A DNA stretch of 64,000 nucleotides. Source: Chloroflexota bacterium. GTDB lineage: Bacteria > Chloroflexota > Anaerolineae > Anaerolineales > VGOW01. Position numbers and translations under genes: made by a program. Each line of letters starts with the position of its first letter. The first letter of the stretch is position 1. Where the stretch lies: assembly GCA_016875735.1 (NCBI GenBank), contig VGOW01000006.1:30855-94854 (forward strand), read 5' to 3'. Below, in pieces: positions 1-64,000 of the stretch. The notes beneath the pieces are model-generated. The model saw only the letters and a program-made list of their open reading frames with translations. It was not told the origin of the DNA and searched no databases.

Positions 1-1
1 C

Positions 2-619
2 GGCCTCGCCCTCTCCGAACGCGAACTGTCGATCCTCGCCCGGCAGGGCTCCGGCTCCGCGAGTCGATCCATCCCTTCCGGCTTCGTCGAGTGGAAAACC
101 GGATCGAACCCCGATGGCCGTGACTCGTTCGCTTTCTCCGTCGCCGCGCCCGATCATTGGGCGCTGGCCGATTGCATCGCCATCGTCAGCAGCGCCCATA
201 AAGAAGTCGGCTCCACCGGCGGGCACGCCCTCGCGCGCACCAGCCCACTGCAGCAAGCGCGCATCGAAGACGCGCCGCGTCGACTCAACCTCTGCCGCGA
301 GGCCTTGCTGGCCCGCGACTTCGAGAAGTTCGCCGAGGCCGTCGAAGAAGATTCGACGATGATGCACGCCATCATGATGACCTCGCGCCCGCCGCTGTAT
401 TATTGGCTGCCGCCCACCCTCGCCGTGATGGACGCCGCCCGCAAGTGGCGAGCCAACGGCCTCCCCGCCTGTTTCACCATCGACGCCGGGCCCAACGTTC
501 ACGTCCTCACCCTCGCCGCGCACGCCAGCGATGTTGCCAGCCGCCTCCGCGCCCTGCCCGGCGTGCAAAACGTTCTCGTCGCCGCGCCCGGCGGCGGCGC
601 ATCGCTCATCAACGAATAA
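2..619 (+). CDS. mvaD: Diphosphomevalonate decarboxylase, C-terminal part (5' end outside window)
   Basis: The frame is open from base 2 to the TAA at 617-619. It begins with the GHMP-family decarboxylase signature ARQGSGSASRSI, then GFVEW, and later SSAHKEVGSTGGH. These match diphosphomevalonate decarboxylase, which makes isopentenyl diphosphate from mevalonate diphosphate with ATP in the cytosol. The C-terminal part includes PPLYYWLPPTLAVMDAARKW and a glycine-rich end (APGGGASL). About 205 residues are present, so the N-terminal third lies outside. It implies a mevalonate route to isoprenoids, as in many Chloroflexota. Family assignment is firm. Confidence 0.9.
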   Translation, partial: GLALSERELSILARQGSGSASRSIPSGFVEWKTGSNPDGRDSFAFSVAAPDHWALADCIAIVSSAHKEVGSTGGHALARTSPLQQARIEDAPRRLNLCREALLARDFEKFAEAVEEDSTMMHAIMMTSRPPLYYWLPPTLAVMDAARKWRANGLPACFTIDAGPNVHVLTLAAHASDVASRLRALPGVQNVLVAAPGGGASLINE

Positions 620-642
620 TCTGCCGCTCCGACACAGAGGGG

Positions 643-648
643 TATAAT
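643..648 (+). promoter_or_regulatory. Candidate -10 box upstream of rseP
   Basis: A perfect TATAAT lies 81 bases before the rseP start. No good -35 hexamer is visible. A transcript starting here would carry the hairpin element at 659-723 in its leader. Confidence 0.35.
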
Positions 649-658
649 TTCTTGCGAG

Positions 659-723
659 AGACGAAGGACCCAAGACGAATGACGAATAGCGCTGCCTTCG
701 TCCACCGTCGTCCGTCTTTCGTC
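659..723. repeat. Quasi-tandem inverted-repeat element (GACGAA/TTCGTC words)
   Basis: The left arm repeats GACGAA-type words (gacgaaggac, gacgaatgacgaa). The right arm carries the complementary words (ccttcgtc, gtccgtctttcgtc). It fills the gap just upstream of rseP and would fold as an imperfect hairpin in its leader. Confidence 0.6.
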
Positions 724-728
724 AGAGC

Positions 729-1859
729 ATGTTCGAACCCGAAAGCATCCGCAACTTCTTCATCTTCGTCCTCATCGTCGGCGGGCTGATCTTCCTGCAC
801 GAACTCGGACACTTCATCGCCGCCATCCGGCTCGGAGTCAAAGTCAAAGAATTCGGCATCGGCTTCCCGCCGCGCCTCTTCGGCGCGGCGCGCGACAAAA
901 ATGGGATCCGCCGCTGGTTCTTCGGCAAAGCGCCCGACGACCTCGACCCCGACGAAGTGATCTATTCGATCAACTGGATTCCCGTCGGCGGGTTCGTGAA
1001 GCCTGCAGGCGAAGATGACCCCACCGTTCTCGACGGGCTGTCGGCCTCCCCCAAACTCACCCGCCTCGTCGTGCTGGCCGCCGGGTCGGCCATGAATCTT
1101 CTCGTCGGCGTCATCGTCTTCACCCTCGCCTTTGCCACCGGCTATCCGCAATACACCCAGCGGGTGATGATCTCCGGCGTGGTGATGGACGCGCCCGCCG
1201 ACCTTGTCGGACTCAAACCGGGCGATATTGTGATCTCGGCCAACGGCGAAACCGTGACCGCCGACACCAACCGCCTCAGCGAAATCACCCGATCCAATTT
1301 GGGCCAGCCGGTTCGGCTGGTCATCGAACGCGGCGGCGAAACCTTGAGCATCACTGTGGTTCCGCGCACCGAATGGCCCGAAGGGCAAGGCCCCATGGGC
1401 ATCACTCTCGATCAGGAATGGACGCTGGCAACCCTGCCCCTGCCGCAGGCTTTTATCAACAGCATCGGGCAAGTCGGCTTCCAGATTCAAGAAACATTCA
1501 TGATGCCGGTGCGGGTCATCGTCGGGCAAATCCAAGCCAGCGAGGTGCGCTTCGTCAGCGTCGTCGGCATCAAACAGATCAACGATGTGGTGGTGGATAC
1601 CGCCGTCGAAATGGGAAGCCTCTTTCCCATTCTGCAATTCACCGGAATGATCACGGTGGCTCTGGCCCTCACCAACCTTTTGCCCCTGCCCGCCCTCGAC
1701 GGCGGGCGCATCCTGTTCGTGCTCATCGAGGCCGCGCGCAGGCGGCGCGTTGACCCTCTGCGCGAAGGCTACGTGCACATCATGGGCATGCTGGCCCTGC
1801 TGGCGCTCATGGCCGCCCTCGTCATCAACGATCTGCTCAACCCCGTCGTCCTCCGCTAA
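729..1859 (+). CDS. rseP: Site-2 (M50) membrane metalloprotease, RseP family
   Basis: 376 residues. The first transmembrane helix carries the zinc motif HELGH at residues 24-28. A PDZ-like domain follows in the middle (GLKPGDIVISANGETV), and the second metal motif NLLPLPALDGG lies near residues 316-326 before the last membrane segments. Proteins of this family cut transmembrane anti-sigma factors or signal-peptide remnants inside the membrane. In many bacteria the gene lies with DXP-pathway genes, whereas here it follows mvaD. ATG start; a HEAT-repeat gene begins 5 bases after its stop and is probably co-transcribed. Confidence 0.9.
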   Translation: MFEPESIRNFFIFVLIVGGLIFLHELGHFIAAIRLGVKVKEFGIGFPPRLFGAARDKNGIRRWFFGKAPDDLDPDEVIYSINWIPVGGFVKPAGEDDPTVLDGLSASPKLTRLVVLAAGSAMNLLVGVIVFTLAFATGYPQYTQRVMISGVVMDAPADLVGLKPGDIVISANGETVTADTNRLSEITRSNLGQPVRLVIERGGETLSITVVPRTEWPEGQGPMGITLDQEWTLATLPLPQAFINSIGQVGFQIQETFMMPVRVIVGQIQASEVRFVSVVGIKQINDVVVDTAVEMGSLFPILQFTGMITVALALTNLLPLPALDGGRILFVLIEAARRRRVDPLREGYVHIMGMLALLALMAALVINDLLNPVVLR

Positions 1860-1864
1860 CCCAC

Positions 1865-2854
1865 ATGGCAAAACGCGGCCCCAAGCCCTTCGCCCAAACC
1901 CTCGCCGATCTTTCCAGCGCCGCTCACCCCGCGCTCGACGACCTCCGCGCGCTCTCCGATCTCAGCGGCAAACAACTCGACGAATTCGCCGCCGGCTGGC
2001 CGAACATTCCCGCCGACCGGCGCGTGGAGATCATGTTCTGTCTCAATGAACTGGCCGAAGACTCCTTCGATCTGAACATCAACGCGGCGGCCCGCATCGC
2101 CCTCCACGACTCCGATCCCCGTGTGCGCGCCATCGCCATTCGCAACCTGTGGGAAGATCAGGGGCGCGATCTCATCAACCCCTTGCTGTCGTTTCTCACC
2201 GACGATCCCTCGCTCGAGGTGCGCGCCGCCGCCGCCACTGCCCTCGGCGTGTACGTGTATCTCGGCGAGGCCGAAGAACTGCCGGCCGAGCAAGCCCGCC
2301 GCATCGAAGACGCATTGCTCACCGTGTTCAACGAAAACGAACCCGTGGAAGTGCGCCGCCGCGCGCTCGAATCGCTCGGCTTCGCTCAGCGCGAGGACGT
2401 GGCCGGGGCCATTGATCAGGCCTACGCCGACGGAGACGACCTGCTGCGGGTGAGCGCTCTGTTCGCCATGGGACGCAGTCTCGATCCCGAACGATGGGGC
2501 GATATGGTGATCGAAGACCTCGGCCACACGAGTTCCGAGGTGAGATACGAAGCGGCTCGCGCCGCCGCAGAACTTCAGCTCGACGAGGCCGTGCCCACGC
2601 TCGGCGAACTGCTCGACGACTCCGACCCCGAAGTCCAAGAGATGAGCATCTGGGCGCTGGGCGAGATCGGCGGCGAAGAGGCGCGGCGCATTTTGGGGGA
2701 GCGGCTCGAAACTGCCGACGACGATCTAAGCGATCTCATCGAAGATGCGCTGGCCACCGCCGAACTGATGGACGGCATCGCCGATTTCGACATGCCCGGC
2801 CTCGGCGACGAATTCGACGACGACGAGCAAGCCCGCAAAGCCCGCCTGAATTGA
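1865..2854 (+). CDS. HEAT-repeat protein
   Basis: 329 residues made largely of ~30-residue HEAT-type helical pairs, for example DSDPRVRAIAIRNLWE, DPSLEVRAAAATALGVY, NEPVEVRRRALESLGF and DSDPEVQEMSIWALGEIG. There is no signal peptide or catalytic motif, so it is probably a cytosolic scaffold or binding protein. The C-terminal tail is acidic (DEFDDDEQARKARLN). It starts 5 bases after rseP, and its TGA overlaps the TTG start of the next gene by four bases, so the three genes look translationally coupled. The partner is unknown. Confidence 0.85.
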   Translation: MAKRGPKPFAQTLADLSSAAHPALDDLRALSDLSGKQLDEFAAGWPNIPADRRVEIMFCLNELAEDSFDLNINAAARIALHDSDPRVRAIAIRNLWEDQGRDLINPLLSFLTDDPSLEVRAAAATALGVYVYLGEAEELPAEQARRIEDALLTVFNENEPVEVRRRALESLGFAQREDVAGAIDQAYADGDDLLRVSALFAMGRSLDPERWGDMVIEDLGHTSSEVRYEAARAAAELQLDEAVPTLGELLDDSDPEVQEMSIWALGEIGGEEARRILGERLETADDDLSDLIEDALATAELMDGIADFDMPGLGDEFDDDEQARKARLN

Positions 2855-3777
2855 CTCTGCTCCTCTCCATCTTTCTCAACAACATCGCGCCCATCTTCCT
2901 CGCCGCCGGAGCGGGGTTTGCCATTGGGCGCGCCCTCCGGCCCGACATTCGATCCGTCTCGCGGATCACCTTTTACATTTTCAGCCCCTGCCTCGTCTTC
3001 ACCGCCCTCACCGAGAATCAATTGAGCGGCGATGAATTCGGGCGGATGGTTGTCTTCACCGTCGGCGCGGTGCTGGTCTCGGGCGCGGCGGCGTTCGTGG
3101 TGGGCCGGGCGCTTCGCCTCGACCGCCCCACGATGGCCGCCTTGCTCGTGGTCAACATGTTCGTCAACGGCGGCAACTACGGCCTGCCCCTCAATCGCTT
3201 TGCCTTCGGCGACCCGGCAGTGGCCCGCGCCATCATCTATTACGTTTTCAGCACGCTCATGGTGTACACTGTGGGTGTGGTGGTGGCCTCGCGCGGAAGA
3301 TCATCACTGCGCCAATCGCTCATGGGCGTCGCCACCGTGCCCGCGCTCTACGGCTTGCTCCTCGCCGGAGCCCTGCGCCTCGCCAACGTGGACGTGACCG
3401 ACTCCTCCACCCTCATCTTTCCGCTTCTGCGCGCCATCAAACTGCTCAGCGGCGCCGCCCTGCCGGTGATGATCGTGGTGCTTGGTCTGCAGCTCGCCGA
3501 AGCCCAGCGCCCCGAAAACCTTCGCCTCGTCACTGCGGCCTCAGCACTGCGGCTGATCACCGGCCCGATCATCGGCATCGGCATGGCCGCCGCGCTCGGG
3601 CTGAGCGGCGTTGCCCGGCAGGCCGCCGTCCTCGAATCGGCCATGCCCACCGCCGTCATCACCACCATCCTCGCCATCGAATACGGCCTCGACCCGGTGT
3701 TCGTCACCAGCGTCGTCGTCGTCAGCACCCTGCTCAGCCCGCTCACCCTCACCCCGCTCATCGCCTACCTGCAATGA
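2851..3777 (+). CDS. AEC (auxin efflux carrier) family transporter
   Basis: 308 residues, nearly all hydrophobic, with about ten predicted membrane segments. The family pattern includes an N-terminal LNNIAPIFLAAGAGFAIG and a mid-protein NGGNYGLPLNRFAFG stretch, plus a late SAMPTAVITTILAIEYGLDP helix. AEC proteins export organic anions or auxin-like compounds; the substrate cannot be told here. The TTG start at 2851 was chosen because it overlaps the previous stop (TTGA) and sits just before the first helix. Its own stop overlaps the next ATG (ATGA). Confidence 0.85.
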   Translation: MTLLLSIFLNNIAPIFLAAGAGFAIGRALRPDIRSVSRITFYIFSPCLVFTALTENQLSGDEFGRMVVFTVGAVLVSGAAAFVVGRALRLDRPTMAALLVVNMFVNGGNYGLPLNRFAFGDPAVARAIIYYVFSTLMVYTVGVVVASRGRSSLRQSLMGVATVPALYGLLLAGALRLANVDVTDSSTLIFPLLRAIKLLSGAALPVMIVVLGLQLAEAQRPENLRLVTAASALRLITGPIIGIGMAAALGLSGVARQAAVLESAMPTAVITTILAIEYGLDPVFVTSVVVVSTLLSPLTLTPLIAYLQ

Positions 3778-4967
3778 CACCGCGCCCGCTCCTCCTCCTC
3801 GTCCTTCTCCTCGCCGCGCCTGCCCAATCAGCCATCAGCCATCGGCCATCAGCAATTAGCGTCGATTCCATCTCCGTCACCCACACCTTCGGCGAGCAAA
3901 TGATCTTCACCCTCGCCGCCCACAGCGACGCCGAAATCACTCAAGCCACCCTCTTGCTGCGGGTGGGCGCCGACTCGCGCACCGAAGTGATCGGCGCTGA
4001 CTTGTTTCCCGCGCCGCAGATCGAAACGCAGGTGACGCTCGATCTGCAAACTCAACCCATCGCCCCCTTCGCCGACGTGTTCTATTCGTGGCGCATCGCC
4101 GACTCATCCAGCGAAACCATCACCACCCCCGAACAAACCTACCTTTACGAAGACAACCGCTTCCAATGGGAAACGGTCGCGCGCGGCGCCGTCCGCGCCC
4201 ACTGGCACAGCGGCGATCTCGCCTTCGGCCAATCGGTTGCCGACATTGGCTATGAATCTCTCAACCGCGCCAGCCGATTAATGGACACCTCGCCGCCCGA
4301 TCAGGTGGACATTTACGTTTACGAACGGCTCGACGATCTCCAATCGGGACTCCGCCTCGGCGGGCGCGACTGGGTGGCCGGGCACGCCGATCCCTCGCTC
4401 GGCGTGGTGCTGGTGAACTCCTACGCCGACACCGCCGCTTTGCTCGAACTCGAAAACACCCTCGCCCACGAACTCACTCACGTCCTGATTTATCAGATCG
4501 TGCAGGCGGGTTACGACCGAATGCCCGTGTGGCTCGACGAAGGCATTGCCGTCAACAGCGAGCCGCGCCCCAACGCGATCTTCGGCGATGCGCTGACTCG
4601 AGCCGTCGAAACCGAAGCCATCATCCCGCTGGAATCGTTGTGCGGCGCGTTTAGCATCGACTCATCGCGCGCCATCCTCTCCTACGCCGAAAGCGCCTCG
4701 CTCGTGCGCTACATCCGCGACCGTTGGGGACCGGGCGCTATTCGCGATCTGCTCACGGCTTACCGCGAAGGCGCAACCTGCGAAGGCGGACTCCAGCGCG
4801 TGCTCAAAGTCTCGTTTGTCGAACTGCAAACCGGATGGGAAAGCGATGTTCTGCGCGCCAGCCCATTGGCCGCCTTTCTGCGCGAGGCGATGCCCTATGT
4901 GTTCGTCTTCGGGCCGGTGGCCGTCATCCTCGCCGCCCTCCTCTTCGCGCCCAAACGCAAAACCTGA
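3774..4967 (+). CDS. Membrane-anchored gluzincin metallopeptidase (peptidase MA-like)
   Basis: 397 residues. A hydrophobic N-terminal signal is followed by a beta-rich region, then HELTH at residues 232-236 with a downstream WLDEGIAV that supplies the third zinc-ligand glutamate, as in MA-like gluzincins. A C-terminal transmembrane helix (about 372-392) and a KRK tail anchor it, so the catalytic domain should be outside the cell. The signal-peptide junction is built from a repetitive CAGCCATC-type stretch (3824-3860). The start overlaps the transporter stop by four bases. Substrate unknown. Confidence 0.8.
   Translation: MTPRPLLLLVLLLAAPAQSAISHRPSAISVDSISVTHTFGEQMIFTLAAHSDAEITQATLLLRVGADSRTEVIGADLFPAPQIETQVTLDLQTQPIAPFADVFYSWRIADSSSETITTPEQTYLYEDNRFQWETVARGAVRAHWHSGDLAFGQSVADIGYESLNRASRLMDTSPPDQVDIYVYERLDDLQSGLRLGGRDWVAGHADPSLGVVLVNSYADTAALLELENTLAHELTHVLIYQIVQAGYDRMPVWLDEGIAVNSEPRPNAIFGDALTRAVETEAIIPLESLCGAFSIDSSRAILSYAESASLVRYIRDRWGPGAIRDLLTAYREGATCEGGLQRVLKVSFVELQTGWESDVLRASPLAAFLREAMPYVFVFGPVAVILAALLFAPKRKT
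3824..3860. repeat. Direct-repeat stretch (CAGCCATC words) in a coding region
   Basis: Degenerate tandem copies of atcagcc/atcggcc/atcagca encode the residues just after the signal peptide of the MA-like peptidase (SAISHRPSAIS). It resembles one arm of the inverted-repeat elements elsewhere in the window. Confidence 0.5.
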
Positions 4968-4970
4968 TCT

Positions 4971-5040
4971 CACCACAGAGGCCACCGAGAATACGGAAAG
5001 CAATTCCAAATTCTCTGTGGTTTCCGTGATCTCTGTGGTG
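4971..5040. repeat. Inverted-repeat element (CACCACAGAG / CTCTGTGGTG)
   Basis: The outer arms 4971-4980 and 5031-5040 are perfect 10-base complements. Inside, the words CCACCGAGAATACGG and TTCTCTGTGGTTTCCGTG repeat the same vocabulary. The 70-base element fills almost the whole gap between the peptidase stop and the exonuclease start. Confidence 0.75.
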
Positions 5041-5044
5041 CAAC

Positions 5045-5581
5045 ATGAGCGCCCCAACGCTTATTTTTGATCTCGAAACCCAACACCTCGCCGACGAAGT
5101 GGGCGGCTGGAGCCACATCGCCAAAATGAAGATGGCCTGCGCCGTCACCCTCGACGTCGACGCGGGCACGATCACTCGCTACCTCGAAAGCGATGCCGAA
5201 AAACTTCTCGCCGATCTGCGCGCCGCCAGCCTCGTCGTGGGCTTCAACGTTCTGCGATTCGATTACGAAGTCCTTCGACCGTATGCCGGTGGGGAGCCGC
5301 TGGCCCTCCCCACCGTCGATCTGCTTGCCGATCTCTATCGCGCGTTGGGCTTCCGACTCTCGCTCGACTCCGTCGCCAGCGCCACGCTCGGCCACAGCAA
5401 AAGCGCCGACGGCGTCCTTGCCGTCCATTGGTTTCGCAGGGGCGAGATCGAAAAGGTGCTCGACTACTGCGAGCAGGATGTGCGAGTGACGCGCGATCTC
5501 TACGAATACGGCAAGACCCACCAGCACGTCCAATACCGCGATAAGTTTGGGCGGCTGAAGCGAGTGGCGGTGCGATGGTAA
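5045..5581 (+). CDS. RNase H-like DEDD-type 3'-5' exonuclease domain protein
   Basis: 178 residues forming a single exonuclease fold. Exo I is FDLET (D9, E11), Exo II is GFNVLRFDYEVL, and Exo III is YCEQDVRVTRDLYEYG near the C-terminus. The order fits the DnaQ-like ribonuclease H superfamily. No polymerase or helicase domain is attached, so it is a stand-alone nuclease whose substrate (DNA or RNA) cannot be fixed. ATG start 4 bases after the hairpin element at 4971-5040. Confidence 0.75.
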   Translation: MSAPTLIFDLETQHLADEVGGWSHIAKMKMACAVTLDVDAGTITRYLESDAEKLLADLRAASLVVGFNVLRFDYEVLRPYAGGEPLALPTVDLLADLYRALGFRLSLDSVASATLGHSKSADGVLAVHWFRRGEIEKVLDYCEQDVRVTRDLYEYGKTHQHVQYRDKFGRLKRVAVRW

Positions 5582-5700
5582 AATCAGTAGCCAGTAGTCA
5601 GAAGTCAGTAATCAGCGGTCGGTAGTCAGTGAATGGAAAGCGCAGGGCGATCAAGCGCTCCGCGATCACTAATTACCAATCACTGATCACTTTCTCCTCA
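5582..5700. repeat. Quasi-tandem inverted-repeat element (AGTCAGT / ATCACTGAT words)
   Basis: The left part is cagtagccagtagtcagaag-type repeats. The right part is atcactaattaccaatcact-type repeats, roughly complementary in vocabulary. A central gcgatcaagcgctccgcgatc is nearly palindromic. It fills the gap between the exonuclease and acylphosphatase genes. Confidence 0.6.
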
Positions 5701-5708
5701 ACACACCG

Positions 5709-5987
5709 ATGGAAGTTGCCCGGCTCCACGCCCAAATCTACGGCCTCGTGCAAGGCGTTTACTTCCGCGACAGCACCCGTCAAAAGGCGGCGTCACTCGG
5801 AGTGAAAGGCTGGACGCGAAACAAGGAGGACGGCTCGGTAGAAGTCGTCGCCGAAGGCCCGCGCCCCAAACTCGAATCGCTGTTGGCCTTTTTGCGCACC
5901 GGCCCCACCCACGCCCGCGTGGATCGGGTGGAGACAAAATGGGAAGCGGCCACGGGCGAATTCGTTTCGTTCGAGATCGTCTGGTAG
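5709..5987 (+). CDS. acyP: Acylphosphatase
   Basis: 92 residues, the normal length of the family. It shows the signature GLVQGVYFRDSTRQKA with the catalytic arginine, and GWTRNKEDGSVEVVAEGP with the catalytic asparagine. It hydrolyses acyl phosphates such as carbamoyl or 1,3-bisphosphoglycerate phosphate groups in the cytosol. ATG start at 5709. It is followed closely by the FecR-domain gene. Confidence 0.93.
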   Translation: MEVARLHAQIYGLVQGVYFRDSTRQKAASLGVKGWTRNKEDGSVEVVAEGPRPKLESLLAFLRTGPTHARVDRVETKWEAATGEFVSFEIVW

Positions 5988-6011
5988 CCGCCGCGCCTCC
6001 GTTCCCCGTTG

Positions 6012-7277
6012 ATGACCGAAGCCATACATTATCAGCCCGTCGAGCGGCGCGCGTGGGGCATCATGATCGCCGCATTCATCACCTTCTGCGCGCTGGTCAT
6101 CACCACGCCGCTCGGCATCAACTGGTTTCTGCGCGCCGCCGAAGCATCGCAGGAAGTGTCCATCACGCTGATCTCCGGCACGGTGTTTCTCACTCAACCC
6201 GGCGCAACCCTGCCGCAAGCGGTGGTGGAGACGGTGCCCAACGTGGCCGTTGCCAGCCGCATCGACAGCGAAGCCGGATCGCAAGCCGCCGTTTCGTTTT
6301 ATGCGCCCGATCAAACGACCGCGCTCGGCTCATTGCAAATTTATGGCGGGAGCAGCGTCGAATTGAGGGAGATGCATTCGCCGCGCTTCGAATGGAGCGA
6401 CCGCCCACATCGCATGACAATCGAGATGCAGAGAGGCCGGGCGCGCGTGAGTCTCGCGGTGAACGTCAGCCGCGCTATTATCATTGCGCTGCAAACGCCG
6501 CACGGCGAAGTGCTGCTCGACCAGCCCGGCAGTTATTCGGTGGAGGTGACGGCGCAGATGACCGAAGTGGCAGTGCACGACGGCGAAGCAGTCGTCACCG
6601 CCGAGGGGAACAGCGTGGAACTCGCGCCCGGCCAGCGAACCACTCTCCGCCCCGGCCAGACTCTTGAAGTGGCCACCGGCGACCGCAACCTCATCGCCAA
6701 CGGCGACTTCGCCGCGCCCCTTTCCCCCGCCGACTGGAATCCATATATCGAACGCTACGACCCCAACGACGCCGAGGGCCAGATCGAGATCACGGTGGAT
6801 GCCGGGCGCAAAGCCATCCACTTTTATCGCCCCGGCAGCAATTGGGGGCGTGTGGGCATTCAGCAAAAAATTAATCGCGACGTGCGCGACTATCAAAGTT
6901 TGCGATTGCATCTGGCCGTGCGCGTCGTCAGCCAGAACATATCGGTGTGCGGCTCGATGGGATCGGAGTGCCCGCTGATAGTGAAGATCGACTACACCGA
7001 CTTGGCCGGCAACAAGAACGAATGGATTCAGGGCTTCTATTATGCCGACGATCCGAGCGGCGTTTTGCCGCCACTGTGTATTGCCTGCTCCGGGCAGAAA
7101 AATAATCATGTCCGCATCCAGCGCAGTGTTTGGTTTTCGTACGACTCACCCGACCTCATCACCCTCTTCCGCAACGCCGGGCGCACCCCTGCCGTTATCA
7201 ACGCCATTGCCATCTATTCCGAAGGCCATTTCTTCGAAAGCCTCGTCTCAGAAATTGAGTTGTTGGCCGGAGACTGA
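6012..7277 (+). CDS. FecR-domain membrane-anchored extracellular protein
   Basis: About 421 residues from the ATG at 6012 (a TTG at 6009 is also in frame). One transmembrane helix lies near residues 17-38 (WGIMIAAFITFCALVIT). A FecR-like beta domain follows (TAQMTEVAVHDGEAVVTAEG, then LAPGQRTTLRPGQTLEV) and a C-terminal jelly-roll-like region (NLIANGDFAAPLSPADWNPY). FecR domains in gram-negative bacteria talk to sigma regulators; no sigma factor is adjacent here, so a structural or sensing role outside the cell is inferred only. Confidence 0.7.
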   Translation: MTEAIHYQPVERRAWGIMIAAFITFCALVITTPLGINWFLRAAEASQEVSITLISGTVFLTQPGATLPQAVVETVPNVAVASRIDSEAGSQAAVSFYAPDQTTALGSLQIYGGSSVELREMHSPRFEWSDRPHRMTIEMQRGRARVSLAVNVSRAIIIALQTPHGEVLLDQPGSYSVEVTAQMTEVAVHDGEAVVTAEGNSVELAPGQRTTLRPGQTLEVATGDRNLIANGDFAAPLSPADWNPYIERYDPNDAEGQIEITVDAGRKAIHFYRPGSNWGRVGIQQKINRDVRDYQSLRLHLAVRVVSQNISVCGSMGSECPLIVKIDYTDLAGNKNEWIQGFYYADDPSGVLPPLCIACSGQKNNHVRIQRSVWFSYDSPDLITLFRNAGRTPAVINAIAIYSEGHFFESLVSEIELLAGD

Positions 7278-7287
7278 GTAGGCCAAC

Positions 7288-7411
7288 GATGAATGCTGAG
7301 CGCGGAACGATGAACGCCGATTCCCGACCCCCGGTCTTTCAACGACTTTCGCTCTTCGCTCTTCGCTCTTCATCCTTCATCCTTCATCCTTCCTCCTTCC
7401 TCCTCGCCTTC
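7288..7411. repeat. Quasi-tandem inverted-repeat element at the start of a gene (GATGAA / TTCATC words)
   Basis: Left words are gatgaatgctgagcg and gaacgatgaacg. The right arm is a long run of cgctctt and catcctt copies. It contains the apparent start codon of the glycosyltransferase gene and encodes part of its first hydrophobic segment. Confidence 0.6.
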
Positions 7412-9112
7412 CCCCTCGCCATTTACCTCGCCCTCGCCCTTCCTCAACTGACCCTGCCCGGTCTGCACAACGATGAGGCTGTGGAAGCCGGATTACAGGC
7501 CATGCAGATTTTGCGCGGCCAACCCATCGCCGCCTTTCGCGGCGCCGGCATTGATCTCGGCGGGCGCGTCTTTCCGTTGATGGCGCAAGACTACATCGGC
7601 GCCTTCAACGTTTACTTGGCCCTGCCCTTCTTCGCCGCGCTCGGCCCCACCGCCGCCGCGCTCCGGCTGTATACCGTGCTCATCGGCGCAGTCACCCTCC
7701 TCCTCACCTTCGGCTTCCTCGCCGGCACAGTGAGCAAACGCGCGGCCTTCATCGCCGCCATGCTTCTCGCCGCCTCGCCCGCGTTCATCTTCTGGCAAAG
7801 GCAGGGCGTGTACGTGGCCTCGCTCACGGCCACATTCGCCGTTGGCGCATTGTGGGCGGGCGCGGACTGGGCCAAACGAGGCGGCTGGCCGCGCGCCGCC
7901 GCGCTCGGCCTCCTCTGCGGCGCAGGGCTGTACGCCAAACTCCTCTTCATCTGGATCATCGGCGGAATGATCGGCGCATTGGCGATCATCAACGCCCCCG
8001 CGTTAATCTCAAATCTCAAATCTCAAACTTCCAATTCCGTATTCCGCATTCCGTATTCTGCCTTTCCTCGCGCCCCCTCCCTCCCCGATCTCCTTGCTTT
8101 TGCCTTCGGCCTCCTCCTCGCCCTCGCGCCGCTCGTCGCTTTCAACCTGCAAACAGGCGGCACATTCCTCTCGGTGGGCGCAAACCTCACCACCTCTTTT
8201 TACGGCGTGAACAACCTCGACTTCGCCAAAAACCTCGCCGCCCGAGTCGATCATTTTCGCGCCGTCATCGCCGGGCGCGATCACCTGTGGTATCTCGGCG
8301 GATCATTCGGCAACGGGCTGTGGGAGCCCGCTCTCGGCCTCTCGGCCATCGTGATTCTGGGACGCTGGCTTTTTCGCCGCCAGCGATCTCGGCTCCCCGT
8401 CGCCATCCTTTTGTTGCTCGCTCTCGGCCTTGCGCAATCGTCGTTCACCGTTTCCGGACTCTTCCCCACCCACTTCGCTGTCTTCACCCCGCTCTGGCCC
8501 ATTCTCGTCGCCCTCGCCGCCGAACCGATCTTCACTCGCCTCACCGCCCCGAACTTGAATGGGTGGTTGGGCGCTTCCCACTCCGCTGTCGCTACGGGAC
8601 GCTGTCGCGGGGTGGTGGGGTGGTTAGGGTTCGTGAGATTGGGGATGGTGGTGACGGCGTTGGGATTGGGAATGTTGTTCGCGGGCGACGTGATGACGAC
8701 GATGCAATATCACGCCGCGCTGAAAGAGTCCGGCGGACTCGGCCCCCACTCGGATGCGGTGTATCGGCTGATCGATTGGCTGAATGAAAACGTCCCCAAA
8801 GGGGCGCCGATCATCGCAGTGGATTGGGGCTTCGCGCCGCAGATGCGGATGCTCTCTCGCGGCGAACTCGACCCGCAGGAAATTTTCGGCTACTCGTGGG
8901 AAGCCGATGAGGGCTTCGCCGAGCGGCTCGACGCCGCGCTCGATCAGCCCGGCGCGTTATTCGTCTTTCACTTCCCGCAAGAAACCATCTTCCCCCGCCG
9001 CGAGCCATTCGATGCGGCAGTGAGCGAGCGCCGCTGGCAAGTTGAGCAGTTGGCCATCATCTCGCGCCGCGATGGCGCGCCGGTGTTCGAAGTGGCAAGA
9101 ATAGAACGTTGA
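7289..9112 (+). CDS. Membrane glycosyltransferase of the GT39/ArnT-like (dolichyl-phosphate-mannose transferase) type
   Basis: 607 residues with many transmembrane segments. The first extracytoplasmic loop has LPGLHNDEAVEAGLQAMQIL, whose acidic residue fits the catalytic Asp/Glu of the GT-C fold, and a later QDYIGAFNVYLALPFFAALG resembles PMT-type proteins. It probably transfers sugar from a lipid carrier outside the membrane; acceptor unknown. The N-terminus (first ~35 residues) is encoded by a repeat element, so the true start may be internal. Two more low-complexity inserts lie at 8005-8064 and about 8558-8650, both in frame. Confidence 0.75.
   Translation: MNAERGTMNADSRPPVFQRLSLFALRSSSFILHPSSFLLAFPLAIYLALALPQLTLPGLHNDEAVEAGLQAMQILRGQPIAAFRGAGIDLGGRVFPLMAQDYIGAFNVYLALPFFAALGPTAAALRLYTVLIGAVTLLLTFGFLAGTVSKRAAFIAAMLLAASPAFIFWQRQGVYVASLTATFAVGALWAGADWAKRGGWPRAAALGLLCGAGLYAKLLFIWIIGGMIGALAIINAPALISNLKSQTSNSVFRIPYSAFPRAPSLPDLLAFAFGLLLALAPLVAFNLQTGGTFLSVGANLTTSFYGVNNLDFAKNLAARVDHFRAVIAGRDHLWYLGGSFGNGLWEPALGLSAIVILGRWLFRRQRSRLPVAILLLLALGLAQSSFTVSGLFPTHFAVFTPLWPILVALAAEPIFTRLTAPNLNGWLGASHSAVATGRCRGVVGWLGFVRLGMVVTALGLGMLFAGDVMTTMQYHAALKESGGLGPHSDAVYRLIDWLNENVPKGAPIIAVDWGFAPQMRMLSRGELDPQEIFGYSWEADEGFAERLDAALDQPGALFVFHFPQETIFPRREPFDAAVSERRWQVEQLAIISRRDGAPVFEVARIER
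8005..8064. repeat. In-frame direct-repeat insert (CTCAAAT and ATTCCG words)
   Basis: Three copies of ctcaaat/ctcaaac followed by three of attccg. They encode a polar loop (LISNLKSQTSNSVFRIPYSA) between transmembrane helices of the glycosyltransferase without breaking the frame. Confidence 0.6.
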
Positions 9113-9165
9113 GAATCAAAAAGCAACAGCCATCGCCGTTGCTTCCTGAAACCACTCACAAACTG

Positions 9166-9366
9166 CTACGCTGTTTCAAACTGCAATACTCGCAATTTCT
9201 CCGGGTCTGTGCGTTTGCTCAAATCCAAAATTTCAACGCCGATAACCCTGCCATTCTTATCGAAGTCCAGAATCACCCCCGGCTGAACTTCCTCCGACTC
9301 AACGATAGCGGCTTCGTCAAGTCGGAAATAGAGAGCATCGTTTTCTTTATCAATCTTGAGTCTCAT
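9166..9366 (-). CDS. DUF2283 family small protein
   Basis: 66 residues starting MRLKIDKENDALYFRLDE and containing PGVILDFDKNGRVIGVEILDLSKR. This is the DUF2283 pattern: a small beta-rich protein of unknown function, often found near toxin-antitoxin-like genes. The ATG at 9366 was chosen because homology begins exactly there. No toxin partner is visible next to it. Confidence 0.8.
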   Translation of the reverse strand: MRLKIDKENDALYFRLDEAAIVESEEVQPGVILDFDKNGRVIGVEILDLSKRTDPEKLRVLQFETA

Positions 9367-9386
9367 GGCGCGCTCACACGTTTCCC

Positions 9387-10217
9387 TCACGGCGACGGCG
9401 TCCAATTGATTACCGAAATCTGTATCCCGCCCGCCAGCGTTTCCCAATCGCCGTTCCCGCCCAAACACGTGTTGATGTCCGAGAAACACACGGCAAGGTT
9501 GAGCGTGTAGGCGCCGGGCGTGTGAATGAACCAGCCGTTGTCGCGCGTGGGGCCGCCGCACGTGCCGGTGGGGCCGGTGCAGCCGGCCGCGATGAACAGA
9601 TCGCCGCACCACGAACATTGGAACTTGCTTTCGCCGGTTTGATTGTTGATGTATTGCACGCCCAACGCTCCGTAACGCACATCGGAGTCGGTCGTGTTTT
9701 TGATCGTCTCGATCACGCAGATGCCCTCGATGGTGGTGGCGAACGACGGCTTGCCCGGATCGCACAACGTCAACGAGCCGATCACGCCGTGCCTGCCAAC
9801 GGGGGCGGGCGTGGCCGTGGGCGGCGGCGCAGTGAAGGTTGCCGTGACAACGGGCGCACTGCGCGTTCGCGTGACGGTGGGCGAGAGTTGAGCCGTAGCC
9901 GTTTCGGTGATGGCGGCGGTGGCCGTGTCGGCGAAGGCAAGGGTGGGCGAGGGCGTCGCGCTTGCCGGAGGCAATGTGGAAACCGGCGTTGACGACGGGG
10001 CGCTCGTGTGAACCACAACCGCCACCGGCGTGGGCGAGGAGAACGCCGCCACACTCGCCGCAATCGCCGCGCCTTCCTCATCATCGCGCATCCCGAACAG
10101 CGCAAAGAACACCAGCCCCGCTCCGGCCAACGCCAGCACAATGATGGCGACGAGGCCGCCCACCGGTACGCCGCCCGAAGACTCTCGTTTGATTTCGGGA
10201 ATTTCGTTTTCGGACAT
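9387..10217 (-). CDS. Single-pass membrane protein with Ser/Thr/Pro-rich stalk and Cys-rich extracellular domain
   Basis: 276 residues from the ATG at 10217. A short cytoplasmic N-terminus (MSENEIPEIKRES) is followed by one helix (VGGLVAIIVLALAGAGLVFF), a long Thr/Ser/Pro/Ala linker of about 90 residues, and a C-terminal domain with several cysteines (KFQCSWCGDLFIAAGCTG). The layout is of a surface protein displayed on a stalk. It starts 5 bases after the membrane spermidine-synthase-like gene ends and is probably co-transcribed with it. Function not recognised. Confidence 0.65.
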   Translation of the reverse strand: MSENEIPEIKRESSGGVPVGGLVAIIVLALAGAGLVFFALFGMRDDEEGAAIAASVAAFSSPTPVAVVVHTSAPSSTPVSTLPPASATPSPTLAFADTATAAITETATAQLSPTVTRTRSAPVVTATFTAPPPTATPAPVGRHGVIGSLTLCDPGKPSFATTIEGICVIETIKNTTDSDVRYGALGVQYINNQTGESKFQCSWCGDLFIAAGCTGPTGTCGGPTRDNGWFIHTPGAYTLNLAVCFSDINTCLGGNGDWETLAGGIQISVINWTPSP

Positions 10218-10222
10218 TGCGA

Positions 10223-12703
10223 TTACATTGACTCCTGATTCTGTGCGAGGGGGCTGGCCGGAGTCTCGATGCGGCCCGACTCCGCGGGGGCAACCGCCTC
10301 GCGCCGCGAGGCCCATGCAACCGCCGCCGCCGCGCCATAGGCCGCCACCCCGATCAACATCGTGACGCGGAAGCCAAGATTGATGGCCAGCGCCACCGCC
10401 AGCACCGAGCCGCACACCGAAGTCACCGCATTGATCGACCACATCCACGGCACGGTGGCCGCGTCCCGTTCCGAAGCCCAACGCATCCCCAACGGAAACG
10501 GCATCCCCATCATGAATCCCAACGGGGCGAGGGTGATCACCGCCAGCGCCATCCGCCCGACCAACGAGAGTTGAGTCGTCGCGCCGAGCAATTGCGGAAT
10601 CAGCAAAGCGTGAATCAATCCCAGCCCCATCACGCCGAGCAGAATCCAGCCCAAGCGCGAAACGAGGGAGGCCGAGTCGATGCGGCCGGTGGCGCGGCTT
10701 CCGAGTCCGGCGAAGAGCAATAGCGTGAACAGCACGACGACGAGAGCATAGGTGGGCGATCCCAAATAAGTTGTCACTCGTTGGATGGCGGGCATTTCGA
10801 TGAGCATGAAGCCCACGCCCAGCGCGGCGAAGTAGCCCAAAAGCCGCGTTTGCGGCGCTTGCGCGGTTTGCCCTTTCGTCAGGCGCAGTGGCACGATGAC
10901 GAAGGCCAGCGAGAGAATGAGGGTGGCGAGTAGCAGGGCGGTGAGAACGTACACGGCCTCGACGCTGGTGGTGTACACGCCGCTCAGCCAGCCATTCGAA
11001 TCGATGAGGTCGCCGTAGCGAACGAGGTTGAAGAAGAAAGGCCGGTCGTCGGTGGAGGGGGTGATGTCAAGCGGGTACTGCGCGATCCACACAGCGCGAT
11101 CCTCGGCGGTCACAAGATCGTGGATGGGGCCGCGCGTGGGCAGGGCCGGAGCGTACAGAACATCGAAGCCCAAACGCTTCGACTCGGCGAGAACGACGCC
11201 CACTTCGTCGAGGGTGAACGCCGCGCGCTTGAGCAGCAGAGTGGCCACCCCTTCGGTGGAGCGGGTGGGTTGTTTGTTGGCGACGACGATGATGTATCCG
11301 GCGGGGTCGGTCACACCGGAGGCTTCCCACCCGGACATGGCCAACGACACGAGCCGCAGAGTCTCGGCGGGCCGATCATCTTGATACCAGCGCGACATCG
11401 TCACGATGCCATTGTCGGAGAGATGATCGAAATACGTCACGAAGGCTTCGGTGGTGTAGAGGCTGTTTTCGGAGAGGGCGAAGGCGCCCGCCGAGGTGGC
11501 GGCGAACGTATCGACGAGCGAGGCTTGAATGATGTCGAATCGCTGATCGCTTTGGGCAATGTAGGCGCGCGCGTCGCCGACGGCGATATGCACATCGGGG
11601 CGGTCGTAGAGGCGGCCCGAATACTCGCCGAAGTGATCCCGCACCGCGTCGATCACCGCCGGGTTGAGTTCCACGCCGGTCACCTCGCGCGCGCCGAAGG
11701 CCAGCGCCGAGAGCACATCGCGCCCGCCGCCCGGCCCCATGATGAACACGTTGGGTTGCTGTTTGAGGTAATACGCTATCGAGGTGAGATCCCATTTGAG
11801 GAACTCAACGCTGGCGAGATCGCCATCCCATTTTTGGATGGGGGTTCCGGCGAGCGCGTCGATGAGCAGAAGCGCATGGCCGGGGTCGCCGCCTTCGTAG
11901 CGCGTGCTGAGCGCCCACCCAAACGGGATGCCCCACACTTCCGGCTCGTACACGGTGACGCGCGAAAAAGAATTCCACTGCTCGTATACGCGCGGCGGCT
12001 CCACGCCCCCGGCTTTGTTGGCGCTCACGGTGACGATGCTGAAAGCGTGATTGACGATCAGCCACGCGCTGGCGGCGATCATCCAGCCGGCCGTGATCCA
12101 ACGCCAGCGCCGATTCTCGACGGGGAGGCCGAAGGCCAACGCGGCGGCGGCGGCCACCACTGCGGCGGCGAACACCGCGCCCGCGCCGCCGAACATGCTC
12201 AACGCGGCCACGCTCACCAAACAGCCCGCGCTCGCGCCCAGCAGATCGGCGAAATACACTTGCCCCGACACCCGGCTCCAGCGCGACATGGCGAGGGCGA
12301 TGCACAGCCCGCTGAGAAAGAACGGCGCGAGGGCCACGAGAAAAATCAATAGCAGATTGATCGTTTGCGGCCAGCCCAGCCCGGCGAAACGGATATTGAG
12401 AACAATGAACGGGATGCGAAGCAGAAGAAAGAAACTGAGGAGGATGGAGACCGACGTGAGCAGGGCGAAGAGCGAAAGAAACCGATCCGCCCGATCCGAC
12501 TCCAACCATCGCGGGGCGCGATACACTACCACACCCGCCGCCGCGCTGCCCAGCAACGCCACCGAGATCGCCATGAACGCAAAGTGATACCACAGCGTCA
12601 CCGAAAAGACTCGGGTGAGGCTGATCTCCAACGTGAGGACACTGCTGGCAATAAGAAAGACTCCGGCGAGCTGCAGCCGGGAAGGTGAATGAAGACTTGG
12701 CAT
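10223..12703 (-). CDS. Integral membrane protein with internal spermidine-synthase-like (SAM-binding) domain
   Basis: 826 residues. About six N-terminal membrane segments (from LAGVFLIASSVLTLEISLTR) precede a soluble Rossmann domain with the nucleotide motif FIMGPGGGRDVLSALAFGA and the acidic VTGVELNPAVID, typical of the spermidine synthase superfamily. More membrane segments follow (VYVLTALLLATLILSLAFV onward). Such proteins are common in Chloroflexota and other environmental bacteria; whether they make polyamines or methylate something is not known. Confidence 0.75.
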   Translation of the reverse strand: MPSLHSPSRLQLAGVFLIASSVLTLEISLTRVFSVTLWYHFAFMAISVALLGSAAAGVVVYRAPRWLESDRADRFLSLFALLTSVSILLSFFLLLRIPFIVLNIRFAGLGWPQTINLLLIFLVALAPFFLSGLCIALAMSRWSRVSGQVYFADLLGASAGCLVSVAALSMFGGAGAVFAAAVVAAAAALAFGLPVENRRWRWITAGWMIAASAWLIVNHAFSIVTVSANKAGGVEPPRVYEQWNSFSRVTVYEPEVWGIPFGWALSTRYEGGDPGHALLLIDALAGTPIQKWDGDLASVEFLKWDLTSIAYYLKQQPNVFIMGPGGGRDVLSALAFGAREVTGVELNPAVIDAVRDHFGEYSGRLYDRPDVHIAVGDARAYIAQSDQRFDIIQASLVDTFAATSAGAFALSENSLYTTEAFVTYFDHLSDNGIVTMSRWYQDDRPAETLRLVSLAMSGWEASGVTDPAGYIIVVANKQPTRSTEGVATLLLKRAAFTLDEVGVVLAESKRLGFDVLYAPALPTRGPIHDLVTAEDRAVWIAQYPLDITPSTDDRPFFFNLVRYGDLIDSNGWLSGVYTTSVEAVYVLTALLLATLILSLAFVIVPLRLTKGQTAQAPQTRLLGYFAALGVGFMLIEMPAIQRVTTYLGSPTYALVVVLFTLLLFAGLGSRATGRIDSASLVSRLGWILLGVMGLGLIHALLIPQLLGATTQLSLVGRMALAVITLAPLGFMMGMPFPLGMRWASERDAATVPWMWSINAVTSVCGSVLAVALAINLGFRVTMLIGVAAYGAAAAVAWASRREAVAPAESGRIETPASPLAQNQESM

Positions 12704-12708
12704 TAAAG

Positions 12709-12785
12709 CAAGCGATTAGCCAATAGCGAATAGCGGTTAGCATTTGGCAACTAACCGCTTACTGCTGCTCGCTAACCGCTGTTAG
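12709..12785. repeat. Inverted-repeat element (AGCGGTTAGC / GCTAACCGCT)
   Basis: Arms 12732-12741 and 12771-12780 are perfect 10-base complements, and a second copy of the right word (ctaaccgct, 12751-12759) gives an alternative hairpin. Left neighbours gcgattagc and agcgaatagc are degenerate copies. It lies between two minus-strand genes and covers the stop of the M23-glycosidase fusion. Confidence 0.75.
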
Positions 12786-14416
12786 AAATTCCGCGCTCCC
12801 ACGATCTTGGGGATGTCGGTCAGCGTGCCGTCTTCCAACCGCCAAGCCTCGTTGGGGAAATAGGCCGAGGCGGAGAGAACGAAGGAGAAGGCCGCGCCCA
12901 TACCGGCGACACTGCGCAGGCGCTTGTAATAGTTCACATACTGCTGGCCTTTGGTGCGCGTGTCGGTGTTGTCGGTGGGGTTCGAGAATTCGGTGATGAA
13001 CAATTGCTTGTTCGGGTAACGGCGGCGGTATTCTTCGTACACCAGCCCGCCCGTCGCCGCGAGTTGATCGGCGTCGTTGATCCAATAGCAGTGACAGCAC
13101 ATGAAATCGGCGGCGCGCGCGGCTTCGTCGCTCTGGCCGAGGAAGGCCCACGAATCGACTCGCTGGCCGCTGATGCTCGCGCCCGGCGAGAGGCCGGGGT
13201 AACCGAACTTGGCTTCGGGGTATTTGGCTTTGAGGCGATTGATTACATCGGTGAGCCAGCGGCCAAACTCTTTGCCGTCCTGCCACGAGGATTTCCAACC
13301 CTCGATTTGCAGATTCGGCTCGTTGTGCACTTCGAAGTAGCGCACACCGCGCGCGTAAAACTGGGCCATGCCGTCATCCGACCACGAGGCGAATTCGTCG
13401 GAGCGCACGCGGCGGTTGCGGAAGTCGGCGAAGAGGCGAACCATGATGAACATGTCCGGGTTGATCTGCCTCAGCCGATCGATGCTTTCGGGGCGGGCGG
13501 TGGACATGAGTTTGATGGCTTCGACTCGCGCGGCCTGCAGCACCGGGTAATCGGCCTCGGTGAGGGGGCCGTCGGCCCGGCCATTGACTCCGACGAGACA
13601 GCGCCGATAGGCCCAGCCGAAGGAATCGGGCGGCGGAGTCACGACGGCGGCATCCTGCAAAAAAGGAGTCGGATCGATGATGTCGTTGGGATAGTTGGTG
13701 AGTCCGGCGGCGGTCGCCCCCTGCTTCTTCAGCGTCAAATGCAAATGGCTTCCGGTCGAGTTGCCGGTCGAGTCGGCCAGCCCGATCTTGTCGCCCGCTT
13801 TCACTTGCTGGCCTTCGGTAGCGAGCGCTTGCTGCATGTGGGCGTAAATCGTTTGGTAGCCGTCGCGGTGCTGAATGCGGACGTGAATGCCGTAGGCGTG
13901 CGGGCTGCCATTCTGAAGTTTGCCGGTGGCGTTCACTTGAAACACCGTGCCATCGGCGGCGGCATAAAGGTTGGCGCCCATCGGCGCGCGGATGTCGAGG
14001 CCTTCGTGGCCGGGCAGGCCGAAGCGGCGGTAGATGTCGGGGTTGACGCCGAAGGGCTGAGTGATCTTCGGGTAGTCGGTGGGCCAGCGCAGGGTGAACG
14101 GCGCGCTCTCCTGGGTGAACTGGGTGTTGTTGGCAATGCGGGCGGCCAGCGCGTTTTTGAGATCGGCGGGCGATCCGACGTTGATGACATCGAGGCGAAT
14201 GTTGGGGTAGTTGTCTTTGAACCACTGAACGATGTCGCGGCCATAGCCGTCGGGCGCGTTGGCAATGGAGATCACTTGGTTGGGCGCGTAATAGTTGGCC
14301 GCCGATTGCGGGTCGGGGGTGACGTTGGGGCCGAACTTGAGCACGTAATCGCGCGCGGCGGCGACCCATTCGTAGTAGTTTTGTTTCGGAAGAAGGATGA
14401 TTTGATTCTCAGGCAT
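12782..14416 (-). CDS. M23 (LytM) peptidase domain fused to a glycoside-hydrolase-like TIM barrel
   Basis: 544 residues. After an N-terminal region of about 110 residues comes an M23 domain with GHEGLDIRAPMGANLYAA and the HLHLTLKK metal motif. A glycosidase-like barrel then carries YFEVHNEPNLQIEG (acid/base glutamate in NEP) and LFITEFSNP (candidate nucleophile glutamate). No signal peptide or membrane segment is visible, unusual for enzymes expected to act on wall material. Its C-terminal ~300 residues are clearly paralogous to the gene immediately upstream. Joint cleavage of peptide and glycan is only an inference. Confidence 0.75.
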   Translation of the reverse strand: MPENQIILLPKQNYYEWVAAARDYVLKFGPNVTPDPQSAANYYAPNQVISIANAPDGYGRDIVQWFKDNYPNIRLDVINVGSPADLKNALAARIANNTQFTQESAPFTLRWPTDYPKITQPFGVNPDIYRRFGLPGHEGLDIRAPMGANLYAAADGTVFQVNATGKLQNGSPHAYGIHVRIQHRDGYQTIYAHMQQALATEGQQVKAGDKIGLADSTGNSTGSHLHLTLKKQGATAAGLTNYPNDIIDPTPFLQDAAVVTPPPDSFGWAYRRCLVGVNGRADGPLTEADYPVLQAARVEAIKLMSTARPESIDRLRQINPDMFIMVRLFADFRNRRVRSDEFASWSDDGMAQFYARGVRYFEVHNEPNLQIEGWKSSWQDGKEFGRWLTDVINRLKAKYPEAKFGYPGLSPGASISGQRVDSWAFLGQSDEAARAADFMCCHCYWINDADQLAATGGLVYEEYRRRYPNKQLFITEFSNPTDNTDTRTKGQQYVNYYKRLRSVAGMGAAFSFVLSASAYFPNEAWRLEDGTLTDIPKIVGARNF

Positions 14417-14431
14417 TGAGCGCTCCTGTCG

Positions 14432-15634
14432 TCAACGGATGTGCCGTCTCAACCCAATCTCGTGAGCGATGCCCACGTCGCGCCCCGTTTCGTCGCGCCA
14501 TGCCCATCGCGCCGACTCCACGCGATCGGAGGTGGAAGAAATATAGGCAAAGGCGCCGCCCAAACCGGGGATGTGGCGAAGGATACCATAATAGCGAGAG
14601 TACTGCTCTGCCACCATCGGCTTGGGCTGTGAGGGGTTGCCGAATTCGGTGATGATGAGCACTTTGTCGGGGAAGAGTTGGCGGAGCACTTTCCACGTGA
14701 AGCCGCCGGTCACATCGGTCATCTCGCGGTCGCTGATCCAGTAACCATGCACGGCAATCCAATCGGCGCGCGCCGCCGAGAGCGCCGCCTCGCCGAGAAA
14801 CTGGCGCATGTTTTGGCGGATGTTCTGCATACTCGCTCCCGGCGAGAGTCCGGGGAAACCGTATTTTTTGTCGGGCCAGCGCTGCCGGAAAAGATCGACA
14901 ACGCGGTCGAACCACGAGGCAAATTCGCGGCCATTGTTCCAACTGCCGCCGAGTCCTTCAATGGTCAGATTCGGCTCGTTGTGAACTTCGATGTATTGGA
15001 TCGATGGGTCGGCATCGAACAGCCTTTGCAGATTGGGGGCCGTCCATTCCACAAACTGATCGGGCGAGATGCGGCGCGGGCGCTCGTTTTCGACAAACGA
15101 CACGATGGGGCGAACCATGATGAACACGCCGGGGTTGATGGCCCGCAGCGACTTCACCGACGCCTCAGTAGCGCTGCTGGTAAGCTTCACCGCCTCCACT
15201 CTGGCCGCGCGCACGATGTCGAAATCGGGGTTGAGCATTTCGCCGTCGGCGCGGCCATGCAAGCCAATGAGACTCATCCCCAACGGCCACTGCTGAGTCC
15301 AATCGTATTCGGACTGGAAACCGAATCGCAGACTGTAATAAACGCGGACATGCAGAATCTCGGCCAGCACTTCGGGGGTGGGGGCGGTGAGCCGCTCGAC
15401 GACGAGCGGGCGCGGATTCTGTTTGATGAGCAGAGAGAGTTCGGGAGGCCACGACTCGGGGTTGACGATAGTGATGCGCTCGTACTGCGGGTTGGCCGCC
15501 TCGGCGAAATCGTGAGCGATGCGCGCGCCCGGAAAGAGCGCGGCATATTCCACCACCGCCGCGCCCCAATGGGCCACTTCGACGTTGGATGCGCCGGGCA
15601 CGAGAATGAGCTGCTCGATGCGTGGGTAAGGCAC
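14432..15634 (-). CDS. Glycoside-hydrolase-like TIM-barrel protein, paralogue of the M23 fusion
   Basis: 400 residues from a GTG at 15634. The barrel shows YIEVHNEPNLTIEGLGGSW and LIITEFGNPSQP at the same spacing as in the next gene, along with KYGFPGLSPGASM. The N-terminal ~100 residues match the N-terminal region of the fusion protein, but the M23 domain is missing. Only 15 bases separate it from the fusion gene, so this is a tandem duplicate in one operon. No secretion signal is seen. The sugar substrate is unknown. Confidence 0.7.
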   Translation of the reverse strand: MPYPRIEQLILVPGASNVEVAHWGAAVVEYAALFPGARIAHDFAEAANPQYERITIVNPESWPPELSLLIKQNPRPLVVERLTAPTPEVLAEILHVRVYYSLRFGFQSEYDWTQQWPLGMSLIGLHGRADGEMLNPDFDIVRAARVEAVKLTSSATEASVKSLRAINPGVFIMVRPIVSFVENERPRRISPDQFVEWTAPNLQRLFDADPSIQYIEVHNEPNLTIEGLGGSWNNGREFASWFDRVVDLFRQRWPDKKYGFPGLSPGASMQNIRQNMRQFLGEAALSAARADWIAVHGYWISDREMTDVTGGFTWKVLRQLFPDKVLIITEFGNPSQPKPMVAEQYSRYYGILRHIPGLGGAFAYISSTSDRVESARWAWRDETGRDVGIAHEIGLRRHIR

Positions 15635-15636
15635 GG

Positions 15637-15716
15637 GGCAAAGGATGAAGGGTGAACGATGAAGGATGAATTCTCGCTGTCATCAAGATTCATCCTTCAA
15701 GACTCATCCTTCAACT
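15637..15716. repeat. Inverted-repeat element (GAAGGATGAAT / ATTCATCCTTC)
   Basis: Arms 15661-15671 and 15688-15698 are perfect 11-base complements, flanked by further aggatgaa and catccttca copies. It lies between radC and the glycosidase-like gene, and overlaps the radC stop. Confidence 0.75.
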
Positions 15717-16427
15717 GAAGCCGAGTCCTCTTTCTTTGAGGGACACAAAGCGGTTGTGACCGATAACAATGTGATCGTGCACGGGGATGTCGAGCAGGCG
15801 GCCCGCTTCCACCATCATCCGCGTCACGGCCACGTCGTCGGGCGAAGGCGACGGGTCGCCGCTGGGGTGGTTGTGGGCGACGATGATCGAGGCCGCGCTC
15901 TGTTTGATGGCCTCGCGAAACAATTCGCCCACACGGATCATCGAGGTGTTGAGCGAGCCGCGATACACTTCCACCGTGCCCATGAGCCGGTTGCGCGTGT
16001 CGAGCAGCAACACGCGCACGACTTCCTGATCGAGCGCGCGCATCTCGTACATGATCACGTTGGCCGCGTCGGCGGGTGAATTGATGGTCGGCTTCTCGGC
16101 AGGAGAAGCCGCCGCGATCCGCCGCCCCAATTCCACCGCCGCTTTCAACTGCGCCGCTTTCGCCGGGCCGATCCCTTTCACTTTGCAGAGATCGGTGTAC
16201 GACATTTTGAGCAGGCCGACGAGTCCGCCGTGCTGGGCCAGCAATCGCTCGCCGAGCCGCACCGCGTTCTCGCCTTCGAGTCCGGTGCGGAGCAGAATGG
16301 CGAGCAGTTCGGCGTTGTTCAGCGCTTCGGGTCCGGCCTGCGCCAGCCGCTCGCGCGGCCGGTCTTCGGAGGCCATGTCGCCGATGCGAGGGGTGAAGGT
16401 GAGATCGGTATCGGTGTCGTCGTCCAT
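15711..16427 (-). CDS. radC: RadC/UPF0758 family JAMM-fold protein
   Basis: 238 residues with the complete family layout. An N-terminal helix-hairpin-helix region ([15 protein letters not shown], then [20 protein letters not shown]) precedes the JAMM metal site [14 protein letters not shown]. RadC proteins are conserved but their role is debated; some act in DNA recombination or antirestriction contexts. The last residues are encoded by a repeat element. Confidence 0.9.
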
Positions 16428-16490
16428 AACGGTTGGAGAGGATAATACTTCGGAGGGCAGGAGAGGTCAAATCGGTTTCACTGTATAATC

Positions 16491-16588
16491 GCCAGAGGCC
16501 AGCCGCCAGCAAACAGCAGTCAGAATTGAGATTGGCGCACAACTTGCAACAGCCTCTGACTACTGACTTCTGATTACTGGCTTCTTCC
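16491..16588. repeat. Quasi-tandem inverted-repeat element (CAGAGGC / GCCTCTG, AGTCAGAA / TTCTGA)
   Basis: CAGAGGC (16493-16499) pairs with GCCTCTG (16552-16558). Flanking words cagcagtcagaa and ctgacttctgattactggc repeat the pattern. The element forms most of the leader of the zinc-ribbon gene, right after a TATAAT box at 16484-16489. Confidence 0.6.
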
Positions 16589-16590
16589 CA

Positions 16591-17058
16591 ATGGATCTCA
16601 CCTCCGCCCTCAACTATGTCCGCGTCGGCGTCGCCGTTCTCGGCGCGTTCACTGCCGCGCTGTGGCTGTCGCTGATCATTTGGGCCTTCCGCGACATGCG
16701 TTCGCGCTCGCGAGATATTTTTGCCCAGTTCCTCGCCGCGCTGGTGGTGGCGGTGCTCAACATCCCCGGCCTCATCGTCTATCTCATCCTTCGCCCGCCG
16801 GAAACATTGTCGCAGGCCTACGCCCGTTCGTTGGAAGAAGAGGCGTTGTTGCAGGAGATCGAGGAACGATCCACGTGCCCCGGCTGTTCCCGCGCCGCTC
16901 ACGCCGAATGGCGCGTGTGCCCGTTCTGCCAAACGAAACTGAAAAAAACTTGCACGCAGTGCGGCGCGCAACTCGAATTGAATTGGAACGTGTGCGCCAT
17001 TTGCGGCACAGCCGCGCCGGGCAAAGAGGCCAAGATCGAGTTCGAGGCCGAAATATAA
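16591..17058 (+). CDS. Membrane-anchored double zinc-ribbon protein
   Basis: 155 residues. Two N-terminal membrane segments (VGVAVLGAFTAALWLSLIIW and FLAALVVAVLNIPGLIVYLI) are followed by a coiled stretch (SLEEEALLQEIEERS). Two zinc ribbons come next: CPGC...CPFC and CTQC...CAIC. Zinc-ribbon tails of this kind bind protein partners or nucleic acid; function unknown. It ends at a strong bidirectional terminator shared with the convergent enolase gene. Confidence 0.75.
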   Translation: MDLTSALNYVRVGVAVLGAFTAALWLSLIIWAFRDMRSRSRDIFAQFLAALVVAVLNIPGLIVYLILRPPETLSQAYARSLEEEALLQEIEERSTCPGCSRAAHAEWRVCPFCQTKLKKTCTQCGAQLELNWNVCAICGTAAPGKEAKIEFEAEI

Positions 17059-17060
17059 AA

Positions 17061-17093
17061 CACCCCGAAGGATCAGCCTTCGGGGCGTTCTTT

Positions 17094-17095
<2 letters not shown>
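17061..17095. terminator. Bidirectional intrinsic terminator between zinc-ribbon gene and eno
   Basis: Stem CCCCGAAGG (17063-17071) and CCTTCGGGG (17077-17085) with loop ATCAG. It is followed by TTCTTTTT on the plus strand, and by TTTT on the minus strand. It serves both convergent genes. Confidence 0.9.
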
Positions 17096-18380
<1,285 letters not shown>

Positions 18381-18445
18381 TTAGTCTCCGTGTTTGCGAT
18401 GAAAACTTCCCGCCAATTATAAGCCTGCCTTCGCGGCGCGCGGCC

Positions 18446-18478
18446 ATTTTGGAGTTTGAGATTTGAGGTTGGGAATTT
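18446..18478. repeat. Half-element (TTTGGAGTTTGAGATTTG words)
   Basis: A stretch of ttggagtttgagatttgagg words between eno and the cysteine desulfurase gene. The same vocabulary occurs at 30571-30608 and 40449-40535. It contributes the -35 region of the promoter at 18463-18492. Confidence 0.45.
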
Positions 18479-18492
18479 CAGCGTGATACAAT
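18463..18492 (+). promoter_or_regulatory. Sigma-70-like promoter, apparently leaderless, for the cysteine desulfurase gene
   Basis: TTGAGG (18463-18468), an 18-base spacer and TACAAT (18487-18492). A start seven bases downstream falls on the A of the ATG at 18499, predicting an mRNA with no leader. No Shine-Dalgarno sequence is visible before this ATG, which agrees. Confidence 0.55.
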
Positions 18493-18498
18493 CGACTC

Positions 18499-19644
18499 AT
18501 GCCCGATCCAATCTACCTCGATTACGCCGCCACCACTCCGGTGGACGCCGCCGTGCTCGAGGCCATGATGCCTTACTTCCGCGAGAACTTCGGCAACCCC
18601 TCGTCCATTCACCGCTGGGGGCGCAACGCCGAGAAAGCCATCGAGCAATCGCGGCGCGACATCGCCGCCGTCCTCGACTGCGAGCCGAACGAGATCATCT
18701 TCACTTCCTGCGGCACCGAGTCCGATAACCTCGGCCTGCGCGGCGCGGCGGTTGCCCAGCGCGAAGCGGGCCGCGGCAACCACCTCATCACCACCGCCAT
18801 CGAGCATCACGCCGTGTTGCACACCGCTGTGCAACTGCGCGATCACTACGGATTCGATCTGACGATCCTGCCCGTCGACGAGCATGGGCGCGTCCGCCTC
18901 TCCGACGTGGAGGCCGCCATTCGCCCCGACACGACTCTGATCTCGGTGATGTACGCCAACAACGAGATCGGCACCATTCAGCCCATTGCCGAGATTGCCG
19001 CGATAGCGCGCGCTCGCAACATCATCACCCACACCGACGCGGTGCAGGCCGCCAGCCAACTCGACGCGAACGTGAAACGTCTCGGCGCGGATATGCTCGC
19101 GCTCGGCGCGCACAAATTTTACGGGCCCAAAGGCGTGGGCGCATTGTATGTTCGCAAAGGCACGCCGATGATCCCCGCGCAAACCGGCGGCGGCCACGAA
19201 CGCGGGCGCCGCGCCGGAACATCGAACGTGCCGTACATCGTGGGCATGGCCGCCGCCCTCAAACTCGTGGCCGAGCGCCGCGAAACCGACAACGCCCGCT
19301 ACCGCCAACTGCGCGACAAACTGATCGCCGCCCTCACCCAAATTCCCGACTCGCGGCTCACCGGCCACCCCGAATACCGTCTTCCCAATCATTCGTCCTT
19401 CGTCTTTCGCGGCATCGACGGCAACGAACTGCTCATGCGCCTCGATCTCGAAGGCCTCGCCGCCTCGTCCGGCTCGGCCTGCAAAACCGGCGACCCCGAA
19501 CCGTCGGAGGTGATCACCGCCCTCGGTTATGAGCGCGATTGGGCGCTGGGCTCACTGCGATTGACGGTGGGCAGGCCGACGACGGAAGTGGAAGTGGAGA
19601 GGGCGGTGGAGGTGGTGACGAGAGTGGTGGGGGGAATGAAATGA
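18499..19644 (+). CDS. Cysteine desulfurase (NifS/IscS type)
   Basis: 381 residues. The PLP lysine lies in LALGAHKFYGPKGVGALYVR. The catalytic cysteine loop is SSGSACKTGDPEPSEV near residue 328. The N-terminus IYLDYAATTPVD is standard. It takes sulfur from cysteine and passes it on as persulfide, here most likely to MnmA, encoded two genes downstream. The stop overlaps the ATG of the Fic gene (ATGA). An iron-sulfur or selenium role is also possible. Confidence 0.92.
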   Translation: MPDPIYLDYAATTPVDAAVLEAMMPYFRENFGNPSSIHRWGRNAEKAIEQSRRDIAAVLDCEPNEIIFTSCGTESDNLGLRGAAVAQREAGRGNHLITTAIEHHAVLHTAVQLRDHYGFDLTILPVDEHGRVRLSDVEAAIRPDTTLISVMYANNEIGTIQPIAEIAAIARARNIITHTDAVQAASQLDANVKRLGADMLALGAHKFYGPKGVGALYVRKGTPMIPAQTGGGHERGRRAGTSNVPYIVGMAAALKLVAERRETDNARYRQLRDKLIAALTQIPDSRLTGHPEYRLPNHSSFVFRGIDGNELLMRLDLEGLAASSGSACKTGDPEPSEVITALGYERDWALGSLRLTVGRPTTEVEVERAVEVVTRVVGGMK

Positions 19645-20378
19645 ATCTTTCTGAAATTCTTCGGCGCGTTGCTCAGAAGAAAGAGGTTCTCGACTCGCGC
19701 CGCCCATTGCCTGCCCCTGCCCTCACTAATCTCAAGAGCTACTTTGACGTGGAGTGGACGTACAACTCGAATGCTATCGAAGGCTCGACGCTCACGTTGC
19801 AGGAGACGAAAGTCGTTATCGAGCATGGCCTCACCATCGGCGGCAAAACGCTGACCGAACATCTCGAGGCCGTCAACCACAAACACGCGATCGATTTTGT
19901 GGAGGCGCTGGCAAAGGAAGACGAGCCGCTGACCGAACACAACATCCGCCAGATCCATGCGCTGATCCTGAAAGGAATCGACGACGAAGAGGCCGGGCGT
20001 TACCGACGAGGGCAGGTTCTCATCAGCGGTTCAAGCTACGTGCCGCCCGATGCCGTAGCAGTTCCGGGGCTGATGATGGATTTTGCGAAATGGCTGAACG
20101 ACGCCGGGCAAACGCTCACCACCCTCGAACGCGCCGCGCTGGCTCATTTTCAGTTGGTTCATATTCATCCATTTAGCGACGGCAACGGGAGGACAGCAAG
20201 GTTGCTGATGAACTTGATTCTCTTTCGCGATGGCTACCCTCCGACAGTCATTCGCAACCAAGATCGCCTTGCTTATTACACTGCGTTGGATCAAGCACAC
20301 GGCGGCGATACCGGGCCATTCGTCCTCATGGTGGCCGAGGCCGTCGAAAAGTCGCTGGATGTTTTCCTCGCGGCGTAA
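19641..20378 (+). CDS. Fic family protein (AMPylase-type)
   Basis: 245 residues from the ATG overlapping the previous stop. The Fic motif HPFSDGNGRTAR (about residues 175-186) is intact, including the catalytic histidine. An N-terminal inhibitory helix with SNAIEG lies near residues 43-48, as in autoinhibited class II Fic proteins. Fic enzymes transfer AMP or other nucleotide parts to protein hydroxyls. No antitoxin gene is present, which fits self-inhibition. Its position between nifS and mnmA, abutting both, is unusual. Confidence 0.88.
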   Translation: MNLSEILRRVAQKKEVLDSRRPLPAPALTNLKSYFDVEWTYNSNAIEGSTLTLQETKVVIEHGLTIGGKTLTEHLEAVNHKHAIDFVEALAKEDEPLTEHNIRQIHALILKGIDDEEAGRYRRGQVLISGSSYVPPDAVAVPGLMMDFAKWLNDAGQTLTTLERAALAHFQLVHIHPFSDGNGRTARLLMNLILFRDGYPPTVIRNQDRLAYYTALDQAHGGDTGPFVLMVAEAVEKSLDVFLAA

Positions 20379-21512
20379 TTGAATTTCGGGAGTCGGCTTT
20401 TGGGATTTGCGACCAAAGTCGTCATCGCCATGTCCGGCGGGGTGGATAGTTCGGCGGCGGCGGCTCTGCTCAAAACGCAGGGGCATGAGGTGATCGGGCT
20501 GATGATGCGGCTGTGGAGCGAGCCGGGCCGCGAAGAGCTCAATCGTTGCTGCGCGCCCGACTCGATGGCCGCCGCCCGCCGAGTCGCCGAGTCGCTCGAC
20601 ATCCCTTTCTACGTTATCGACACGAAAGATGTCTTCCGAGAGAAGATCGTCCAGTTCTTCATCGACGGCTACACCAGCGGCGTGACTCCCAACCCGTGCC
20701 TCGAATGCAACCGCCACATCCGCTGGGACTTTCTCCTCGACAAAGCCCTCTCGCTCGGCGCAACCCACCTCGCCACCGGCCACTACGCGCGCGTGCGCCA
20801 ACTCCCCTCTCCCATGAGCGAAGCGAATGGGGGAGGGGCCGGGGGTGGGGGCGCATATCAATTACTAAAATCCACCGACGCCCAAAAGGATCAATCCTAC
20901 GTCCTCAGCGTGCTCGGCCAAGCGCAACTCGCTCGCGCCATGTTTCCCGTTGGCGATTACACCAAAGCGCAAGCGCGCGAACTGGCGCGCAGGTTCAACT
21001 TGCCCGCCGCCGAACGCGCCGACTCGCAAGACCTGTGCTTCATCGCCGACAAAGATTATCACCGCTTCCTGGCCGCTCACGCGCCCGGCATTGCCGCGCC
21101 CGGCCCCATTGTGGATCGCGCGGGCAAAGTGCTCGGCCAACACAAAGGCCTGCCTTTCTACACCATCGGCCAGCGCAAAGGCATCGGCCTCGCCGCCGCC
21201 GAAGCCTATTACGTTTTGGATACCGACCCGGAGCGCAACGCTCTGATCGTCGGATTCGAATCGGAACTGGGGCAGGCGACGATGCGGGTTGGCCGCGTCA
21301 ACTGGGTATCGGGGATCGCGCCGGAAGAATCTTTCACCGCCGGGATCAAAATCCGATACAAGGCCGCCGAGCGGCGGGGCGCCGTCACCCCGATTGGAAA
21401 CGATCGCGCCGAAGCGTCGCTCGATGAACCGGCGCGCGACATCACGCCGGGGCAGGCCGCCGTATTTTACGATGGCGATGTTTGTCTCGGAGGAGGGATC
21501 ATTTTGCGATGA
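20379..21512 (+). CDS. mnmA: tRNA-specific 2-thiouridylase MnmA
   Basis: 377 residues from a TTG directly after the Fic stop. The PP-loop SGGVDS is at residues 19-24. The catalytic cysteine pair is in TPNPCLECNRHIRWD and ADSQDLCFIADKDYHRF, and GLPFYTIGQRKGIG is conserved. It thiolates U34 of Lys, Glu and Gln tRNAs using sulfur relayed from a desulfurase such as the one upstream. A glycine-rich insert (about residues 142-157) is encoded by a repeat element. The first ~10 residues are not conserved. Confidence 0.93.
   Translation: MNFGSRLLGFATKVVIAMSGGVDSSAAAALLKTQGHEVIGLMMRLWSEPGREELNRCCAPDSMAAARRVAESLDIPFYVIDTKDVFREKIVQFFIDGYTSGVTPNPCLECNRHIRWDFLLDKALSLGATHLATGHYARVRQLPSPMSEANGGGAGGGGAYQLLKSTDAQKDQSYVLSVLGQAQLARAMFPVGDYTKAQARELARRFNLPAAERADSQDLCFIADKDYHRFLAAHAPGIAAPGPIVDRAGKVLGQHKGLPFYTIGQRKGIGLAAAEAYYVLDTDPERNALIVGFESELGQATMRVGRVNWVSGIAPEESFTAGIKIRYKAAERRGAVTPIGNDRAEASLDEPARDITPGQAAVFYDGDVCLGGGIILR
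20802..20851. repeat. In-frame inverted-repeat insert in mnmA (CCCCTCTCCCAT / ATGGGGGAGGGG)
   Basis: Arms 20804-20814 and 20827-20838 are complementary with one mismatch, followed by more g-runs. It encodes PSPMSEANGGGAGGGGA, a loop absent from typical MnmA at this point. Confidence 0.65.
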
Positions 21513-21775
21513 CCACCGGAGCACTGCTTTTTGCATTCATCCTTTCCACGCTGTACGGCGCAGGGTTTCATTTGTGGCAGGGCGGCAGCGCGCGGCGATT
21601 GCTTCTCTATTTGCTCGCCAGTTGGATGGGGTTTGCGCTGGGGCATGTGGCTGGAGAGGTATTCAAGATCACGATGTGGAGCGCGGGGCCCCTGCACATT
21701 CTGCCTGCCAGTCTCGGCAGTGGCATTGCCCTCTTCGCCGCGCGATGGTTGGCGAGGCGCGAGACACAAAATTAA
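21509..21775 (+). CDS. Small hydrophobic membrane protein
   Basis: 88 residues with about three membrane segments (MTTGALLFAFILSTLYGAGF, LLLYLLASWMGFALGHVAGE, LHILPASLGSGIALFAARWL). The ATG overlaps the mnmA stop (ATGA), so it belongs to that operon. No family recognised. Confidence 0.6.
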   Translation: MTTGALLFAFILSTLYGAGFHLWQGGSARRLLLYLLASWMGFALGHVAGEVFKITMWSAGPLHILPASLGSGIALFAARWLARRETQN

Positions 21776-21780
21776 TCTGC

Positions 21781-21786
21781 TATAAT
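21781..21786 (+). promoter_or_regulatory. -10 box with almost no leader
   Basis: Perfect TATAAT nine bases before the ATG at 21796. The expected start near 21793 leaves about three leader bases. No clear -35 box. Confidence 0.4.
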
Positions 21787-21795
21787 CTCAGCGCA

Positions 21796-22233
21796 ATGTC
21801 CGCACTTCCTCCGCCCGCCCCGCCATCGCAACCCGAACCCGGCCTCACTCCCGAACAGCGCCGCATGGTGTTCATGAGTCTGGCGGGGTTGGTGGTGATC
21901 ATCGCCCTCATGGGCGTCGCCGTGTATTTCATGGTGAAGAACCCCGCGGCCACCACCGTCATCCGCGACATCTTCATCATTTTCATGGCCCTCGAGTCGC
22001 TGGTCATCGGCGTGGCGCTGATCATTTTGATGATTCAGCTGGCGCGGCTCACCAATTTGCTCCAGCACGAAATCAAACCGATCCTCGAAAACACTAACGA
22101 GACGGTGAACACGGTGCGCGGCACGGCCATCTTCGTCAGCGAGAATCTGGTGGACCCGGTGATGAAGCTCAATGGATACATCGCCGCGCTTGGCAAGTTC
22201 TTCGAACTTATCAACGTCGTCACCAAAAAGTAG
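21796..22233 (+). CDS. Two-helix membrane protein
   Basis: 145 residues from the ATG at 21796. A proline-rich N-terminus precedes two membrane helices (MVFMSLAGLVVIIALMGVAV and FIIFMALESLVIGVALIILM). A C-terminal amphipathic region of about 70 residues (HEIKPILENTNETVNTVRGT) resembles DUF948/YtxH-type envelope proteins. It lies 45 bases before a YtxH gene, so the two probably act together at the membrane. Function unknown. Confidence 0.65.
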   Translation: MSALPPPAPPSQPEPGLTPEQRRMVFMSLAGLVVIIALMGVAVYFMVKNPAATTVIRDIFIIFMALESLVIGVALIILMIQLARLTNLLQHEIKPILENTNETVNTVRGTAIFVSENLVDPVMKLNGYIAALGKFFELINVVTKK

Positions 22234-22235
22234 GA

Positions 22236-22253
22236 GGCGGTTCGCGGACCGCC
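22236..22253. repeat. Small perfect hairpin in the YtxH leader
   Basis: GGCGGT (22236-22241) and ACCGCC (22248-22253) with a six-base loop, directly after the stop of the preceding gene. No T-run, so it is more likely an mRNA processing or stability hairpin than a terminator. Confidence 0.4.
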
Positions 22254-22278
22254 CACATGAAGCAAGAAGGAGATTCCT

Positions 22279-22686
22279 ATGGCAAGAGAAGACAACGATA
22301 GCGACATTGGCGCGTTCCTCACCGGGTTCGTCATCGGCGGGCTGGTGGGCGCGGCAGTCGCGCTCATCCTCGCGCCGCAATCGGGCGCGGAAACCCGCGA
22401 ACAGATTCGGCAGAAGGGCATTGAATTGCGGACGCAGGGCGAAGAGACTCTGACCGAGGCTCGCCACCGCACGGAGGCCGCCGCCGCCGATGCCCGCGCT
22501 CGCGCCGAAAAGTTGGCCGCCGACGCCCGCCTGCGCGCCGAAGAAATGGCGAAGCAGGGCCGCGTGGTGATCGAAGAACAGCGAGCCAAACTTCAGGATG
22601 CGATTGAATCTGGAAAGAAGGCCGTGACCAGCCGCGGCAAATCCGGCGAAGCCGCTCCCGCCGACACGCCGCCCGCTTCGGCGTGA
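22279..22686 (+). CDS. YtxH-domain protein
   Basis: 135 residues. A glycine-rich membrane helix (FLTGFVIGGLVGAAVALILA) is followed by PQSGAETREQIRQKGIELR, the YtxH signature, then a long Ala/Glu/Arg-rich helix likely to form a coiled coil, and a Pro/Ala tail. The site AAGGAG precedes the ATG. YtxH proteins are general-stress envelope proteins of unclear function. It ends at an intrinsic terminator. Confidence 0.8.
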   Translation: MAREDNDSDIGAFLTGFVIGGLVGAAVALILAPQSGAETREQIRQKGIELRTQGEETLTEARHRTEAAAADARARAEKLAADARLRAEEMAKQGRVVIEEQRAKLQDAIESGKKAVTSRGKSGEAAPADTPPASA

Positions 22687-22695
22687 TCGGGCATC

Positions 22696-22737
22696 GAATC
22701 AAAACACCCCGCCACGACGACGGGGTGTTTTTGATTC
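22696..22737 (+). terminator. Intrinsic terminator after the YtxH gene
   Basis: Stem AAAACACCCCG (22701-22711) and CGGGGTGTTTT (22721-22731) with a nine-base loop, followed by further T residues. The symmetrical A/T ends could also let it stop leftward transcripts. Confidence 0.85.
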
Positions 22738-22822
22738 ACCACAGAGAGATTTCGCACACAGATTCACACAGATGGGCGCCGATTCGGAACATCAGTGTTT
22801 GTCCGTGTTCATCTGTGCACAG
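22738..22822. repeat. Quasi-tandem inverted-repeat element (CACAGATG / CATCTGTG)
   Basis: CACAGATG (22767-22774) pairs with CATCTGTG (22810-22817). Degenerate cacagattcacacagatg and gtccgtgttcatctgtg copies surround them. It lies between the YtxH terminator and the nnr stop. Confidence 0.65.
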
Positions 22823-24388
22823 TCATGATCCGAGTTCTGCGAACACTTTCGGCAACGCGGTCAGCAGATCGCTTGCGGCCACGCTGATCGTCGCGCCCAA
22901 TGTTTGCGCGGCGATCTCTCCGGCGCGGCCATGAACGTATGCGCCCGTCACCGCCGCCTCGAACGGATCCAATCCCTGCGCCAGCAAACTGCCGATGATG
23001 CCCGACAGCACATCGCCCGACCCGGCCTTTGCCAGCGCGGGGGTGGCGAACGGCTCGATGGCGGCGCGGCCATCGGGTGCGGCCACAACGGTGAACGCGC
23101 CTTTGAGCAGAACCACGCGCCCCCACTGCGCGGCAAACTTGCGCGCCGCGCCGAGCCGGTCGGCCTGAATTGTTTTCGTGTCCAGCGCGGTGAGCGCGGC
23201 CATTTCGCCGGGGTGCGGCGTGAGCACCGACGGCTTCGGCAGTCGATCCGGCCAACCTTCGATCTGCGCGAGCAATCGCAATCCGTCGGCGTCAATGAGT
23301 AGGGGCGATTCGTGAATCGCCCCGATCAACCCGCGCAAAAATTCTTTCGTCGTCTCTTCGAGTCCCCAGCCCGGCCCGATCACCAGCGCATCCGCTTTGC
23401 CCAACATCGGATGCGCCGCCTCCAATGCGCTCTCGGCGATGAAACCGTTGGCGTGCGGAAGCGGTTGCCACGTCGCTTCGATGAGCGATCCGGCGAGGAT
23501 GGGGTGAATGGGATCGGGCACGGCCATGGTCACCAGCCCGGCCCCACTGCGAATGGCCGCCGCCCCCACGAGATAAGCCGCGCCCGTGTAGTTTTTAGAT
23601 CCGGCCACCACGAGCAGTCGGCCAAAATCATATTTATGCGCGGCGCGCGATCGTTTGGGCAGAGCGGCGCGCGCGCGAGTCGCATCGGCCAGTTCGAGGG
23701 TGATCGATTTGAGTCCGGGCAGGTCGTCGGGCCAGCCGATGGGGGCGATGATGAGTTGGCCGAGGTGATCGGCGGCGGGAAATTTGTATTGCCCGATCTT
23801 GGCCGCGCCGAAGGTGACGGTGACATTGGCGCAGATGGTGTTGGCATCCACTTCGCCCGTGTCGCACTCCGTGCCGGAAGGGACATCGACGGCGACAACG
23901 CCGGGGCACGGCAATGCCGTACCCTCACGCGATGCGATGCGCCGCTTGACAACGCCGAGCAATTGGGCGGCGTTGCCTTTCAGCGGCAATCGCGCGCCCG
24001 TGCCGAAGAGCGCATCAATGACAATGGTGGCGCTGTCGAGCAGCTGTTTGAGCACGCGCCCTTGCGAATCATTTTCGGAGTCGGCGATGAAGAGGGAGCG
24101 TTGGCGGAGGGCGATCACTTTTGAGTCAGACTCGTCGGGCGGCTTGAGGCAATACACTTTCACCGCCGCGCCCGCGTCATGCAAATGGCGGGCGCACACG
24201 AGTCCATCGCCGCCGTTGTTGCCCGGCCCGGCGAGAATGAGCGCGGTCGTTTCGGAGGGAACGGCGCGGGCCAGCACGGCTTCGGCCACTGCGCGCCCGG
24301 CCAATTCCATCATCGCCGCATACGACACGCCCGCCGTATCGGCTTCGGCTTCGAGGCGGCGCATCTCGTCAATGGTGACGATTTTCAT
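22823..24388 (-). CDS. nnr: Bifunctional NAD(P)H-hydrate epimerase / ADP-dependent NAD(P)H-hydrate dehydratase
   Basis: 521 residues. The N-terminal YjeF_N epimerase domain has GPGNNGGDGLVCARHL and VDVPSG. The C-terminal kinase-fold dehydratase has VVAGSKNYTGAAYLVGAAAI, VLTPHPGEMAAL and KAGSGDVLSGIIGSLLAQG. Together they repair hydrated NADH/NADPH. Both domains look complete. Confidence 0.93.
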   Translation of the reverse strand: MKIVTIDEMRRLEAEADTAGVSYAAMMELAGRAVAEAVLARAVPSETTALILAGPGNNGGDGLVCARHLHDAGAAVKVYCLKPPDESDSKVIALRQRSLFIADSENDSQGRVLKQLLDSATIVIDALFGTGARLPLKGNAAQLLGVVKRRIASREGTALPCPGVVAVDVPSGTECDTGEVDANTICANVTVTFGAAKIGQYKFPAADHLGQLIIAPIGWPDDLPGLKSITLELADATRARAALPKRSRAAHKYDFGRLLVVAGSKNYTGAAYLVGAAAIRSGAGLVTMAVPDPIHPILAGSLIEATWQPLPHANGFIAESALEAAHPMLGKADALVIGPGWGLEETTKEFLRGLIGAIHESPLLIDADGLRLLAQIEGWPDRLPKPSVLTPHPGEMAALTALDTKTIQADRLGAARKFAAQWGRVVLLKGAFTVVAAPDGRAAIEPFATPALAKAGSGDVLSGIIGSLLAQGLDPFEAAVTGAYVHGRAGEIAAQTLGATISVAASDLLTALPKVFAELGS

Positions 24389-24399
24389 TCGGGGAAAGA

Positions 24400-24449
24400 T
24401 TCACCGCAGAGATCGCTGAAAGAAATCTCTGCGCGCTCCCTGCGGTGAA
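24400..24449. repeat. Inverted-repeat element (TTCACCGCAG / CTGCGGTGAA)
   Basis: Outer arms 24400-24409 and 24440-24449 are perfect 10-base complements. Inner AGAGAT (24408-24413) pairs with ATCTCT (24425-24430). It fills the gap between nnr and the kinase-propeller gene. Confidence 0.75.
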
Positions 24450-24455
24450 AGCGGG

Positions 24456-26730
24456 CTAGGGGTAGAAGCGCGATGCGCCGCCGTAAGTGGCAAACCACAC
24501 TCCGCCGAAATCGTCCACGAAGACATCGAAGACGAGGGCGTGGATGAGGCCATCGGACATGGAATACCGCTCCCATGTCGAGCCGTCGAAGTGCGCCGCG
24601 CCTTCGCTTGTGCCGAACCACAGTGTGCCGTCGCGCGTGACGGTGATGCTGTTGACGTATGGCGGCAATTCATCGCCGAAGTGCTGCCAGTCGCCGTCGG
24701 CAAAACGATAAACGCCCGCGCCGTCGGTCGCCGCCCAGATCGCGCCGCTGGAGTCTTCGGCGATGTCGAAGATGGCCGCCTCGTACCCGAACAGATTGCT
24801 GCTGCCATATACAGTCAGGGCGCCATCGGGCAGGTAGTGGCTGAGCTGCGTTTCGCCGCTGACCCATATCGAGCCGTCGGAGGCGGCGAAGATGGCGCGA
24901 ATGAAATTCGAGGTCAGGCCGAAGTCGGCGCCGGAGAGGAGGCGGGTGATCGTCGTCCCGTCGAAGACGGCCACGCCGTGCCATCGGGCGCGAGGGTGGT
25001 GTCGCGAATTTGATAATCGGGAGTCAGCCCGTGTTCTGCGCCGATGTGAATCCGCTCACTGCCGTCGATGATCCAGAATCCTTGATCGTACTCGCTCACC
25101 CACAATCGCTCCTGCGAGTCGAAGAACAGCGGCGGGCCCGGAATGTCGCCCGGCCCCTCGCTCCATGTTTCTGCCAACGGATCGAGCACCGCCACGCGCG
25201 CGCCGTAAGCCTCGACAAACCACAGCATGCCGTCGGGGGCGGGGATAATTTTGCCAAGCGAGGGCGGCCCCGGGATATTGGGCACGATGCGCTGCGAGAA
25301 CTCATCGCCATCGAATCGAATCAACCCCGCGCCTTCGGCGGCAAAATAGATATTGCCATCGGCGTCGCGCGCCACGCCGTACAAATTATAGGTTGGCATG
25401 TCGCCGGTTTGCTGGCTGAACTCCTGCCAATCGCCTTTGGCGGAGTCGAACCGCCACGCGCCGCCGCCGCCGGTGGTGAATCGATCGACGATGTCGCCCG
25501 TGAATCGATCCCACACGGTGACACTGCCGGGTCCGTAAGCGATGATGTCTCTGTCGACCGCGATGACGCCGAAGAGAAAGTTGCCCGCCGCCCACGATGT
25601 CCACCCACCCTCTCTCTGAACAGTGACCACCACCTCGGGAGTCGCCGTCGATTCGGCGGTGGGCACGACAACTTCGCTGGGCGCGGCGGTCGCGCCGACG
25701 GCCGCCGCGCTTGCGGTGGCGTTTTGTTTTTGAGTCTGGCCCCGAATGGCAAGTATTCCGGCGCACAGACAACACACCACAAACAGCGTTGCTCCGCCAA
25801 TGAGCGCCATGGTAGGAATCTTCGATTTGCGCGGAGGCGGGGGCGGTTTGAGATGGGTTGTGGGTTGCGCGGGGGAGGCGGCTTCGCCGCAGGCGCGGGG
25901 GCCGGAGCCGTGAGCGCGTGCTTCCACGCATTCAGAAATTCTTTGCATGTCGCAAAACGATCGTTGCGATCTTTTGCCAGCGCTTTGAGCAGAACGCGCT
26001 CGATGTCGGGCGAAACGCCGGGCTTGAGTTCGGACGGCAGAGGCAGGGGCGCTTGCATTTGTTTGAGGATCACCGCCAGCGGGGTTTCGGCCTCGAACGG
26101 CACGCGGCCGGTGATCATCTCATACAACACGATGCCAAGCGAATAAATATCGGAACGCTGATCGAGTTTCTCGCCCTGCGCTTGCTCCGGGCTCATGTAC
26201 GCCGGAGTGCCGGTGACCGCGCCAGTGGCGGTGAGCTGCGCCGCGCCTTCCATCAGTTTGGCAATGCCGAAATCGGTGAGGAACACATCGCCCCGCGTGT
26301 TGACCAGCACGTTGGAGGGTTTGATGTCGCGGTGAATGACGCCGCGCTCGTGAGCGTAGCCCAGCGCGTCGGCGAGCTGGGTGAACAGCCGGTCGATCTC
26401 TGGCATCGATAACGGGCCGGAGCGGATGCGCTCTTTGAGGGTGCCCGTGTCGAGGAAGCGCATCACAAAATAATGAATGCCGCCGCTCTCGCCGAAGTCG
26501 TGCACGGGCAGAATGTGCGGATGCTCAAGGTTGGCGATGGTGCGCGCCTCCTGCTGAAAGCGGCTCATGAATTCTGGGCTGGAGGCGAATTCTTTGGGCA
26601 ACACTTTCACCGCCACGTAGCGATCCATCGCCGGGTGGTAGGCTTTGTACACCGTAGCCATACCGCCCTGCCCGATTTGGCTGATGATGCGATAGGGGCC
26701 TAACTGTTGACCGGGTTGGACATCGTTCAT
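24456..26730 (-). pseudogene. Receptor-like Ser/Thr protein kinase with membrane helix and beta-propeller sensor, two frame breaks
   Basis: The kinase domain reads from the ATG at 26730: IGQGGMATVYKA, VAVKVL, HRDIKPSNVLV, DFGIAKL and MSPEQAQG are all intact. The frame is lost at a five-C run near 25873-25895; one extra C would join PAAKPPPP to the next frame. That frame carries a proline linker, the helix ALIGGATLFVVCCLCAGILA and several propeller blades. A second break near 24974-24985 falls at a blade motif (LAPDGT, then GVAVFDGTTITR), where a few residues seem missing. The last frame runs to 24456. If intact it would be a one-component sensor kinase signalling from outside the cell. Sequencing error is possible. 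Confidence 0.8.
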
Positions 26731-26784
26731 GAGAGTCTCGATTGCCGACTGCGGATTGGTGATGGAGGGCTCAACGATCAGAAA

Positions 26785-27090
26785 TCATTCATCGGCAATT
26801 TTCAACAGGCCTCGCACTTTGGCGCGGAAGTCGTCGGGCGCGAACGGTTTGCGCACATACTCTGCCACTTCTTGCAGTTTGGCGATCACGCGGTGAGAGG
26901 TTTCGGCGTGAGAGGTGAGCATCACCACCGGAATTTTCGTCGTCACTTCGCTGTTGGTCTTCAGCCAGTCCAGCACTTCCCAGCCGCGCATATCGGGCAG
27001 GGTCAGCGGCAGGGCGTTGAGCGCGATTCGCAGAAGAGCGAATTGATCATCGTCATCTTCCACACTGAGAACACGATAAGTTCGGGGCAT
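26785..27090 (-). CDS. Response-regulator receiver domain with internal deletion
   Basis: 101 residues versus about 120 or more for the family. The start is RVLSVEDDDDQFALLRIALN (acidic pocket kept). The chain then jumps to LPLTLPDMRGWEVLDWLK, IPVVMLTSHAE (switch threonine/serine region) and VRKPFAPDDFRAKVRGLL (conserved KP). The segment that should hold strands 2-3 and the phosphorylated aspartate is absent, with Pro at the expected position. It probably cannot be phosphorylated normally. It is a stand-alone receiver 54 bases upstream of the kinase gene. Confidence 0.8.
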   Translation of the reverse strand: MPRTYRVLSVEDDDDQFALLRIALNALPLTLPDMRGWEVLDWLKTNSEVTTKIPVVMLTSHAETSHRVIAKLQEVAEYVRKPFAPDDFRAKVRGLLKIADE

Positions 27091-27245
27091 GAGTTTCGCT
27101 GTTCGGGATGAAGGGGCGGCTGACAATGATTATAGATAACTATGGGATTCATGCAAGAATGAGGCTAGGCAAGAAATGGCCTCTTGCAATCGGTGCTACA
27201 ATCGCAGCAAATTATCGGCCATTCACCGCACGCGGGGAGGCATCT

Positions 27246-28487
27246 ATGAAAACACGACTCATCCTCTTCACCATCGTCGTTGGATTGTTTGCGCTGGGTT
27301 TGCTGTTGGGGCCGGGCGCGGGCGCGCGGGCGCAGGAGGCCGCGCCCGCACTCGAGGGCGAGGGGCAGTCCATCCGGCTCGTCATTCAGCCGGGCGAGAG
27401 CCTCGCCAAATTCGCGCCCATCTATGGCGTGAGCGGCTCGGCCATGCTGGCCGCCAACCCCGCCATCCTCAACCCCGATATTGTCTATCCCGGCCAAACC
27501 CTCATCATCCCGGTGATCAAGACTCGCACGCCGAGCCTCGCCACGCCCTTCTATTACATCGCCCAATCGGGCGACAACATCGTGACCATCGCCCGACAGT
27601 TCGAGATGGATCCGGGCACGGTGAAATACGCCAACGGGATGGTGAGCGACACCGTGATCGCCGGGCGCGCGTATCTCATTCCCGCCGGGCCGCACTACTT
27701 CACCGTCCGACGGGGCGATACGCTCGACCTCATCGCCCTGCGATACGGCGTGAGCACGGCCTCACTGCTCAACGCCAATCCCAACGTGCCGGATCCGGTG
27801 ACGCTGTTGATCGGCCAGCGCATCTTCATCCCGATTCAATACGACGCCCAGCCCCGCCCGTTTTCCGATCTGCCCCCGCCGGAACCCACACTGCCGCCGA
27901 CGGCGACCGGCACCGCCACATCCGTTCCCGCCGAGCCTGTGCCCACCTCCACCCCGCGTCCCACTGCCACCAGCATCGCCGCGGCCAACAATTTCATCAC
28001 CACCGTCGTGCAACTCAACGAGAGTCTGCTCACGCACACACAGCGCTACGGCGTTTCCGGCTCGGCCATTCTCGCCGTCAACCCCAAACTGCAAATCAAC
28101 CCGGATCTGATCTACCCCGGCGACGTGCTTACCATCCCGGTGGTCATTTCGTTCACGCCCAGCCGAAGCACGCCGTTCTTCTATGTGGTGCAGTCGGGCG
28201 ACACGGCGCTCACCATCGCCAATCGATTCGAGATGACGAGCGACACGCTGATCACGGCCAACCCGCGCGCCTCGTTCGCGGCGGGCACGACGATTCTCGT
28301 TCCGGCGGGGCCGCACATCTACTTCGTGCAGGCCAACGACACACTGGCAAGCATCGCCGCCAAATATCTCGTCACCGAATCATTCCTCGTCAAATACAAT
28401 CCAGCGCTCGTCAACGGCGTGGTGTTCACGGGACAGCGCATCTTTATTCCCGTGCGCTACGACGCCGCCCCCGTGCCGTTCAATTGA
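27246..28487 (+). CDS. Secreted protein with six LysM domains in two triplets
   Basis: 413 residues from the ATG at 27246. A signal peptide (LILFTIVVGLFALGLLLGPG, then ARAQ) is followed by three LysM repeats (YGVSGSAMLAANPAI, FTVRRGDTLDLIALRYGVST among them). A Pro/Thr linker of about 50 residues comes next, and three further repeats match the first three in order (YGVSGSAILAVNPKL, FYVVQSGDTALTIANRFEMT, YFVQANDTLASIAAKYLV). LysM domains bind N-acetylglucosamine polymers such as peptidoglycan. No catalytic domain is present. The gene ends at an intrinsic terminator. Confidence 0.88.
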   Translation: MKTRLILFTIVVGLFALGLLLGPGAGARAQEAAPALEGEGQSIRLVIQPGESLAKFAPIYGVSGSAMLAANPAILNPDIVYPGQTLIIPVIKTRTPSLATPFYYIAQSGDNIVTIARQFEMDPGTVKYANGMVSDTVIAGRAYLIPAGPHYFTVRRGDTLDLIALRYGVSTASLLNANPNVPDPVTLLIGQRIFIPIQYDAQPRPFSDLPPPEPTLPPTATGTATSVPAEPVPTSTPRPTATSIAAANNFITTVVQLNESLLTHTQRYGVSGSAILAVNPKLQINPDLIYPGDVLTIPVVISFTPSRSTPFFYVVQSGDTALTIANRFEMTSDTLITANPRASFAAGTTILVPAGPHIYFVQANDTLASIAAKYLVTESFLVKYNPALVNGVVFTGQRIFIPVRYDAAPVPFN

Positions 28488-28511
28488 CAGTGAACGAGGG
28501 ACGAAAGAAAG

Positions 28512-28539
28512 CGCCCGGCCAATGCGGTCGGGCGTTTTT
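28512..28539 (+). terminator. Intrinsic terminator after the LysM gene
   Basis: Nine-pair stem CGCCCGGCC / GGTCGGGCG (one G-T pair) with loop AATGC, followed by TTTTT. It lies between the convergent LysM and membrane-protein genes. Confidence 0.85.
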
Positions 28540-28541
28540 GA

Positions 28542-28973
28542 TCACGGCGCGAAATGCTTGCGAGTGAACAGCAGCGGCAACAGCGCGGCGAAAAACAGCG
28601 CCGCGTTGAACATGGCATTGAAGCCGACTCCGAAATACAGCGAGATGGCCGTGTCGGAGACGAACCAGATCGTCATTCCGATGGCAATGCAGTTCCACGC
28701 CCAAACTTCTTTTCGCTGGAATGGGTAGTGGGCGATGAAGGCGATGAACACACCCCAGCCCGACACCGTTGCGCCGAGAACCCCGTAGACCCATCGCCGG
28801 AAAGCGGCGGCCTCTTCGGGAACACTGCCCGGCCAGAACGTTGGATCAATCTGATTGTTGAAAAGGAAATCGAACAGCGGGGTGTGATTGGCAAAGGCGA
28901 GCGCCAACCCAAAGAGGGCGACGATCAACCCCAGCACGAACAGCCACTTTTGCCAGAAAAAGAAATTCATCAT
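28542..28973 (-). CDS. Four-helix membrane protein of unknown function
   Basis: 143 residues with four predicted membrane segments (LFVLGLIVALFGLALAFAN, WVYGVLGATVSGWGVFIAFI, WNCIAIGMTIWFVSDTAISL, MFNAALFFAALLPLLFT). It directly follows the GH13 gene without a gap. Homologous small membrane proteins occur scattered in bacteria; no function is known to me. Confidence 0.65.
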   Translation of the reverse strand: MMNFFFWQKWLFVLGLIVALFGLALAFANHTPLFDFLFNNQIDPTFWPGSVPEEAAAFRRWVYGVLGATVSGWGVFIAFIAHYPFQRKEVWAWNCIAIGMTIWFVSDTAISLYFGVGFNAMFNAALFFAALLPLLFTRKHFAP

Positions 28974-30611
28974 CTATCTTCTCTCGAAGATGCTCGCCTC
29001 GAATGGAGCGAGCGTGAGGGTTTCGCCGGGAGCGTGTTCGGCGGCGTGGGTGGAGAGTCGGCATGCCCATTGGCCCGGCGGCATGGGCACAGTCACATCG
29101 TGGCCGAAGAAGTTGAGGGCGACGAGCATCGTTTGCGAATCGGTTTCGCGCAAATAGGTCATGGCGGCCACGGGCCGCTCGATGAGCGGGCGATACGATC
29201 CGCGCCGCAGGGCGGGCGAGGCTTTGCGAAGTTGGATGAGCGCGCGATAGAAGTTGAGCACCGAGTTCGGATCATCGGTTTGCGCGGCGACGTTGATTTT
29301 TTTGTGCGATGCGCCGACAGGCAGCCACGGCTTGCCCGTTGTGAATCCGGCGTTGAGCGACTCGTCCCACTGCATCGGCGTGCGCGCACAATCGCGATTG
29401 TAGAACGGCCAGAAGCGTTTGCTCGGCGGATCGATCAGTTCGTGGCGGGCGAGGTTGGGGCTGGGCATGGCGATCTCTTCGCCCATGTAAAGCAGGGGCG
29501 TGCCGCGCAGGGTGAGGAGCATGGCCGCCGCCACTTTGGATCGGGCCGCAGCGAACGGGCCGCCGCCGTGCCGGGTGACGTGACGGGGCCAATCGTGGTT
29601 GCTGAGGCAATAGCACGGCCACGCATCCGCGCCCAAAGCGGCCTCCCGTTCGGCGACGATTCGCTGGAACGAGCGCGGCAGCCACGGCTGCGCGGCGAAG
29701 GCCGGATCGTAAACCAGGTGCAGTTGATCATCGCCGAGATAGCGAGCAAACACTCGCGGGTCTTCGGTCATGAAAATCTCGCCGATGAGGCCGCGCTCCG
29801 GGCGCGCATCGAGCAGTTGGCGCAGTTCGCGGTACACGCTGTGCAGGTCGGGTTGATCGTAATCGTGGAGGTGCCGTTGGCGGAACCACGGCAGGGCCGC
29901 GCGCGGATCGAGGCTGAAGGAGGCCGGGTTGTCGCGGAACAGCGCATCTTTGAAGTAGGCGTTCACCACGTCGAGTCGGAATCCATCCACGCCCCGTTCG
30001 AGCCAAAACTTCGCGGTGTTCATCAGCGCGGCGCGCGCTTCGGCGTTGCGCCAATTGAGATCGGGCTGTTCTTTGAGAAACATGTGATGGTAGAACTGCC
30101 CGCGAGTCTCGTCCCACTCCCACGCCGAACCGCCGAACACCGACGCCCAATTGTTGGGCGGCTTCGGCGCGTTGCCGCCCGGCGCGGGGTCGCGCCAAAT
30201 GTACCAATCGGCTTTGGGGTTGGAATGCGACGAGCGCGACTCTCGAAACCACGAATGCTCGTCGGAAGTGTGATTGAGCACAAGATCCATCACGATCTTC
30301 AACCCGCGTCGGTGCGCTTCGGCGATGAGCGTGTCGAAGTCGGCGCGCGAGCCGAAGACCGGAGCGATGTCTTCGTAATCCGAAACGTCGTAGCCGAAGT
30401 CGCGCATCGGCGATTTGTTGATCGGCGAGAGCCACAGCGCATCCACGCCGAGCGAAGCGAGGTAATCGAGTTTGCCGATGAGGCCCGGAAGATCACCCAC
30501 GCCGTCGCCATTCGAGTCGGCAAGACTGCGCGGGTAGATTTGATAGATCACGCCGTCGCGCCACCAGAGGGAGTTTGGGTTGGAATTGGAGTTTGAGTTG
30601 AGGGTTGGCAT
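28974..30611 (-). CDS. GH13 alpha-glucosidase / oligo-1,6-glucosidase type
   Basis: 545 residues from the ATG at 30611. The four GH13 regions are present: LVLNHTSDEHSWF, GVDGFRLDVVNAYF (nucleophile Asp), GLIGEIFMTED (acid/base Glu) and CLSNHDWPR. The opening WWRDGVIYQIYPRSLADSNG is typical of alpha-glucosidases that act on short oligosaccharides. There is no signal peptide, so it works on imported sugars. Its asparagine/serine N-terminus (LNSNSNSNPNS) comes from a repeat stretch at 30571-30608. The aldose specificity cannot be read from sequence. Confidence 0.88.
   Translation of the reverse strand: MPTLNSNSNSNPNSLWWRDGVIYQIYPRSLADSNGDGVGDLPGLIGKLDYLASLGVDALWLSPINKSPMRDFGYDVSDYEDIAPVFGSRADFDTLIAEAHRRGLKIVMDLVLNHTSDEHSWFRESRSSHSNPKADWYIWRDPAPGGNAPKPPNNWASVFGGSAWEWDETRGQFYHHMFLKEQPDLNWRNAEARAALMNTAKFWLERGVDGFRLDVVNAYFKDALFRDNPASFSLDPRAALPWFRQRHLHDYDQPDLHSVYRELRQLLDARPERGLIGEIFMTEDPRVFARYLGDDQLHLVYDPAFAAQPWLPRSFQRIVAEREAALGADAWPCYCLSNHDWPRHVTRHGGGPFAAARSKVAAAMLLTLRGTPLLYMGEEIAMPSPNLARHELIDPPSKRFWPFYNRDCARTPMQWDESLNAGFTTGKPWLPVGASHKKINVAAQTDDPNSVLNFYRALIQLRKASPALRRGSYRPLIERPVAAMTYLRETDSQTMLVALNFFGHDVTVPMPPGQWACRLSTHAAEHAPGETLTLAPFEASIFERR
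30571..30608. repeat. In-frame repeat stretch at the GH13 N-terminus (TTTGGGTTGGAATTGG words)
   Basis: Degenerate tandem words gtttggg/ttggaa/ttggag encode the Asn-Ser-rich first residues of the GH13 enzyme. The same vocabulary occurs at 18446 and 40449. Confidence 0.5.
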
Positions 30612-30622
30612 TGCGTGTTTTT

Positions 30623-30694
30623 GATCCACGAAGTCACACGAAGGGGCGCGAAGTTTTTATTTCTTTTCGTGTTGCTCCGTGCCCTTCGTGGATC
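30623..30694. repeat. Inverted-repeat element (GATCCACGAAG / CTTCGTGGATC)
   Basis: Perfect 11-base outer arms at 30623-30633 and 30684-30694, with inner cacacgaagg and cttttcgtgttg words. It fills the gap between the GH13 and lyase genes and reaches the lyase stop. Confidence 0.8.
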
Positions 30695-32192
30695 ACACCT
30701 TATACAGCAAATCAATATACCGCTTGAGCATATCGGAGACGACGGTGCGAAGCGGAAGCGTGGCGGCCATGCCGTACACGGGGGCCATGCCGCCGCGCTC
30801 GTCGGGGTGCGCTTTCACCTGCGCCACCGCCTCTCGCAAATCTTCCACAAACCTTTCGGCCACGCCCGGCTGTGCGTGCCGCAGGGTGAGCGCGAGGTGC
30901 ACCGCCGCCGGTTTGTGCAAACCGTTGAGCGCCCATTTCTTTTTCGCCATCTCGTCCAGCACTCGGTAAATGTCGAGCGAGTCGGAAGCGAACGAAAGGA
31001 TCCACAACGGATCGCCGAGCAGTCGCAGTTCGGGAATCTCGGCGATGCCCTTTTTGATCAGGGAGGCCGTCTCCAAAATTTTTCGCGTGGCCTCCATGTA
31101 TCCCCGCTCGCCTATCGTCACCATCGCCGCCCAGCACACCGCGCTCAACGCGCCCGGCCGGCTCCCGGCAATCGTCGGCGAAAAGTAGAGTCCGCCCGGC
31201 CAATCGGTGGCGGTGAAGTATTGGTGGCGGCGCAGTTCGGCGTTGCGATATAGCACCACCGACATGCCCTTCGCCGCGTAACCGTATTTGTGCGTGTCGG
31301 CGGATATCGAAGTGACTCCCTGAAGACGGAAATCGAATCCCGGAACGGGATAGCCGAGCCGCTCGGCCCACGGCAGAACGAAGCCGCCCAAACAGGCGTC
31401 GGTGTGGAATCCGATTCCCCGTTCGCGCGCGAGTTCGGACATTTCCGGGATCGGATCGATCACGCCGTGCGGGAAGCCGGGCGCCGATCCCACGATGGCA
31501 ACGGTGTTGCGGTTGAGCGCGCGCTTCACCGCCGACAGATCGGCGCGGCACGACGAGTCAATCGGTGTGCGGACGATCTTCATTCGGAAGTATTGCGCGG
31601 CTTTGTCGAAGGCCACATGCGCGGTGACCGGCGCGACGATCTCTGGCGCGGCGATGCCTTTCGTTTCGCGCGCCCAATCGCGATACGTTTTCATCGCCAG
31701 CAAAATGCTCTCGGTGCCGCCCGATGTCACCGTGCCGCACGTGCGCGAATCGCCGCCGAGCATCGCCGCCGTCATCGCCACGATCTCGGATTCGAACTTC
31801 GCCGCGCTCGGCCACACATCCGAGTGCAGGGGGTTGCTCTGCGAGTGGATGGCGTACACGCGATTGAGAAAATCAATGTGCCTCTCGTCGCCGTGATACA
31901 CCGCGCCCGACACAAATCCCTCTTTCCACTTCGACTCTTCGCGCTGTTTCAACGCTTCCATTTCGCGGATGATCTCGTCTCGACTGCGGCCCTCTGCCGG
32001 GAGGCGCGCGGCGGCGAAGAAGCCGTCTCGATACGGTTTCACCGAGCGCTCCAACTCGGCCATGATCCCGTCGTAGTCGCTTTCGATCTTCCGCTTCACC
32101 GACGGAACGGCGCGCAGGCGTTTTTCGATCAGCGCCACGAGGCGCGGATTCATCCGGCTCAGTTGGCCGAGCGCAAACTCCATCCAGTCCAT
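30693..32192 (-). CDS. PLP-dependent lyase of the sphingosine-1-phosphate lyase type
   Basis: 499 residues. Diagnostic stretches are [79 protein letters not shown] (PLP lysine in HKYG) and [18 protein letters not shown]. These match sphingosine-1-phosphate lyase more closely than glutamate decarboxylase. The N-terminal membrane anchor of the animal enzyme is missing. The true substrate in this bacterium, a phospho-sphingoid base or another phospho-amino-alcohol, is not known. It starts one base after the FGGY kinase stop. Confidence 0.8.
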
Positions 32193-32193
32193 T

Positions 32194-33765
32194 CTATTGG
32201 TTCAGCCTCGCGTAGATTTTTTTGTTGCTCTCGTAGATATTGAGGAACTCGGCGAACAACTCATCGTAGATTTTGCGGTTGTCCGGGTTCGGCTCGTACG
32301 CGCGGGCGATCTGCGCGCGGGCCGGGATGTCGTCGAAGGTCATGTAGCCCAGCGCGGTCGAGGCCAACAAGGCTGCGCCGCGCGCGTTGGCTTGAATGGG
32401 ATCCTTCACTTGCCGGATCGGGCGGTTGAGCGCGTCGGCGCAGATTTGGCACCACACGTCGGAGTTGGCCCCGCCGCCGATCATGTTGAGCGACTCGATC
32501 CGCCGGTTGACGAATTTTTCGATGTGCGTGAACAGCCAGCGCGAATTGAAGGCCACGCCCTCGAACACCGCCCGCACCATTTGCTCACGGGTGGTGGTGA
32601 GCGAAAGGTTGAAGAAGCCGCCCCGTAGTGAGTGGTTCTCTACCGGAGTCCGTTCCCCGTAGAGCCATGGGGTGAAGATCAGTTTGCCGCTTCCCGCCGG
32701 AGTCCGCTCGGCGATCTGATCGAAGAGTCGATAGGCGTTGGCCGGTTTCGCATCGTCGGGAAAGAGCACGTTGTCGCGCAAGAACGTGAGGCACGCTCCG
32801 GCGGTTTCCTGATCGTTGGCGACGAAGTAGCGCGAGGGGTTGGCCGACGGCAGTGAAGCCATGTTGTGATCGAGATCGGTTTTCTTGAACGGCACGTGGC
32901 AGGTGATCCACGATGAGGTGCCGATATAGAGATGCGCTTCGTAATCGCGCACCGCGCCGGAGCCGATGGCCGCCGCCTGCACGTCGGGCGCGCCGATGAT
33001 CACTTGCGCGCGCTCGCTCAGGCCCAATTCGCGCGCGGCGGCGGGCGAGAGCGGGCCGAGGATGGAGTTGGCCGGTTTGAGGTCGGGCAGTTTGTCGCGG
33101 TCGATAGTGGTGTATCGAATGAGTTCGTCTACGTAACGCACACGGGCGAGGTCGCGGTTGTCGGTGACCCAGTGGAGGGCGATGGAGTCGTACGAGGCGG
33201 CCATGAGGCCGGTGAGTCGGAAGTTGATGTAATCTTTCGGCTCAAGAAATTTGTGCGCGGCGCGATAGACATCGGGGCGTTCGTGTTTGAGATAGAGGAT
33301 ATGGGCAATCGAGTCTTTGCCCGAATGCGCCGGGCCGCCGCCGGTGAAATGTATCCAGCGGAGCATTTTGAAAATTTCGTAGCCCTCAATTTTGATCGCG
33401 CCGTCGGTGATGCGATCGACGTGCGGCGCGCCGCGCGTGTCCATCCAAATGATCGCGTCCGCCAGCGGCTGGCCGTCGCGGTCAACCGCCACCGTTCCCG
33501 ACCAGTGGGTGCTGGCGTTGACGGCGACGATGTCCTCCACCGGGACGAGCCGCTGATCGAGCACGCGGCGGGCCGCCGTTTTGATCGCTTCCCACCAATC
33601 ATCGGGGCGCTGTTCGGCCCCGCCGTTGGGGAGGAGCAGAAGCGGCGTCTCGGCAAATTCGCAGGCGATGATTTCGCCGTCGGTGGTCGCCAGCGCCGCC
33701 TTCGGGCCCGAAGTGCCCATATCAATCGCCAAAATGTATTTCCGATTCTCGGCCATCATTGCCAT
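32194..33765 (-). CDS. FGGY-family carbohydrate kinase (xylulokinase-like)
   Basis: 523 residues. The ATP site starts [20 protein letters not shown]. The mid-protein has [15 protein letters not shown] and [20 protein letters not shown]. The C-terminal FGGY signature is [20 protein letters not shown]. It phosphorylates a sugar or polyol; xylulose is a guess from overall resemblance. It is the first gene of a kinase/lyase/alpha-glucosidase series and is followed after one base by the lyase. Confidence 0.82.
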
Positions 33766-33768
33766 TCG

Positions 33769-35044
33769 CTAATCCACAAAATACGACCGGCACGCCTCAT
33801 CGATCAGTTCCGGACTCAGTTTGGGCGGCACGCCTTCGTAGTCGCAGATCGAAATTGCCGTTCGCAGAATGTCGCGCGGATGCACCGCTTGCAGAGTCCG
33901 CTTCGGTTCCGCATACCACTTGCGGAGGAGGTGCAGAAAACTTTCCCGGTCGAAGGCGAGGTTGTAAGCCTGGCACACGCGGGCGAAGATTTGATAAAAC
34001 AGTTTCTCGTCGGGGCTGCCCACTTCCACTTTGATCTGGATGCGGCGCAGGAAGGCGGCGTCCACCAACTGAGAGGGATCGAGGTTGGTGGAGAAGACGA
34101 TCAACTGTCGGAACGGCACTTGCAGGGATTGCCCGGTCTGCATCCGCAAATAGTCAATGCCGCTTTCGAGCGGCACGATCCAGCGGTTGAGCAAATCTTG
34201 CGGGCGCACTTGCTGCCGCCCGAAGTCGTCGATGAGAAACATGCCGCCGTTGGCTTTGAGTTGCAGAGGCGATTCGTAGAATTTGGCAATCGGGTCGAAG
34301 CGCAGATCGAGCGCTTCCATTTTCAATTCGCCGCCCACCATCACTGCCGGGCGCTCGAACAAGCCCCATCGTTTATCGACCTTGCCGAACTTCTCGGTCT
34401 GCCCTTTCTCCATCGGCGCGGCTTTGTGCGCCAGCGGATCGTAAACCTGAATGATCTGCCCGGCGGTGGCGACGGCATACGGAAGCCAGATCGGTTCCGG
34501 CGAGCAGTTTGGCAATGGCTTGGGCCACCGTCGATTTGCCGTTGCCGGGCGGGCCGTAGAGGAACAGCGAGGCTCCGGCGTTGATGGCCGGGCCGATGCG
34601 GCGGTGAAAGTTCTCCGGCAGAATCAAATGACTGATCGCTTGCTTCACCTCCGCCGGACTCACCCGCCGCGCTCCGCTCTGCAAACGGATGGCCTGATTG
34701 TATGTTTCGAGCGGCGCCGGAACCGGGCCGAGATATTGACTGCGCTCCAGCGCATCGCGCGCCCGCGCTGAGCCCACATCGGTGAGACGATAGGTGTAAC
34801 TCAACCGTCCCAGCGTGCCCGTCTTCGCCACTTCCACTTGCCGATCCTGCTGCATCTCCGACAACACCTGATCGACGACTTGCGGATGCAGTTTGAGCGT
34901 TTCAGCGAACCGTCCCACGCCTACATCGCCCTTGCCGAACAACAGCCGCAGAACGAGATCGCTGACCATGCTGGCCGGCACGCCCAGTTCTTGAATCGTC
35001 GCCGCCTGAGCGAGAAGGGTGTTGAGATCGGTTGGCTCGGCCAA
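33769..35044 (-). pseudogene. AAA-type ATPase with N-terminal winged-helix-like region, one frameshift
   Basis: A TTG at 35044 has GGAG seven bases upstream and is the likely start; the nearby ATG at 35122 overlaps the divergent methyltransferase start and has no such site. The first frame contains a DNA-binding-like region and the Walker A motif LYGPPGNGKSTVAQAIAKLL. Near 34499-34506 the frame shifts by one base: removing one base from the GG of gccggaacc joins AKLLA to EPIWLPYAVATAGQIIQVYD. The second frame supplies MFLIDDFGRQQV (Walker B), STNLDPSQLVDAAFLRRI (sensor and arginine finger) and the lid. Otherwise complete at about 424 residues; decay or sequencing error cannot be separated. 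Confidence 0.75.
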
Positions 35045-35120
35045 GGGTGCGCTCCTTTTTTCGTCGGAGATATAATGACGCGCGAAAGTATATGACGAAC
35101 CGCGCGAATTCGCTACAGCC

Positions 35121-35765
35121 ATGATCTATTATAACGACCGCCTGGCCCGATACATCGCCGACCTTTTTGCGCCGCAGGACGCCGCTCTCCTCCGCGCTCT
35201 CACCGAATCGCCGCAGCGCGGCCTCCCGGCCATCAACATCCAACCCGAAGAAGGGCGCTTTCTGCAATTCATCGCTCGCGCTTGCGGCGCAAAGAAAGCG
35301 CTGGAGATCGGCACGCTCGGCGGATACAGCGGCTTGTGGATCGCGCGCGGACTCGCGCCCGGCGGAAAACTGATTACGCTCGAAGCGGACTCGGCGCACG
35401 CCGCCGTGGCCCGCGATCATTTCGATGCGGCGGGGCTCGCGGACACCGTCGAAATCCGCATCGGCGACGCGCACGACACCCTGCGAACCCTCGCCGCCGA
35501 GTCGCCTTTCGACTTTGTTTTCATCGACGCCGACAAACCGGGCTACCCCGCCTATTACGAGTGGGCGATGTCGCACGTGCGCATCGGCGGCGTCATCGCC
35601 GCGCACAATGCTTTTCGCTACGGCAACATCGTCGATCCTGCCGACGCCACGCCCGACACCGACATCATCCGCGCATTCAATCGGCGCGTCGCCGCCGACC
35701 CGCGCGTCATCAGCACCATCTTTCCCGGCGGCGATGGCACGTTGATTGCGGTGAAGATCGCCTGA
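35121..35765 (+). CDS. SAM-dependent O-methyltransferase (catechol-OMT-like, class I)
   Basis: 214 residues. The SAM-binding motif is ALEIGTLGGYSGLWIARGL. The metal-binding residues lie in FDFVFIDADKPGYPAYYEWA, and IGGVIAAHNAFRYG follows. This fits the cation-dependent O-methyltransferase family (AdoMet_MTase class 3). The ATG at 35121 is divergent from the ATPase gene and nearly overlaps its alternative start. Substrate unknown. Confidence 0.88.
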   Translation: MIYYNDRLARYIADLFAPQDAALLRALTESPQRGLPAINIQPEEGRFLQFIARACGAKKALEIGTLGGYSGLWIARGLAPGGKLITLEADSAHAAVARDHFDAAGLADTVEIRIGDAHDTLRTLAAESPFDFVFIDADKPGYPAYYEWAMSHVRIGGVIAAHNAFRYGNIVDPADATPDTDIIRAFNRRVAADPRVISTIFPGGDGTLIAVKIA

Positions 35766-35779
35766 CGGAGCGCCGACTC

Positions 35780-37585
35780 TTATTCTCGGCGGGGGCGCAA
35801 ACCGCGATACTGCGGCACCTCGATCATCGGCGGGCGCTCGCGCTCAGCGATTTCCTCGACATCCAGAAAGTAACCGCCCGACTTGTAGCGGATCAATTTC
35901 ATTGACTTGTTGACATCTTCCAGAATCGCGCGGCCATACCGCCGTTCCAGTTTGCGGATGACGGCCTGCAAAATGGCGAAAGACATTTTGCTCAGCGCCT
36001 CCAGCGGCTGATTGTGGTGAATGCGCTCCAGCAAATCCACCTGAGCGATTCCTTCAAGCCCGTATTTTTCGAATACGTCGATCAGCAAACCGGTTTCCAC
36101 ACCGTAACCGGAGAAGAAGGAGAATTGCTCCAGCGCCGAACGGCGGCCGGCGTATTCACCGGAGAGCGGTTGAATGACGCCGGACAATTCAGGATAGAAA
36201 AGATTGAGAAGAGGCCGGGCCGTCAACTCGGTCACCCGCCCGCCTCCTCCAGCCTGAATCTTTTCGCCCACCTTCAACGGGCGGCGATAAAAGCCTTTGA
36301 CGAATTGCACACGGAGGTTGAGCAGCAACGGCCCGATAATCCCGTACACAAAACGCGGATGGATATTGACGATGTCGGTGTCAATCCAAGCCAGAATGTC
36401 GCCGCAGGTAACACTCAGGCTTTTCCACAACGCCTCGCCCTTGCCTTGCCGCGCGCCCAACTCCGGCAGTAACTGCTGATGCACATGAACCGGCACGCCG
36501 GATTTTTCGGCGATGGCCCGCGTGCGGTCGGTCGAATCCGAATCGATCACCACGATCTCATCCAACAGAGGAAACTTTTCCATCAATGCGCGCTTCACAG
36601 TGCGGATCACTCGGCCGATGGTTTCCTCTTCATTGAGCGCCGGGAGCGCCAAACTGATGGTTACCCCTTGAGCGCGCTTGAGCGCAACCAAATGCTTCAG
36701 GTTCGCAAACTCATCGGCGTGGAAGGTGTTTTCCGCGAACCACTTGTCCACGAGAATCGAAATGGCCTGCGCCCCAACGGTTTCATCCGGCGTGCTGATC
36801 GGCATGGGCCGCTGGGTTTTCACAGCAATCACGGCAGTGGGCGAGTTCTGCAAAACCCGGTCGGCCACGGGGCCTAATGAGGCCTGGCTGAGTAAACGCT
36901 GAGCCGTGGCGCCCATGACAACGAGATCATAATGGGCGGCGTGTTCGAGGATAGTATGAGCCGGATCGGCGGTGGTCGCCGAGCGTGATCGAACGTCGGG
37001 CATGCGCCCCAAGATTTGGCGGAGGCCATGGAAAGGCGCATCGGAATGAGGGCCGTCGCCGGAGGTGAGATGCAGGGTGGTCAACTCTCGTGGAGTCAGA
37101 CTCAGTCCGACGCGCAGAGCCAATTCGGCGTGCGGGCCGCCGCGCACCGGCACCAGCACACGGCCCGGTTCTGCGGGGAACGGGCCACGCACGAGGGCGA
37201 CATCGCAAGGCGGCCGGGTGAGCACGTCGGCCACAGTTGTGCTCAGAGCCTCGATGTGGCAAGCCCAATCCAACACCAGCAAATCGGGCGTTTCGTCCGC
37301 GATCACGGCGAGCAGTTCGTTCCACGGCTTGTGCGATACAATCACTTGGGCTTTGAGACGCGCCTGCCGGCCGGATCGCTCGACGACCTCTCGCAAAGTT
37401 CTGCGAACCTGCCGCGCCTGAGTCATTCCTGCGCTGAGCGGCTCGCTGGAAGGGATGTTGACAACGCCCACCAGCACGATGTCGGGCGCCATTAATCGGG
37501 CGATGCTCAACACCGCTTCGCTATCGCAGCCTTGAATGATCGGAACCATCACCGCGCGTAAAGTTACAAAAGGATGTTTTTTCAT
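35780..37585 (-). CDS. gpgS: Universal-stress-protein pair fused to glucosyl-3-phosphoglycerate synthase
   Basis: 601 residues. Residues 1 to about 260 hold two UspA-like domains (VTLRAVMVPIIQGCDSEAVL; VLVPVRGGPHAELALRVGLS; a nucleotide-binding-type DLVVMGATAQRLLSQASLG). From about 300 comes a GT81 synthase with SLALPALNEEETIGRVIRTV, the metal motifs VVIDSDSTDRT and ILAWIDTDIVN, and SGEYAGRRSALEQFSFFSGY. GpgS makes glucosyl-3-phosphoglycerate, a precursor of the compatible solute glucosylglycerate and of methylglucose polysaccharides. The stress domains suggest nucleotide-linked regulation, which is inference. Confidence 0.85.
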   Translation of the reverse strand: MKKHPFVTLRAVMVPIIQGCDSEAVLSIARLMAPDIVLVGVVNIPSSEPLSAGMTQARQVRRTLREVVERSGRQARLKAQVIVSHKPWNELLAVIADETPDLLVLDWACHIEALSTTVADVLTRPPCDVALVRGPFPAEPGRVLVPVRGGPHAELALRVGLSLTPRELTTLHLTSGDGPHSDAPFHGLRQILGRMPDVRSRSATTADPAHTILEHAAHYDLVVMGATAQRLLSQASLGPVADRVLQNSPTAVIAVKTQRPMPISTPDETVGAQAISILVDKWFAENTFHADEFANLKHLVALKRAQGVTISLALPALNEEETIGRVIRTVKRALMEKFPLLDEIVVIDSDSTDRTRAIAEKSGVPVHVHQQLLPELGARQGKGEALWKSLSVTCGDILAWIDTDIVNIHPRFVYGIIGPLLLNLRVQFVKGFYRRPLKVGEKIQAGGGGRVTELTARPLLNLFYPELSGVIQPLSGEYAGRRSALEQFSFFSGYGVETGLLIDVFEKYGLEGIAQVDLLERIHHNQPLEALSKMSFAILQAVIRKLERRYGRAILEDVNKSMKLIRYKSGGYFLDVEEIAERERPPMIEVPQYRGLRPRRE

Positions 37586-37920
37586 GGCGGGGAGAAATCT
37601 GGGGTATAAATATCAGCGGCGCGCGGCCATCCCATGGTCCGCCGCGCGCGGCCACGACACGAACCGGGCGGCCCCTTCAACCATCGATCTGGCGTGGTGT
37701 GCGAGAACGTTTTCAACGCCGCCACGATGGGCGGAGTCGAGTCATGAATGAGAACGATGCGCATCACCCTCCTCAAACAAAAAAGGCCGCCACCTTTGTG
37801 ACAGCCTCCGCCGTGCCCGTTTTTTGGGGAGCCGAGCGCTCCTATCATTGACCTGCCACCGGCCCCGCCGCCAATATACCAAAGAACAGCGCGTAAATCA
37901 ATCTCGCACAGGAGGCGAAA
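37586..37920. other. 335-base gap between the gpgS fusion and the M4 protease
   Basis: No gene seen. It holds a strong hairpin, GCGCGCGG (37619-37626) with CCGCGCGC (37642-37649), just upstream of the gpgS fusion, and an A6...T6 flanked GC-rich stretch at about 37783-37826. The latter could be a weak terminator, but its stem is poor. A Shine-Dalgarno AGGAGG precedes the protease ATG at 37921. Confidence 0.4.
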
Positions 37921-39069
37921 ATGTCCACCGACTTCCACCCCATTCAATGCATCGTCCCCCCGCACATGCTCCGCGAGATCGTCGAGCGCGGCAGTCCGGC
38001 CCAGCGCGATTGGGCGATCCGCACCCTGCGCATCTCCGAACAGTTTCGCGGACAGCGGCAGGCGCTCACCGGCTTGCCGGTTGCGGCCGCCCCCACCGTC
38101 ATCGGCGCAAAGCACCGCATCATCTACAACGCCGAGTTCGGATCGACTCTGCCCGGCAAGCAAGTGCGCGCCGAGGGCGAGCCGCCCACCGGCGACCCGG
38201 CAGTGGACGAAGCCTACGACGGCTCCGGCGTCACCTATGATCTGTATCAAGATGTGTACGGGCGCAACTCCATCGACGGCAACGGACTCCGTCTCGATTC
38301 CACCGTGCATTATCAAAAGGGATACGACAACGCCTTTTGGAACGGCCAGCAAATGGTGTACGGCGACGGCGACGAAGACCTGCCCCCGGCGGACCGACTC
38401 TTCAATCGGTTCACCATCGCCATCGACATCATCGGCCACGAACTGACGCACGGCGTGACTCAATACGAAGCCAAACTCATCTATTGGGATCAGCCGGGCG
38501 CGTTGAACGAATCGATGTCCGACGTGTTCGGTTCGCTGGTCAAACAGATCAAGTTGGGCCAAAGCGCGAACGAGGCCGATTGGATCATCGGGCAGGGACT
38601 CTTCACAGCGCGGGTGAATGGGCAGGGCATCCGCTCGATGAAAGCGCCGGGCACGGCTTACGACGATCCGGTGCTGGGCAAAGATCCTCAGCCCGCGCAC
38701 ATGAAGGATTACAAGAACGTGAGTTACGACAACGGCGGCGTGCACATCAATTTGGGTATTCCGAATCATGCCTTTTACACGACGGCGATGGAATTGGGCG
38801 GGCGCGCGTGGGAGAAGGCCGGCCGAATCTGGTACGTGACTCTGCGCGACAAACTTCAGGATCGATCCGACTTTCAGGCCGCCGCCAACTTCACCCACCA
38901 AACGGCGGGCGAACTTTTCGGCGCGGGCAGTTTGGAGCAGCAGGCGGTGCGCAACGGCTGGGCGGCCGTGGGCATCACGGTGGACGGCGCCCCACCGCCG
39001 ACTCAGCCGCCCAAAGGCTGTGTGCCCACCGCGCTGGGGTTGACGCGCCCGCCGGAGCGGGTGAAGTGA
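37921..39069 (+). CDS. M4-family metalloprotease, protealysin-like
   Basis: 382 residues. The zinc motif is GHELTHGVTQYEA, with the third ligand in LNESMSDVFGSLV and the catalytic histidine region YDNGGVHINLGIPNHAFY. The N-terminus is short, without a signal peptide, and contains IVPPHMLREIVERG, the protealysin-type propeptide motif that occupies the active site. So it is made as a cytosolic precursor with a short pro-region, unlike secreted thermolysin. The following inhibitor gene starts on its last bases (GTGA overlap). Confidence 0.92.
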   Translation: MSTDFHPIQCIVPPHMLREIVERGSPAQRDWAIRTLRISEQFRGQRQALTGLPVAAAPTVIGAKHRIIYNAEFGSTLPGKQVRAEGEPPTGDPAVDEAYDGSGVTYDLYQDVYGRNSIDGNGLRLDSTVHYQKGYDNAFWNGQQMVYGDGDEDLPPADRLFNRFTIAIDIIGHELTHGVTQYEAKLIYWDQPGALNESMSDVFGSLVKQIKLGQSANEADWIIGQGLFTARVNGQGIRSMKAPGTAYDDPVLGKDPQPAHMKDYKNVSYDNGGVHINLGIPNHAFYTTAMELGGRAWEKAGRIWYVTLRDKLQDRSDFQAAANFTHQTAGELFGAGSLEQQAVRNGWAAVGITVDGAPPPTQPPKGCVPTALGLTRPPERVK

Positions 39070-39365
39070 AAATCAGCTTCGAGCGCGCGGGCGGCTTTGC
39101 CGGGATGCGCGTCGCGCACACCGTTGACACGGACTCGCTTTCAGCCGACGACGCGCGCGAACTGCATCAACTGGTGGAGGCCGCCTGCTTCTTCGATCTT
39201 CCCGCCGTGATCCAGTCGTCGGCTCCGGGCGGCGATCAGTTTCAATACAAACTCACGGTGGAAGCCGGGGGGCGAACGCACACTGTGGAGGCCGGTGACG
39301 CCGCCGCGCCGGAGACTCTACAGCCCCTGCTTCTGCGATTGACGCGGCTGGCTCGAAGCCGTTAA
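39066..39365 (+). CDS. Emfourin-type protease inhibitor
   Basis: 99 residues from the GTG overlapping the protease stop. It starts MKISFERAGGFAGMRVAHTV and continues with LSADDARELHQLVEAACFFDLPA, then QYKLTVEAGGRTHTVEAGD. This is the pattern of emfourin, the inhibitor encoded next to protealysin. The overlapping start couples inhibitor to protease synthesis, so the cell is protected from the enzyme. Assignment rests on both sequence pattern and position. Confidence 0.85.
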   Translation: MKISFERAGGFAGMRVAHTVDTDSLSADDARELHQLVEAACFFDLPAVIQSSAPGGDQFQYKLTVEAGGRTHTVEAGDAAAPETLQPLLLRLTRLARSR

Positions 39366-40447
39366 CAGATTCGCGGTAGCAGTTCGCCCGCCGGAAGATC
39401 GACCACGCGCGAGCCGCCAATGCCCGTGCGGGCCACCACGAGCGACGGATGCTCGGCCACCACTTTGCCGATGCGAACCGCTTCGCGGCCCAGTGCGTGC
39501 GCGCGCATGGCGGCCAACACGGAGTCGGCTTCGGCTTCGGGCACGATGGCAACCAACTTGCCCTCGTTGGCGACGTACAGCGGATCGAGTCCCAGCATTT
39601 CGCAAGCGGCGTGCACCGCCGGTTGAACCGGCACGCGCTTCTCTTCGAATTCGATTCCCACTTTCGAGGCGGCGGCCAGTTCGTTGAGCACCGCCGCCAG
39701 CCCGCCGCGCGTCGCGTCGCGCAAACAATGAATCGAACGGGAGGCGGCCAGCATGGCCCCCACCAATCCGTTAAGCGGCGCGGTGTCGCTTTTGATTTCC
39801 GTCTCGAAATCCAATCCCTCGCGCACCGACATGATCGCCATGCCATGATCGCCCATCGCGCCGCTCACGATCACCGCATCGCCCGGCTGAGCGCGATTAG
39901 CGGCGATGTTCACCTCAGGCGCGATGAGGCCGATACCCGACGTGTTGATGTACAACCCGTCGCCGTGCCCTTTGTTCACCACTTTGGTATCTCCGGCCAC
40001 CAATTGCACGCCCGCTTTCCGGCAGGCTTGGGCCACCGAAGCGACGATTTGGCCGAGCGTCTCCATCGGCAAGCCTTCCTCGATGATGAATCCGGCGCTG
40101 AGGAAAAGGGGTCGCGCGCCGCTCATCGCCAGATCGTTCACCGTGCCGTTCACGGCCAGCTCGCCGATGTCGCCGCCGGGAAAGACCAGCGGGCTGACGA
40201 CGAAGGAATCGGTGGTGAAGGCAAGACGTTGATTGCCGATTGCGCCCGACCCGCCATCCGCGATCTGCCGGAGGTCGATCACGGTTGAATCGCCGAGTTG
40301 GGCGAGGAGATCGTTGCTGAACTGCGGCGCGAAGAGGTGTTCGATCAGATCGGCCATCATCTTACCGCCACTGCCGTGACCCATCACGATTGTTGGGTAG
40401 TTTCTCAGCGGCAGGGGGCAAGTCCAAGAGGCAAAGTTGAGAGCCAT
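39362..40447 (-). CDS. hypE: Hydrogenase maturation protein HypE
   Basis: 361 residues from the ATG at 40447. The PurM-like ATP fold shows MGHGSGGKMMADLIEHLF, TTDSFVVSPLVFPGGDIGEL and CLRDATRGGLAAVLNELA. It ends PRIC, the invariant C-terminal cysteine that carries the carbamoyl and then cyano group made with HypF. It supplies cyanide ligands for the NiFe active site. Downstream of hypD in the hyp series. Confidence 0.95.
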   Translation of the reverse strand: MALNFASWTCPLPLRNYPTIVMGHGSGGKMMADLIEHLFAPQFSNDLLAQLGDSTVIDLRQIADGGSGAIGNQRLAFTTDSFVVSPLVFPGGDIGELAVNGTVNDLAMSGARPLFLSAGFIIEEGLPMETLGQIVASVAQACRKAGVQLVAGDTKVVNKGHGDGLYINTSGIGLIAPEVNIAANRAQPGDAVIVSGAMGDHGMAIMSVREGLDFETEIKSDTAPLNGLVGAMLAASRSIHCLRDATRGGLAAVLNELAAASKVGIEFEEKRVPVQPAVHAACEMLGLDPLYVANEGKLVAIVPEAEADSVLAAMRAHALGREAVRIGKVVAEHPSLVVARTGIGGSRVVDLPAGELLPRIC

Positions 40448-40448
40448 A

Positions 40449-40535
40449 GGCAACTCCGAACTTCCAACTCCAAATCTCAAACGCCCAAACCCGCTTCCGA
40501 TTCTTGGAGTTGGATTTTTGGAGTTTGAGATTCCG
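40449..40535. repeat. Inverted-repeat element with permuted arms at the hypD/hypE junction
   Basis: AATCTCAAAC (40473-40482) pairs with GTTTGAGATT (40523-40532), and CCAACTCC (40464-40471) with GGAGTTGG (40506-40513). The two words occur in the order that prevents one continuous hairpin. It covers the hypD stop and encodes the last residues of HypD. Confidence 0.65.
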
Positions 40536-41622
40536 CGTAGCGGCCATAGCGATAGTAGGCCGCGCACGCGCCCTCGCTCGATACCATCGTCGCCCCGAGC
40601 GGAGTCTGCGGCGCGCACTCTTTGCCGAAGGCCGGGCACTGGTTCGGCTTTTTGAGTCCCTGCAACACTTGGCCGCTGATGCACAGGCTCGACTCTTTGG
40701 TTTCGATAGACTGCACTTCGGGGAAGCGCTGCTCGGCGTCGTAATCGGCATAGGCCGGGCGAAACTTGTAGCCGCTCTGCGGGATGACGCCGATGCCGCG
40801 CCACGGGCGATCGCACGGCTCGAAGACTTGATTGATGATCGCTTGCGCCGGGCGGTTGCCGTCGCGTTGCACCGAGCGGGCATAGGCGTTCTCCACTTCG
40901 GCGCGGCCCTCTTCGAGTTGCTTGACGCACAACAGCACGCCATGCAGAACATCCACCGGCTCGAAGCCAGTGACCACGATGGGCACACGATACTTCTTCA
41001 CCAGCGGCTCGTATTCCCAATAACCCATCACCGTGCAAACGTGGCCGGCCGCCAGAAAACCGTTCACCTGCACTTCGGGCGATTCCATCAGCGCGGAGAT
41101 GGCCGGGGGCACGGTGACGTGCGAGACGAGCATGGCGAAGTTTTGGATTCCCTGCGCCTTCGCCTGCACCACCGCCATCGCGTTGGCGGGCGCAGTCGTC
41201 TCGAAGCCGATGCCGAAGAACACCACCGTTTTGTTCGGGTTGTCGCGGGCGATCTTCAGCGTGTCGAGCGGTGAATACACAATACGCACATCGCCGCCCG
41301 CCGCCCGCACGCTGAACAGATCGCGCTCGGAGCCGGGCACGCGCAGCATATCGCCATACGAAGCGAAGATCACATCGGGGCGCGAGGCAAGGGCGATGGC
41401 CTTGTCGATCAGTTCCAGCGGGGTGACGCACACCGGACAGCCCGGCCCGTGCACCAGATCGATCTCGCTCGGCAAAAGTTGATCGAGGCCGCTTTTGAGG
41501 ATGGAATGAGTCTGCCCCCCGCACACTTCCATGATCTTCCATGAGCGCGTGGCCGCGCGCCGAATCTCGTCGAGCAGGCGCTGGGTCACCGTCTCATCGC
41601 GGTATTCGTCGATGTATTTCAT
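40477..41622 (-). CDS. hypD: Hydrogenase maturation protein HypD
   Basis: 381 residues. Conserved stretches are [54 protein letters not shown] and the iron-sulfur cysteines in [20 protein letters not shown] plus [15 protein letters not shown]. With HypC it carries the Fe(CN)2CO unit. The last ~16 residues ([18 protein letters not shown]) come from a repeat element and are not conserved. Confidence 0.95.
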
Positions 41623-41652
41623 GGGGGCGCTCCTTCCGGCATTATATTCGGA

Positions 41653-41753
41653 TCAAGGGGAACGCTGATGAACGCGGATTGGAATTGATAAACGCTGATC
41701 GTTCTGATCAAAAGAATCAGCGTTCATCCGATTTTCAGCGTGTATCAACGTTC
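41653..41753. repeat. Quasi-tandem inverted-repeat element (AACGCTGAT / ATCAGCGTT)
   Basis: AACGCTGAT (41691-41699) pairs with ATCAGCGTT (41716-41724). Further copies aacgctgatgaacgcggat (41661-) and the complementary catccgattttcagcgtg lie outside. It fills the gap between hypC and hypD. Confidence 0.7.
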
Positions 41754-41758
41754 TGCAT

Positions 41759-42022
41759 CTACGTCGTGCCGTCGGCGAGTTCGGGCATTTCGTCGGCCAG
41801 CATATCCAGTTGGCGCAGCATCTCTAGCGTGCGTTGGGCCTCGGCCTCGTCGAGCTGGCTGATGCCGAAGCCGACGTGAATGATGGTGTAGTCGCCGATC
41901 TGGATCTCCGGCAGATATTCGAGGCAGGCCTCTTTGATCACGCCGCCGAAATCCACCTTGCCCATCTTCATGCCGTTGATGTCGTAAATCTCAATCACCT
42001 TTCCGGGAATGCCAAGACACAT
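41759..42022 (-). CDS. hypC: Hydrogenase assembly chaperone HypC
   Basis: 87 residues beginning MCLGIPGKVIEI, with the essential Cys2, and GDYTIIHVGFGISQLDEAEA. It binds HypD and the large-subunit precursor and shuttles the iron unit. The gene precedes hypD. Confidence 0.94.
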   Translation of the reverse strand: MCLGIPGKVIEIYDINGMKMGKVDFGGVIKEACLEYLPEIQIGDYTIIHVGFGISQLDEAEAQRTLEMLRQLDMLADEMPELADGTT

Positions 42023-42040
42023 GAGAGACTCCTTTCGCGG

Positions 42041-42093
42041 TTGATTAGTAATTGGTGATTAGTAATTACCACTCACCAATTACCGATCACTGA
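42041..42093. repeat. Inverted-repeat element (GTAATTGGTGA / TCACCAATTAC)
   Basis: Perfect 11-base arms at 42048-42058 and 42073-42083, with gattagtaatt and accgatcactga flanking words. It covers the hypF stop and the gap before hypC. Its vocabulary matches the element at 5582-5700. Confidence 0.75.
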
Positions 42094-44430
42094 CACGGCC
42101 GCCTGCCCTAACGCAATGCCGCCATCGTTGGGGGGGACGAGACGATGGGTGAAGACTTCGAATCCGTCGGCGCGCAGAAGGGCCAGCGCCTTTGCCAACA
42201 GAGTCACATTCTGAAAGACGCCGCCACTGAGGGCAACTTGATTCACGCCGTGCGATTTTCGCAACCGAACACAGACCCTTCGGATCATCGCCGCCACCCC
42301 GTTGTGGAATCGGGCGGCGATGATGGGCGGGGAGACTCCGCCGCGCCAATCGTTCACGATTTGGCGAATGGCGCTGTGCGGCAGAATGAGATCGCCGGAC
42401 AGATCGAAATCGTATGCCGCCGTTTCATCGGGATCGGCAACGGCTTCCAGCTCGATGGCCGCCTGCCCTTCGTAATTGACTTCCTGCCGGAGTCCGATGA
42501 TCGAAGCCGTCGCGTCGAACAATCTCCCCATGCTCGAGGTGAGCGGCGCGTTGAGTCCAATTGTTATTTGCTTTTCCACGATGCTCCGTTCGCTATCCGG
42601 CAGAGCGCGCACGGGAGCGAGATCGGAATCGAGCGGCAGGCCCGCGGCGAGCAAATGGGCGAGCGCGACTCGCGCCGGTTTGCGGGTGGCGGCGTCGCCG
42701 CCGGGGAGGGGAACGTAGGCGAGATGGGCAACGCGCTCGAAGTGTGAATATGTTGCCAGCAGAAATTCGCCGCCCCAGATCGCGCCGTCGGTTCCGTAGC
42801 CCGTGCCGTCGAGCGCCACGCCGATCACCGGATGCTCGCCGTCGAGTCCGTGCTCGGCCATGCAGGCGGCGATGTGCGCGTGATGATGTTGAACGCCGAC
42901 GGCCCTCAACCCCTCGCGCTCGGCGCGGGCCAATGCGTATCGAGTCGCCAGGTAGTTCGGGTGCAGATCGTGGGCGATGATCTGCGGCTGAATGCGAAAG
43001 AGAGACTCGAAGTGCGACACGCCGCTCTCGAACGATTGCAGTGTTTCGTAGTTTTCCATATCGCCGATGTGATGGCTGAGGAAGGCGTAATGATCGCGCG
43101 CCACGCAAAAGGTGTTCTTCAGTTCGCCGCCGACGGCGAGGGTGGGCGGCGCGGCGTGCGGAAGTTTCACCGGGTACGGCGCATAGCCCCGCGAGCGGCG
43201 GATGGGTAGTTCTGCGCCCTCGAAGACGCGCATCACCGAGTCGTCGGTGCGGATGTGGATGTCGCGGTCGTGCAAGAGGAAGGCGTCGGCCAGCGGGGCG
43301 AGGCGGGTGAGGGCCTCGTCGTTGCGGGCGGCAATCGGTTCTTCGGAGAAGTTGCCGCTGGTCATGACCAAAGGATGAAGGAGGAAGGAAGAAGGAGGAA
43401 AACTAAAAAGCAAATGATGCAAAGGAGTGTAGGGGAGCATGACGCCGAGTGTGCGTTGGCGCGGGGCGACCGAGGCCGCGATGGGCGGGGTTGCGTTGCC
43501 GCGTTTCTGCAACAGTACGATGGGCCGCTGGCGCGATTCGAGCAGAGCACGCTCTTCAGTTGAAATGTAGCAGTATTGCTCGATGGCGGCAATGTCGGGC
43601 ATCATAAGCGCGAAGGGTTTGTCGGCGCGACCTTTGCGGCGGCGCAGTTCGGCCACGGCCTCTTCGTTCGTTGCGTCGCAGGCCAGATGGAATCCGCCCA
43701 AGCCTTTGCCGGCGATGATTTTGCCCTGACGGAGAAGTTGTTGGGCAGTGAGAAAAGGAGATTGGAGGATTGGAGAATTCTCCAATCCTCCAATCTCTAA
43801 TCTTACCTGGGGGCCGCAGACCGGGCAGGCCACCGGCTGGGCGTGAAAGCGGCGGTCGCGCGGGTCGTGGTATTCGCGGGCGCAGTCGGCGCACATGACA
43901 AAGGGAGCCATCGTCGTCTGCGGGCGGTCGTAGGGAATATCTTTGATGATGGTGAAGCGCGGGCCGCAGTTGGTGCAGTTGATGAAGGGGTAAAGGTGGC
44001 GGCGGTCGGCGGGGTCGAACAGTTCGCGCAGGCAGTCGTCGCAAATGCAGATGTCGGGGGAGATGGGTTGGAACGCGCCCGGCTCGGGCTGGCTCTCGCG
44101 GATGTCGAACTGGGTGAAGCCGTTGGGCGGCAGGGACTCGGCGGTCACGCGCTCGATGCGCGCCAGCGGCGGCGCTTCGCCGGTGAGCGCCGTGCGGAAC
44201 GATTCCACCGCCGGGGGCGAGCCTTCGATTTCGATGGTGACTCCGGCGGAGGTGTTGAGCACCCAGCCGGTAAGCCCGAGTCGAGTTGCCAGCCCGTACA
44301 CGAACGGGCGGAAGCCCACTCCCTGCACCACTCCGGTGACGGTGAGGCGGTGGCGAACGGTGCGAGGCGCGAGATCAGCCGACTCCCTTTGCAATGTTGC
44401 ATCATCGATGATGTGCGTTGTATTGCTCAT
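42073..44430 (-). CDS. hypF: Carbamoyltransferase HypF
   Basis: 785 residues with all family parts: an acylphosphatase domain (VTGVVQGVGFRPFVYGLATR), paired zinc fingers (CICDDCLREL, CTNCGPRFT, CADCARE, CPVCGPQ), a YrdC domain and a Kae1-like domain with HHHAHIAACMAEHGLDGEHP. It makes the carbamoyl donor for cyanide ligands. Two low-complexity inserts are in frame: LEIGGLENSPILQSPFLTA after the second finger, encoded by a perfect palindrome, and FSFPPSSFLLHP in the YrdC domain before LVMTSGN. Confidence 0.95.
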   Translation of the reverse strand: MSNTTHIIDDATLQRESADLAPRTVRHRLTVTGVVQGVGFRPFVYGLATRLGLTGWVLNTSAGVTIEIEGSPPAVESFRTALTGEAPPLARIERVTAESLPPNGFTQFDIRESQPEPGAFQPISPDICICDDCLRELFDPADRRHLYPFINCTNCGPRFTIIKDIPYDRPQTTMAPFVMCADCAREYHDPRDRRFHAQPVACPVCGPQVRLEIGGLENSPILQSPFLTAQQLLRQGKIIAGKGLGGFHLACDATNEEAVAELRRRKGRADKPFALMMPDIAAIEQYCYISTEERALLESRQRPIVLLQKRGNATPPIAASVAPRQRTLGVMLPYTPLHHLLFSFPPSSFLLHPLVMTSGNFSEEPIAARNDEALTRLAPLADAFLLHDRDIHIRTDDSVMRVFEGAELPIRRSRGYAPYPVKLPHAAPPTLAVGGELKNTFCVARDHYAFLSHHIGDMENYETLQSFESGVSHFESLFRIQPQIIAHDLHPNYLATRYALARAEREGLRAVGVQHHHAHIAACMAEHGLDGEHPVIGVALDGTGYGTDGAIWGGEFLLATYSHFERVAHLAYVPLPGGDAATRKPARVALAHLLAAGLPLDSDLAPVRALPDSERSIVEKQITIGLNAPLTSSMGRLFDATASIIGLRQEVNYEGQAAIELEAVADPDETAAYDFDLSGDLILPHSAIRQIVNDWRGGVSPPIIAARFHNGVAAMIRRVCVRLRKSHGVNQVALSGGVFQNVTLLAKALALLRADGFEVFTHRLVPPNDGGIALGQAAVSVIGNW
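43371..43416. repeat. In-frame repeat stretch in hypF (GGATGAAGG / GGAGGAAGG words)
   Basis: Degenerate purine-rich copies (aggatgaagg, aggaaggaag, aaggaggaa) encode FSFPPSSFLLHP, an insert just before the conserved LVMTSGN of the YrdC domain. Confidence 0.55.
43758..43797. repeat. Perfect 40-base palindrome inside hypF
   Basis: The left arm 43758-43777 (two copies of ATTGGAG-type words) is an exact 20-base complement of the right arm 43778-43797, with no loop. It encodes a 13- to 14-residue insert after the HypF zinc fingers without breaking the frame. Confidence 0.85.
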
Positions 44431-44505
44431 TGCTCAGTGCCAACCACTGCGCGAGGCCGATGAGGGGAGTGGCAACTGCACATGCTTGTTACATCTTCGC
44501 CCACT

Positions 44506-44534
44506 TGTGACTCATAATCCGTAGACTTATAACC
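44506..44534 (+). promoter_or_regulatory. C-box operator overlapping the promoter of the controller gene
   Basis: GACTCATAATCCGTAGACTT followed by ATAACC (44509-44534) has two GACT/ATA half-site pairs around a central CCGTAGAC, like the C-boxes bound by restriction-modification controller proteins. It overlaps TTGTGA (44505-44510) and TTATAA (44527-44532), sixteen bases apart, a plausible promoter. Autoregulation of the controller is inferred. Confidence 0.6.
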
Positions 44535-44559
44535 TACCGAGAAGTTACTATAGCGGGAT

Positions 44560-44781
44560 ATGCCGAAACAGTTATCAGTCACTGAACGATTCGGACAGCG
44601 CATAAGAGAATTGCGAAAAGAGCGTGGCCTATCGCAAGAAAGCCTTGCTGAATTGTGTGGCCTCGACAGAACATACATCAGTGGTATAGAGCGTGGCTTG
44701 AGAAATGTGGCCCTTCGGAACATTGACGCTCTCGCGCAAGGGCTGGGCGTTTCAATCTCTGAGTTGTTCGAAGATGTCTGA
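44560..44781 (+). CDS. Restriction-modification controller (C) protein, XRE-type HTH
   Basis: 73 residues, almost entirely a helix-turn-helix: [56 protein letters not shown]. Size, sequence and position before a restriction gene match C proteins, which time nuclease expression after methylation. It is preceded by a C-box and followed 8 bases later by the endonuclease gene. Confidence 0.85.
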
Positions 44782-44789
44782 AGTCGATC

Positions 44790-45404
44790 ATGACCACGAT
44801 ACTTGAACGCTGGGGACTTGCCGCAGAAGAGCTAACGGAGGTAATTGATGATAATCCAAGCCTTCGGGGTTTTATGATCGGCTATATCGGCGAGTTCAAG
44901 CTGCGCAAACTTCTGCTTGCCGAAGAACGCATCTCACACGTTCACAAGTATGATGATCATGACAGAACGCATAAGAACGATGTGGCCATCTCATACGAAG
45001 GCTACGAGTTTACTTTCGAAGTAAAGTCGCTCCAGACGAACTCCATCAGGAAGATCGGCGATGTTTACAGCGGCGATTTTCAGTGTGACGCCAGCGACAG
45101 AAGGCCTGTCCGGTTGCCCAACGGTGAAACCGTTGAGACCACTTGCCTTTTAGTTGGTGGTTTTGACCTTGTGGCTGTGAATCCGTTTGCCTTTCGAGAG
45201 CAATGGGATTTTGCTTTTGCATTGAACCGAGACTTGCCAAGAAGCAAGAGCAACAAATACACACCTAAACAGCAGAAGTATTTACTTGCAACATCGGTCA
45301 AAATAACTTGGCCGCTACAATCCCCGTTTGCGACTGACCCCTTCCCCTTGTTGGATGAGTTGATTGCAGAAAAAGAAAGAAGACGGAAGAAACAAAAAGG
45401 CTAA
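44790..45404 (+). CDS. Type II restriction endonuclease, PD-(D/E)XK-like
   Basis: 204 residues. A candidate nuclease core is [20 protein letters not shown], with Asp and the E-x-K pair at the usual spacing. The rest is charged and lower in GC than the surroundings. The context (controller before, methylase convergent after) supports the call more than sequence does. The stop overlaps the methylase stop by four bases. Recognition site unknown. Confidence 0.7.
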
Positions 45405-46165
45405 CGAATCTTCACAAATACCAAAAAATAGGAATGGTTCTTGCGGGCGTGAACCTGCTTTTTTAAGCGGCTCACGCTCGCGTTATTAAGCCTGACGACG
45501 ACGAATAAATCTTTGGCATAGAAGCCCATGGAGGCATACTCGTTAATAAGTTCGACGTGCGTCAGGTTCTGTTTGCCGGCGCTTACCTCATCTTGGCACT
45601 TTACGATGAAGATTCCCTTCTCGCAGAGAACTCTGTGAGCTTCCTTGCCTGCCTTGAAGTATAGGTCAAGCACGGCCTTATGCCATTTGGGGCCGCCATC
45701 GCCGCCGTTCCCATCCGAATACGCATTCCTAAAACTCTTGTAACTCCCCACACCGCCGAGGTGGTCAGCGTTGCGCCTAAGCAAACCTTCCATATAGGGG
45801 GGGTCCAACACCACACAGTCTATAGACTTGTCTGAATATGGCAACTTGCGGCAGTCGACGCCGGTCTTGAGGTCGGTTGCCTTTATAATATATTTGCCTT
45901 CGGGAACATTCCGCCAAAAAACACCTTGCCCATAAGTAACATCTGCAACCAGCGAGCCCTCGGGGACATGGAGAGCAAGGAGCTTAGGGAAGACTTCAGC
46001 ATTACCGTTCATATACGCAGATTGCACGACATCCGATGTGGTGATCCCGCCTTGCACTCTCTTCCGCGGATGCTCCTCACTCCACAGGCTTTCTTGCTTA
46101 TATCTCCCTTCTCGTACTCGCGCGTGCTTACTCTTCTGTGCCGGCTTATATTTGGTTTCCTTCAT
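45401..46165 (-). CDS. DNA methyltransferase (N6-adenine or N4-cytosine type)
   Basis: 254 residues. The catalytic motif is [14 protein letters not shown] and a likely SAM motif is [18 protein letters not shown]. The DPPY form points to amino-group methylation. It protects sites cut by the convergent nuclease. The upstream flank is occupied by an IS element, so its original promoter may have been altered. Codon use and GC differ from the hyp genes around it, pointing to acquisition by transfer. Confidence 0.85.
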
Positions 46166-46198
46166 ACCATTACTGATCCTCCGCCAATCAACATTCTT

Positions 46199-47291
46199 AG
46201 GACTTACGCAAAACTGAGTGTTTGACGAGCAGGCAAAAAGCCGATAAGTTTGGGAGTATGCGACCCAAAACTCACAACGTCACACGCTTGGACTATTGCC
46301 AGTATCTTCTGGTCAGCCAAATCAATTATACGTTGACGAACTTTGCCGACCACAGCGAGACATTCAGCCATGATGCTCTCAATCGCTATGTGGCGGGAGA
46401 ACGCCTGCCGCCGAAATTGATCTGGGACAATGTCAAAAGTCAGGTGGTCCAACCCCCCAACGGGTTTCTGGTCTTCGATGATACCGTGGCCGACAAGAAC
46501 TATTCGCATGAGATCGAATTGGTGCGACGCCAGTACAGCGGCAATGCCCACCGGGTCATCAAAGGCATCGGGATTGTCACGTGTGTCTATGTCAACCCGG
46601 ATACGGATCAGTTTTGGATCATCGATTACCGGATCTATGATCCCGATGGAGATGGCAAGACCAAACTGGATCATCTGCAGGACATGTTGCTGAACTGCGT
46701 TCACCAGAAGCAACTGCCATTCTGGGCGGTCTTGATGGACAGTTGGTATGCCACCAAAGAAATCATGTTGACGATTGAAAAGTGCCGAAAAATCTACTAC
46801 TGTCCGCTCAAAGATAATCGTCAAGTCGATGAGTCCGGCGGCACCCAACCTTATCGCCGTGTGGATGCTTTGGACTGGACCGAGGCCGAAAAGCAACACG
46901 GCAAACTAATCAAGATCAAAGGTTTTCCTAGCCATCACAAAGTGAAACTCTTCCGGGTTGTGCTTTCTACCAAGCGCACGGACTATGTTGTGACCAACGA
47001 CATGGCGCAAGACGACCCGCAGGCCGTACAAGAGGTGTGTGGCTTCCGTTGGAAGGTCGAGCAGTTTCATCGTGAAACCCAGCAACTAACTGGCTTGGAA
47101 GGTTGCTAATGTCGTAAGGCTAGGATTGTCCGCAATCACATTGCTTGTGCTGTTTTGGTTTGGGTTCGTCTCCAGCAAGTGGCCAATGAAACCAAGCAGA
47201 CTGTCTATCGCATCAAACACGGGTTGTTGTCTGACTACCTCCGGCAACAACTCCGGTCTCTTAGTATTCAAATGGCTTTTGCGTAAGTCCT
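46199..47291 (+). mobile_element. IS701-like insertion sequence with intact ends
   Basis: Terminal inverted repeats AGGACTTACGCAAAA (46199-46213) and TTTTGCGTAAGTCCT (47277-47291) are perfect over 15 bases. They enclose one transposase frame. ATTCT occurs just outside both ends (46193-46197 and 47292-47296), but one base off on the left, so a target duplication is uncertain. It lies 33 bases upstream of the methylase start. Confidence 0.85.
46258..47286 (+). pseudogene. IS701-family transposase with one nonsense codon
   Basis: The DDE-type catalytic core shows FLVFDDTVADKNYSHEI, AVLMDSWYATKEIM and FRWKVEQFHRETQQLTGLEG. Translation stops at a TAA at 47107-47109 (codon 284). The same frame then continues CRKARIVRNHIACAVLVWVR to a TAA at 47284-47286, inside the right terminal repeat. 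A single CAA-to-TAA change explains it. The element is probably no longer autonomous. Confidence 0.85.
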
Positions 47292-47359
47292 ATTCTATCA
47301 GAACGTAAGATTAACGCAGAAAATTGGAGGAAATGACCGTGATCTGAGCGAACCGTCTC

Positions 47360-48010
47360 TCACCTCTCCTCAACCTGCTTCTTCACCCATTCCACCCACG
47401 CCTCCATCCCCTCGCCGGTGCGAGAGGAGAGGGGGAAGATGGGCGCGTTGAGGTTGAGCATTTCGATGCCGCGCCGGAAGTAGTCCACGTCGAAGTCGAA
47501 GACGCTCAACAGATCCGCTTTGTTGAGCACCACCGCGTCGGCGCGGGCGAACATGCCCGGATACTTGTACGGTTTGTCGTGCCCTTCGGGGGCGCTGGCG
47601 ACGACGACCGCCCGATGCGCGCCCAACTCGAACTCGGCGGTGCAAACCAGATTGCCCACGTTTTCGATGAACAGCAAATCCAAATTGGCGAGGGGTAGTT
47701 GAGGGAGCGCGGTGCGGATCATCGGCGCGTCGAGGTGGCAACTGCCGCCGGTGTTGATTTGGGTGACCGGGATGCCGCGCGCGGCGATGGTGTCGGCGTC
47801 AATGCGCGAGGCAAGGTCGCCTTCGATCACGCCGGGGCGGACGCCGTCACCGAGCGCCTGCGCCGTCGCCAGAATCAGAGTCGTTTTGCCCGCGCCGGGC
47901 GAGGCCATGAGATTGAGAACGAGCAGGCCGTGCTCGTCGAAGGCGGCGCGGTTCTCGGCGGCCACTGCGTCGTTTGCGCTGAGGATTTCTTTGGCGACGT
48001 GTATCTTCAT
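47360..48010 (-). CDS. hypB: Hydrogenase nickel-incorporation GTPase HypB
   Basis: 216 residues from the ATG at 48010 (another ATG at 48013 is possible; GAGGCGG spacing favours the inner one). The P-loop is MASPGAGKTTLILATAQALG. GDLASRIDADTIAARGIPV, NTGGSCHLDAPMI and VLNKADLL are typical. It drives nickel insertion with HypA. No N-terminal histidine stretch is present, so it does not store nickel. Confidence 0.94.
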   Translation of the reverse strand: MKIHVAKEILSANDAVAAENRAAFDEHGLLVLNLMASPGAGKTTLILATAQALGDGVRPGVIEGDLASRIDADTIAARGIPVTQINTGGSCHLDAPMIRTALPQLPLANLDLLFIENVGNLVCTAEFELGAHRAVVVASAPEGHDKPYKYPGMFARADAVVLNKADLLSVFDFDVDYFRRGIEMLNLNAPIFPLSSRTGEGMEAWVEWVKKQVEER

Positions 48011-48018
48011 CATCCGCC

Positions 48019-48366
48019 TCAATCATCCACATCGATGCTCTCGACGCGGAACTCGCGCCCGCCGGTCACTTGCAAGCGGCCGCTCGCGCAGTTGGGGCAG
48101 GCGTCGGCCAGCGGGGCGCGGGCGGCGAATCGGTGGCCGCAATCCCAACAAGTGACGGTGGTCGGCTCGCGGCGGAAGCGGAGGGCCGCGCCTTCGGCCA
48201 GCGTGCCGCGGCTGAGGATGTCGAAATAAAACTGAACCGAGTCATCGACGATGCTCGATAGTTCGCCGATGACCAGATCGATGGCGAGGATGCGATGCCC
48301 CCCGGCTTGCTGAGAGGCCTCCAGCGCCACGGCCAGCAAGCCTTGGGTGATGGGAAGTTCGTGCAT
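48019..48366 (-). CDS. hypA: Hydrogenase nickel chaperone HypA
   Basis: 115 residues starting [18 protein letters not shown], with the N-terminal nickel site (Met-His). The zinc site comprises [21 protein letters not shown]. It delivers nickel to the large subunit. Located directly before hypB. Confidence 0.94.
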
Positions 48367-48387
48367 GTTGAAAGCGGCAGGCGCGGG

Positions 48388-48885
48388 CTATTGAACGGGC
48401 GCGAGCGTGTGCCCCCACTGCTTCAACTGCTCCACCACGTTGCCGACCAACGTGCCCACTTGCCGGGCCACCACTGGCGACAATTCTAACCCAATGTCGA
48501 GCAGTTCGGGCCGCACGCCCCACAGCACGATGTTGCGCGGATACACGCCTTTGAACTTGGCGGCGAACAGCATATCGGGCACGCCGATTTGATGCGGGGA
48601 GATTTTCATCGAGAGGAACGACGGCACGTCATCGCCTTCGAGCCGGAGCAGTTCGCCGGGGGCGATGTCGGCCTGCACCGCGTCCACGATGAGCAGATTT
48701 TCCACCCCTTCGAGATAATAGAGGAGGTCCAGACCCAGCGTGCCTCCATCCAGGATCAGGACCTCCTCAGGCACATGATATTGAGCGATCAGCCGCTTCA
48801 CCACCGCCACGCCCACGCCCTCGTCGGCCATGAGCATGTTGCCGACTCCGAGCACGAGCGTTTTGGCGTGAGGCTCTTCTATCAT
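48388..48885 (-). CDS. [NiFe] hydrogenase maturation endopeptidase
   Basis: 165 residues of the HyaD/HybD/HupD family. Nickel-sensing residues are seen in GVGNMLMADEGVGVAVVKRL (Glu), LDGGTLGLDLL (Asp) and ISPHQIGVPDM (His). It removes the C-terminal peptide of the large subunit after the final active-site histidine. Its ATG overlaps the large-subunit stop (ATGA), so it is matched to that subunit. Confidence 0.93.
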   Translation of the reverse strand: MIEEPHAKTLVLGVGNMLMADEGVGVAVVKRLIAQYHVPEEVLILDGGTLGLDLLYYLEGVENLLIVDAVQADIAPGELLRLEGDDVPSFLSMKISPHQIGVPDMLFAAKFKGVYPRNIVLWGVRPELLDIGLELSPVVARQVGTLVGNVVEQLKQWGHTLAPVQ

Positions 48886-50633
48886 GATCCTCCGTTCCGG
48901 CCATTGAAGCGGAGCAGCGGCCCCGAAAAGCCGTGCGCCGATTGCAGAGTCACTTCGTTGATCTCATTGCCCTCGAGGTTGAGCAGATGCACGCCGCAGG
49001 CCATGCACGGATCGAAGGAGTGAATGGTGCGCAGAACTTCGAGCGGCATCTTCGGGTCGGCGATGGGCGTGCCCAGCAACGCCGATTCGTACGCGCCCAT
49101 TTGGCCTTTGGCGTCGCGCGGCGAGCAATTCCACGTGCTGGGCACCACCGCTTGATAGTTGAATATCTTCTTGTCTTTGATGTGGATCCAATGCCCCAGC
49201 GATCCGCGCGGCGCTTCGGTGTAGCCCCAGCCCTTCACATCGGCGGGCCACTTTTCCGGATCCCACACGTTCCAATCGTGGATGCTGAGATCGCCGCTCT
49301 TCATGCTGGCCGCGAGTTCATCCACCCACTCATTCAATTTCTCGGCGGTCACCACCGTTTCGATACAGCGGGCGGCGGTGCGCCCGAGCGTGGAGAACAA
49401 CACTTCCGGTCCGGCGCCCAGCGTCTTCAGCACCGCGCCGACGACTTCCTTCACTCGCGGATGCCCGCTGGCGTAAGCCACCAGCATCCTCGCCAGCGGC
49501 CCCACTTCCATTGGATGATCGGCCAGGCGCGGCGCTTTCATCCATGTGTACTTTTTGTCGGTGTCCAAAAATTCGTAGGGCGGCTTGGGACCGCTGTACT
49601 TCGGTTTCGTTTCGCCGTCCCACGGATGCTTGCTCGCCGAGTCGTCGTCGGACTCGTACCACGAGTGGGTGATGTATTCGGCGATCTGCTGATGATCCAC
49701 CGGATGCACTTTGCTCAAGTCTTTGCCCAGAATGTAACCCTGCGGCAGCCACGGGGAGCCGTCGGCTTGGGGGAAGTCGCCGTACGAAAGGTAGTTGCCC
49801 AGCCCGCCGCCGATGCCGGCCCAGTCGAGATAGAACGGGGCGACAGCCAGCACATCGGGCAGATACACTTTATCCACGAACTCTTTGGCGCGAGTGAACA
49901 TGCCCTTGAGTTGGGCGATGGTGTCGGCGTTGATGGCCGCCTGACTGGTCGGGTCGATGGGTGAGGCCATGCCGCCAACGAGGTACGTTTGCAAGTGCGG
50001 GTTCTTGCTTCCGAGCAGGGCATGAGCGCGGATGACATCGCGCTGCCAATCGAGGGCCTCGAGGTAATGGGCCACCGCCATGAGGTTGGCTTCCGGGGGC
50101 AGTTTGTAAGCCGAGTGCCCCCAATAGGCGTTGGCAAACGGCCCCAACTGCCCGGTGTTGACGAAGGCGGCCAGTTTGTCTTGAATGCCTTTGAAATAGT
50201 CGGCGCTGGATTTGGGCCAGTCGGAGATCGACTGCGCCAGATCCGAAGTGCCTTTGGGGTCGGCGCTCAGCGCGCTCACCACATCCACCCAATCGAGCGC
50301 GTGCAGATGATAGAAGTGGATGACGTGATCCTGAACGTACTGAATGCCTTCGATGATGTTGCGCAGAATGCGCGCGTTGTTGGGGATTTTCACCCCGAGA
50401 GCGTTTTCAACTGCTCGCACGGAGCAGACGGCGTGAACCGTAGTTCAAACGCCTCATATGCGTTGGGTGAGCGCCCATGCCTCTCGCGGGTCGCGGCCTT
50501 TGAGGATCAACTCGATGCCCCGAAACATGGTGCTCGAGCTCCAAGCGTCGGTGACCGCGCCGCCGTCCACCTGCACTTCGATTCGCAAGTGGCCTTCGAT
50601 ACGAGTGATGGGATCGATTGCAATTTTTGCCAT
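48882..50633 (-). CDS. [NiFe] hydrogenase large subunit with two in-frame TGA codons (predicted selenocysteines)
   Basis: 583 residues when read from the ATG at 50633, which has AAGGAGG eight bases upstream. The N-terminus [20 protein letters not shown] is canonical. In the L1 motif, normally RxCGxC, codons 60 (50454-50456) and 63 (50445-50447) are both TGA: R-I-TGA-G-V-TGA-T-T-V-H, then normal sequence ([11 protein letters not shown]). The L2 motif near the C-terminus is standard, DPCMACGVH, followed by a 34-residue tail that the protease should remove. The enzyme is the catalytic subunit of a periplasmic Hyb-type H2-oxidising complex. Site-specific recoding as selenocysteine is the simplest reading, since TGA is an ordinary stop elsewhere in the window. 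Confidence 0.85.
50411..50427 (-). promoter_or_regulatory. Candidate bacterial SECIS hairpin
   Basis: Read on the minus strand, CTGCTC and GAGCAG form a perfect six-pair stem with loop CGTGC (G in the second position). The loop begins 24 bases after the second TGA and 33 after the first, a spacing normal for bacterial selenocysteine insertion hairpins. A second possible stem (GGCG...CGCC with TGAAC/GTTCA) starts right after the first TGA. Confidence 0.5.
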
Positions 50634-50700
50634 CCTATGTCCTCCTTGAAAAGTTTGTCTCAGTTCTCAGCGTGCTCCGCATTCTCGGCGGGTAAAGGCA

Positions 50701-51846
50701 TCAAGCGCGTGATCGGCCTCCTTCCGGGAAGGGGTTGAAGTAGCGCACCACAACACCGTAGGCAAGGAAGCCGCCAGCGCCCAAACCGACGGTGATCATG
50801 ATCTCGATCCACGACGGGAAGTACGGAGTCAGCGTCGGCTCGGCCAGCCCGATCCAACTGACGACCAATCGGTTGATCAGGGTGCCGATCAAAATGAACA
50901 CTCCGGCCCAGAACGGCCCCGCCGAATGCCCCACCAGCCGCGAATACAAAATGCCCGCCGGGATGAGCACGCCGAGAATGATCTCCAGCCAGGCAATGAC
51001 GCCGAGAGTGTCGGGCATGAGCAGCATATCCAACTCGCCCGCGCCCATCGTGTCGCCGAGTTTGACGGCGGCGTACAGGGCCAGCACCAACCCCATCGCC
51101 TGCCCGATGCGGCGGAACAATTCGCGATCCATCTTCAGCCCCCTCACCCGCCAAATCAGATTCACGGCGATGGCCGCCGTCGCCAAACCGGCCACAATGG
51201 ATTGAAGCAGGAACATGAGCGGCAGGGCGGGCGACCACCACAGCGGGTGCAGTTTGTGCGGCATGAGCAGAAACAACGAGCCGAGCGAGGACTGGTGTAG
51301 CATGGAGAGGACGATGCCCGCCCCGGCGATCAAATAGATACTGCGGTGAATCCACTCGATGGGCACCCGCACGTTCCACTTTTCGAGAAAGATCGGCGCC
51401 ACCTCCAGAATCAGAATCACGGTGTAGAGGGTGATGCACAGGCTCACTTCTTCCAGAAACGAGTGGAGGTTGATGAACTGCGGGTTGAAGATGTTGTAGA
51501 ACTGCGGCCAGCGGCCAATGTCGAGGAAGAGCAGAATGCCCACGATGGCGTAGCCGAGAAAGCCCGCCACCACCGCCGGGCGGATCACGGCTTCGTAATG
51601 CTGACGCCCGAAAAAGTAGGTGATGAGCGAGATGGTGAAGGCCGCTCCGGCCACCGGGATCAGGAACAGATCAATCGAGATCCAAACGCCCCACGGATAG
51701 TGGTCGGTCATGTTCGTCGTCGGCCCCAACCCCACGACGAGTCGATAGATGGACAACCCAACGCCGATCAGAGTCAGCAGCAACAGCGGATAGAAGCTGG
51801 CCGGGATCGGTTTATCGGATTTGAATGGTTTGAGCAGTGCGGCCAT
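50701..51846 (-). CDS. HybB/NrfD-family membrane subunit of hydrogenase
   Basis: 381 residues from the ATG at 51846, chosen because AAGGA lies at good spacing; an ATG at 51858 is in frame. About nine to ten membrane helices, beginning LLLLTLIGVGLSIYRLVVGL, with the NrfD-type TDHYPWGVWISIDLFLIPVA. It moves electrons from the iron-sulfur subunit into the quinone pool and may couple to proton movement. It follows the HybA-like gene and precedes the large subunit, as in hybOABC operons. Confidence 0.88.
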   Translation of the reverse strand: MAALLKPFKSDKPIPASFYPLLLLTLIGVGLSIYRLVVGLGPTTNMTDHYPWGVWISIDLFLIPVAGAAFTISLITYFFGRQHYEAVIRPAVVAGFLGYAIVGILLFLDIGRWPQFYNIFNPQFINLHSFLEEVSLCITLYTVILILEVAPIFLEKWNVRVPIEWIHRSIYLIAGAGIVLSMLHQSSLGSLFLLMPHKLHPLWWSPALPLMFLLQSIVAGLATAAIAVNLIWRVRGLKMDRELFRRIGQAMGLVLALYAAVKLGDTMGAGELDMLLMPDTLGVIAWLEIILGVLIPAGILYSRLVGHSAGPFWAGVFILIGTLINRLVVSWIGLAEPTLTPYFPSWIEIMITVGLGAGGFLAYGVVVRYFNPFPEGGRSRA

Positions 51847-51848
51847 AG

Positions 51849-52712
51849 TTATGCCCATCCTTCCCGCTTGGAAATGGCGCGGATACTGGCCAGGAGCAAC
51901 GGGCCGCCGATGAGGATGGTGGGGAGGAAGATGTTGGCGCTCCGCTCGCTCAACGCCGGGATCGGCTCATTGCCCAGTGACGGCAGGCCGAGATTCTCGA
52001 ACGGGGTGGCCGAGAGATACATCACCGACGTGCCGCCCGCATCATCTTTTCCGTACACTTTGCCGACGTAGCGATCTGGCTCCGCCGCCAACCGGCTCTC
52101 GGCTTCGGCGATGAGGTCGCCGCGCCGCCCCCAAACGAGCGCGCCTGTGGGGCAGATTTCCGCGCAGGCCGTGCCCAACCCCTTCTCCAATCGATCGTTG
52201 CACAGCGTGCATTTCTGGACTTTGGGGATGACCTCTTCCCATTCGAATCGGGGCACGTCGAAGGGGCAGGTGTACATGCAGTATCGGCAGCCGATGCAGC
52301 GACCGGCGTCGTAAGTGACGGGGCCGGTGGACGATTTCTGCAAGGCCTGCACCGGACAGCCGCTCACGCAGGCCGGGTCAACGCAGTGCATACACTGGCG
52401 CTTGACGAAGGAATAGTTTTCTTCTTCGCGGTAGAGTTGAATGAGAGTCCACGTGTCGCCGGAGAGTTCGCGGGGCGCGTCGTAGATTCCGCCTTCGCCC
52501 CCCGGCTCGGCGGTGGTGCTGTTCCACTGGCGGCAGGCGTTGGTGCAGGCATTGCAGCCCACGCACATCGTCGCGTCGTACAACATGCCGATGTAATTGT
52601 TCGGGTCGTCGCCGGTGGGTGTGGCCGCCGAGGCTGTTGCTGGCGCCAGCAACGCGCCGCCGATGCCCAGCCCGGCAACTTTTATGAAATCCCTGCGGCT
52701 GATCGATGGCAT
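51849..52712 (-). CDS. HybA-like 4x[4Fe-4S] ferredoxin subunit with Tat signal
   Basis: 287 residues. Twin-arginine signal SRRDFIKVAGLGIGGALLAP. Four cluster motifs: MCVGCNACTNACRQ, QCMHCVDPACVSGCP, RCIGCRYCMYTCPFD and KCTLCNDRLEKGLGTACAE with ICP. A C-terminal helix (ANIFLPTILIGGPLLLASIR) anchors it at the outer face. It passes electrons from the small subunit to the HybB-like protein. Confidence 0.92.
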   Translation of the reverse strand: MPSISRRDFIKVAGLGIGGALLAPATASAATPTGDDPNNYIGMLYDATMCVGCNACTNACRQWNSTTAEPGGEGGIYDAPRELSGDTWTLIQLYREEENYSFVKRQCMHCVDPACVSGCPVQALQKSSTGPVTYDAGRCIGCRYCMYTCPFDVPRFEWEEVIPKVQKCTLCNDRLEKGLGTACAEICPTGALVWGRRGDLIAEAESRLAAEPDRYVGKVYGKDDAGGTSVMYLSATPFENLGLPSLGNEPIPALSERSANIFLPTILIGGPLLLASIRAISKREGWA

Positions 52713-52721
52713 TTCGGCCTC

Positions 52722-53852
52722 CTATTTCTTCTCTTCCGAATTGTTGCCGCCGCTTTCGTCGGGATGATCTTTCTTCGAGAGCTGCATGTAGGCCGCCGTT
52801 CCAGCCGCGCCGATGGCCAAACCGGTGAGGCCGCCGATGAGCGCGGCCGTGGGCGGGGCAATGGTTTGCACTGGCCCCACCACCGGCGCAAAAGTGGAAG
52901 GCGCTCCGAACTTCTGGATGTCGGCGACGTTGTACAGGCCCATCTCCCAAAAGTCCGGCTCGGAGCAACCGATGCAGCCGTGGCCGGAGCCCACCGGCCA
53001 GTTGGCGCCGTCGTTCCAGCGCACCGAGGGGCAGTTGTGGAATGCGACCGGCCCTTTGCACCCCAACCGATAGAGACACCAGCCCTTTCGATGCCCTTCG
53101 TCGCCCCATTGCAGAGCAAACTCTCCGGCGTCGAAGTGGCCGCGCCGCTCGCAGTTGTCGTGGATGCGCGCGCCGTAGGCAAACAGCGGGCGGTTGAGTT
53201 GATCCATCGCCGGGAGTTCGCCGAAGGTGAGGAAGTGCACCACGGTGGCGGTGAGGTTGACGACGTTGTAGGGACAGCCGGGCAAATTGAGAACGGGTTT
53301 ATCTTTCACCAAATCCAAAGTCGAAACGGCGCCGGTGGGATTGGGCGCGGCTTTGGGGATGCCGCCGAACGCCGCGCAGCTGCCCACGGCGATCACCGCC
53401 GCCGCGCTGGAGACCGCCTCATTCAGAATATCCACCGCCGTCCGCCCGCCGATGCAGCAATAGATGCCGTCTTCGGCGGTGGGGATCGATCCTTCGACGA
53501 TCACCAAATGGCCGCCGGCATCGATCGTTTGCTTTTTGGCCTCTTCGGCCAAGTTGCCGGAAGCGGCCATGATTGTCTCGTGGTAATCGACCGAGAGAAC
53601 GTCGAGCACCACTTCCGCCGCCGTGGGCCGCGAGGCGCGCAAGAACGACTCACTGCAACCGGCGCAATCTTGAAACTCCAGCCAGATCACCGGCGGGCGC
53701 TTCACGGCGGCCAGCGACTCGGCAATCTGAGTGGCGTAGCGCTTGGGCAGGGCCAGCGCGGCGGCCATCAATGCTGAAAACTTGAGAAACTCTCGCCGCG
53801 ACATGCCCTGCCGGGCAAGATGCGACTCGAGGCCTTCAGTGAATCGATTCAT
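52722..53852 (-). CDS. [NiFe] hydrogenase small subunit with Tat signal and C-terminal anchor
   Basis: 376 residues. Tat signal MSRREFLKFSALMAAALALP. Iron-sulfur ligands are seen in WLEFQDCAGCSESFLRA, VGSCAAFGGIPKAAPNPTGA, NLPGCPYN, IHDNCERRGHFDAGEFALQW, RLGCKGPVAFHNCP and GHGCIGCSEPDFWE. A C-terminal helix (TAALIGGLTGLAIGAAGTAA) anchors it. The protein carries the large subunit out through Tat. All its cluster cysteines are ordinary TGC/TGT codons. First gene of the hydrogenase operon. Confidence 0.94.
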   Translation of the reverse strand: MNRFTEGLESHLARQGMSRREFLKFSALMAAALALPKRYATQIAESLAAVKRPPVIWLEFQDCAGCSESFLRASRPTAAEVVLDVLSVDYHETIMAASGNLAEEAKKQTIDAGGHLVIVEGSIPTAEDGIYCCIGGRTAVDILNEAVSSAAAVIAVGSCAAFGGIPKAAPNPTGAVSTLDLVKDKPVLNLPGCPYNVVNLTATVVHFLTFGELPAMDQLNRPLFAYGARIHDNCERRGHFDAGEFALQWGDEGHRKGWCLYRLGCKGPVAFHNCPSVRWNDGANWPVGSGHGCIGCSEPDFWEMGLYNVADIQKFGAPSTFAPVVGPVQTIAPPTAALIGGLTGLAIGAAGTAAYMQLSKKDHPDESGGNNSEEKK

Positions 53853-53907
53853 AGCCTTATCTTCCTCCTTGTGCGATCAATTGAACGAGCCGTGCCTGCG
53901 GCGCAAC

Positions 53908-53926
53908 AATGGCTGTTGCCATTATA
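53908..53926 (-). promoter_or_regulatory. Promoter -10 box and overlapping palindrome upstream of the hydrogenase operon
   Basis: On the minus strand TATAAT (53921-53926) is followed by, and overlaps, AATGGC-AACA-GCCATT (53908-53923). The palindrome covers the expected start site, as an operator would. A good -35 box is not seen. AAGGAGG lies before the small-subunit ATG. Confidence 0.45.
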
Positions 53927-53993
53927 TGAGTCAGCCCTCACAAATCGGCAGAGCCAAACGGGTCAAATGTTGAGACGGAGGTATCACCTTCGC

Positions 53994-54026
53994 AGACCGA
54001 CGCGGTGTTGGAGGCCGCGTCGGTCT
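53994..54026. terminator. Long hairpin between the regulator gene and hydrogenase operon
   Basis: A perfect 12-pair stem (AGACCGACGCGG at 53994-54005 with CCGCGTCGGTCT at 54015-54026) and nine-base loop, 12 bases after the response-regulator stop. It lacks a good T-run on either strand, so it may attenuate or process rather than fully terminate. Confidence 0.5.
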
Positions 54027-54037
54027 ATTTCATCGGC

Positions 54038-54691
54038 CTATTCAATCCATCCCCGCCGCACGGCTTCGGCAATGGCCTGCGCCCGGCTCGACGCGCCGAT
54101 CTTCGCCAAAATTTCCTGCACGCGGCGTTTGGCGGTGGCCTCGCTCCAAAAGAATTTTTCGGCCAGCTCTTTGTTGCTCGCCCCACTGGCAATGGCGGCC
54201 AACACTTTTAATTCCTCGTCGGCCAGCCCGGCATCCTGCCGCGCGCGCTCTTGGGCCAACCGCTGATAATCTGCAAAGGCGGTGGAAACGAGCGACGGGC
54301 TCAACAATTTTTCGCCGCGCATCACCGCCCGAATCGATTCCGGCAAACTTTCGTGCGAGGCGCTTTTGAGCAAATAGCCGTGCACCCCCGCTTCCACTGC
54401 TTGCCGCAAATAACCCTCATCGTCGTAAGTGGTGAGGACAATGATCTTCACCGCCGGGTAGGAATGGCGCACACGGCGGGCGGCGTCAATCCCGTTCTGC
54501 CCTTTCATCTGAACGTCGAGCAAAAGGACATCTGCCTCGCGCCCGGCCAACGACGGAAGAATCTCACTGCCGCTGGCCGCCTCGCCCACCACCTCAATAT
54601 CCGCGTTTCCCGAAAGCAAACTTCGCAGGCCGTGCCGCACCACCGGATGATCGTCCACAATGAGCACGCGAATGGGCGAAGGATGGGTCAT
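54038..54691 (-). CDS. NarL/FixJ-family response regulator
   Basis: 217 residues. The receiver domain is complete: VLIVDDHPVVRHGLRSLL, phospho-acceptor in EADVLLLDVQMKGQNGID, VLTTYDDEGYLRQAV, and LLKSASHESLPESIRAVM. The C-terminal LuxR-type helix-turn-helix is LKVLAAIASGASNKELAEKF with WSEATAKRRVQEILAKIGAS. It pairs with the sensor kinase encoded just upstream. Its position before the hydrogenase operon makes hydrogenase genes a plausible target; this is inference. Confidence 0.92.
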   Translation of the reverse strand: MTHPSPIRVLIVDDHPVVRHGLRSLLSGNADIEVVGEAASGSEILPSLAGREADVLLLDVQMKGQNGIDAARRVRHSYPAVKIIVLTTYDDEGYLRQAVEAGVHGYLLKSASHESLPESIRAVMRGEKLLSPSLVSTAFADYQRLAQERARQDAGLADEELKVLAAIASGASNKELAEKFFWSEATAKRRVQEILAKIGASSRAQAIAEAVRRGWIE

Positions 54692-54694
54692 GGC

Positions 54695-56251
54695 TCAATC
54701 CAGATATTGCGGCGAGGGCAGATGCAATTTGATCTTGGTCCCCTGCCCCCGCGCCGACGACACCGACAACTCCGCGCCGATGCCCTTCGCCCGTTCCTTC
54801 ATCCCGATCAAACCGAGATGTTCCCCCGCCATTGTGGGCGCCGACTCCGGATCGAAACCCACGCCGTCATCCTCGATGGACACCCACAGCCGTTCGGCGG
54901 CGAAGTCGAGCGCGACCGGCGCGCGCTTGGCCTGCGCGTGCGCGGCGACGTTGTGCAGAGCCGCTTGAGCGATTCGATAGATAGCGATCTCGATCTCGTG
55001 CGGCAATCGGCGTGGGCGGCCGCTCACACTCAACGCGCAGTCAATGTTGAAGGTGACGGCAAACGTCCGCGCAAACTGTTGGAGCGCCATCGCTAACCCC
55101 AAAGCGTCGAGCGCCGGTGGATGGAGATCGTAGATCACACGCCGGATTTCGGTTTCGGCTTCCGAGAGCAATTGCTGGGCGCGAGTGAGGCATTGCGCGG
55201 CCCGTTCCGAATCGGCGGACAGGGATTGGCGGGCGGCCTGTGTTTCGTACAACGCGCCGACGATGATTTGAGTCACTCCATCGTGCATGTCATGGGCAAT
55301 GCGCGCCTGCGTGTCCTCTTGCACGCGATACGATTCGCTCAACAATCTTTGGAGTTGATGCGCTTTTTCCGACAGCGCGATCTGCGCCGCTTCCAGTTCG
55401 TGTGTGCGCTGGTTGACCTTTTGCTCGAGGCTGGCGTTGAAATGGCGGACGGTGTCGTACAGCCGCGCGTTCTCCACCGACGCGCTGACTTGCCGGGCGA
55501 TGGCGGCCACGAAGTCGCGCTGGTTCTCACCGAAGTGCCCGGCCTCGGGGCTGGCCAACTGCAGAAGCCCCACCAACTTGCCTTTCACTTCCAGCGGTGC
55601 GCAGGCCACCGAGCGAAAGCCTTCGCAGATGCACAGATCGGAGGTGCATCGCCCATCGTCGCCCACGTCGCTGGCAAGCAACACTTGGCGCGTCTCCACT
55701 GCCTGCCCGCACAGGCAATGGCCGGGCTTCAACTTTGCTTCCTTCTCAGCCATTTCGACGGAGATGCCGCGATGCGCTTCGAGCTGCAAGCCGGGGCCGC
55801 CGTTGCCCTGAAGGAAAACGATACCGGCGGCGGCATCAAGGGTCTCCATCGTTTTTTCCAACGCCGCCGTGAGAGTCTCCTGCAAATCGAGCGTTTGGTT
55901 GGCGGCCAGCGCTAGCGAATTCAGCGCGTCCAGTTCGGCGTTGCGTTGAGCCAGTTCTGCTTTAGAGCCAATATAGGCTTCAGCCGTCCGGCTGGCCCAG
56001 CGCAGACTGAGCCACGTAAGCGCCGGGCCGATCAGCCCCAAAACGATCAGGCCGAGCACGGTGAGCCACGGCCAACCGGCTTCTTTGATATGACGAGAGT
56101 TCTCGAACAGCGTGAAGGAGATGCCCATCACGGCCATGAGGGTGGGGATCCCCCAGCACACGACGCGCAATGTCCAAGGCAGGGTGGCACGGGGGCCCTG
56201 CCCGGCTGGCCCAGAAATTTCAGCAGTTACCTTTTTGAGGAAGTGGTTCAC
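54695..56251 (-). CDS. GAF-domain sensor histidine kinase (HisKA_3/NarX-like)
   Basis: 518 residues from a GTG at 56251. Two membrane helices (about 30-75), a coiled stretch, and a GAF domain near residues 120-270 with clustered cysteines (KPGHCLCGQAVETRQVLLAS and RCTSDLCICEGF) that could bind a cluster or metal. The dimerisation helix has IAHDMHDGVTQIIVGALYET (phospho-histidine). ATPase motifs include DDGVGFDPES and HLGLIGMKERAKGIG. The redox-type cysteines suggest oxygen or redox sensing, an inference. Confidence 0.9.
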   Translation of the reverse strand: MNHFLKKVTAEISGPAGQGPRATLPWTLRVVCWGIPTLMAVMGISFTLFENSRHIKEAGWPWLTVLGLIVLGLIGPALTWLSLRWASRTAEAYIGSKAELAQRNAELDALNSLALAANQTLDLQETLTAALEKTMETLDAAAGIVFLQGNGGPGLQLEAHRGISVEMAEKEAKLKPGHCLCGQAVETRQVLLASDVGDDGRCTSDLCICEGFRSVACAPLEVKGKLVGLLQLASPEAGHFGENQRDFVAAIARQVSASVENARLYDTVRHFNASLEQKVNQRTHELEAAQIALSEKAHQLQRLLSESYRVQEDTQARIAHDMHDGVTQIIVGALYETQAARQSLSADSERAAQCLTRAQQLLSEAETEIRRVIYDLHPPALDALGLAMALQQFARTFAVTFNIDCALSVSGRPRRLPHEIEIAIYRIAQAALHNVAAHAQAKRAPVALDFAAERLWVSIEDDGVGFDPESAPTMAGEHLGLIGMKERAKGIGAELSVSSARGQGTKIKLHLPSPQYLD

Positions 56252-56253
56252 TG

Positions 56254-56309
56254 CCTTTTCGCGTGAGGTGCTTTGGCCGATGTTCTGCGAACGGTATCAC
56301 GCGAAAAGG
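56254..56309. repeat. 13-base perfect inverted repeat at the sensor-kinase start
   Basis: CCTTTTCGCGTGA (56254-56266) and TCACGCGAAAAGG (56297-56309) enclose a 30-base centre, immediately upstream of the kinase GTG. It could be an operator, a translation-blocking hairpin, or an end of the mobile-element debris to its right. Confidence 0.6.
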
Positions 56310-56399
56310 GGTGGGGATAGTGCGAGTCGTCACCCGTGGCTGCGCCGACTATCATTACACTGTTGGCGTTGGGCGAGGTCAATTCATGTTACACTTTGT

Positions 56400-56556
56400 T
56401 GCCAGACATACCAGCGCCTTTGTGGAAGGCTTGAATAACAAGATCAAAGTCCTGAAACGCCGCTGCTATGGGTTATCCAACATCGCACATCTTTTCCAAC
56501 GCCTCTTTCTCGACCTAGAAGGCTATCGCCTCTTCGCTAACCACCCCCAGATATGA
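56400..56556 (+). pseudogene. ISL3-family transposase, C-terminal remnant
   Basis: The stretch SAFVEGLNNKIKVLKRRCYG followed by GLSNIAHLFQRLFLDLEGYR is the conserved end of ISL3 transposases. The upstream catalytic part is missing. About 50 residues survive before the TGA at 56554. Confidence 0.75.
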
Positions 56557-56583
56557 CCGAATCACAGCGATTCCCAATGAGCC

Positions 56584-57139
56584 GTGGATCTTTCTACCCC
56601 GGCCTCCGCCGCGAGCAGTGAAGTCCTGATCATCGTCGTCGATCCGGCCCTTGCCAAACGCCTGCCCATCGAAAACGCGCAAGTGGGAGATGCGATCACC
56701 TTCTTTCTCACAGTCACCAACCCCAACTCGGCGTCGGTGTCGGGGGTGTCGGTGGATGATCCCCTCCCCTCGTTAGTGGACTTTGTGAGTGCGACGATGA
56801 CGCAAGGAACGTTTTCGTACAACCCGGCCTCACACACAGTGACCTTCAACATTGGCACGATGGCCGCCGGGCAGGTCGTTGAGATTAGCGTAGGTGTGAA
56901 GGTGAACGAGCAGGGCAAGCCGCCCACGACTATGCGCAACAAAGCCCAACTGCGTGTGAACGGACAACTCCGCGCCATGTCGAACGAGGCCTGCGCAGAA
57001 GTTCTACCCGGCGCTATTCCGGGCACAGGTGTTGGCCCCGGCGCGCGAATTCCCGCTGACGATGTTGCTGTGGGCGTCTGCGTCGGCTTTGCCGTTCGTT
57101 GTGTGGCTGGGTTGGAAACGGTTGCGCAGGAGAGCGTGA
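56584..57139 (+). pseudogene. DUF11-repeat surface protein, truncated and frameshifted
   Basis: A DUF11 domain is recognisable: AQVGDAITFFLTVTNPNSAS, GTFSYNPASHTVTFNIGTMA. No start or signal peptide is upstream, only ISL3 debris. After LPGAIPGTGVGPGARI the frame changes near 57045. The shifted frame reads PLTMLLWASASALPFVVWLG then RLRRRA and stop (57137-57139), a membrane anchor with basic tail. So it is a decayed wall or surface protein. Confidence 0.65.
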
Positions 57140-57177
57140 AGCGCGGGGCGCTAATCGCTGTTCGCTATCCGCTCTTT

Positions 57178-57564
57178 TTACGGATAGACCTCAAACGTCG
57201 CGCTGGCCTCATCCCATCGGCCCCGCGGATCTACCACGCGCACGGTTACGATGAATGCTTGATTGGCAGTGATGGCCGGCAAGGGGAGGCGCAGGCGCGC
57301 GCGGCCTGCGCTGTCGGTGAGGGGGAAAGTGATTTTTTCGGCGTAGCCGTCTGATTCGATCATGCCCATCGCCGTTGCGCCATCCACGGGCGCACCCCCC
57401 AAATCGTTGACGACGATGTTCGCCGCTTGCTCTTGGCTTACCGGCAGGGCCGGAAAATCCACCCAGAGGCTGGCAGTGAGATCAGGCGCTGGGGTGGGCG
57501 CGCGTGTGGGCGCGGGCGCGGCGCAAGCCGACACCAGCAACGCGATGAGTAAAAGCCGGGCCAA
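57178..57564 (-). CDS. Small lipoprotein with Ig-like beta domain
   Basis: 128 residues. The signal peptide ends in a lipobox (LLLIALLVSAC). A Pro/Thr-rich spacer (APAPTRAPTPAPD) follows, then a beta domain with GATAMGMIESDGYAEKITFP and TANQAFIVTVRVVDPRGRW. It would be lipid-anchored outside the membrane. Function unknown. Confidence 0.7.
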   Translation of the reverse strand: MARLLLIALLVSACAAPAPTRAPTPAPDLTASLWVDFPALPVSQEQAANIVVNDLGGAPVDGATAMGMIESDGYAEKITFPLTDSAGRARLRLPLPAITANQAFIVTVRVVDPRGRWDEASATFEVYP

Positions 57565-57667
57565 GCGAAGCGAAGCGACGATAACCGATCCCTCCTCAGC
57601 GTGATCCTTTCCCGCGTGAAGAGTATACTAGCCTTCGCAGGGCCTTTCCGTAAATCTCGCGTTAATT

Positions 57668-58660
57668 ATGGACGACCTCCAAAACCTGATTGAGTCATTT
57701 GCGCGGCAATCGCTCATCGTGCTCGGCGACGTGTTTCTCGACGAATACCTCATTGGCCGCGCCGAACGCCTCTCGCGCGAAGCGCCCGTGCCCGTGCTCG
57801 AATATCGCGCCCGTCGCCAACTTCCCGGCGGCGGCGCGAACCCGGCCATGAACGCGGCCTCGCTCGGCGCGCGGGTGAGCATGGTGGGGGTGGTGGGCGA
57901 CGACGCGGAGGCCGAGCCCCTGCGCCGCCTTTTGTCCGAAGCGGGAATCGATGTGAGCGGGCTGATCACCGATCCGAGTCGACCGACGATCACTAAAACG
58001 CGAATCGTCGCCGAAGGCGAATTGCGATTCCCTCAACAGCTGGCGAGGATAGATCGACTCAGCCGACTGCCGCTCGACCCCGACACCGAAGGGCGCGTGA
58101 TCTCCGCCCTGCGCCGACTCGCGCTGGAGACGGCCCCTTCGGCCATTCTTCTTTCCGATTACCGCTCCGGCCTGATCTCGCGCGCGGCGGCCGATGCGGC
58201 GCGCGAACTGGCGCACGAACGAAACCTGATTCTCGCCGCCGACACGCAGGGCGAACTCGACAAGTATCACGGCTTCTCGCTGGTGAAGTGCAATCGCGCC
58301 GAAGCCGAAGCGTTTTTCGGCCAGCCGTTGGCGACGGACGACGACGTGGCCGACGCGCTCACCGATCTCACGGTGGGGTTGCAGATTCGCAGTGTGCTGA
58401 TCACGCGCGGCGCGAAGGGCATCTCGGTGGGCGTGGCCGGAGAGCCGTGCGCGCACATCCCGGCGGCCAATGCCAGCGAAGTGTACGATGTGACTGGCGC
58501 GGGCGATACAGTGATCGCCGTGGCGGCGTTGGCGCTGGCGGGGGGCGCGCACCCAACGGCGGCGGCCCGGCTGGCCAATGTGGCCGCCGGAATCGTGGTG
58601 CGCCGCTGGGGCAACGCGGTGGTGACGAGGGATGAACTGCGCGCGGAGATCGAACGCTAA
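57668..58660 (+). CDS. PfkB-family kinase, D-glycero-D-manno-heptose-7-phosphate kinase-like (HldE/RfaE domain I)
   Basis: 330 residues. The opening VLGDVFLDEYLIGRAERLSR with the substrate motif REAPVPVLE and PGGGANPAMNAASLGARV matches RfaE domain I. ATP motifs include VLITRGAKGIS and DVTGAGDTVIAVAALAL (catalytic Asp). The nucleotidyltransferase domain of bifunctional HldE is absent. It may phosphorylate a heptose or related sugar for surface glycans. The alcohol dehydrogenase gene begins 2 bases after its stop. Confidence 0.85.
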   Translation: MDDLQNLIESFARQSLIVLGDVFLDEYLIGRAERLSREAPVPVLEYRARRQLPGGGANPAMNAASLGARVSMVGVVGDDAEAEPLRRLLSEAGIDVSGLITDPSRPTITKTRIVAEGELRFPQQLARIDRLSRLPLDPDTEGRVISALRRLALETAPSAILLSDYRSGLISRAAADAARELAHERNLILAADTQGELDKYHGFSLVKCNRAEAEAFFGQPLATDDDVADALTDLTVGLQIRSVLITRGAKGISVGVAGEPCAHIPAANASEVYDVTGAGDTVIAVAALALAGGAHPTAAARLANVAAGIVVRRWGNAVVTRDELRAEIER

Positions 58661-58662
58661 AA

Positions 58663-59688
58663 ATGAAAGCGATGGTGCTGAAGGCAATCGCCGATCTGCA
58701 AACGAATTCGTATCCGCTTGAAGCCGCTCAATGGCCCTCTCCCATTCCGGGCGAGGGCGATGTGTTGGTGAAGGTATCGGCCTGCGGCGTTTGCCATACC
58801 GAGCTGGACGAGATCGAGGGCCGCATGACTCCGCGCCTGCCGGTCGTGTTGGGGCATCAAGTGGTGGGGCGGGTGGCGGCGTTGGGCGGCGGCGCGCGTC
58901 GCTTCGCCGTTGGGGAGCGAGTGGGCGTGGCATGGATCCATTCCGCGTGTGGGCAGTGCCGCTACTGTTTGCGCGGCGACGAAAACCTCTGCCCACAATT
59001 CAGGGCCACAGGCCGCGATGTGAACGGCGGCTATGCCGAGCACATGACCGTGCCCGAAAACTTTGCCTATCGCATCCCCGACGCCTTTTCCGATGTGGAA
59101 GCGGCGCCGTTGTTGTGCGCCGGGGCCATCGGCTACCGTTCGCTCAAACTTGCCGGATTGAATGATGGGGAGAGTCTCGGCCTCACCGGGTTCGGGGCCT
59201 CGGCGCATCTCGTGCTCAAAATAGCGCGGCATCGCTATCCGCGCTCGAACGTGTTTGTGTTTGCCCGGAGCGAATCGGAGCGGGCGTTTGCGATGGAACT
59301 GGGCGCGGTGTGGGCGGGCGAGGCCAGGGAGCCGCCGCCCGAACCGTTGGCCGCCATCATCGACACGACCCCGGCATGGGCGCCGGTGATCGAAGCGTTG
59401 GCCGCGCTCGAACCGGGCGGGCGATTAGTGATCAATGCCATCCGCAAAGAGGCAGCGGACAAGCAAAGCCTGCTGAGGCTCGATTACCCCGCGCACTTGT
59501 GGCGAGAGAAAGAGATCAAGAGTGTGGCGAACGTGGCGCGGAGCGATGTGAGCGAGTTTCTGCAGCTGGCCGCCGAGATACCCATTCGGCCCGAAGTGCA
59601 GGAGTTCACGCTGGAAGAAGCGAACACGGCGCTGATGGAATTGAAGGTGAAGAAGATCAGAGGGGCAAAAGTGTTGAGGATGGAATAG
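58663..59688 (+). CDS. Zinc-dependent alcohol dehydrogenase (MDR family)
   Basis: 341 residues. Catalytic zinc ligands are in ACGVCHTELDEIEG and VLGHQVVGRVAALG. Structural zinc cysteines are in SACGQCRYCLRGDENLC. The NAD-binding loop is LTGFGASAHLVLKIA. It oxidises alcohols or reduces aldehydes in the cytosol. Directly behind the kinase gene and probably in one operon. Confidence 0.9.
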   Translation: MKAMVLKAIADLQTNSYPLEAAQWPSPIPGEGDVLVKVSACGVCHTELDEIEGRMTPRLPVVLGHQVVGRVAALGGGARRFAVGERVGVAWIHSACGQCRYCLRGDENLCPQFRATGRDVNGGYAEHMTVPENFAYRIPDAFSDVEAAPLLCAGAIGYRSLKLAGLNDGESLGLTGFGASAHLVLKIARHRYPRSNVFVFARSESERAFAMELGAVWAGEAREPPPEPLAAIIDTTPAWAPVIEALAALEPGGRLVINAIRKEAADKQSLLRLDYPAHLWREKEIKSVANVARSDVSEFLQLAAEIPIRPEVQEFTLEEANTALMELKVKKIRGAKVLRME

Positions 59689-59690
59689 AC

Positions 59691-62600
59691 ATGCCTAAAA
59701 AGAAAACAGCCGGTGTATCGCGGTTGCAGCCATCTCTTGAAAATGTCCCGCACCCGGAGATGAAATATGCCGCGAAAGGCGCGCGCGCGAAACCTCCGAC
59801 CGAAAAACACGCAGACACGCGCAGTGATCTCTTCATCGTGGACAACAGCGCAGAAGAGTGGAAAGTTGCCCGCTACTTGCGCGATTGGTGCGAGATTGCT
59901 AAAGCTTTTGACATAGCCACCGGCTATTTTGAAATTGGCTCCCTTCTGGCGCTGGAGGGACACTGGCGAAAGCTGGACCACATCCGCATTCTCATGGGGG
60001 ATGAAGTCACCCTCCGCACCCGCCAGGCCTTTGAGCAGGCCTTTCAGTACATTCAGGACGCGCTGGACGACAGCCTGGAACGCGAAAAGGAAAAGAACGA
60101 CTTTCTCACTGGCGTCCCGGACATTGTGGCCGCTCTTGAAAGCGGGCAGATAGCCTGCAAGGTTTACACCGAGCGCAAGTTTCACGCCAAAGCCTACATC
60201 ACTCACGCCAAGTTTGAAGTCATGCCGCCGGTGGCGCTGGTTGGGTCCAGCAACTTCACCTACCCCGGCCTGCACGACAATGTTGAACTCAATATCCAAA
60301 TACGGCATGACGTGAATGAATTGCAAGCATGGTACGAGCGCCATTGGGAGGAAGCCAAAGACGTTACCCCCGACCTGCTCAAGGTCATCACCCGCCATAC
60401 GCGGGAGCATTCGCCATTTGAAGTGTATGCCAAGGCCCTATGCGAGTTCTTCAAAGGCCACGCCCTGACGGCTTCCGAATGGGAACGAACGCAATCACAG
60501 GTTTATCCTCTCCTCGACCAGTATCAGCGCGAGGGTTATCAGGCCTTGCTGAAGATTGCCGGAAAATACAATGGCGCGTTGCTCTGCGATGGCGTGGGCC
60601 TGGGCAAGACTTTCATTGGCCTGATGCTCATCGAACGGCTGATTGAGCATGAGCGCCGACGGGTGGCGCTGATTGTGCCCAAGGCGGCGCGCAAGCCGGT
60701 TTGGGAGAGCAAATTGAAACGCCATTTGCCCGCTGTCGGCGCGGGCGGCGCCTACAGCAACCTCGCCATCTACAATCACACCGACCTCCTGCGCGGCGGC
60801 GACTACGTGGAGCGCATGGCCGAAATTCAGGCCAAGGCCGATGTCGTCATCATTGACGAGGCCCATCACTTCCGTAACCAGGCTGCCAAGCGTTATCGAA
60901 AACTGTTTGAGATGCTGGAAAGCAAGCAGGTCTATTTGCTCACCGCCACGCCCGTCAACAACAGCCTGCTCGACCTGCAACATCTGATCGAGTTGTTCTC
61001 CCAGCGCCAGGCCGACTACTTCAAGTCGGCGCCGCTCGGCATTCACTCCCTGCTGGGCCATTTCCGCAAATTAGAAACCGCGCTGGAAAAATTGACCGGC
61101 TCCACCGATGCCGAAATTTCGCTGGCCGACGCCGAGAAGGTGCTGGCCGACGACCCGCTAACGCGCGAGTTGGTGGTTCAGCGCAGTCGGGCCTATGCGC
61201 GGCAGAGTCAGGAACAGCAGGGAGTCGGTCAGACGATGTTCCCCAAACGCGAGCGGCCGCAGGTGGCCGATTACTCGCTTCAGAAAACATACGGCGGCCT
61301 GTTGGATAAACTTCGCAAAGCCTTCTTTCGGGGTGCGGGCAAGCCGCCGTTGTTGTCTCTGGCCATCTACAACCCGGTGGCTTATTCCACCGACCCGGCC
61401 AAGGTGGAAGACTTCGTGCGCGGACGGCAAGGGCAGATTGTGGGCCTCATCCGCACCCAACTGCTCAAACGGTTCGAGAGCTCCGCTGTTGCATTTCAGG
61501 CAACGTGTGAGCGCCTCCTGCTCAAACTGCTGGCATTCCTCACCGCCAATTCGCAATCAAAAACCGAGAAGGCCCGGTTGGAACGCTGGCAGGCTCAACA
61601 CGCCGACCTGCTGGCCCGTGTCAGCGCCCATCACCGTTCGAGCGCCGAGGGCGATGAAGACGCGGATGCGGAGGACGACCTACTGCCGCCCGAATTTCTG
61701 GAAGCCGCCGAGACGCTTGCGCGCGCCGAATACAAAGTAGACGAGATTTTGGATGAAACGTATCTCGACCTTGACCAACTCATCATCTTCCTGAACGAAC
61801 TGGAAGACCTCTCGCCACAGACCGACGACAAACTTCAGACCCTGCTCCGGCTGTTTGAGAACGACCCGTGGCTCAAAGAACGGAAGGTGTTGATTTTCAG
61901 CGAGTACATGGAAACCGCTCGCTATGTGTACGAGCAATTGAAAGCGGCAGGCATTGGCCCGACGGACCAAGTCCATAGCGGCATCGAGCGCGACCGGGGC
62001 GACATCATCACCGCCTTCTCTCCCTATTACAACGACTCGTCCAGCCGGGAGCTTAAAGACAACGGCTCGACCGAGACCCGGGTGCTGGTAGCCACCGACG
62101 TGCTGGCCGAGGGCCTGAACTTGCAGGATGCCACCCTGCTCATTAACTACGATTTGCACTGGAACCCGGTGCGGTTGATGCAACGCATTGGCCGCGTGGA
62201 CCGCCGCCTCGACCCGGCAGTGGAAACCCGCCTGCTAGCGGAACATCCTGAGTTGAAAGGCACACGGGGCGTGGTGCGCTTCTGGAACTTCTTGCCGCCA
62301 AATGAATTGGACAGCCTGTTGTCGCTTTATCAGCGCGTCGCCCACAAGACTTTGCGCATTTCCAAAGTCTTTGGCATTGAGGGCCAGCAACTGCTCACGC
62401 CTGACGACGACTTTGCCGCCCTGCGCGAGTTCAATCAAACCTACGAAGGCACGCCCTCTAATATAGAGAGGATGCAGTTGGAGTATCAAGCCCTGCTCAA
62501 AGCGCATCCCGATTTGGAAGATCAATTGGCGCGTTATCCGCTTCGAGTTTTCAGTGGACGAACGCACCCCGCTGATGGGGTGCGCGCCGTCTTCTTCTGC

Positions 62601-62891
62601 TACAACCGCCCGGCCAAGAACGTCAGCACCGGCGAGTGGACGCTCGAAGCGGGCGACTCCCAATGGTATCTCTACGACTTTGCTACCGAAAAAATTATTG
62701 AAGATGTGGAAGGGATTGACGCCCTCATTCGCTCCACGCCCGACACGCCCCGCCGCTGTGCGTTGGACGAAAATCTGCTCCGCGAGACCCGCCTGAAGGT
62801 TGAGAAGCACATCCTCAACTCGTATCTAAAACCGGCCCAGGCCCCGGCAGGGATCAGGCCGGTGCTTACAGCCTGGATGGAGTTAAACTAA
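59691..62891 (+). CDS. PLD-like nuclease / SNF2-type helicase fusion
   Basis: 1066 residues from the ATG at 59691. The N-terminal part has an HKD-like site near residues 164-190 (KFHAKAYITH and LVGSSNFTYPGL). Helicase motifs follow: Walker A in CDGVGLGKTFIGLMLIERL near 299-306, DEAH near 388, TATPVNNSLLDLQHL, FSEYMETARYVYEQL near 731, and MQRIGRVDRRLDP near 834. Proteins of this layout are common in phage-defence and restriction clusters. The stop is shared with the next ATG (TAATG). The substrate is presumed foreign DNA. Confidence 0.88.
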   Translation: MPKKKTAGVSRLQPSLENVPHPEMKYAAKGARAKPPTEKHADTRSDLFIVDNSAEEWKVARYLRDWCEIAKAFDIATGYFEIGSLLALEGHWRKLDHIRILMGDEVTLRTRQAFEQAFQYIQDALDDSLEREKEKNDFLTGVPDIVAALESGQIACKVYTERKFHAKAYITHAKFEVMPPVALVGSSNFTYPGLHDNVELNIQIRHDVNELQAWYERHWEEAKDVTPDLLKVITRHTREHSPFEVYAKALCEFFKGHALTASEWERTQSQVYPLLDQYQREGYQALLKIAGKYNGALLCDGVGLGKTFIGLMLIERLIEHERRRVALIVPKAARKPVWESKLKRHLPAVGAGGAYSNLAIYNHTDLLRGGDYVERMAEIQAKADVVIIDEAHHFRNQAAKRYRKLFEMLESKQVYLLTATPVNNSLLDLQHLIELFSQRQADYFKSAPLGIHSLLGHFRKLETALEKLTGSTDAEISLADAEKVLADDPLTRELVVQRSRAYARQSQEQQGVGQTMFPKRERPQVADYSLQKTYGGLLDKLRKAFFRGAGKPPLLSLAIYNPVAYSTDPAKVEDFVRGRQGQIVGLIRTQLLKRFESSAVAFQATCERLLLKLLAFLTANSQSKTEKARLERWQAQHADLLARVSAHHRSSAEGDEDADAEDDLLPPEFLEAAETLARAEYKVDEILDETYLDLDQLIIFLNELEDLSPQTDDKLQTLLRLFENDPWLKERKVLIFSEYMETARYVYEQLKAAGIGPTDQVHSGIERDRGDIITAFSPYYNDSSSRELKDNGSTETRVLVATDVLAEGLNLQDATLLINYDLHWNPVRLMQRIGRVDRRLDPAVETRLLAEHPELKGTRGVVRFWNFLPPNELDSLLSLYQRVAHKTLRISKVFGIEGQQLLTPDDDFAALREFNQTYEGTPSNIERMQLEYQALLKAHPDLEDQLARYPLRVFSGRTHPADGVRAVFFCYNRPAKNVSTGEWTLEAGDSQWYLYDFATEKIIEDVEGIDALIRSTPDTPRRCALDENLLRETRLKVEKHILNSYLKPAQAPAGIRPVLTAWMELN

Positions 62892-63511
62892 TGGCAGGCC
62901 AGACCCTGATCGTCCAATCAGTTTTTGACGAGGCGGGCGATACTGGTTCGTCCGGCTACTCGTCGCGATATTTGGTTGTGGCTGGTATCGTTTGCGCGTC
63001 GTTAGAGCCACTGCGAAGATTGGTTGCGCGAACGCGTAAAACGCTGGGGAAGAAGTTGCGCAACGTCCCGGAGCTGAAAGCGCGGCATTCCACGCCCAGG
63101 CTAACGGCTCAATTTTTGGGCCGAATCGCCGAACTGGATATCGAAATCTTTGCCGCCGGTCTGGATAAGCGCGCCGTTCCCCGGCCCCAAGATCCTGAAG
63201 ACTGGTACCGCCGCGCGTATGCCGAAGCCGTGCGGCAGGCGCTAGCACATCACGAGCAGATAACGCTCACGATGGACAACCGTTACACCAAGGCGGCTTT
63301 GCGCGACAAACTCGTGCAGTTCATCGCGGCCTATTCGCAGAGGTCGGGCACTGCCCTCACGTTTGTCTACGCCGACTCGCATCGGGAGCGGGCGCGGCAG
63401 GCCGCCGATGCAGTGGCCTGGAGTTTCTTTCAGAAGTACGAGCGGGGGGACGAATCATTTTACCGACTTATTGCCGGTAAGGTCAAAGGAGAGATTCTTT
63501 TGCTACAATAA
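62891..63511 (+). CDS. DUF3800 domain protein
   Basis: 206 residues. The N-terminus VFDEAGDTGSSGYSSRYLVV and the later LTMDNRYTKAALRDKL and FVYADSHRERARQAADAVAW carry the conserved acidic residues of DUF3800, a RNase H-like fold of unknown function often found with defence and mobile genes. It overlaps the helicase stop by one base (TAATG), so the two are translationally coupled. Confidence 0.85.
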   Translation: MAGQTLIVQSVFDEAGDTGSSGYSSRYLVVAGIVCASLEPLRRLVARTRKTLGKKLRNVPELKARHSTPRLTAQFLGRIAELDIEIFAAGLDKRAVPRPQDPEDWYRRAYAEAVRQALAHHEQITLTMDNRYTKAALRDKLVQFIAAYSQRSGTALTFVYADSHRERARQAADAVAWSFFQKYERGDESFYRLIAGKVKGEILLLQ

Positions 63512-63637
63512 AAAAACCGTCTCACCCTGGGGGCTGATTCTCACCGTTCGCGCTTGCGGCCGCAAGCGGGCTAATCGCCGACGGAGTATCACCTACTTAC
63601 ATAGGAGCAGCCGATCCAGGCCTTACGAGTCCGGTCT
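63510..63637 (-). ncRNA. Candidate structured small RNA 1 (about 127 bases)
   Basis: Transcribed leftwards from a promoter at 63644-63673. The RNA would contain a perfect 18-base palindrome CGCTTGCGGCCGCAAGCG, and an outer stem CCGTC / GACGG with inner GGC-GATT / AATC-GCC. It ends in a run of seven U (63510-63516) that abuts the DUF3800 stop. No reading frame of note. No known RNA family recognised. Confidence 0.5.
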
Positions 63638-63643
63638 GGCCTT

Positions 63644-63673
63644 AGTATACGCTTGTTGCGCTCAGCCCGTCAA
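63644..63673 (-). promoter_or_regulatory. Sigma-70 promoter for small RNA 1
   Basis: On the minus strand TTGACG (63668-63673), an 18-base spacer and TATACT (63644-63649). Predicted start near 63637. Confidence 0.55.
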
Positions 63674-63746
63674 GCGCCATTTTGCAATTTGCAAAATTAA
63701 ATGCACTCGTCAAAACGGCTAAAATAAAGAGCGCCCTTGAGGCAAC

Positions 63747-63822
63747 AAAAACCCCCGTGGTTAGGGGGCATCGCCTAGATCGCCCGAAGGAGATCGCCAA
63801 CCCGAAAGGGAAGTCTTCGGCT
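63747..63822 (-). ncRNA. Candidate small RNA 2 (about 76 bases) with intrinsic terminator
   Basis: It starts near 63822 from a near-consensus promoter and ends at a clean terminator: stem CCCCC / GGGGG (63752-63756 and 63764-63768), loop of seven, then five U (63747-63751). Inside, CCGAA / TTCGG can pair, and GGCGATC-type words occur three times. No coding potential seen. It lies antisense in the leader region between DUF3800 and the methylase-like gene. Confidence 0.6.
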
Positions 63823-63828
63823 GAACTG

Positions 63829-63856
63829 ATTATAATGCCGAGTCCTCAAGCGTCAA
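63829..63856 (-). promoter_or_regulatory. Near-consensus promoter for small RNA 2, with symmetric -10
   Basis: On the minus strand TTGACG (63851-63856), a 16-base spacer and TATAAT (63829-63834). The -10 region reads ATTATAAT, which also gives TATAAT on the plus strand (63831-63836), so the same site could fire towards the methylase-like gene. Confidence 0.6.
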
Positions 63857-63877
63857 GCATATAGTGGGAGAGCCTCC

Positions 63878-64000
63878 ATGCCCGACTACACTGCCATCCA
63901 ATCCATCCGCAATTTCAAGGGCCTCATCCGCTATTTGCGCACCGAACTGGATTGGCCGGTGGACGAAGACCAGGCCGACGACCTGACCTTCGATTACGAG
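63878..64000 (+). CDS. Start of a restriction-methylase-like protein (partial)
   Basis: 41 residues are present from the ATG at 63878, with GGGAGAG upstream. FKGLIRYLRTELDWPVDEDQ followed by ADDLTFDYE resembles the N-terminus of large Eco57I/type IIG-type restriction-modification proteins. With the helicase and DUF3800 genes it suggests a defence cluster that continues beyond the window. The assignment depends on a short N-terminal stretch only. Confidence 0.5.
   Translation, partial: MPDYTAIQSIRNFKGLIRYLRTELDWPVDEDQADDLTFDYE

Follow-up and report, generated by a model that had tools for sequence, protein, structure and literature searches.

The window, a stretch of 64,000 nucleotides from a Chloroflexota bacterium, contains an operon for a group 1 [NiFe] hydrogenase with predicted Tat export (Table 1). 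In the large-subunit gene both codons of the L1 nickel ligands are UGA. Judging from comparison with related genes, both are very likely decoded as selenocysteine (Sec), probably with one shared SECIS element, and nickel would then be held by two L1 selenolates and two L2 thiolates. It is also likely, if somewhat less so, that this is a natural and widespread type of [NiFe] hydrogenase whose nickel carries two selenium ligands, one terminal and the other shared with iron; that this type is absent from the 2026 inventory of selenoproteins (PMC13188914) and was missed because gene callers start past the UGA codons; that the bridging selenium came first (CxxU is seen, UxxC never, among the matches listed); and that one SECIS element serves two UGA codons nine bases apart.

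Table 1. Features of the hydrogenase locus; coordinates are those of the window.
Feature	Coordinates	Strand	Similarity or remark
[NiFe]-hydrogenase large subunit, 583 residues if both L1 UGAs are translated	48882..50633	-	PF00374, 776 bits
UGA codon 60, first L1 nickel ligand (position of Hyd-2 Cys61)	50454..50456	-	
UGA codon 63, second L1 ligand (position of Hyd-2 Cys64)	50445..50447	-	bridging by homology
L2 motif DPCMACGVH, residues 541-549	48987..49013	-	Cys543 and Cys546 retained
Shine-Dalgarno-like AAGGAGG	50641..50647	-	7 nt 5' of ATG
Predicted SECIS hairpin CUGCUC-CGUGC-GAGCAG	50411..50427	-	loop starts 23 nt past UGA63, 32 nt past UGA60
Hydrogenase small subunit, Tat signal, proximal motif CAGC	52722..53852	-	TIGR00391, 427 bits (cut-off 179.5); PF14720
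HybA-like iron-sulfur subunit	51849..52712	-	NF008134, 302 bits (cut-off 263)
HybB/NrfD-like membrane subunit	50701..51858	-	HybB model, 245 bits (below cut-off 450); PF03916
HyaD/HybD maturation endopeptidase	48388..48885	-	
HypA nickel chaperone	48019..48366	-	
HypB nickel insertion GTPase	47360..48022	-	
HypF carbamoyltransferase	42073..44430	-	
HypC chaperone	41759..42022	-	
HypD	40477..41622	-	
HypE	39362..40480	-	start not fixed

When the frame beginning at ATG 50633 is opened through TGA, its sole internal stops are the TGA codons at residues 60 and 63, and the gene ends with TGA followed by TAA. This bears out the first-pass annotation, which had read the frame as a large subunit with TGA at both L1 ligands and cysteines in L2 (DPCMACGVH). 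Residues 3-549 (547 residues) align to solved large subunits of group 1, the best match being 3myr_B (713 bits). In this type of structure alignment the window L1 falls on RICGVC and L2 on DPC..C..H. Both motifs are present in one PF00374 chain, with UGA for cysteine in L1. DPCMACGVH is followed by a C-terminal tail, and the adjoining gene encodes a HybD-type protease, consistent with a predicted C-terminal cleavage site. The tail (48885-48986, minus strand) seems longer than that of many relatives, whose matches often stop near residue 563.

In [NiFe] hydrogenase structures the first cysteine of each pair is a terminal ligand and the second bridges nickel and iron. Residues 60, 63, 543 and 546 of the window protein correspond to Cys61, Cys64, Cys546 and Cys549 of E. 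coli Hyd-2, described as the four nickel ligands (PMC11212049). By homology, Sec60 would be a terminal nickel ligand and Sec63 would bridge nickel and iron. Nickel in UxxU enzymes would thus have a terminal and a bridging selenium ligand, and in CxxU enzymes the bridging one only.

The standard open reading frame starts at GTG 50420, within the loop of the predicted SECIS hairpin, and its product lacks L1, just as had been anticipated for an annotated start at about 50420. Public protein models follow the same pattern. Among the best 120 of 8000 scored public homologues, 104 lack L1 and keep L2, and 103 of these start within a few residues of the stretch right behind L1. Such models, starting past the UGA codons, are the likely reason why the double-Sec form stayed unnoticed. 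One might suppose that the shorter L1-less protein, which the gene callers pick and which prevails among these public homologues, is the functional product and that the upstream part is regulatory. However, it would miss two of the four nickel ligands, the upstream frame is conserved in the relatives listed (RIEGH), and the other 16 of the 120 homologues, with cysteines in RxCGxC, are full-length single chains of 577-581 amino acids. A functional short product is hardly credible.

A pattern scan of contigs produced at least 594 matches and at least 564 relatives; the 80 best relatives were retained (L013-L092). L025, with N letters where L1 should be, was left out of this set. The resulting 80 rows (the window and 79 of the best 80 of at least 564 relatives) comprise 54 UxxU, 9 CxxU and 17 CxxC genes. 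A survey of the class (297 genomes, requested completeness at least 90%) gave, at E <= 1e-100, 48 matches spread over 46 genomes. Forty of these were retrieved (L105-L144), with 14 UxxU, 3 CxxU and 23 CxxC loci. Besides the window's own match, five fragments (G087, G069, G200 twice, G224) and the matches in G253 and G108 were left out; an in-frame stop was reported in none of these seven. Eleven of the 40 loci duplicate genes of the first set, so that the 120 rows, window included, reduce to 109 distinct L1 stretches. Drawn from the best 80 of at least 564 relatives and from the class survey, these are 61 UxxU, 11 CxxU, 37 CxxC and no UxxC.

Stops were counted from the first aligned codon to L2. 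In the 119 genes listed, window excluded, codon 60 is TGA in 67 and codon 63 in 79, and no other codon of the part counted is an in-frame TGA. The L2 pattern DPC..C..H is present in the window gene and in all 119 relatives listed (79 + 40). The lone other stop among these genes is a TAG at codon 26 of L126, a CxxC relative; another start site, an error or recoding could account for it.

The window assembly consists of 150 contigs, and one might suspect a pseudogene in decay or an error of sequencing or assembly. This is extremely improbable: UxxU recurs in 61 distinct stretches listed, from many assemblies, the 119 genes have no TGA elsewhere, and the window operon is undamaged. As a general account, error is refuted by this recurrence. 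The confinement of TGA to codons 60 and 63 agrees with the first-pass annotation, which had considered random errors at both sites unlikely and had proposed a search for homologues with U or C at L1; many do carry TGA at the same codons. An in-frame UGA in a conserved gene could also mean that these organisms read the codon as one of the standard amino acids. There is next to no chance of this, as UGA is found nowhere else before L2 in the 119 genes listed, terminates the window large-subunit gene itself and exchanges with cysteine codons, and the genome has tRNA-Sec, selA, selB and selD.

The 62 TGA-bearing named loci among the best 80 of at least 564 relatives include 28 from Chloroflexota (19 UxxU, 9 CxxU), 29 from Nitrospirota and one from Myxococcota. 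The remaining four have no phylum given, one of them being titled Deltaproteobacteria. Close to the window's own lineage the gene has a patchy distribution. The L1 region was sought by DNA in four genomes of the same genus (G305, G375, G376, G377) and matched in none; for G305 there was no protein match at E <= 1e-100 in the class survey. Given this absence, the operon may have been gained recently or lost often. The same-order relatives examined are CxxC (G128, G183, G329; L146-L148). These three loci and L150, likewise CxxC, stand outside the state counts.

Exchange of Sec and cysteine among relatives is a recognised mark of selenoproteins (PMC1794560), and here the in-frame UGA codons are aligned to redox cysteines of homologues. 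In a quick maximum-likelihood tree (82 rows, unrooted) the UxxU, CxxU and CxxC states interleave. The three states require at least 13 changes on this tree; the counts by site are 10 at codon 60 and 9 at codon 63. If only starred branches are counted, UxxU still needs at least seven changes, CxxC at least seven and CxxU at least four. The 12-row clade of the window has four UxxU, three CxxU and five CxxC rows. E. coli HyaB and HybC are on very long branches and 25 of the 79 inner branches are open; with the root thus unplaced, the tree makes no claim whether Sec or cysteine came first.

The window RNA 3' of the second UGA reads ACUACGGUUCACGCCGU-CUGCUC-CGUGC-GAGCAG, its last three blocks forming a candidate SECIS hairpin. 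Its energy is -7.5 kcal/mol bare and -8.2 kcal/mol with three flanking bases on each side. Published rules for bacterial SECIS elements give a loop of 3-9 nt, a stem of 4-16 bp, a G in the first two loop positions, a distance of 16-37 nt from the UGA and a minimum free energy of at most -7.5 (PMC13188914). The window hairpin conforms to them with its stem of 6 bp, CGUGC loop and distances of 23 and 32 nt, the energy being just at the limit. As both distances lie inside the range, one hairpin could serve both UGA codons. By itself the window fold is unexceptional (z -1.84 and -1.51), and Rfam gave no match near the L1 site up to E = 10.

Among the relatives the hairpin was counted as a fixed-position stem of 6 bp or as the bulged variant of the Nitrospirota branch, both defined after viewing the sequences. 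Among the loci listed it occurs in 57 of the 61 distinct TGA 45-mers (41 six-bp, 16 bulged) and in none of the 37 distinct CxxC ones; before merging of duplicates the counts are 75 of 80 TGA and 0 of 40 CxxC rows. Both forms are missing from four distinct TGA genes (L034, L036, L074, L077). When the same peptides were recoded synonymously, a mean of 2.9 hairpins in 61 and a maximum of 10 were obtained (2000 draws). Compensatory pairs are seen at positions 18-32 (UA, AU, GC) and 19-31 (GC, CG). The third-position entropy of codons 69, 70, 72 and 73 is 0.00-0.35 bits in TGA genes versus 1.31-1.92 in CxxC genes. Only this fixed-position definition told the groups apart; a search for hairpins of any kind failed to do so, with mean stems of 5.9 (UxxU), 6.0 (CxxU) and 6.1 (CxxC) and a lower mean energy in CxxC than in the TGA groups. 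The covariation of this putative SECIS-like hairpin supports Sec decoding.

UGA60 always occurs together with UGA63 (68 of 68 rows with UGA60 among the 120 listed, window included), and 12 rows are CxxU. This could mean that selenium was gained first at the bridging ligand, or else that the spacing of the SECIS element suits the second codon better. A rival reading is that only the second UGA, the one closer to the hairpin, is reliably read as Sec, the first giving mostly cysteine or another residue or termination, and that the enzyme is mixed. UGA63 without UGA60 is seen in 11 distinct stretches and the reverse never among the matches listed, and 23 nt is more central within the SECIS range than 32 nt is. 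However, UGA60 is kept in 61 distinct stretches, from Chloroflexota, Nitrospirota and others, though a cysteine codon is one base away, and 32 nt is still within the published range. We consider reliable decoding of one codon only to be very improbable, and Sec at both codons remains the preferred reading.

All four genes whose presence had been proposed as a check were found in the window genome, which is 97.8% complete: selA (552 bits), selB (350 bits, across two stretches of one frame), selC (tRNA-Sec of the SeC type, anticodon TCA, 76 bits) and selD (383 bits). Together with the TGA-bearing homologues and the covarying hairpin they support the double-Sec active site that the first-pass annotation had predicted. 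Among the genomes of the relatives listed, selA scored over the cut-off in 57 of 61 TGA-bearing and 13 of 17 CxxC genomes. Three of the four TGA genomes without such a score, G001, G036 (with a selA fragment) and G041, have tRNA-Sec; in G365, also TGA-bearing, neither selA over the cut-off nor tRNA-Sec was detected. At E <= 1e-9 tRNA-Sec was found in 28 of 33 genomes, and four of the five others have selA (G359, G362, G367, G006). In the L1-read genomes of the class survey, which overlap with the relatives' selA set, selA is present in 17 of 17 TGA versus 18 of 23 CxxC genomes (Fisher p = 0.06); the association is weak since so many CxxC genomes also have selA. The SelD gene of the window genome (L101:1441-2502, minus strand) is itself a UGA gene with a UxxK motif (SCAGUAAK), the motif given for SelD in the 2026 review (PMC13188914).

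The operon is intact, with all six hyp genes beside genes in a HybOABCD-like order. As in E. coli Hyd-2, the order is small subunit, HybA, HybB, large subunit, HybD, and the large subunit has the same four-ligand L1 and L2 motifs; however, HybC has cysteine at the L1 ligands where the window gene has UGA at both. The small subunit carries iron-sulfur cysteines and a Tat signal, as in group 1. The large subunit scores below the cut-offs of the narrow E. coli-type models (PRK10170, PRK10467) and of HysA, with 606 bits against the HybC model (cut-off 969), and thus the classification goes no further than a group 1 [NiFe] enzyme in a Hyb-like operon. The O2-tolerant enzymes of group 1d are marked by a proximal cluster with six cysteines in the small subunit. 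The proximal motif of the window small subunit is CAGCSES, its Hyd-1 counterpart being CTCCSES; the comparison covers this motif and so the first of the extra cysteines.

Natural selenium ligands to nickel in [NiFe]-type sites are known from HysA, the [NiFeSe] enzyme of Desulfovibrio and Desulfomicrobium, and from Vhu and Fru of methanogens. There, however, Sec is in L2, at the equivalent of Hyd-2 Cys546 (PMC11212049; UxxC in PMC13188914), whereas the window protein has cysteines in L2 and UGA codons in L1. The first L2 residue of the pair being cysteine rather than Sec, it does not belong to the Hys type; its H2_NiFeSe_large score is 411.5 bits against a cut-off of 780. Two Sec residues in a former CxxC, encoded by UGA codons nine bases apart, are predicted in a Prx-like oxidoreductase, a putative mercuric-reductase metal-binding protein and the FmdB family, none of which is a hydrogenase.

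The 2026 inventory, by its authors the most comprehensive, comprises 119 selenoprotein families or subfamilies (PMC13188914). Its hydrogenase rows are the alpha subunits of the F420-reducing and methylviologen-reducing enzymes (UxxC) and a delta subunit (CxxU). Its Table 1 has no L1 double-Sec hydrogenase, and UxxU appears there only in the three other families; as that table has no separate row for HysA, absence from it is not proof. A 2022 review gives the same hydrogenase families in the part concerned (PMC9312934), and the word hydrogenase is absent from the main text of deep-Sep (PMC12013277). In the accessible parts of the open literature, as distinct from subscription papers and preprints, we found no report of natural L1 Sec in hydrogenases. 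This is in line with the earlier statement that no case with both L1 ligands replaced was known.

The closest experimental parallel is a set of engineered Hyd-2 variants with Sec at Cys61, Cys64, Cys546 or Cys549, made singly by UAG recoding (PMC11212049). Sec at either L1 site was tolerated and the enzyme active, and each variant oxidised H2, at a lower level. The sections of that paper dealing with these variants mention neither a double variant nor Sec at L1 in nature. The first-pass annotation had supposed that the selenium ligands may alter oxygen tolerance and catalytic bias. The variant with markedly different voltammetry was the L2 variant C546U, and hence this analogy gives little reason to expect that selenium at L1 would shift the catalytic bias strongly.

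A possible sequence of events is as follows. SelB bound to the hairpin would deliver Sec-tRNA at both codons. Inserting Sec twice in such close succession would have a low efficiency, which speaks against this reading. Maturation of the large subunit by the Hyp proteins and HybD would then take the usual course, since neither L2 nor the C-terminal cleavage site departs from the standard. In operation the enzyme would oxidise H2, with electrons passing via the HybA-like and HybB-like subunits towards quinones. Selenolates, being more acidic and, once oxidised, more easily re-reduced than thiolates, would help the site to recover after oxidative damage; of all steps proposed, this benefit is the least certain. 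For the known [NiFeSe] enzymes, protection of nickel from irreversible overoxidation is named as the likely advantage of Sec (PMC13188914), and an easier recovery from oxidation is proposed for the window enzyme too.

In the literature covered, the natural selenium of [NiFe] sites is one L2 ligand, and hydrogenase chemistry has been much concerned with what it does for H2 production, H2 inhibition and the protection of nickel (PMC11212049, PMC13188914). The window gene, if read as proposed, would encode a naturally occurring enzyme in which both L1 ligands are selenium, including the one that links nickel to iron. UxxU enzymes with their close CxxU and CxxC relatives would provide a ready-made series for testing the role of each selenium. 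The range of bacteria with selenium hydrogenases would also widen, as these are given as sulfate-reducing and methanogenic microorganisms only in the relevant part of PMC13188914. Many public models of the L1-UGA hydrogenase would then lack half of the nickel site.

Several other elements were observed in the window. Between hypB and hypF (44790-47109) there are a 204-aa open reading frame with no Pfam match, a DNA methylase-like frame and a DDE transposase, on mixed strands, and the hyp cluster appears to be interrupted here by an insertion. A NarL-type response regulator and a sensor histidine kinase (54038-56251, minus strand) are encoded upstream of the operon on the same strand and are possible regulators of the hydrogenase. 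A DUF3800-III RNA was found at 63514-63637 on the minus strand (Rfam, 66.6 bits).
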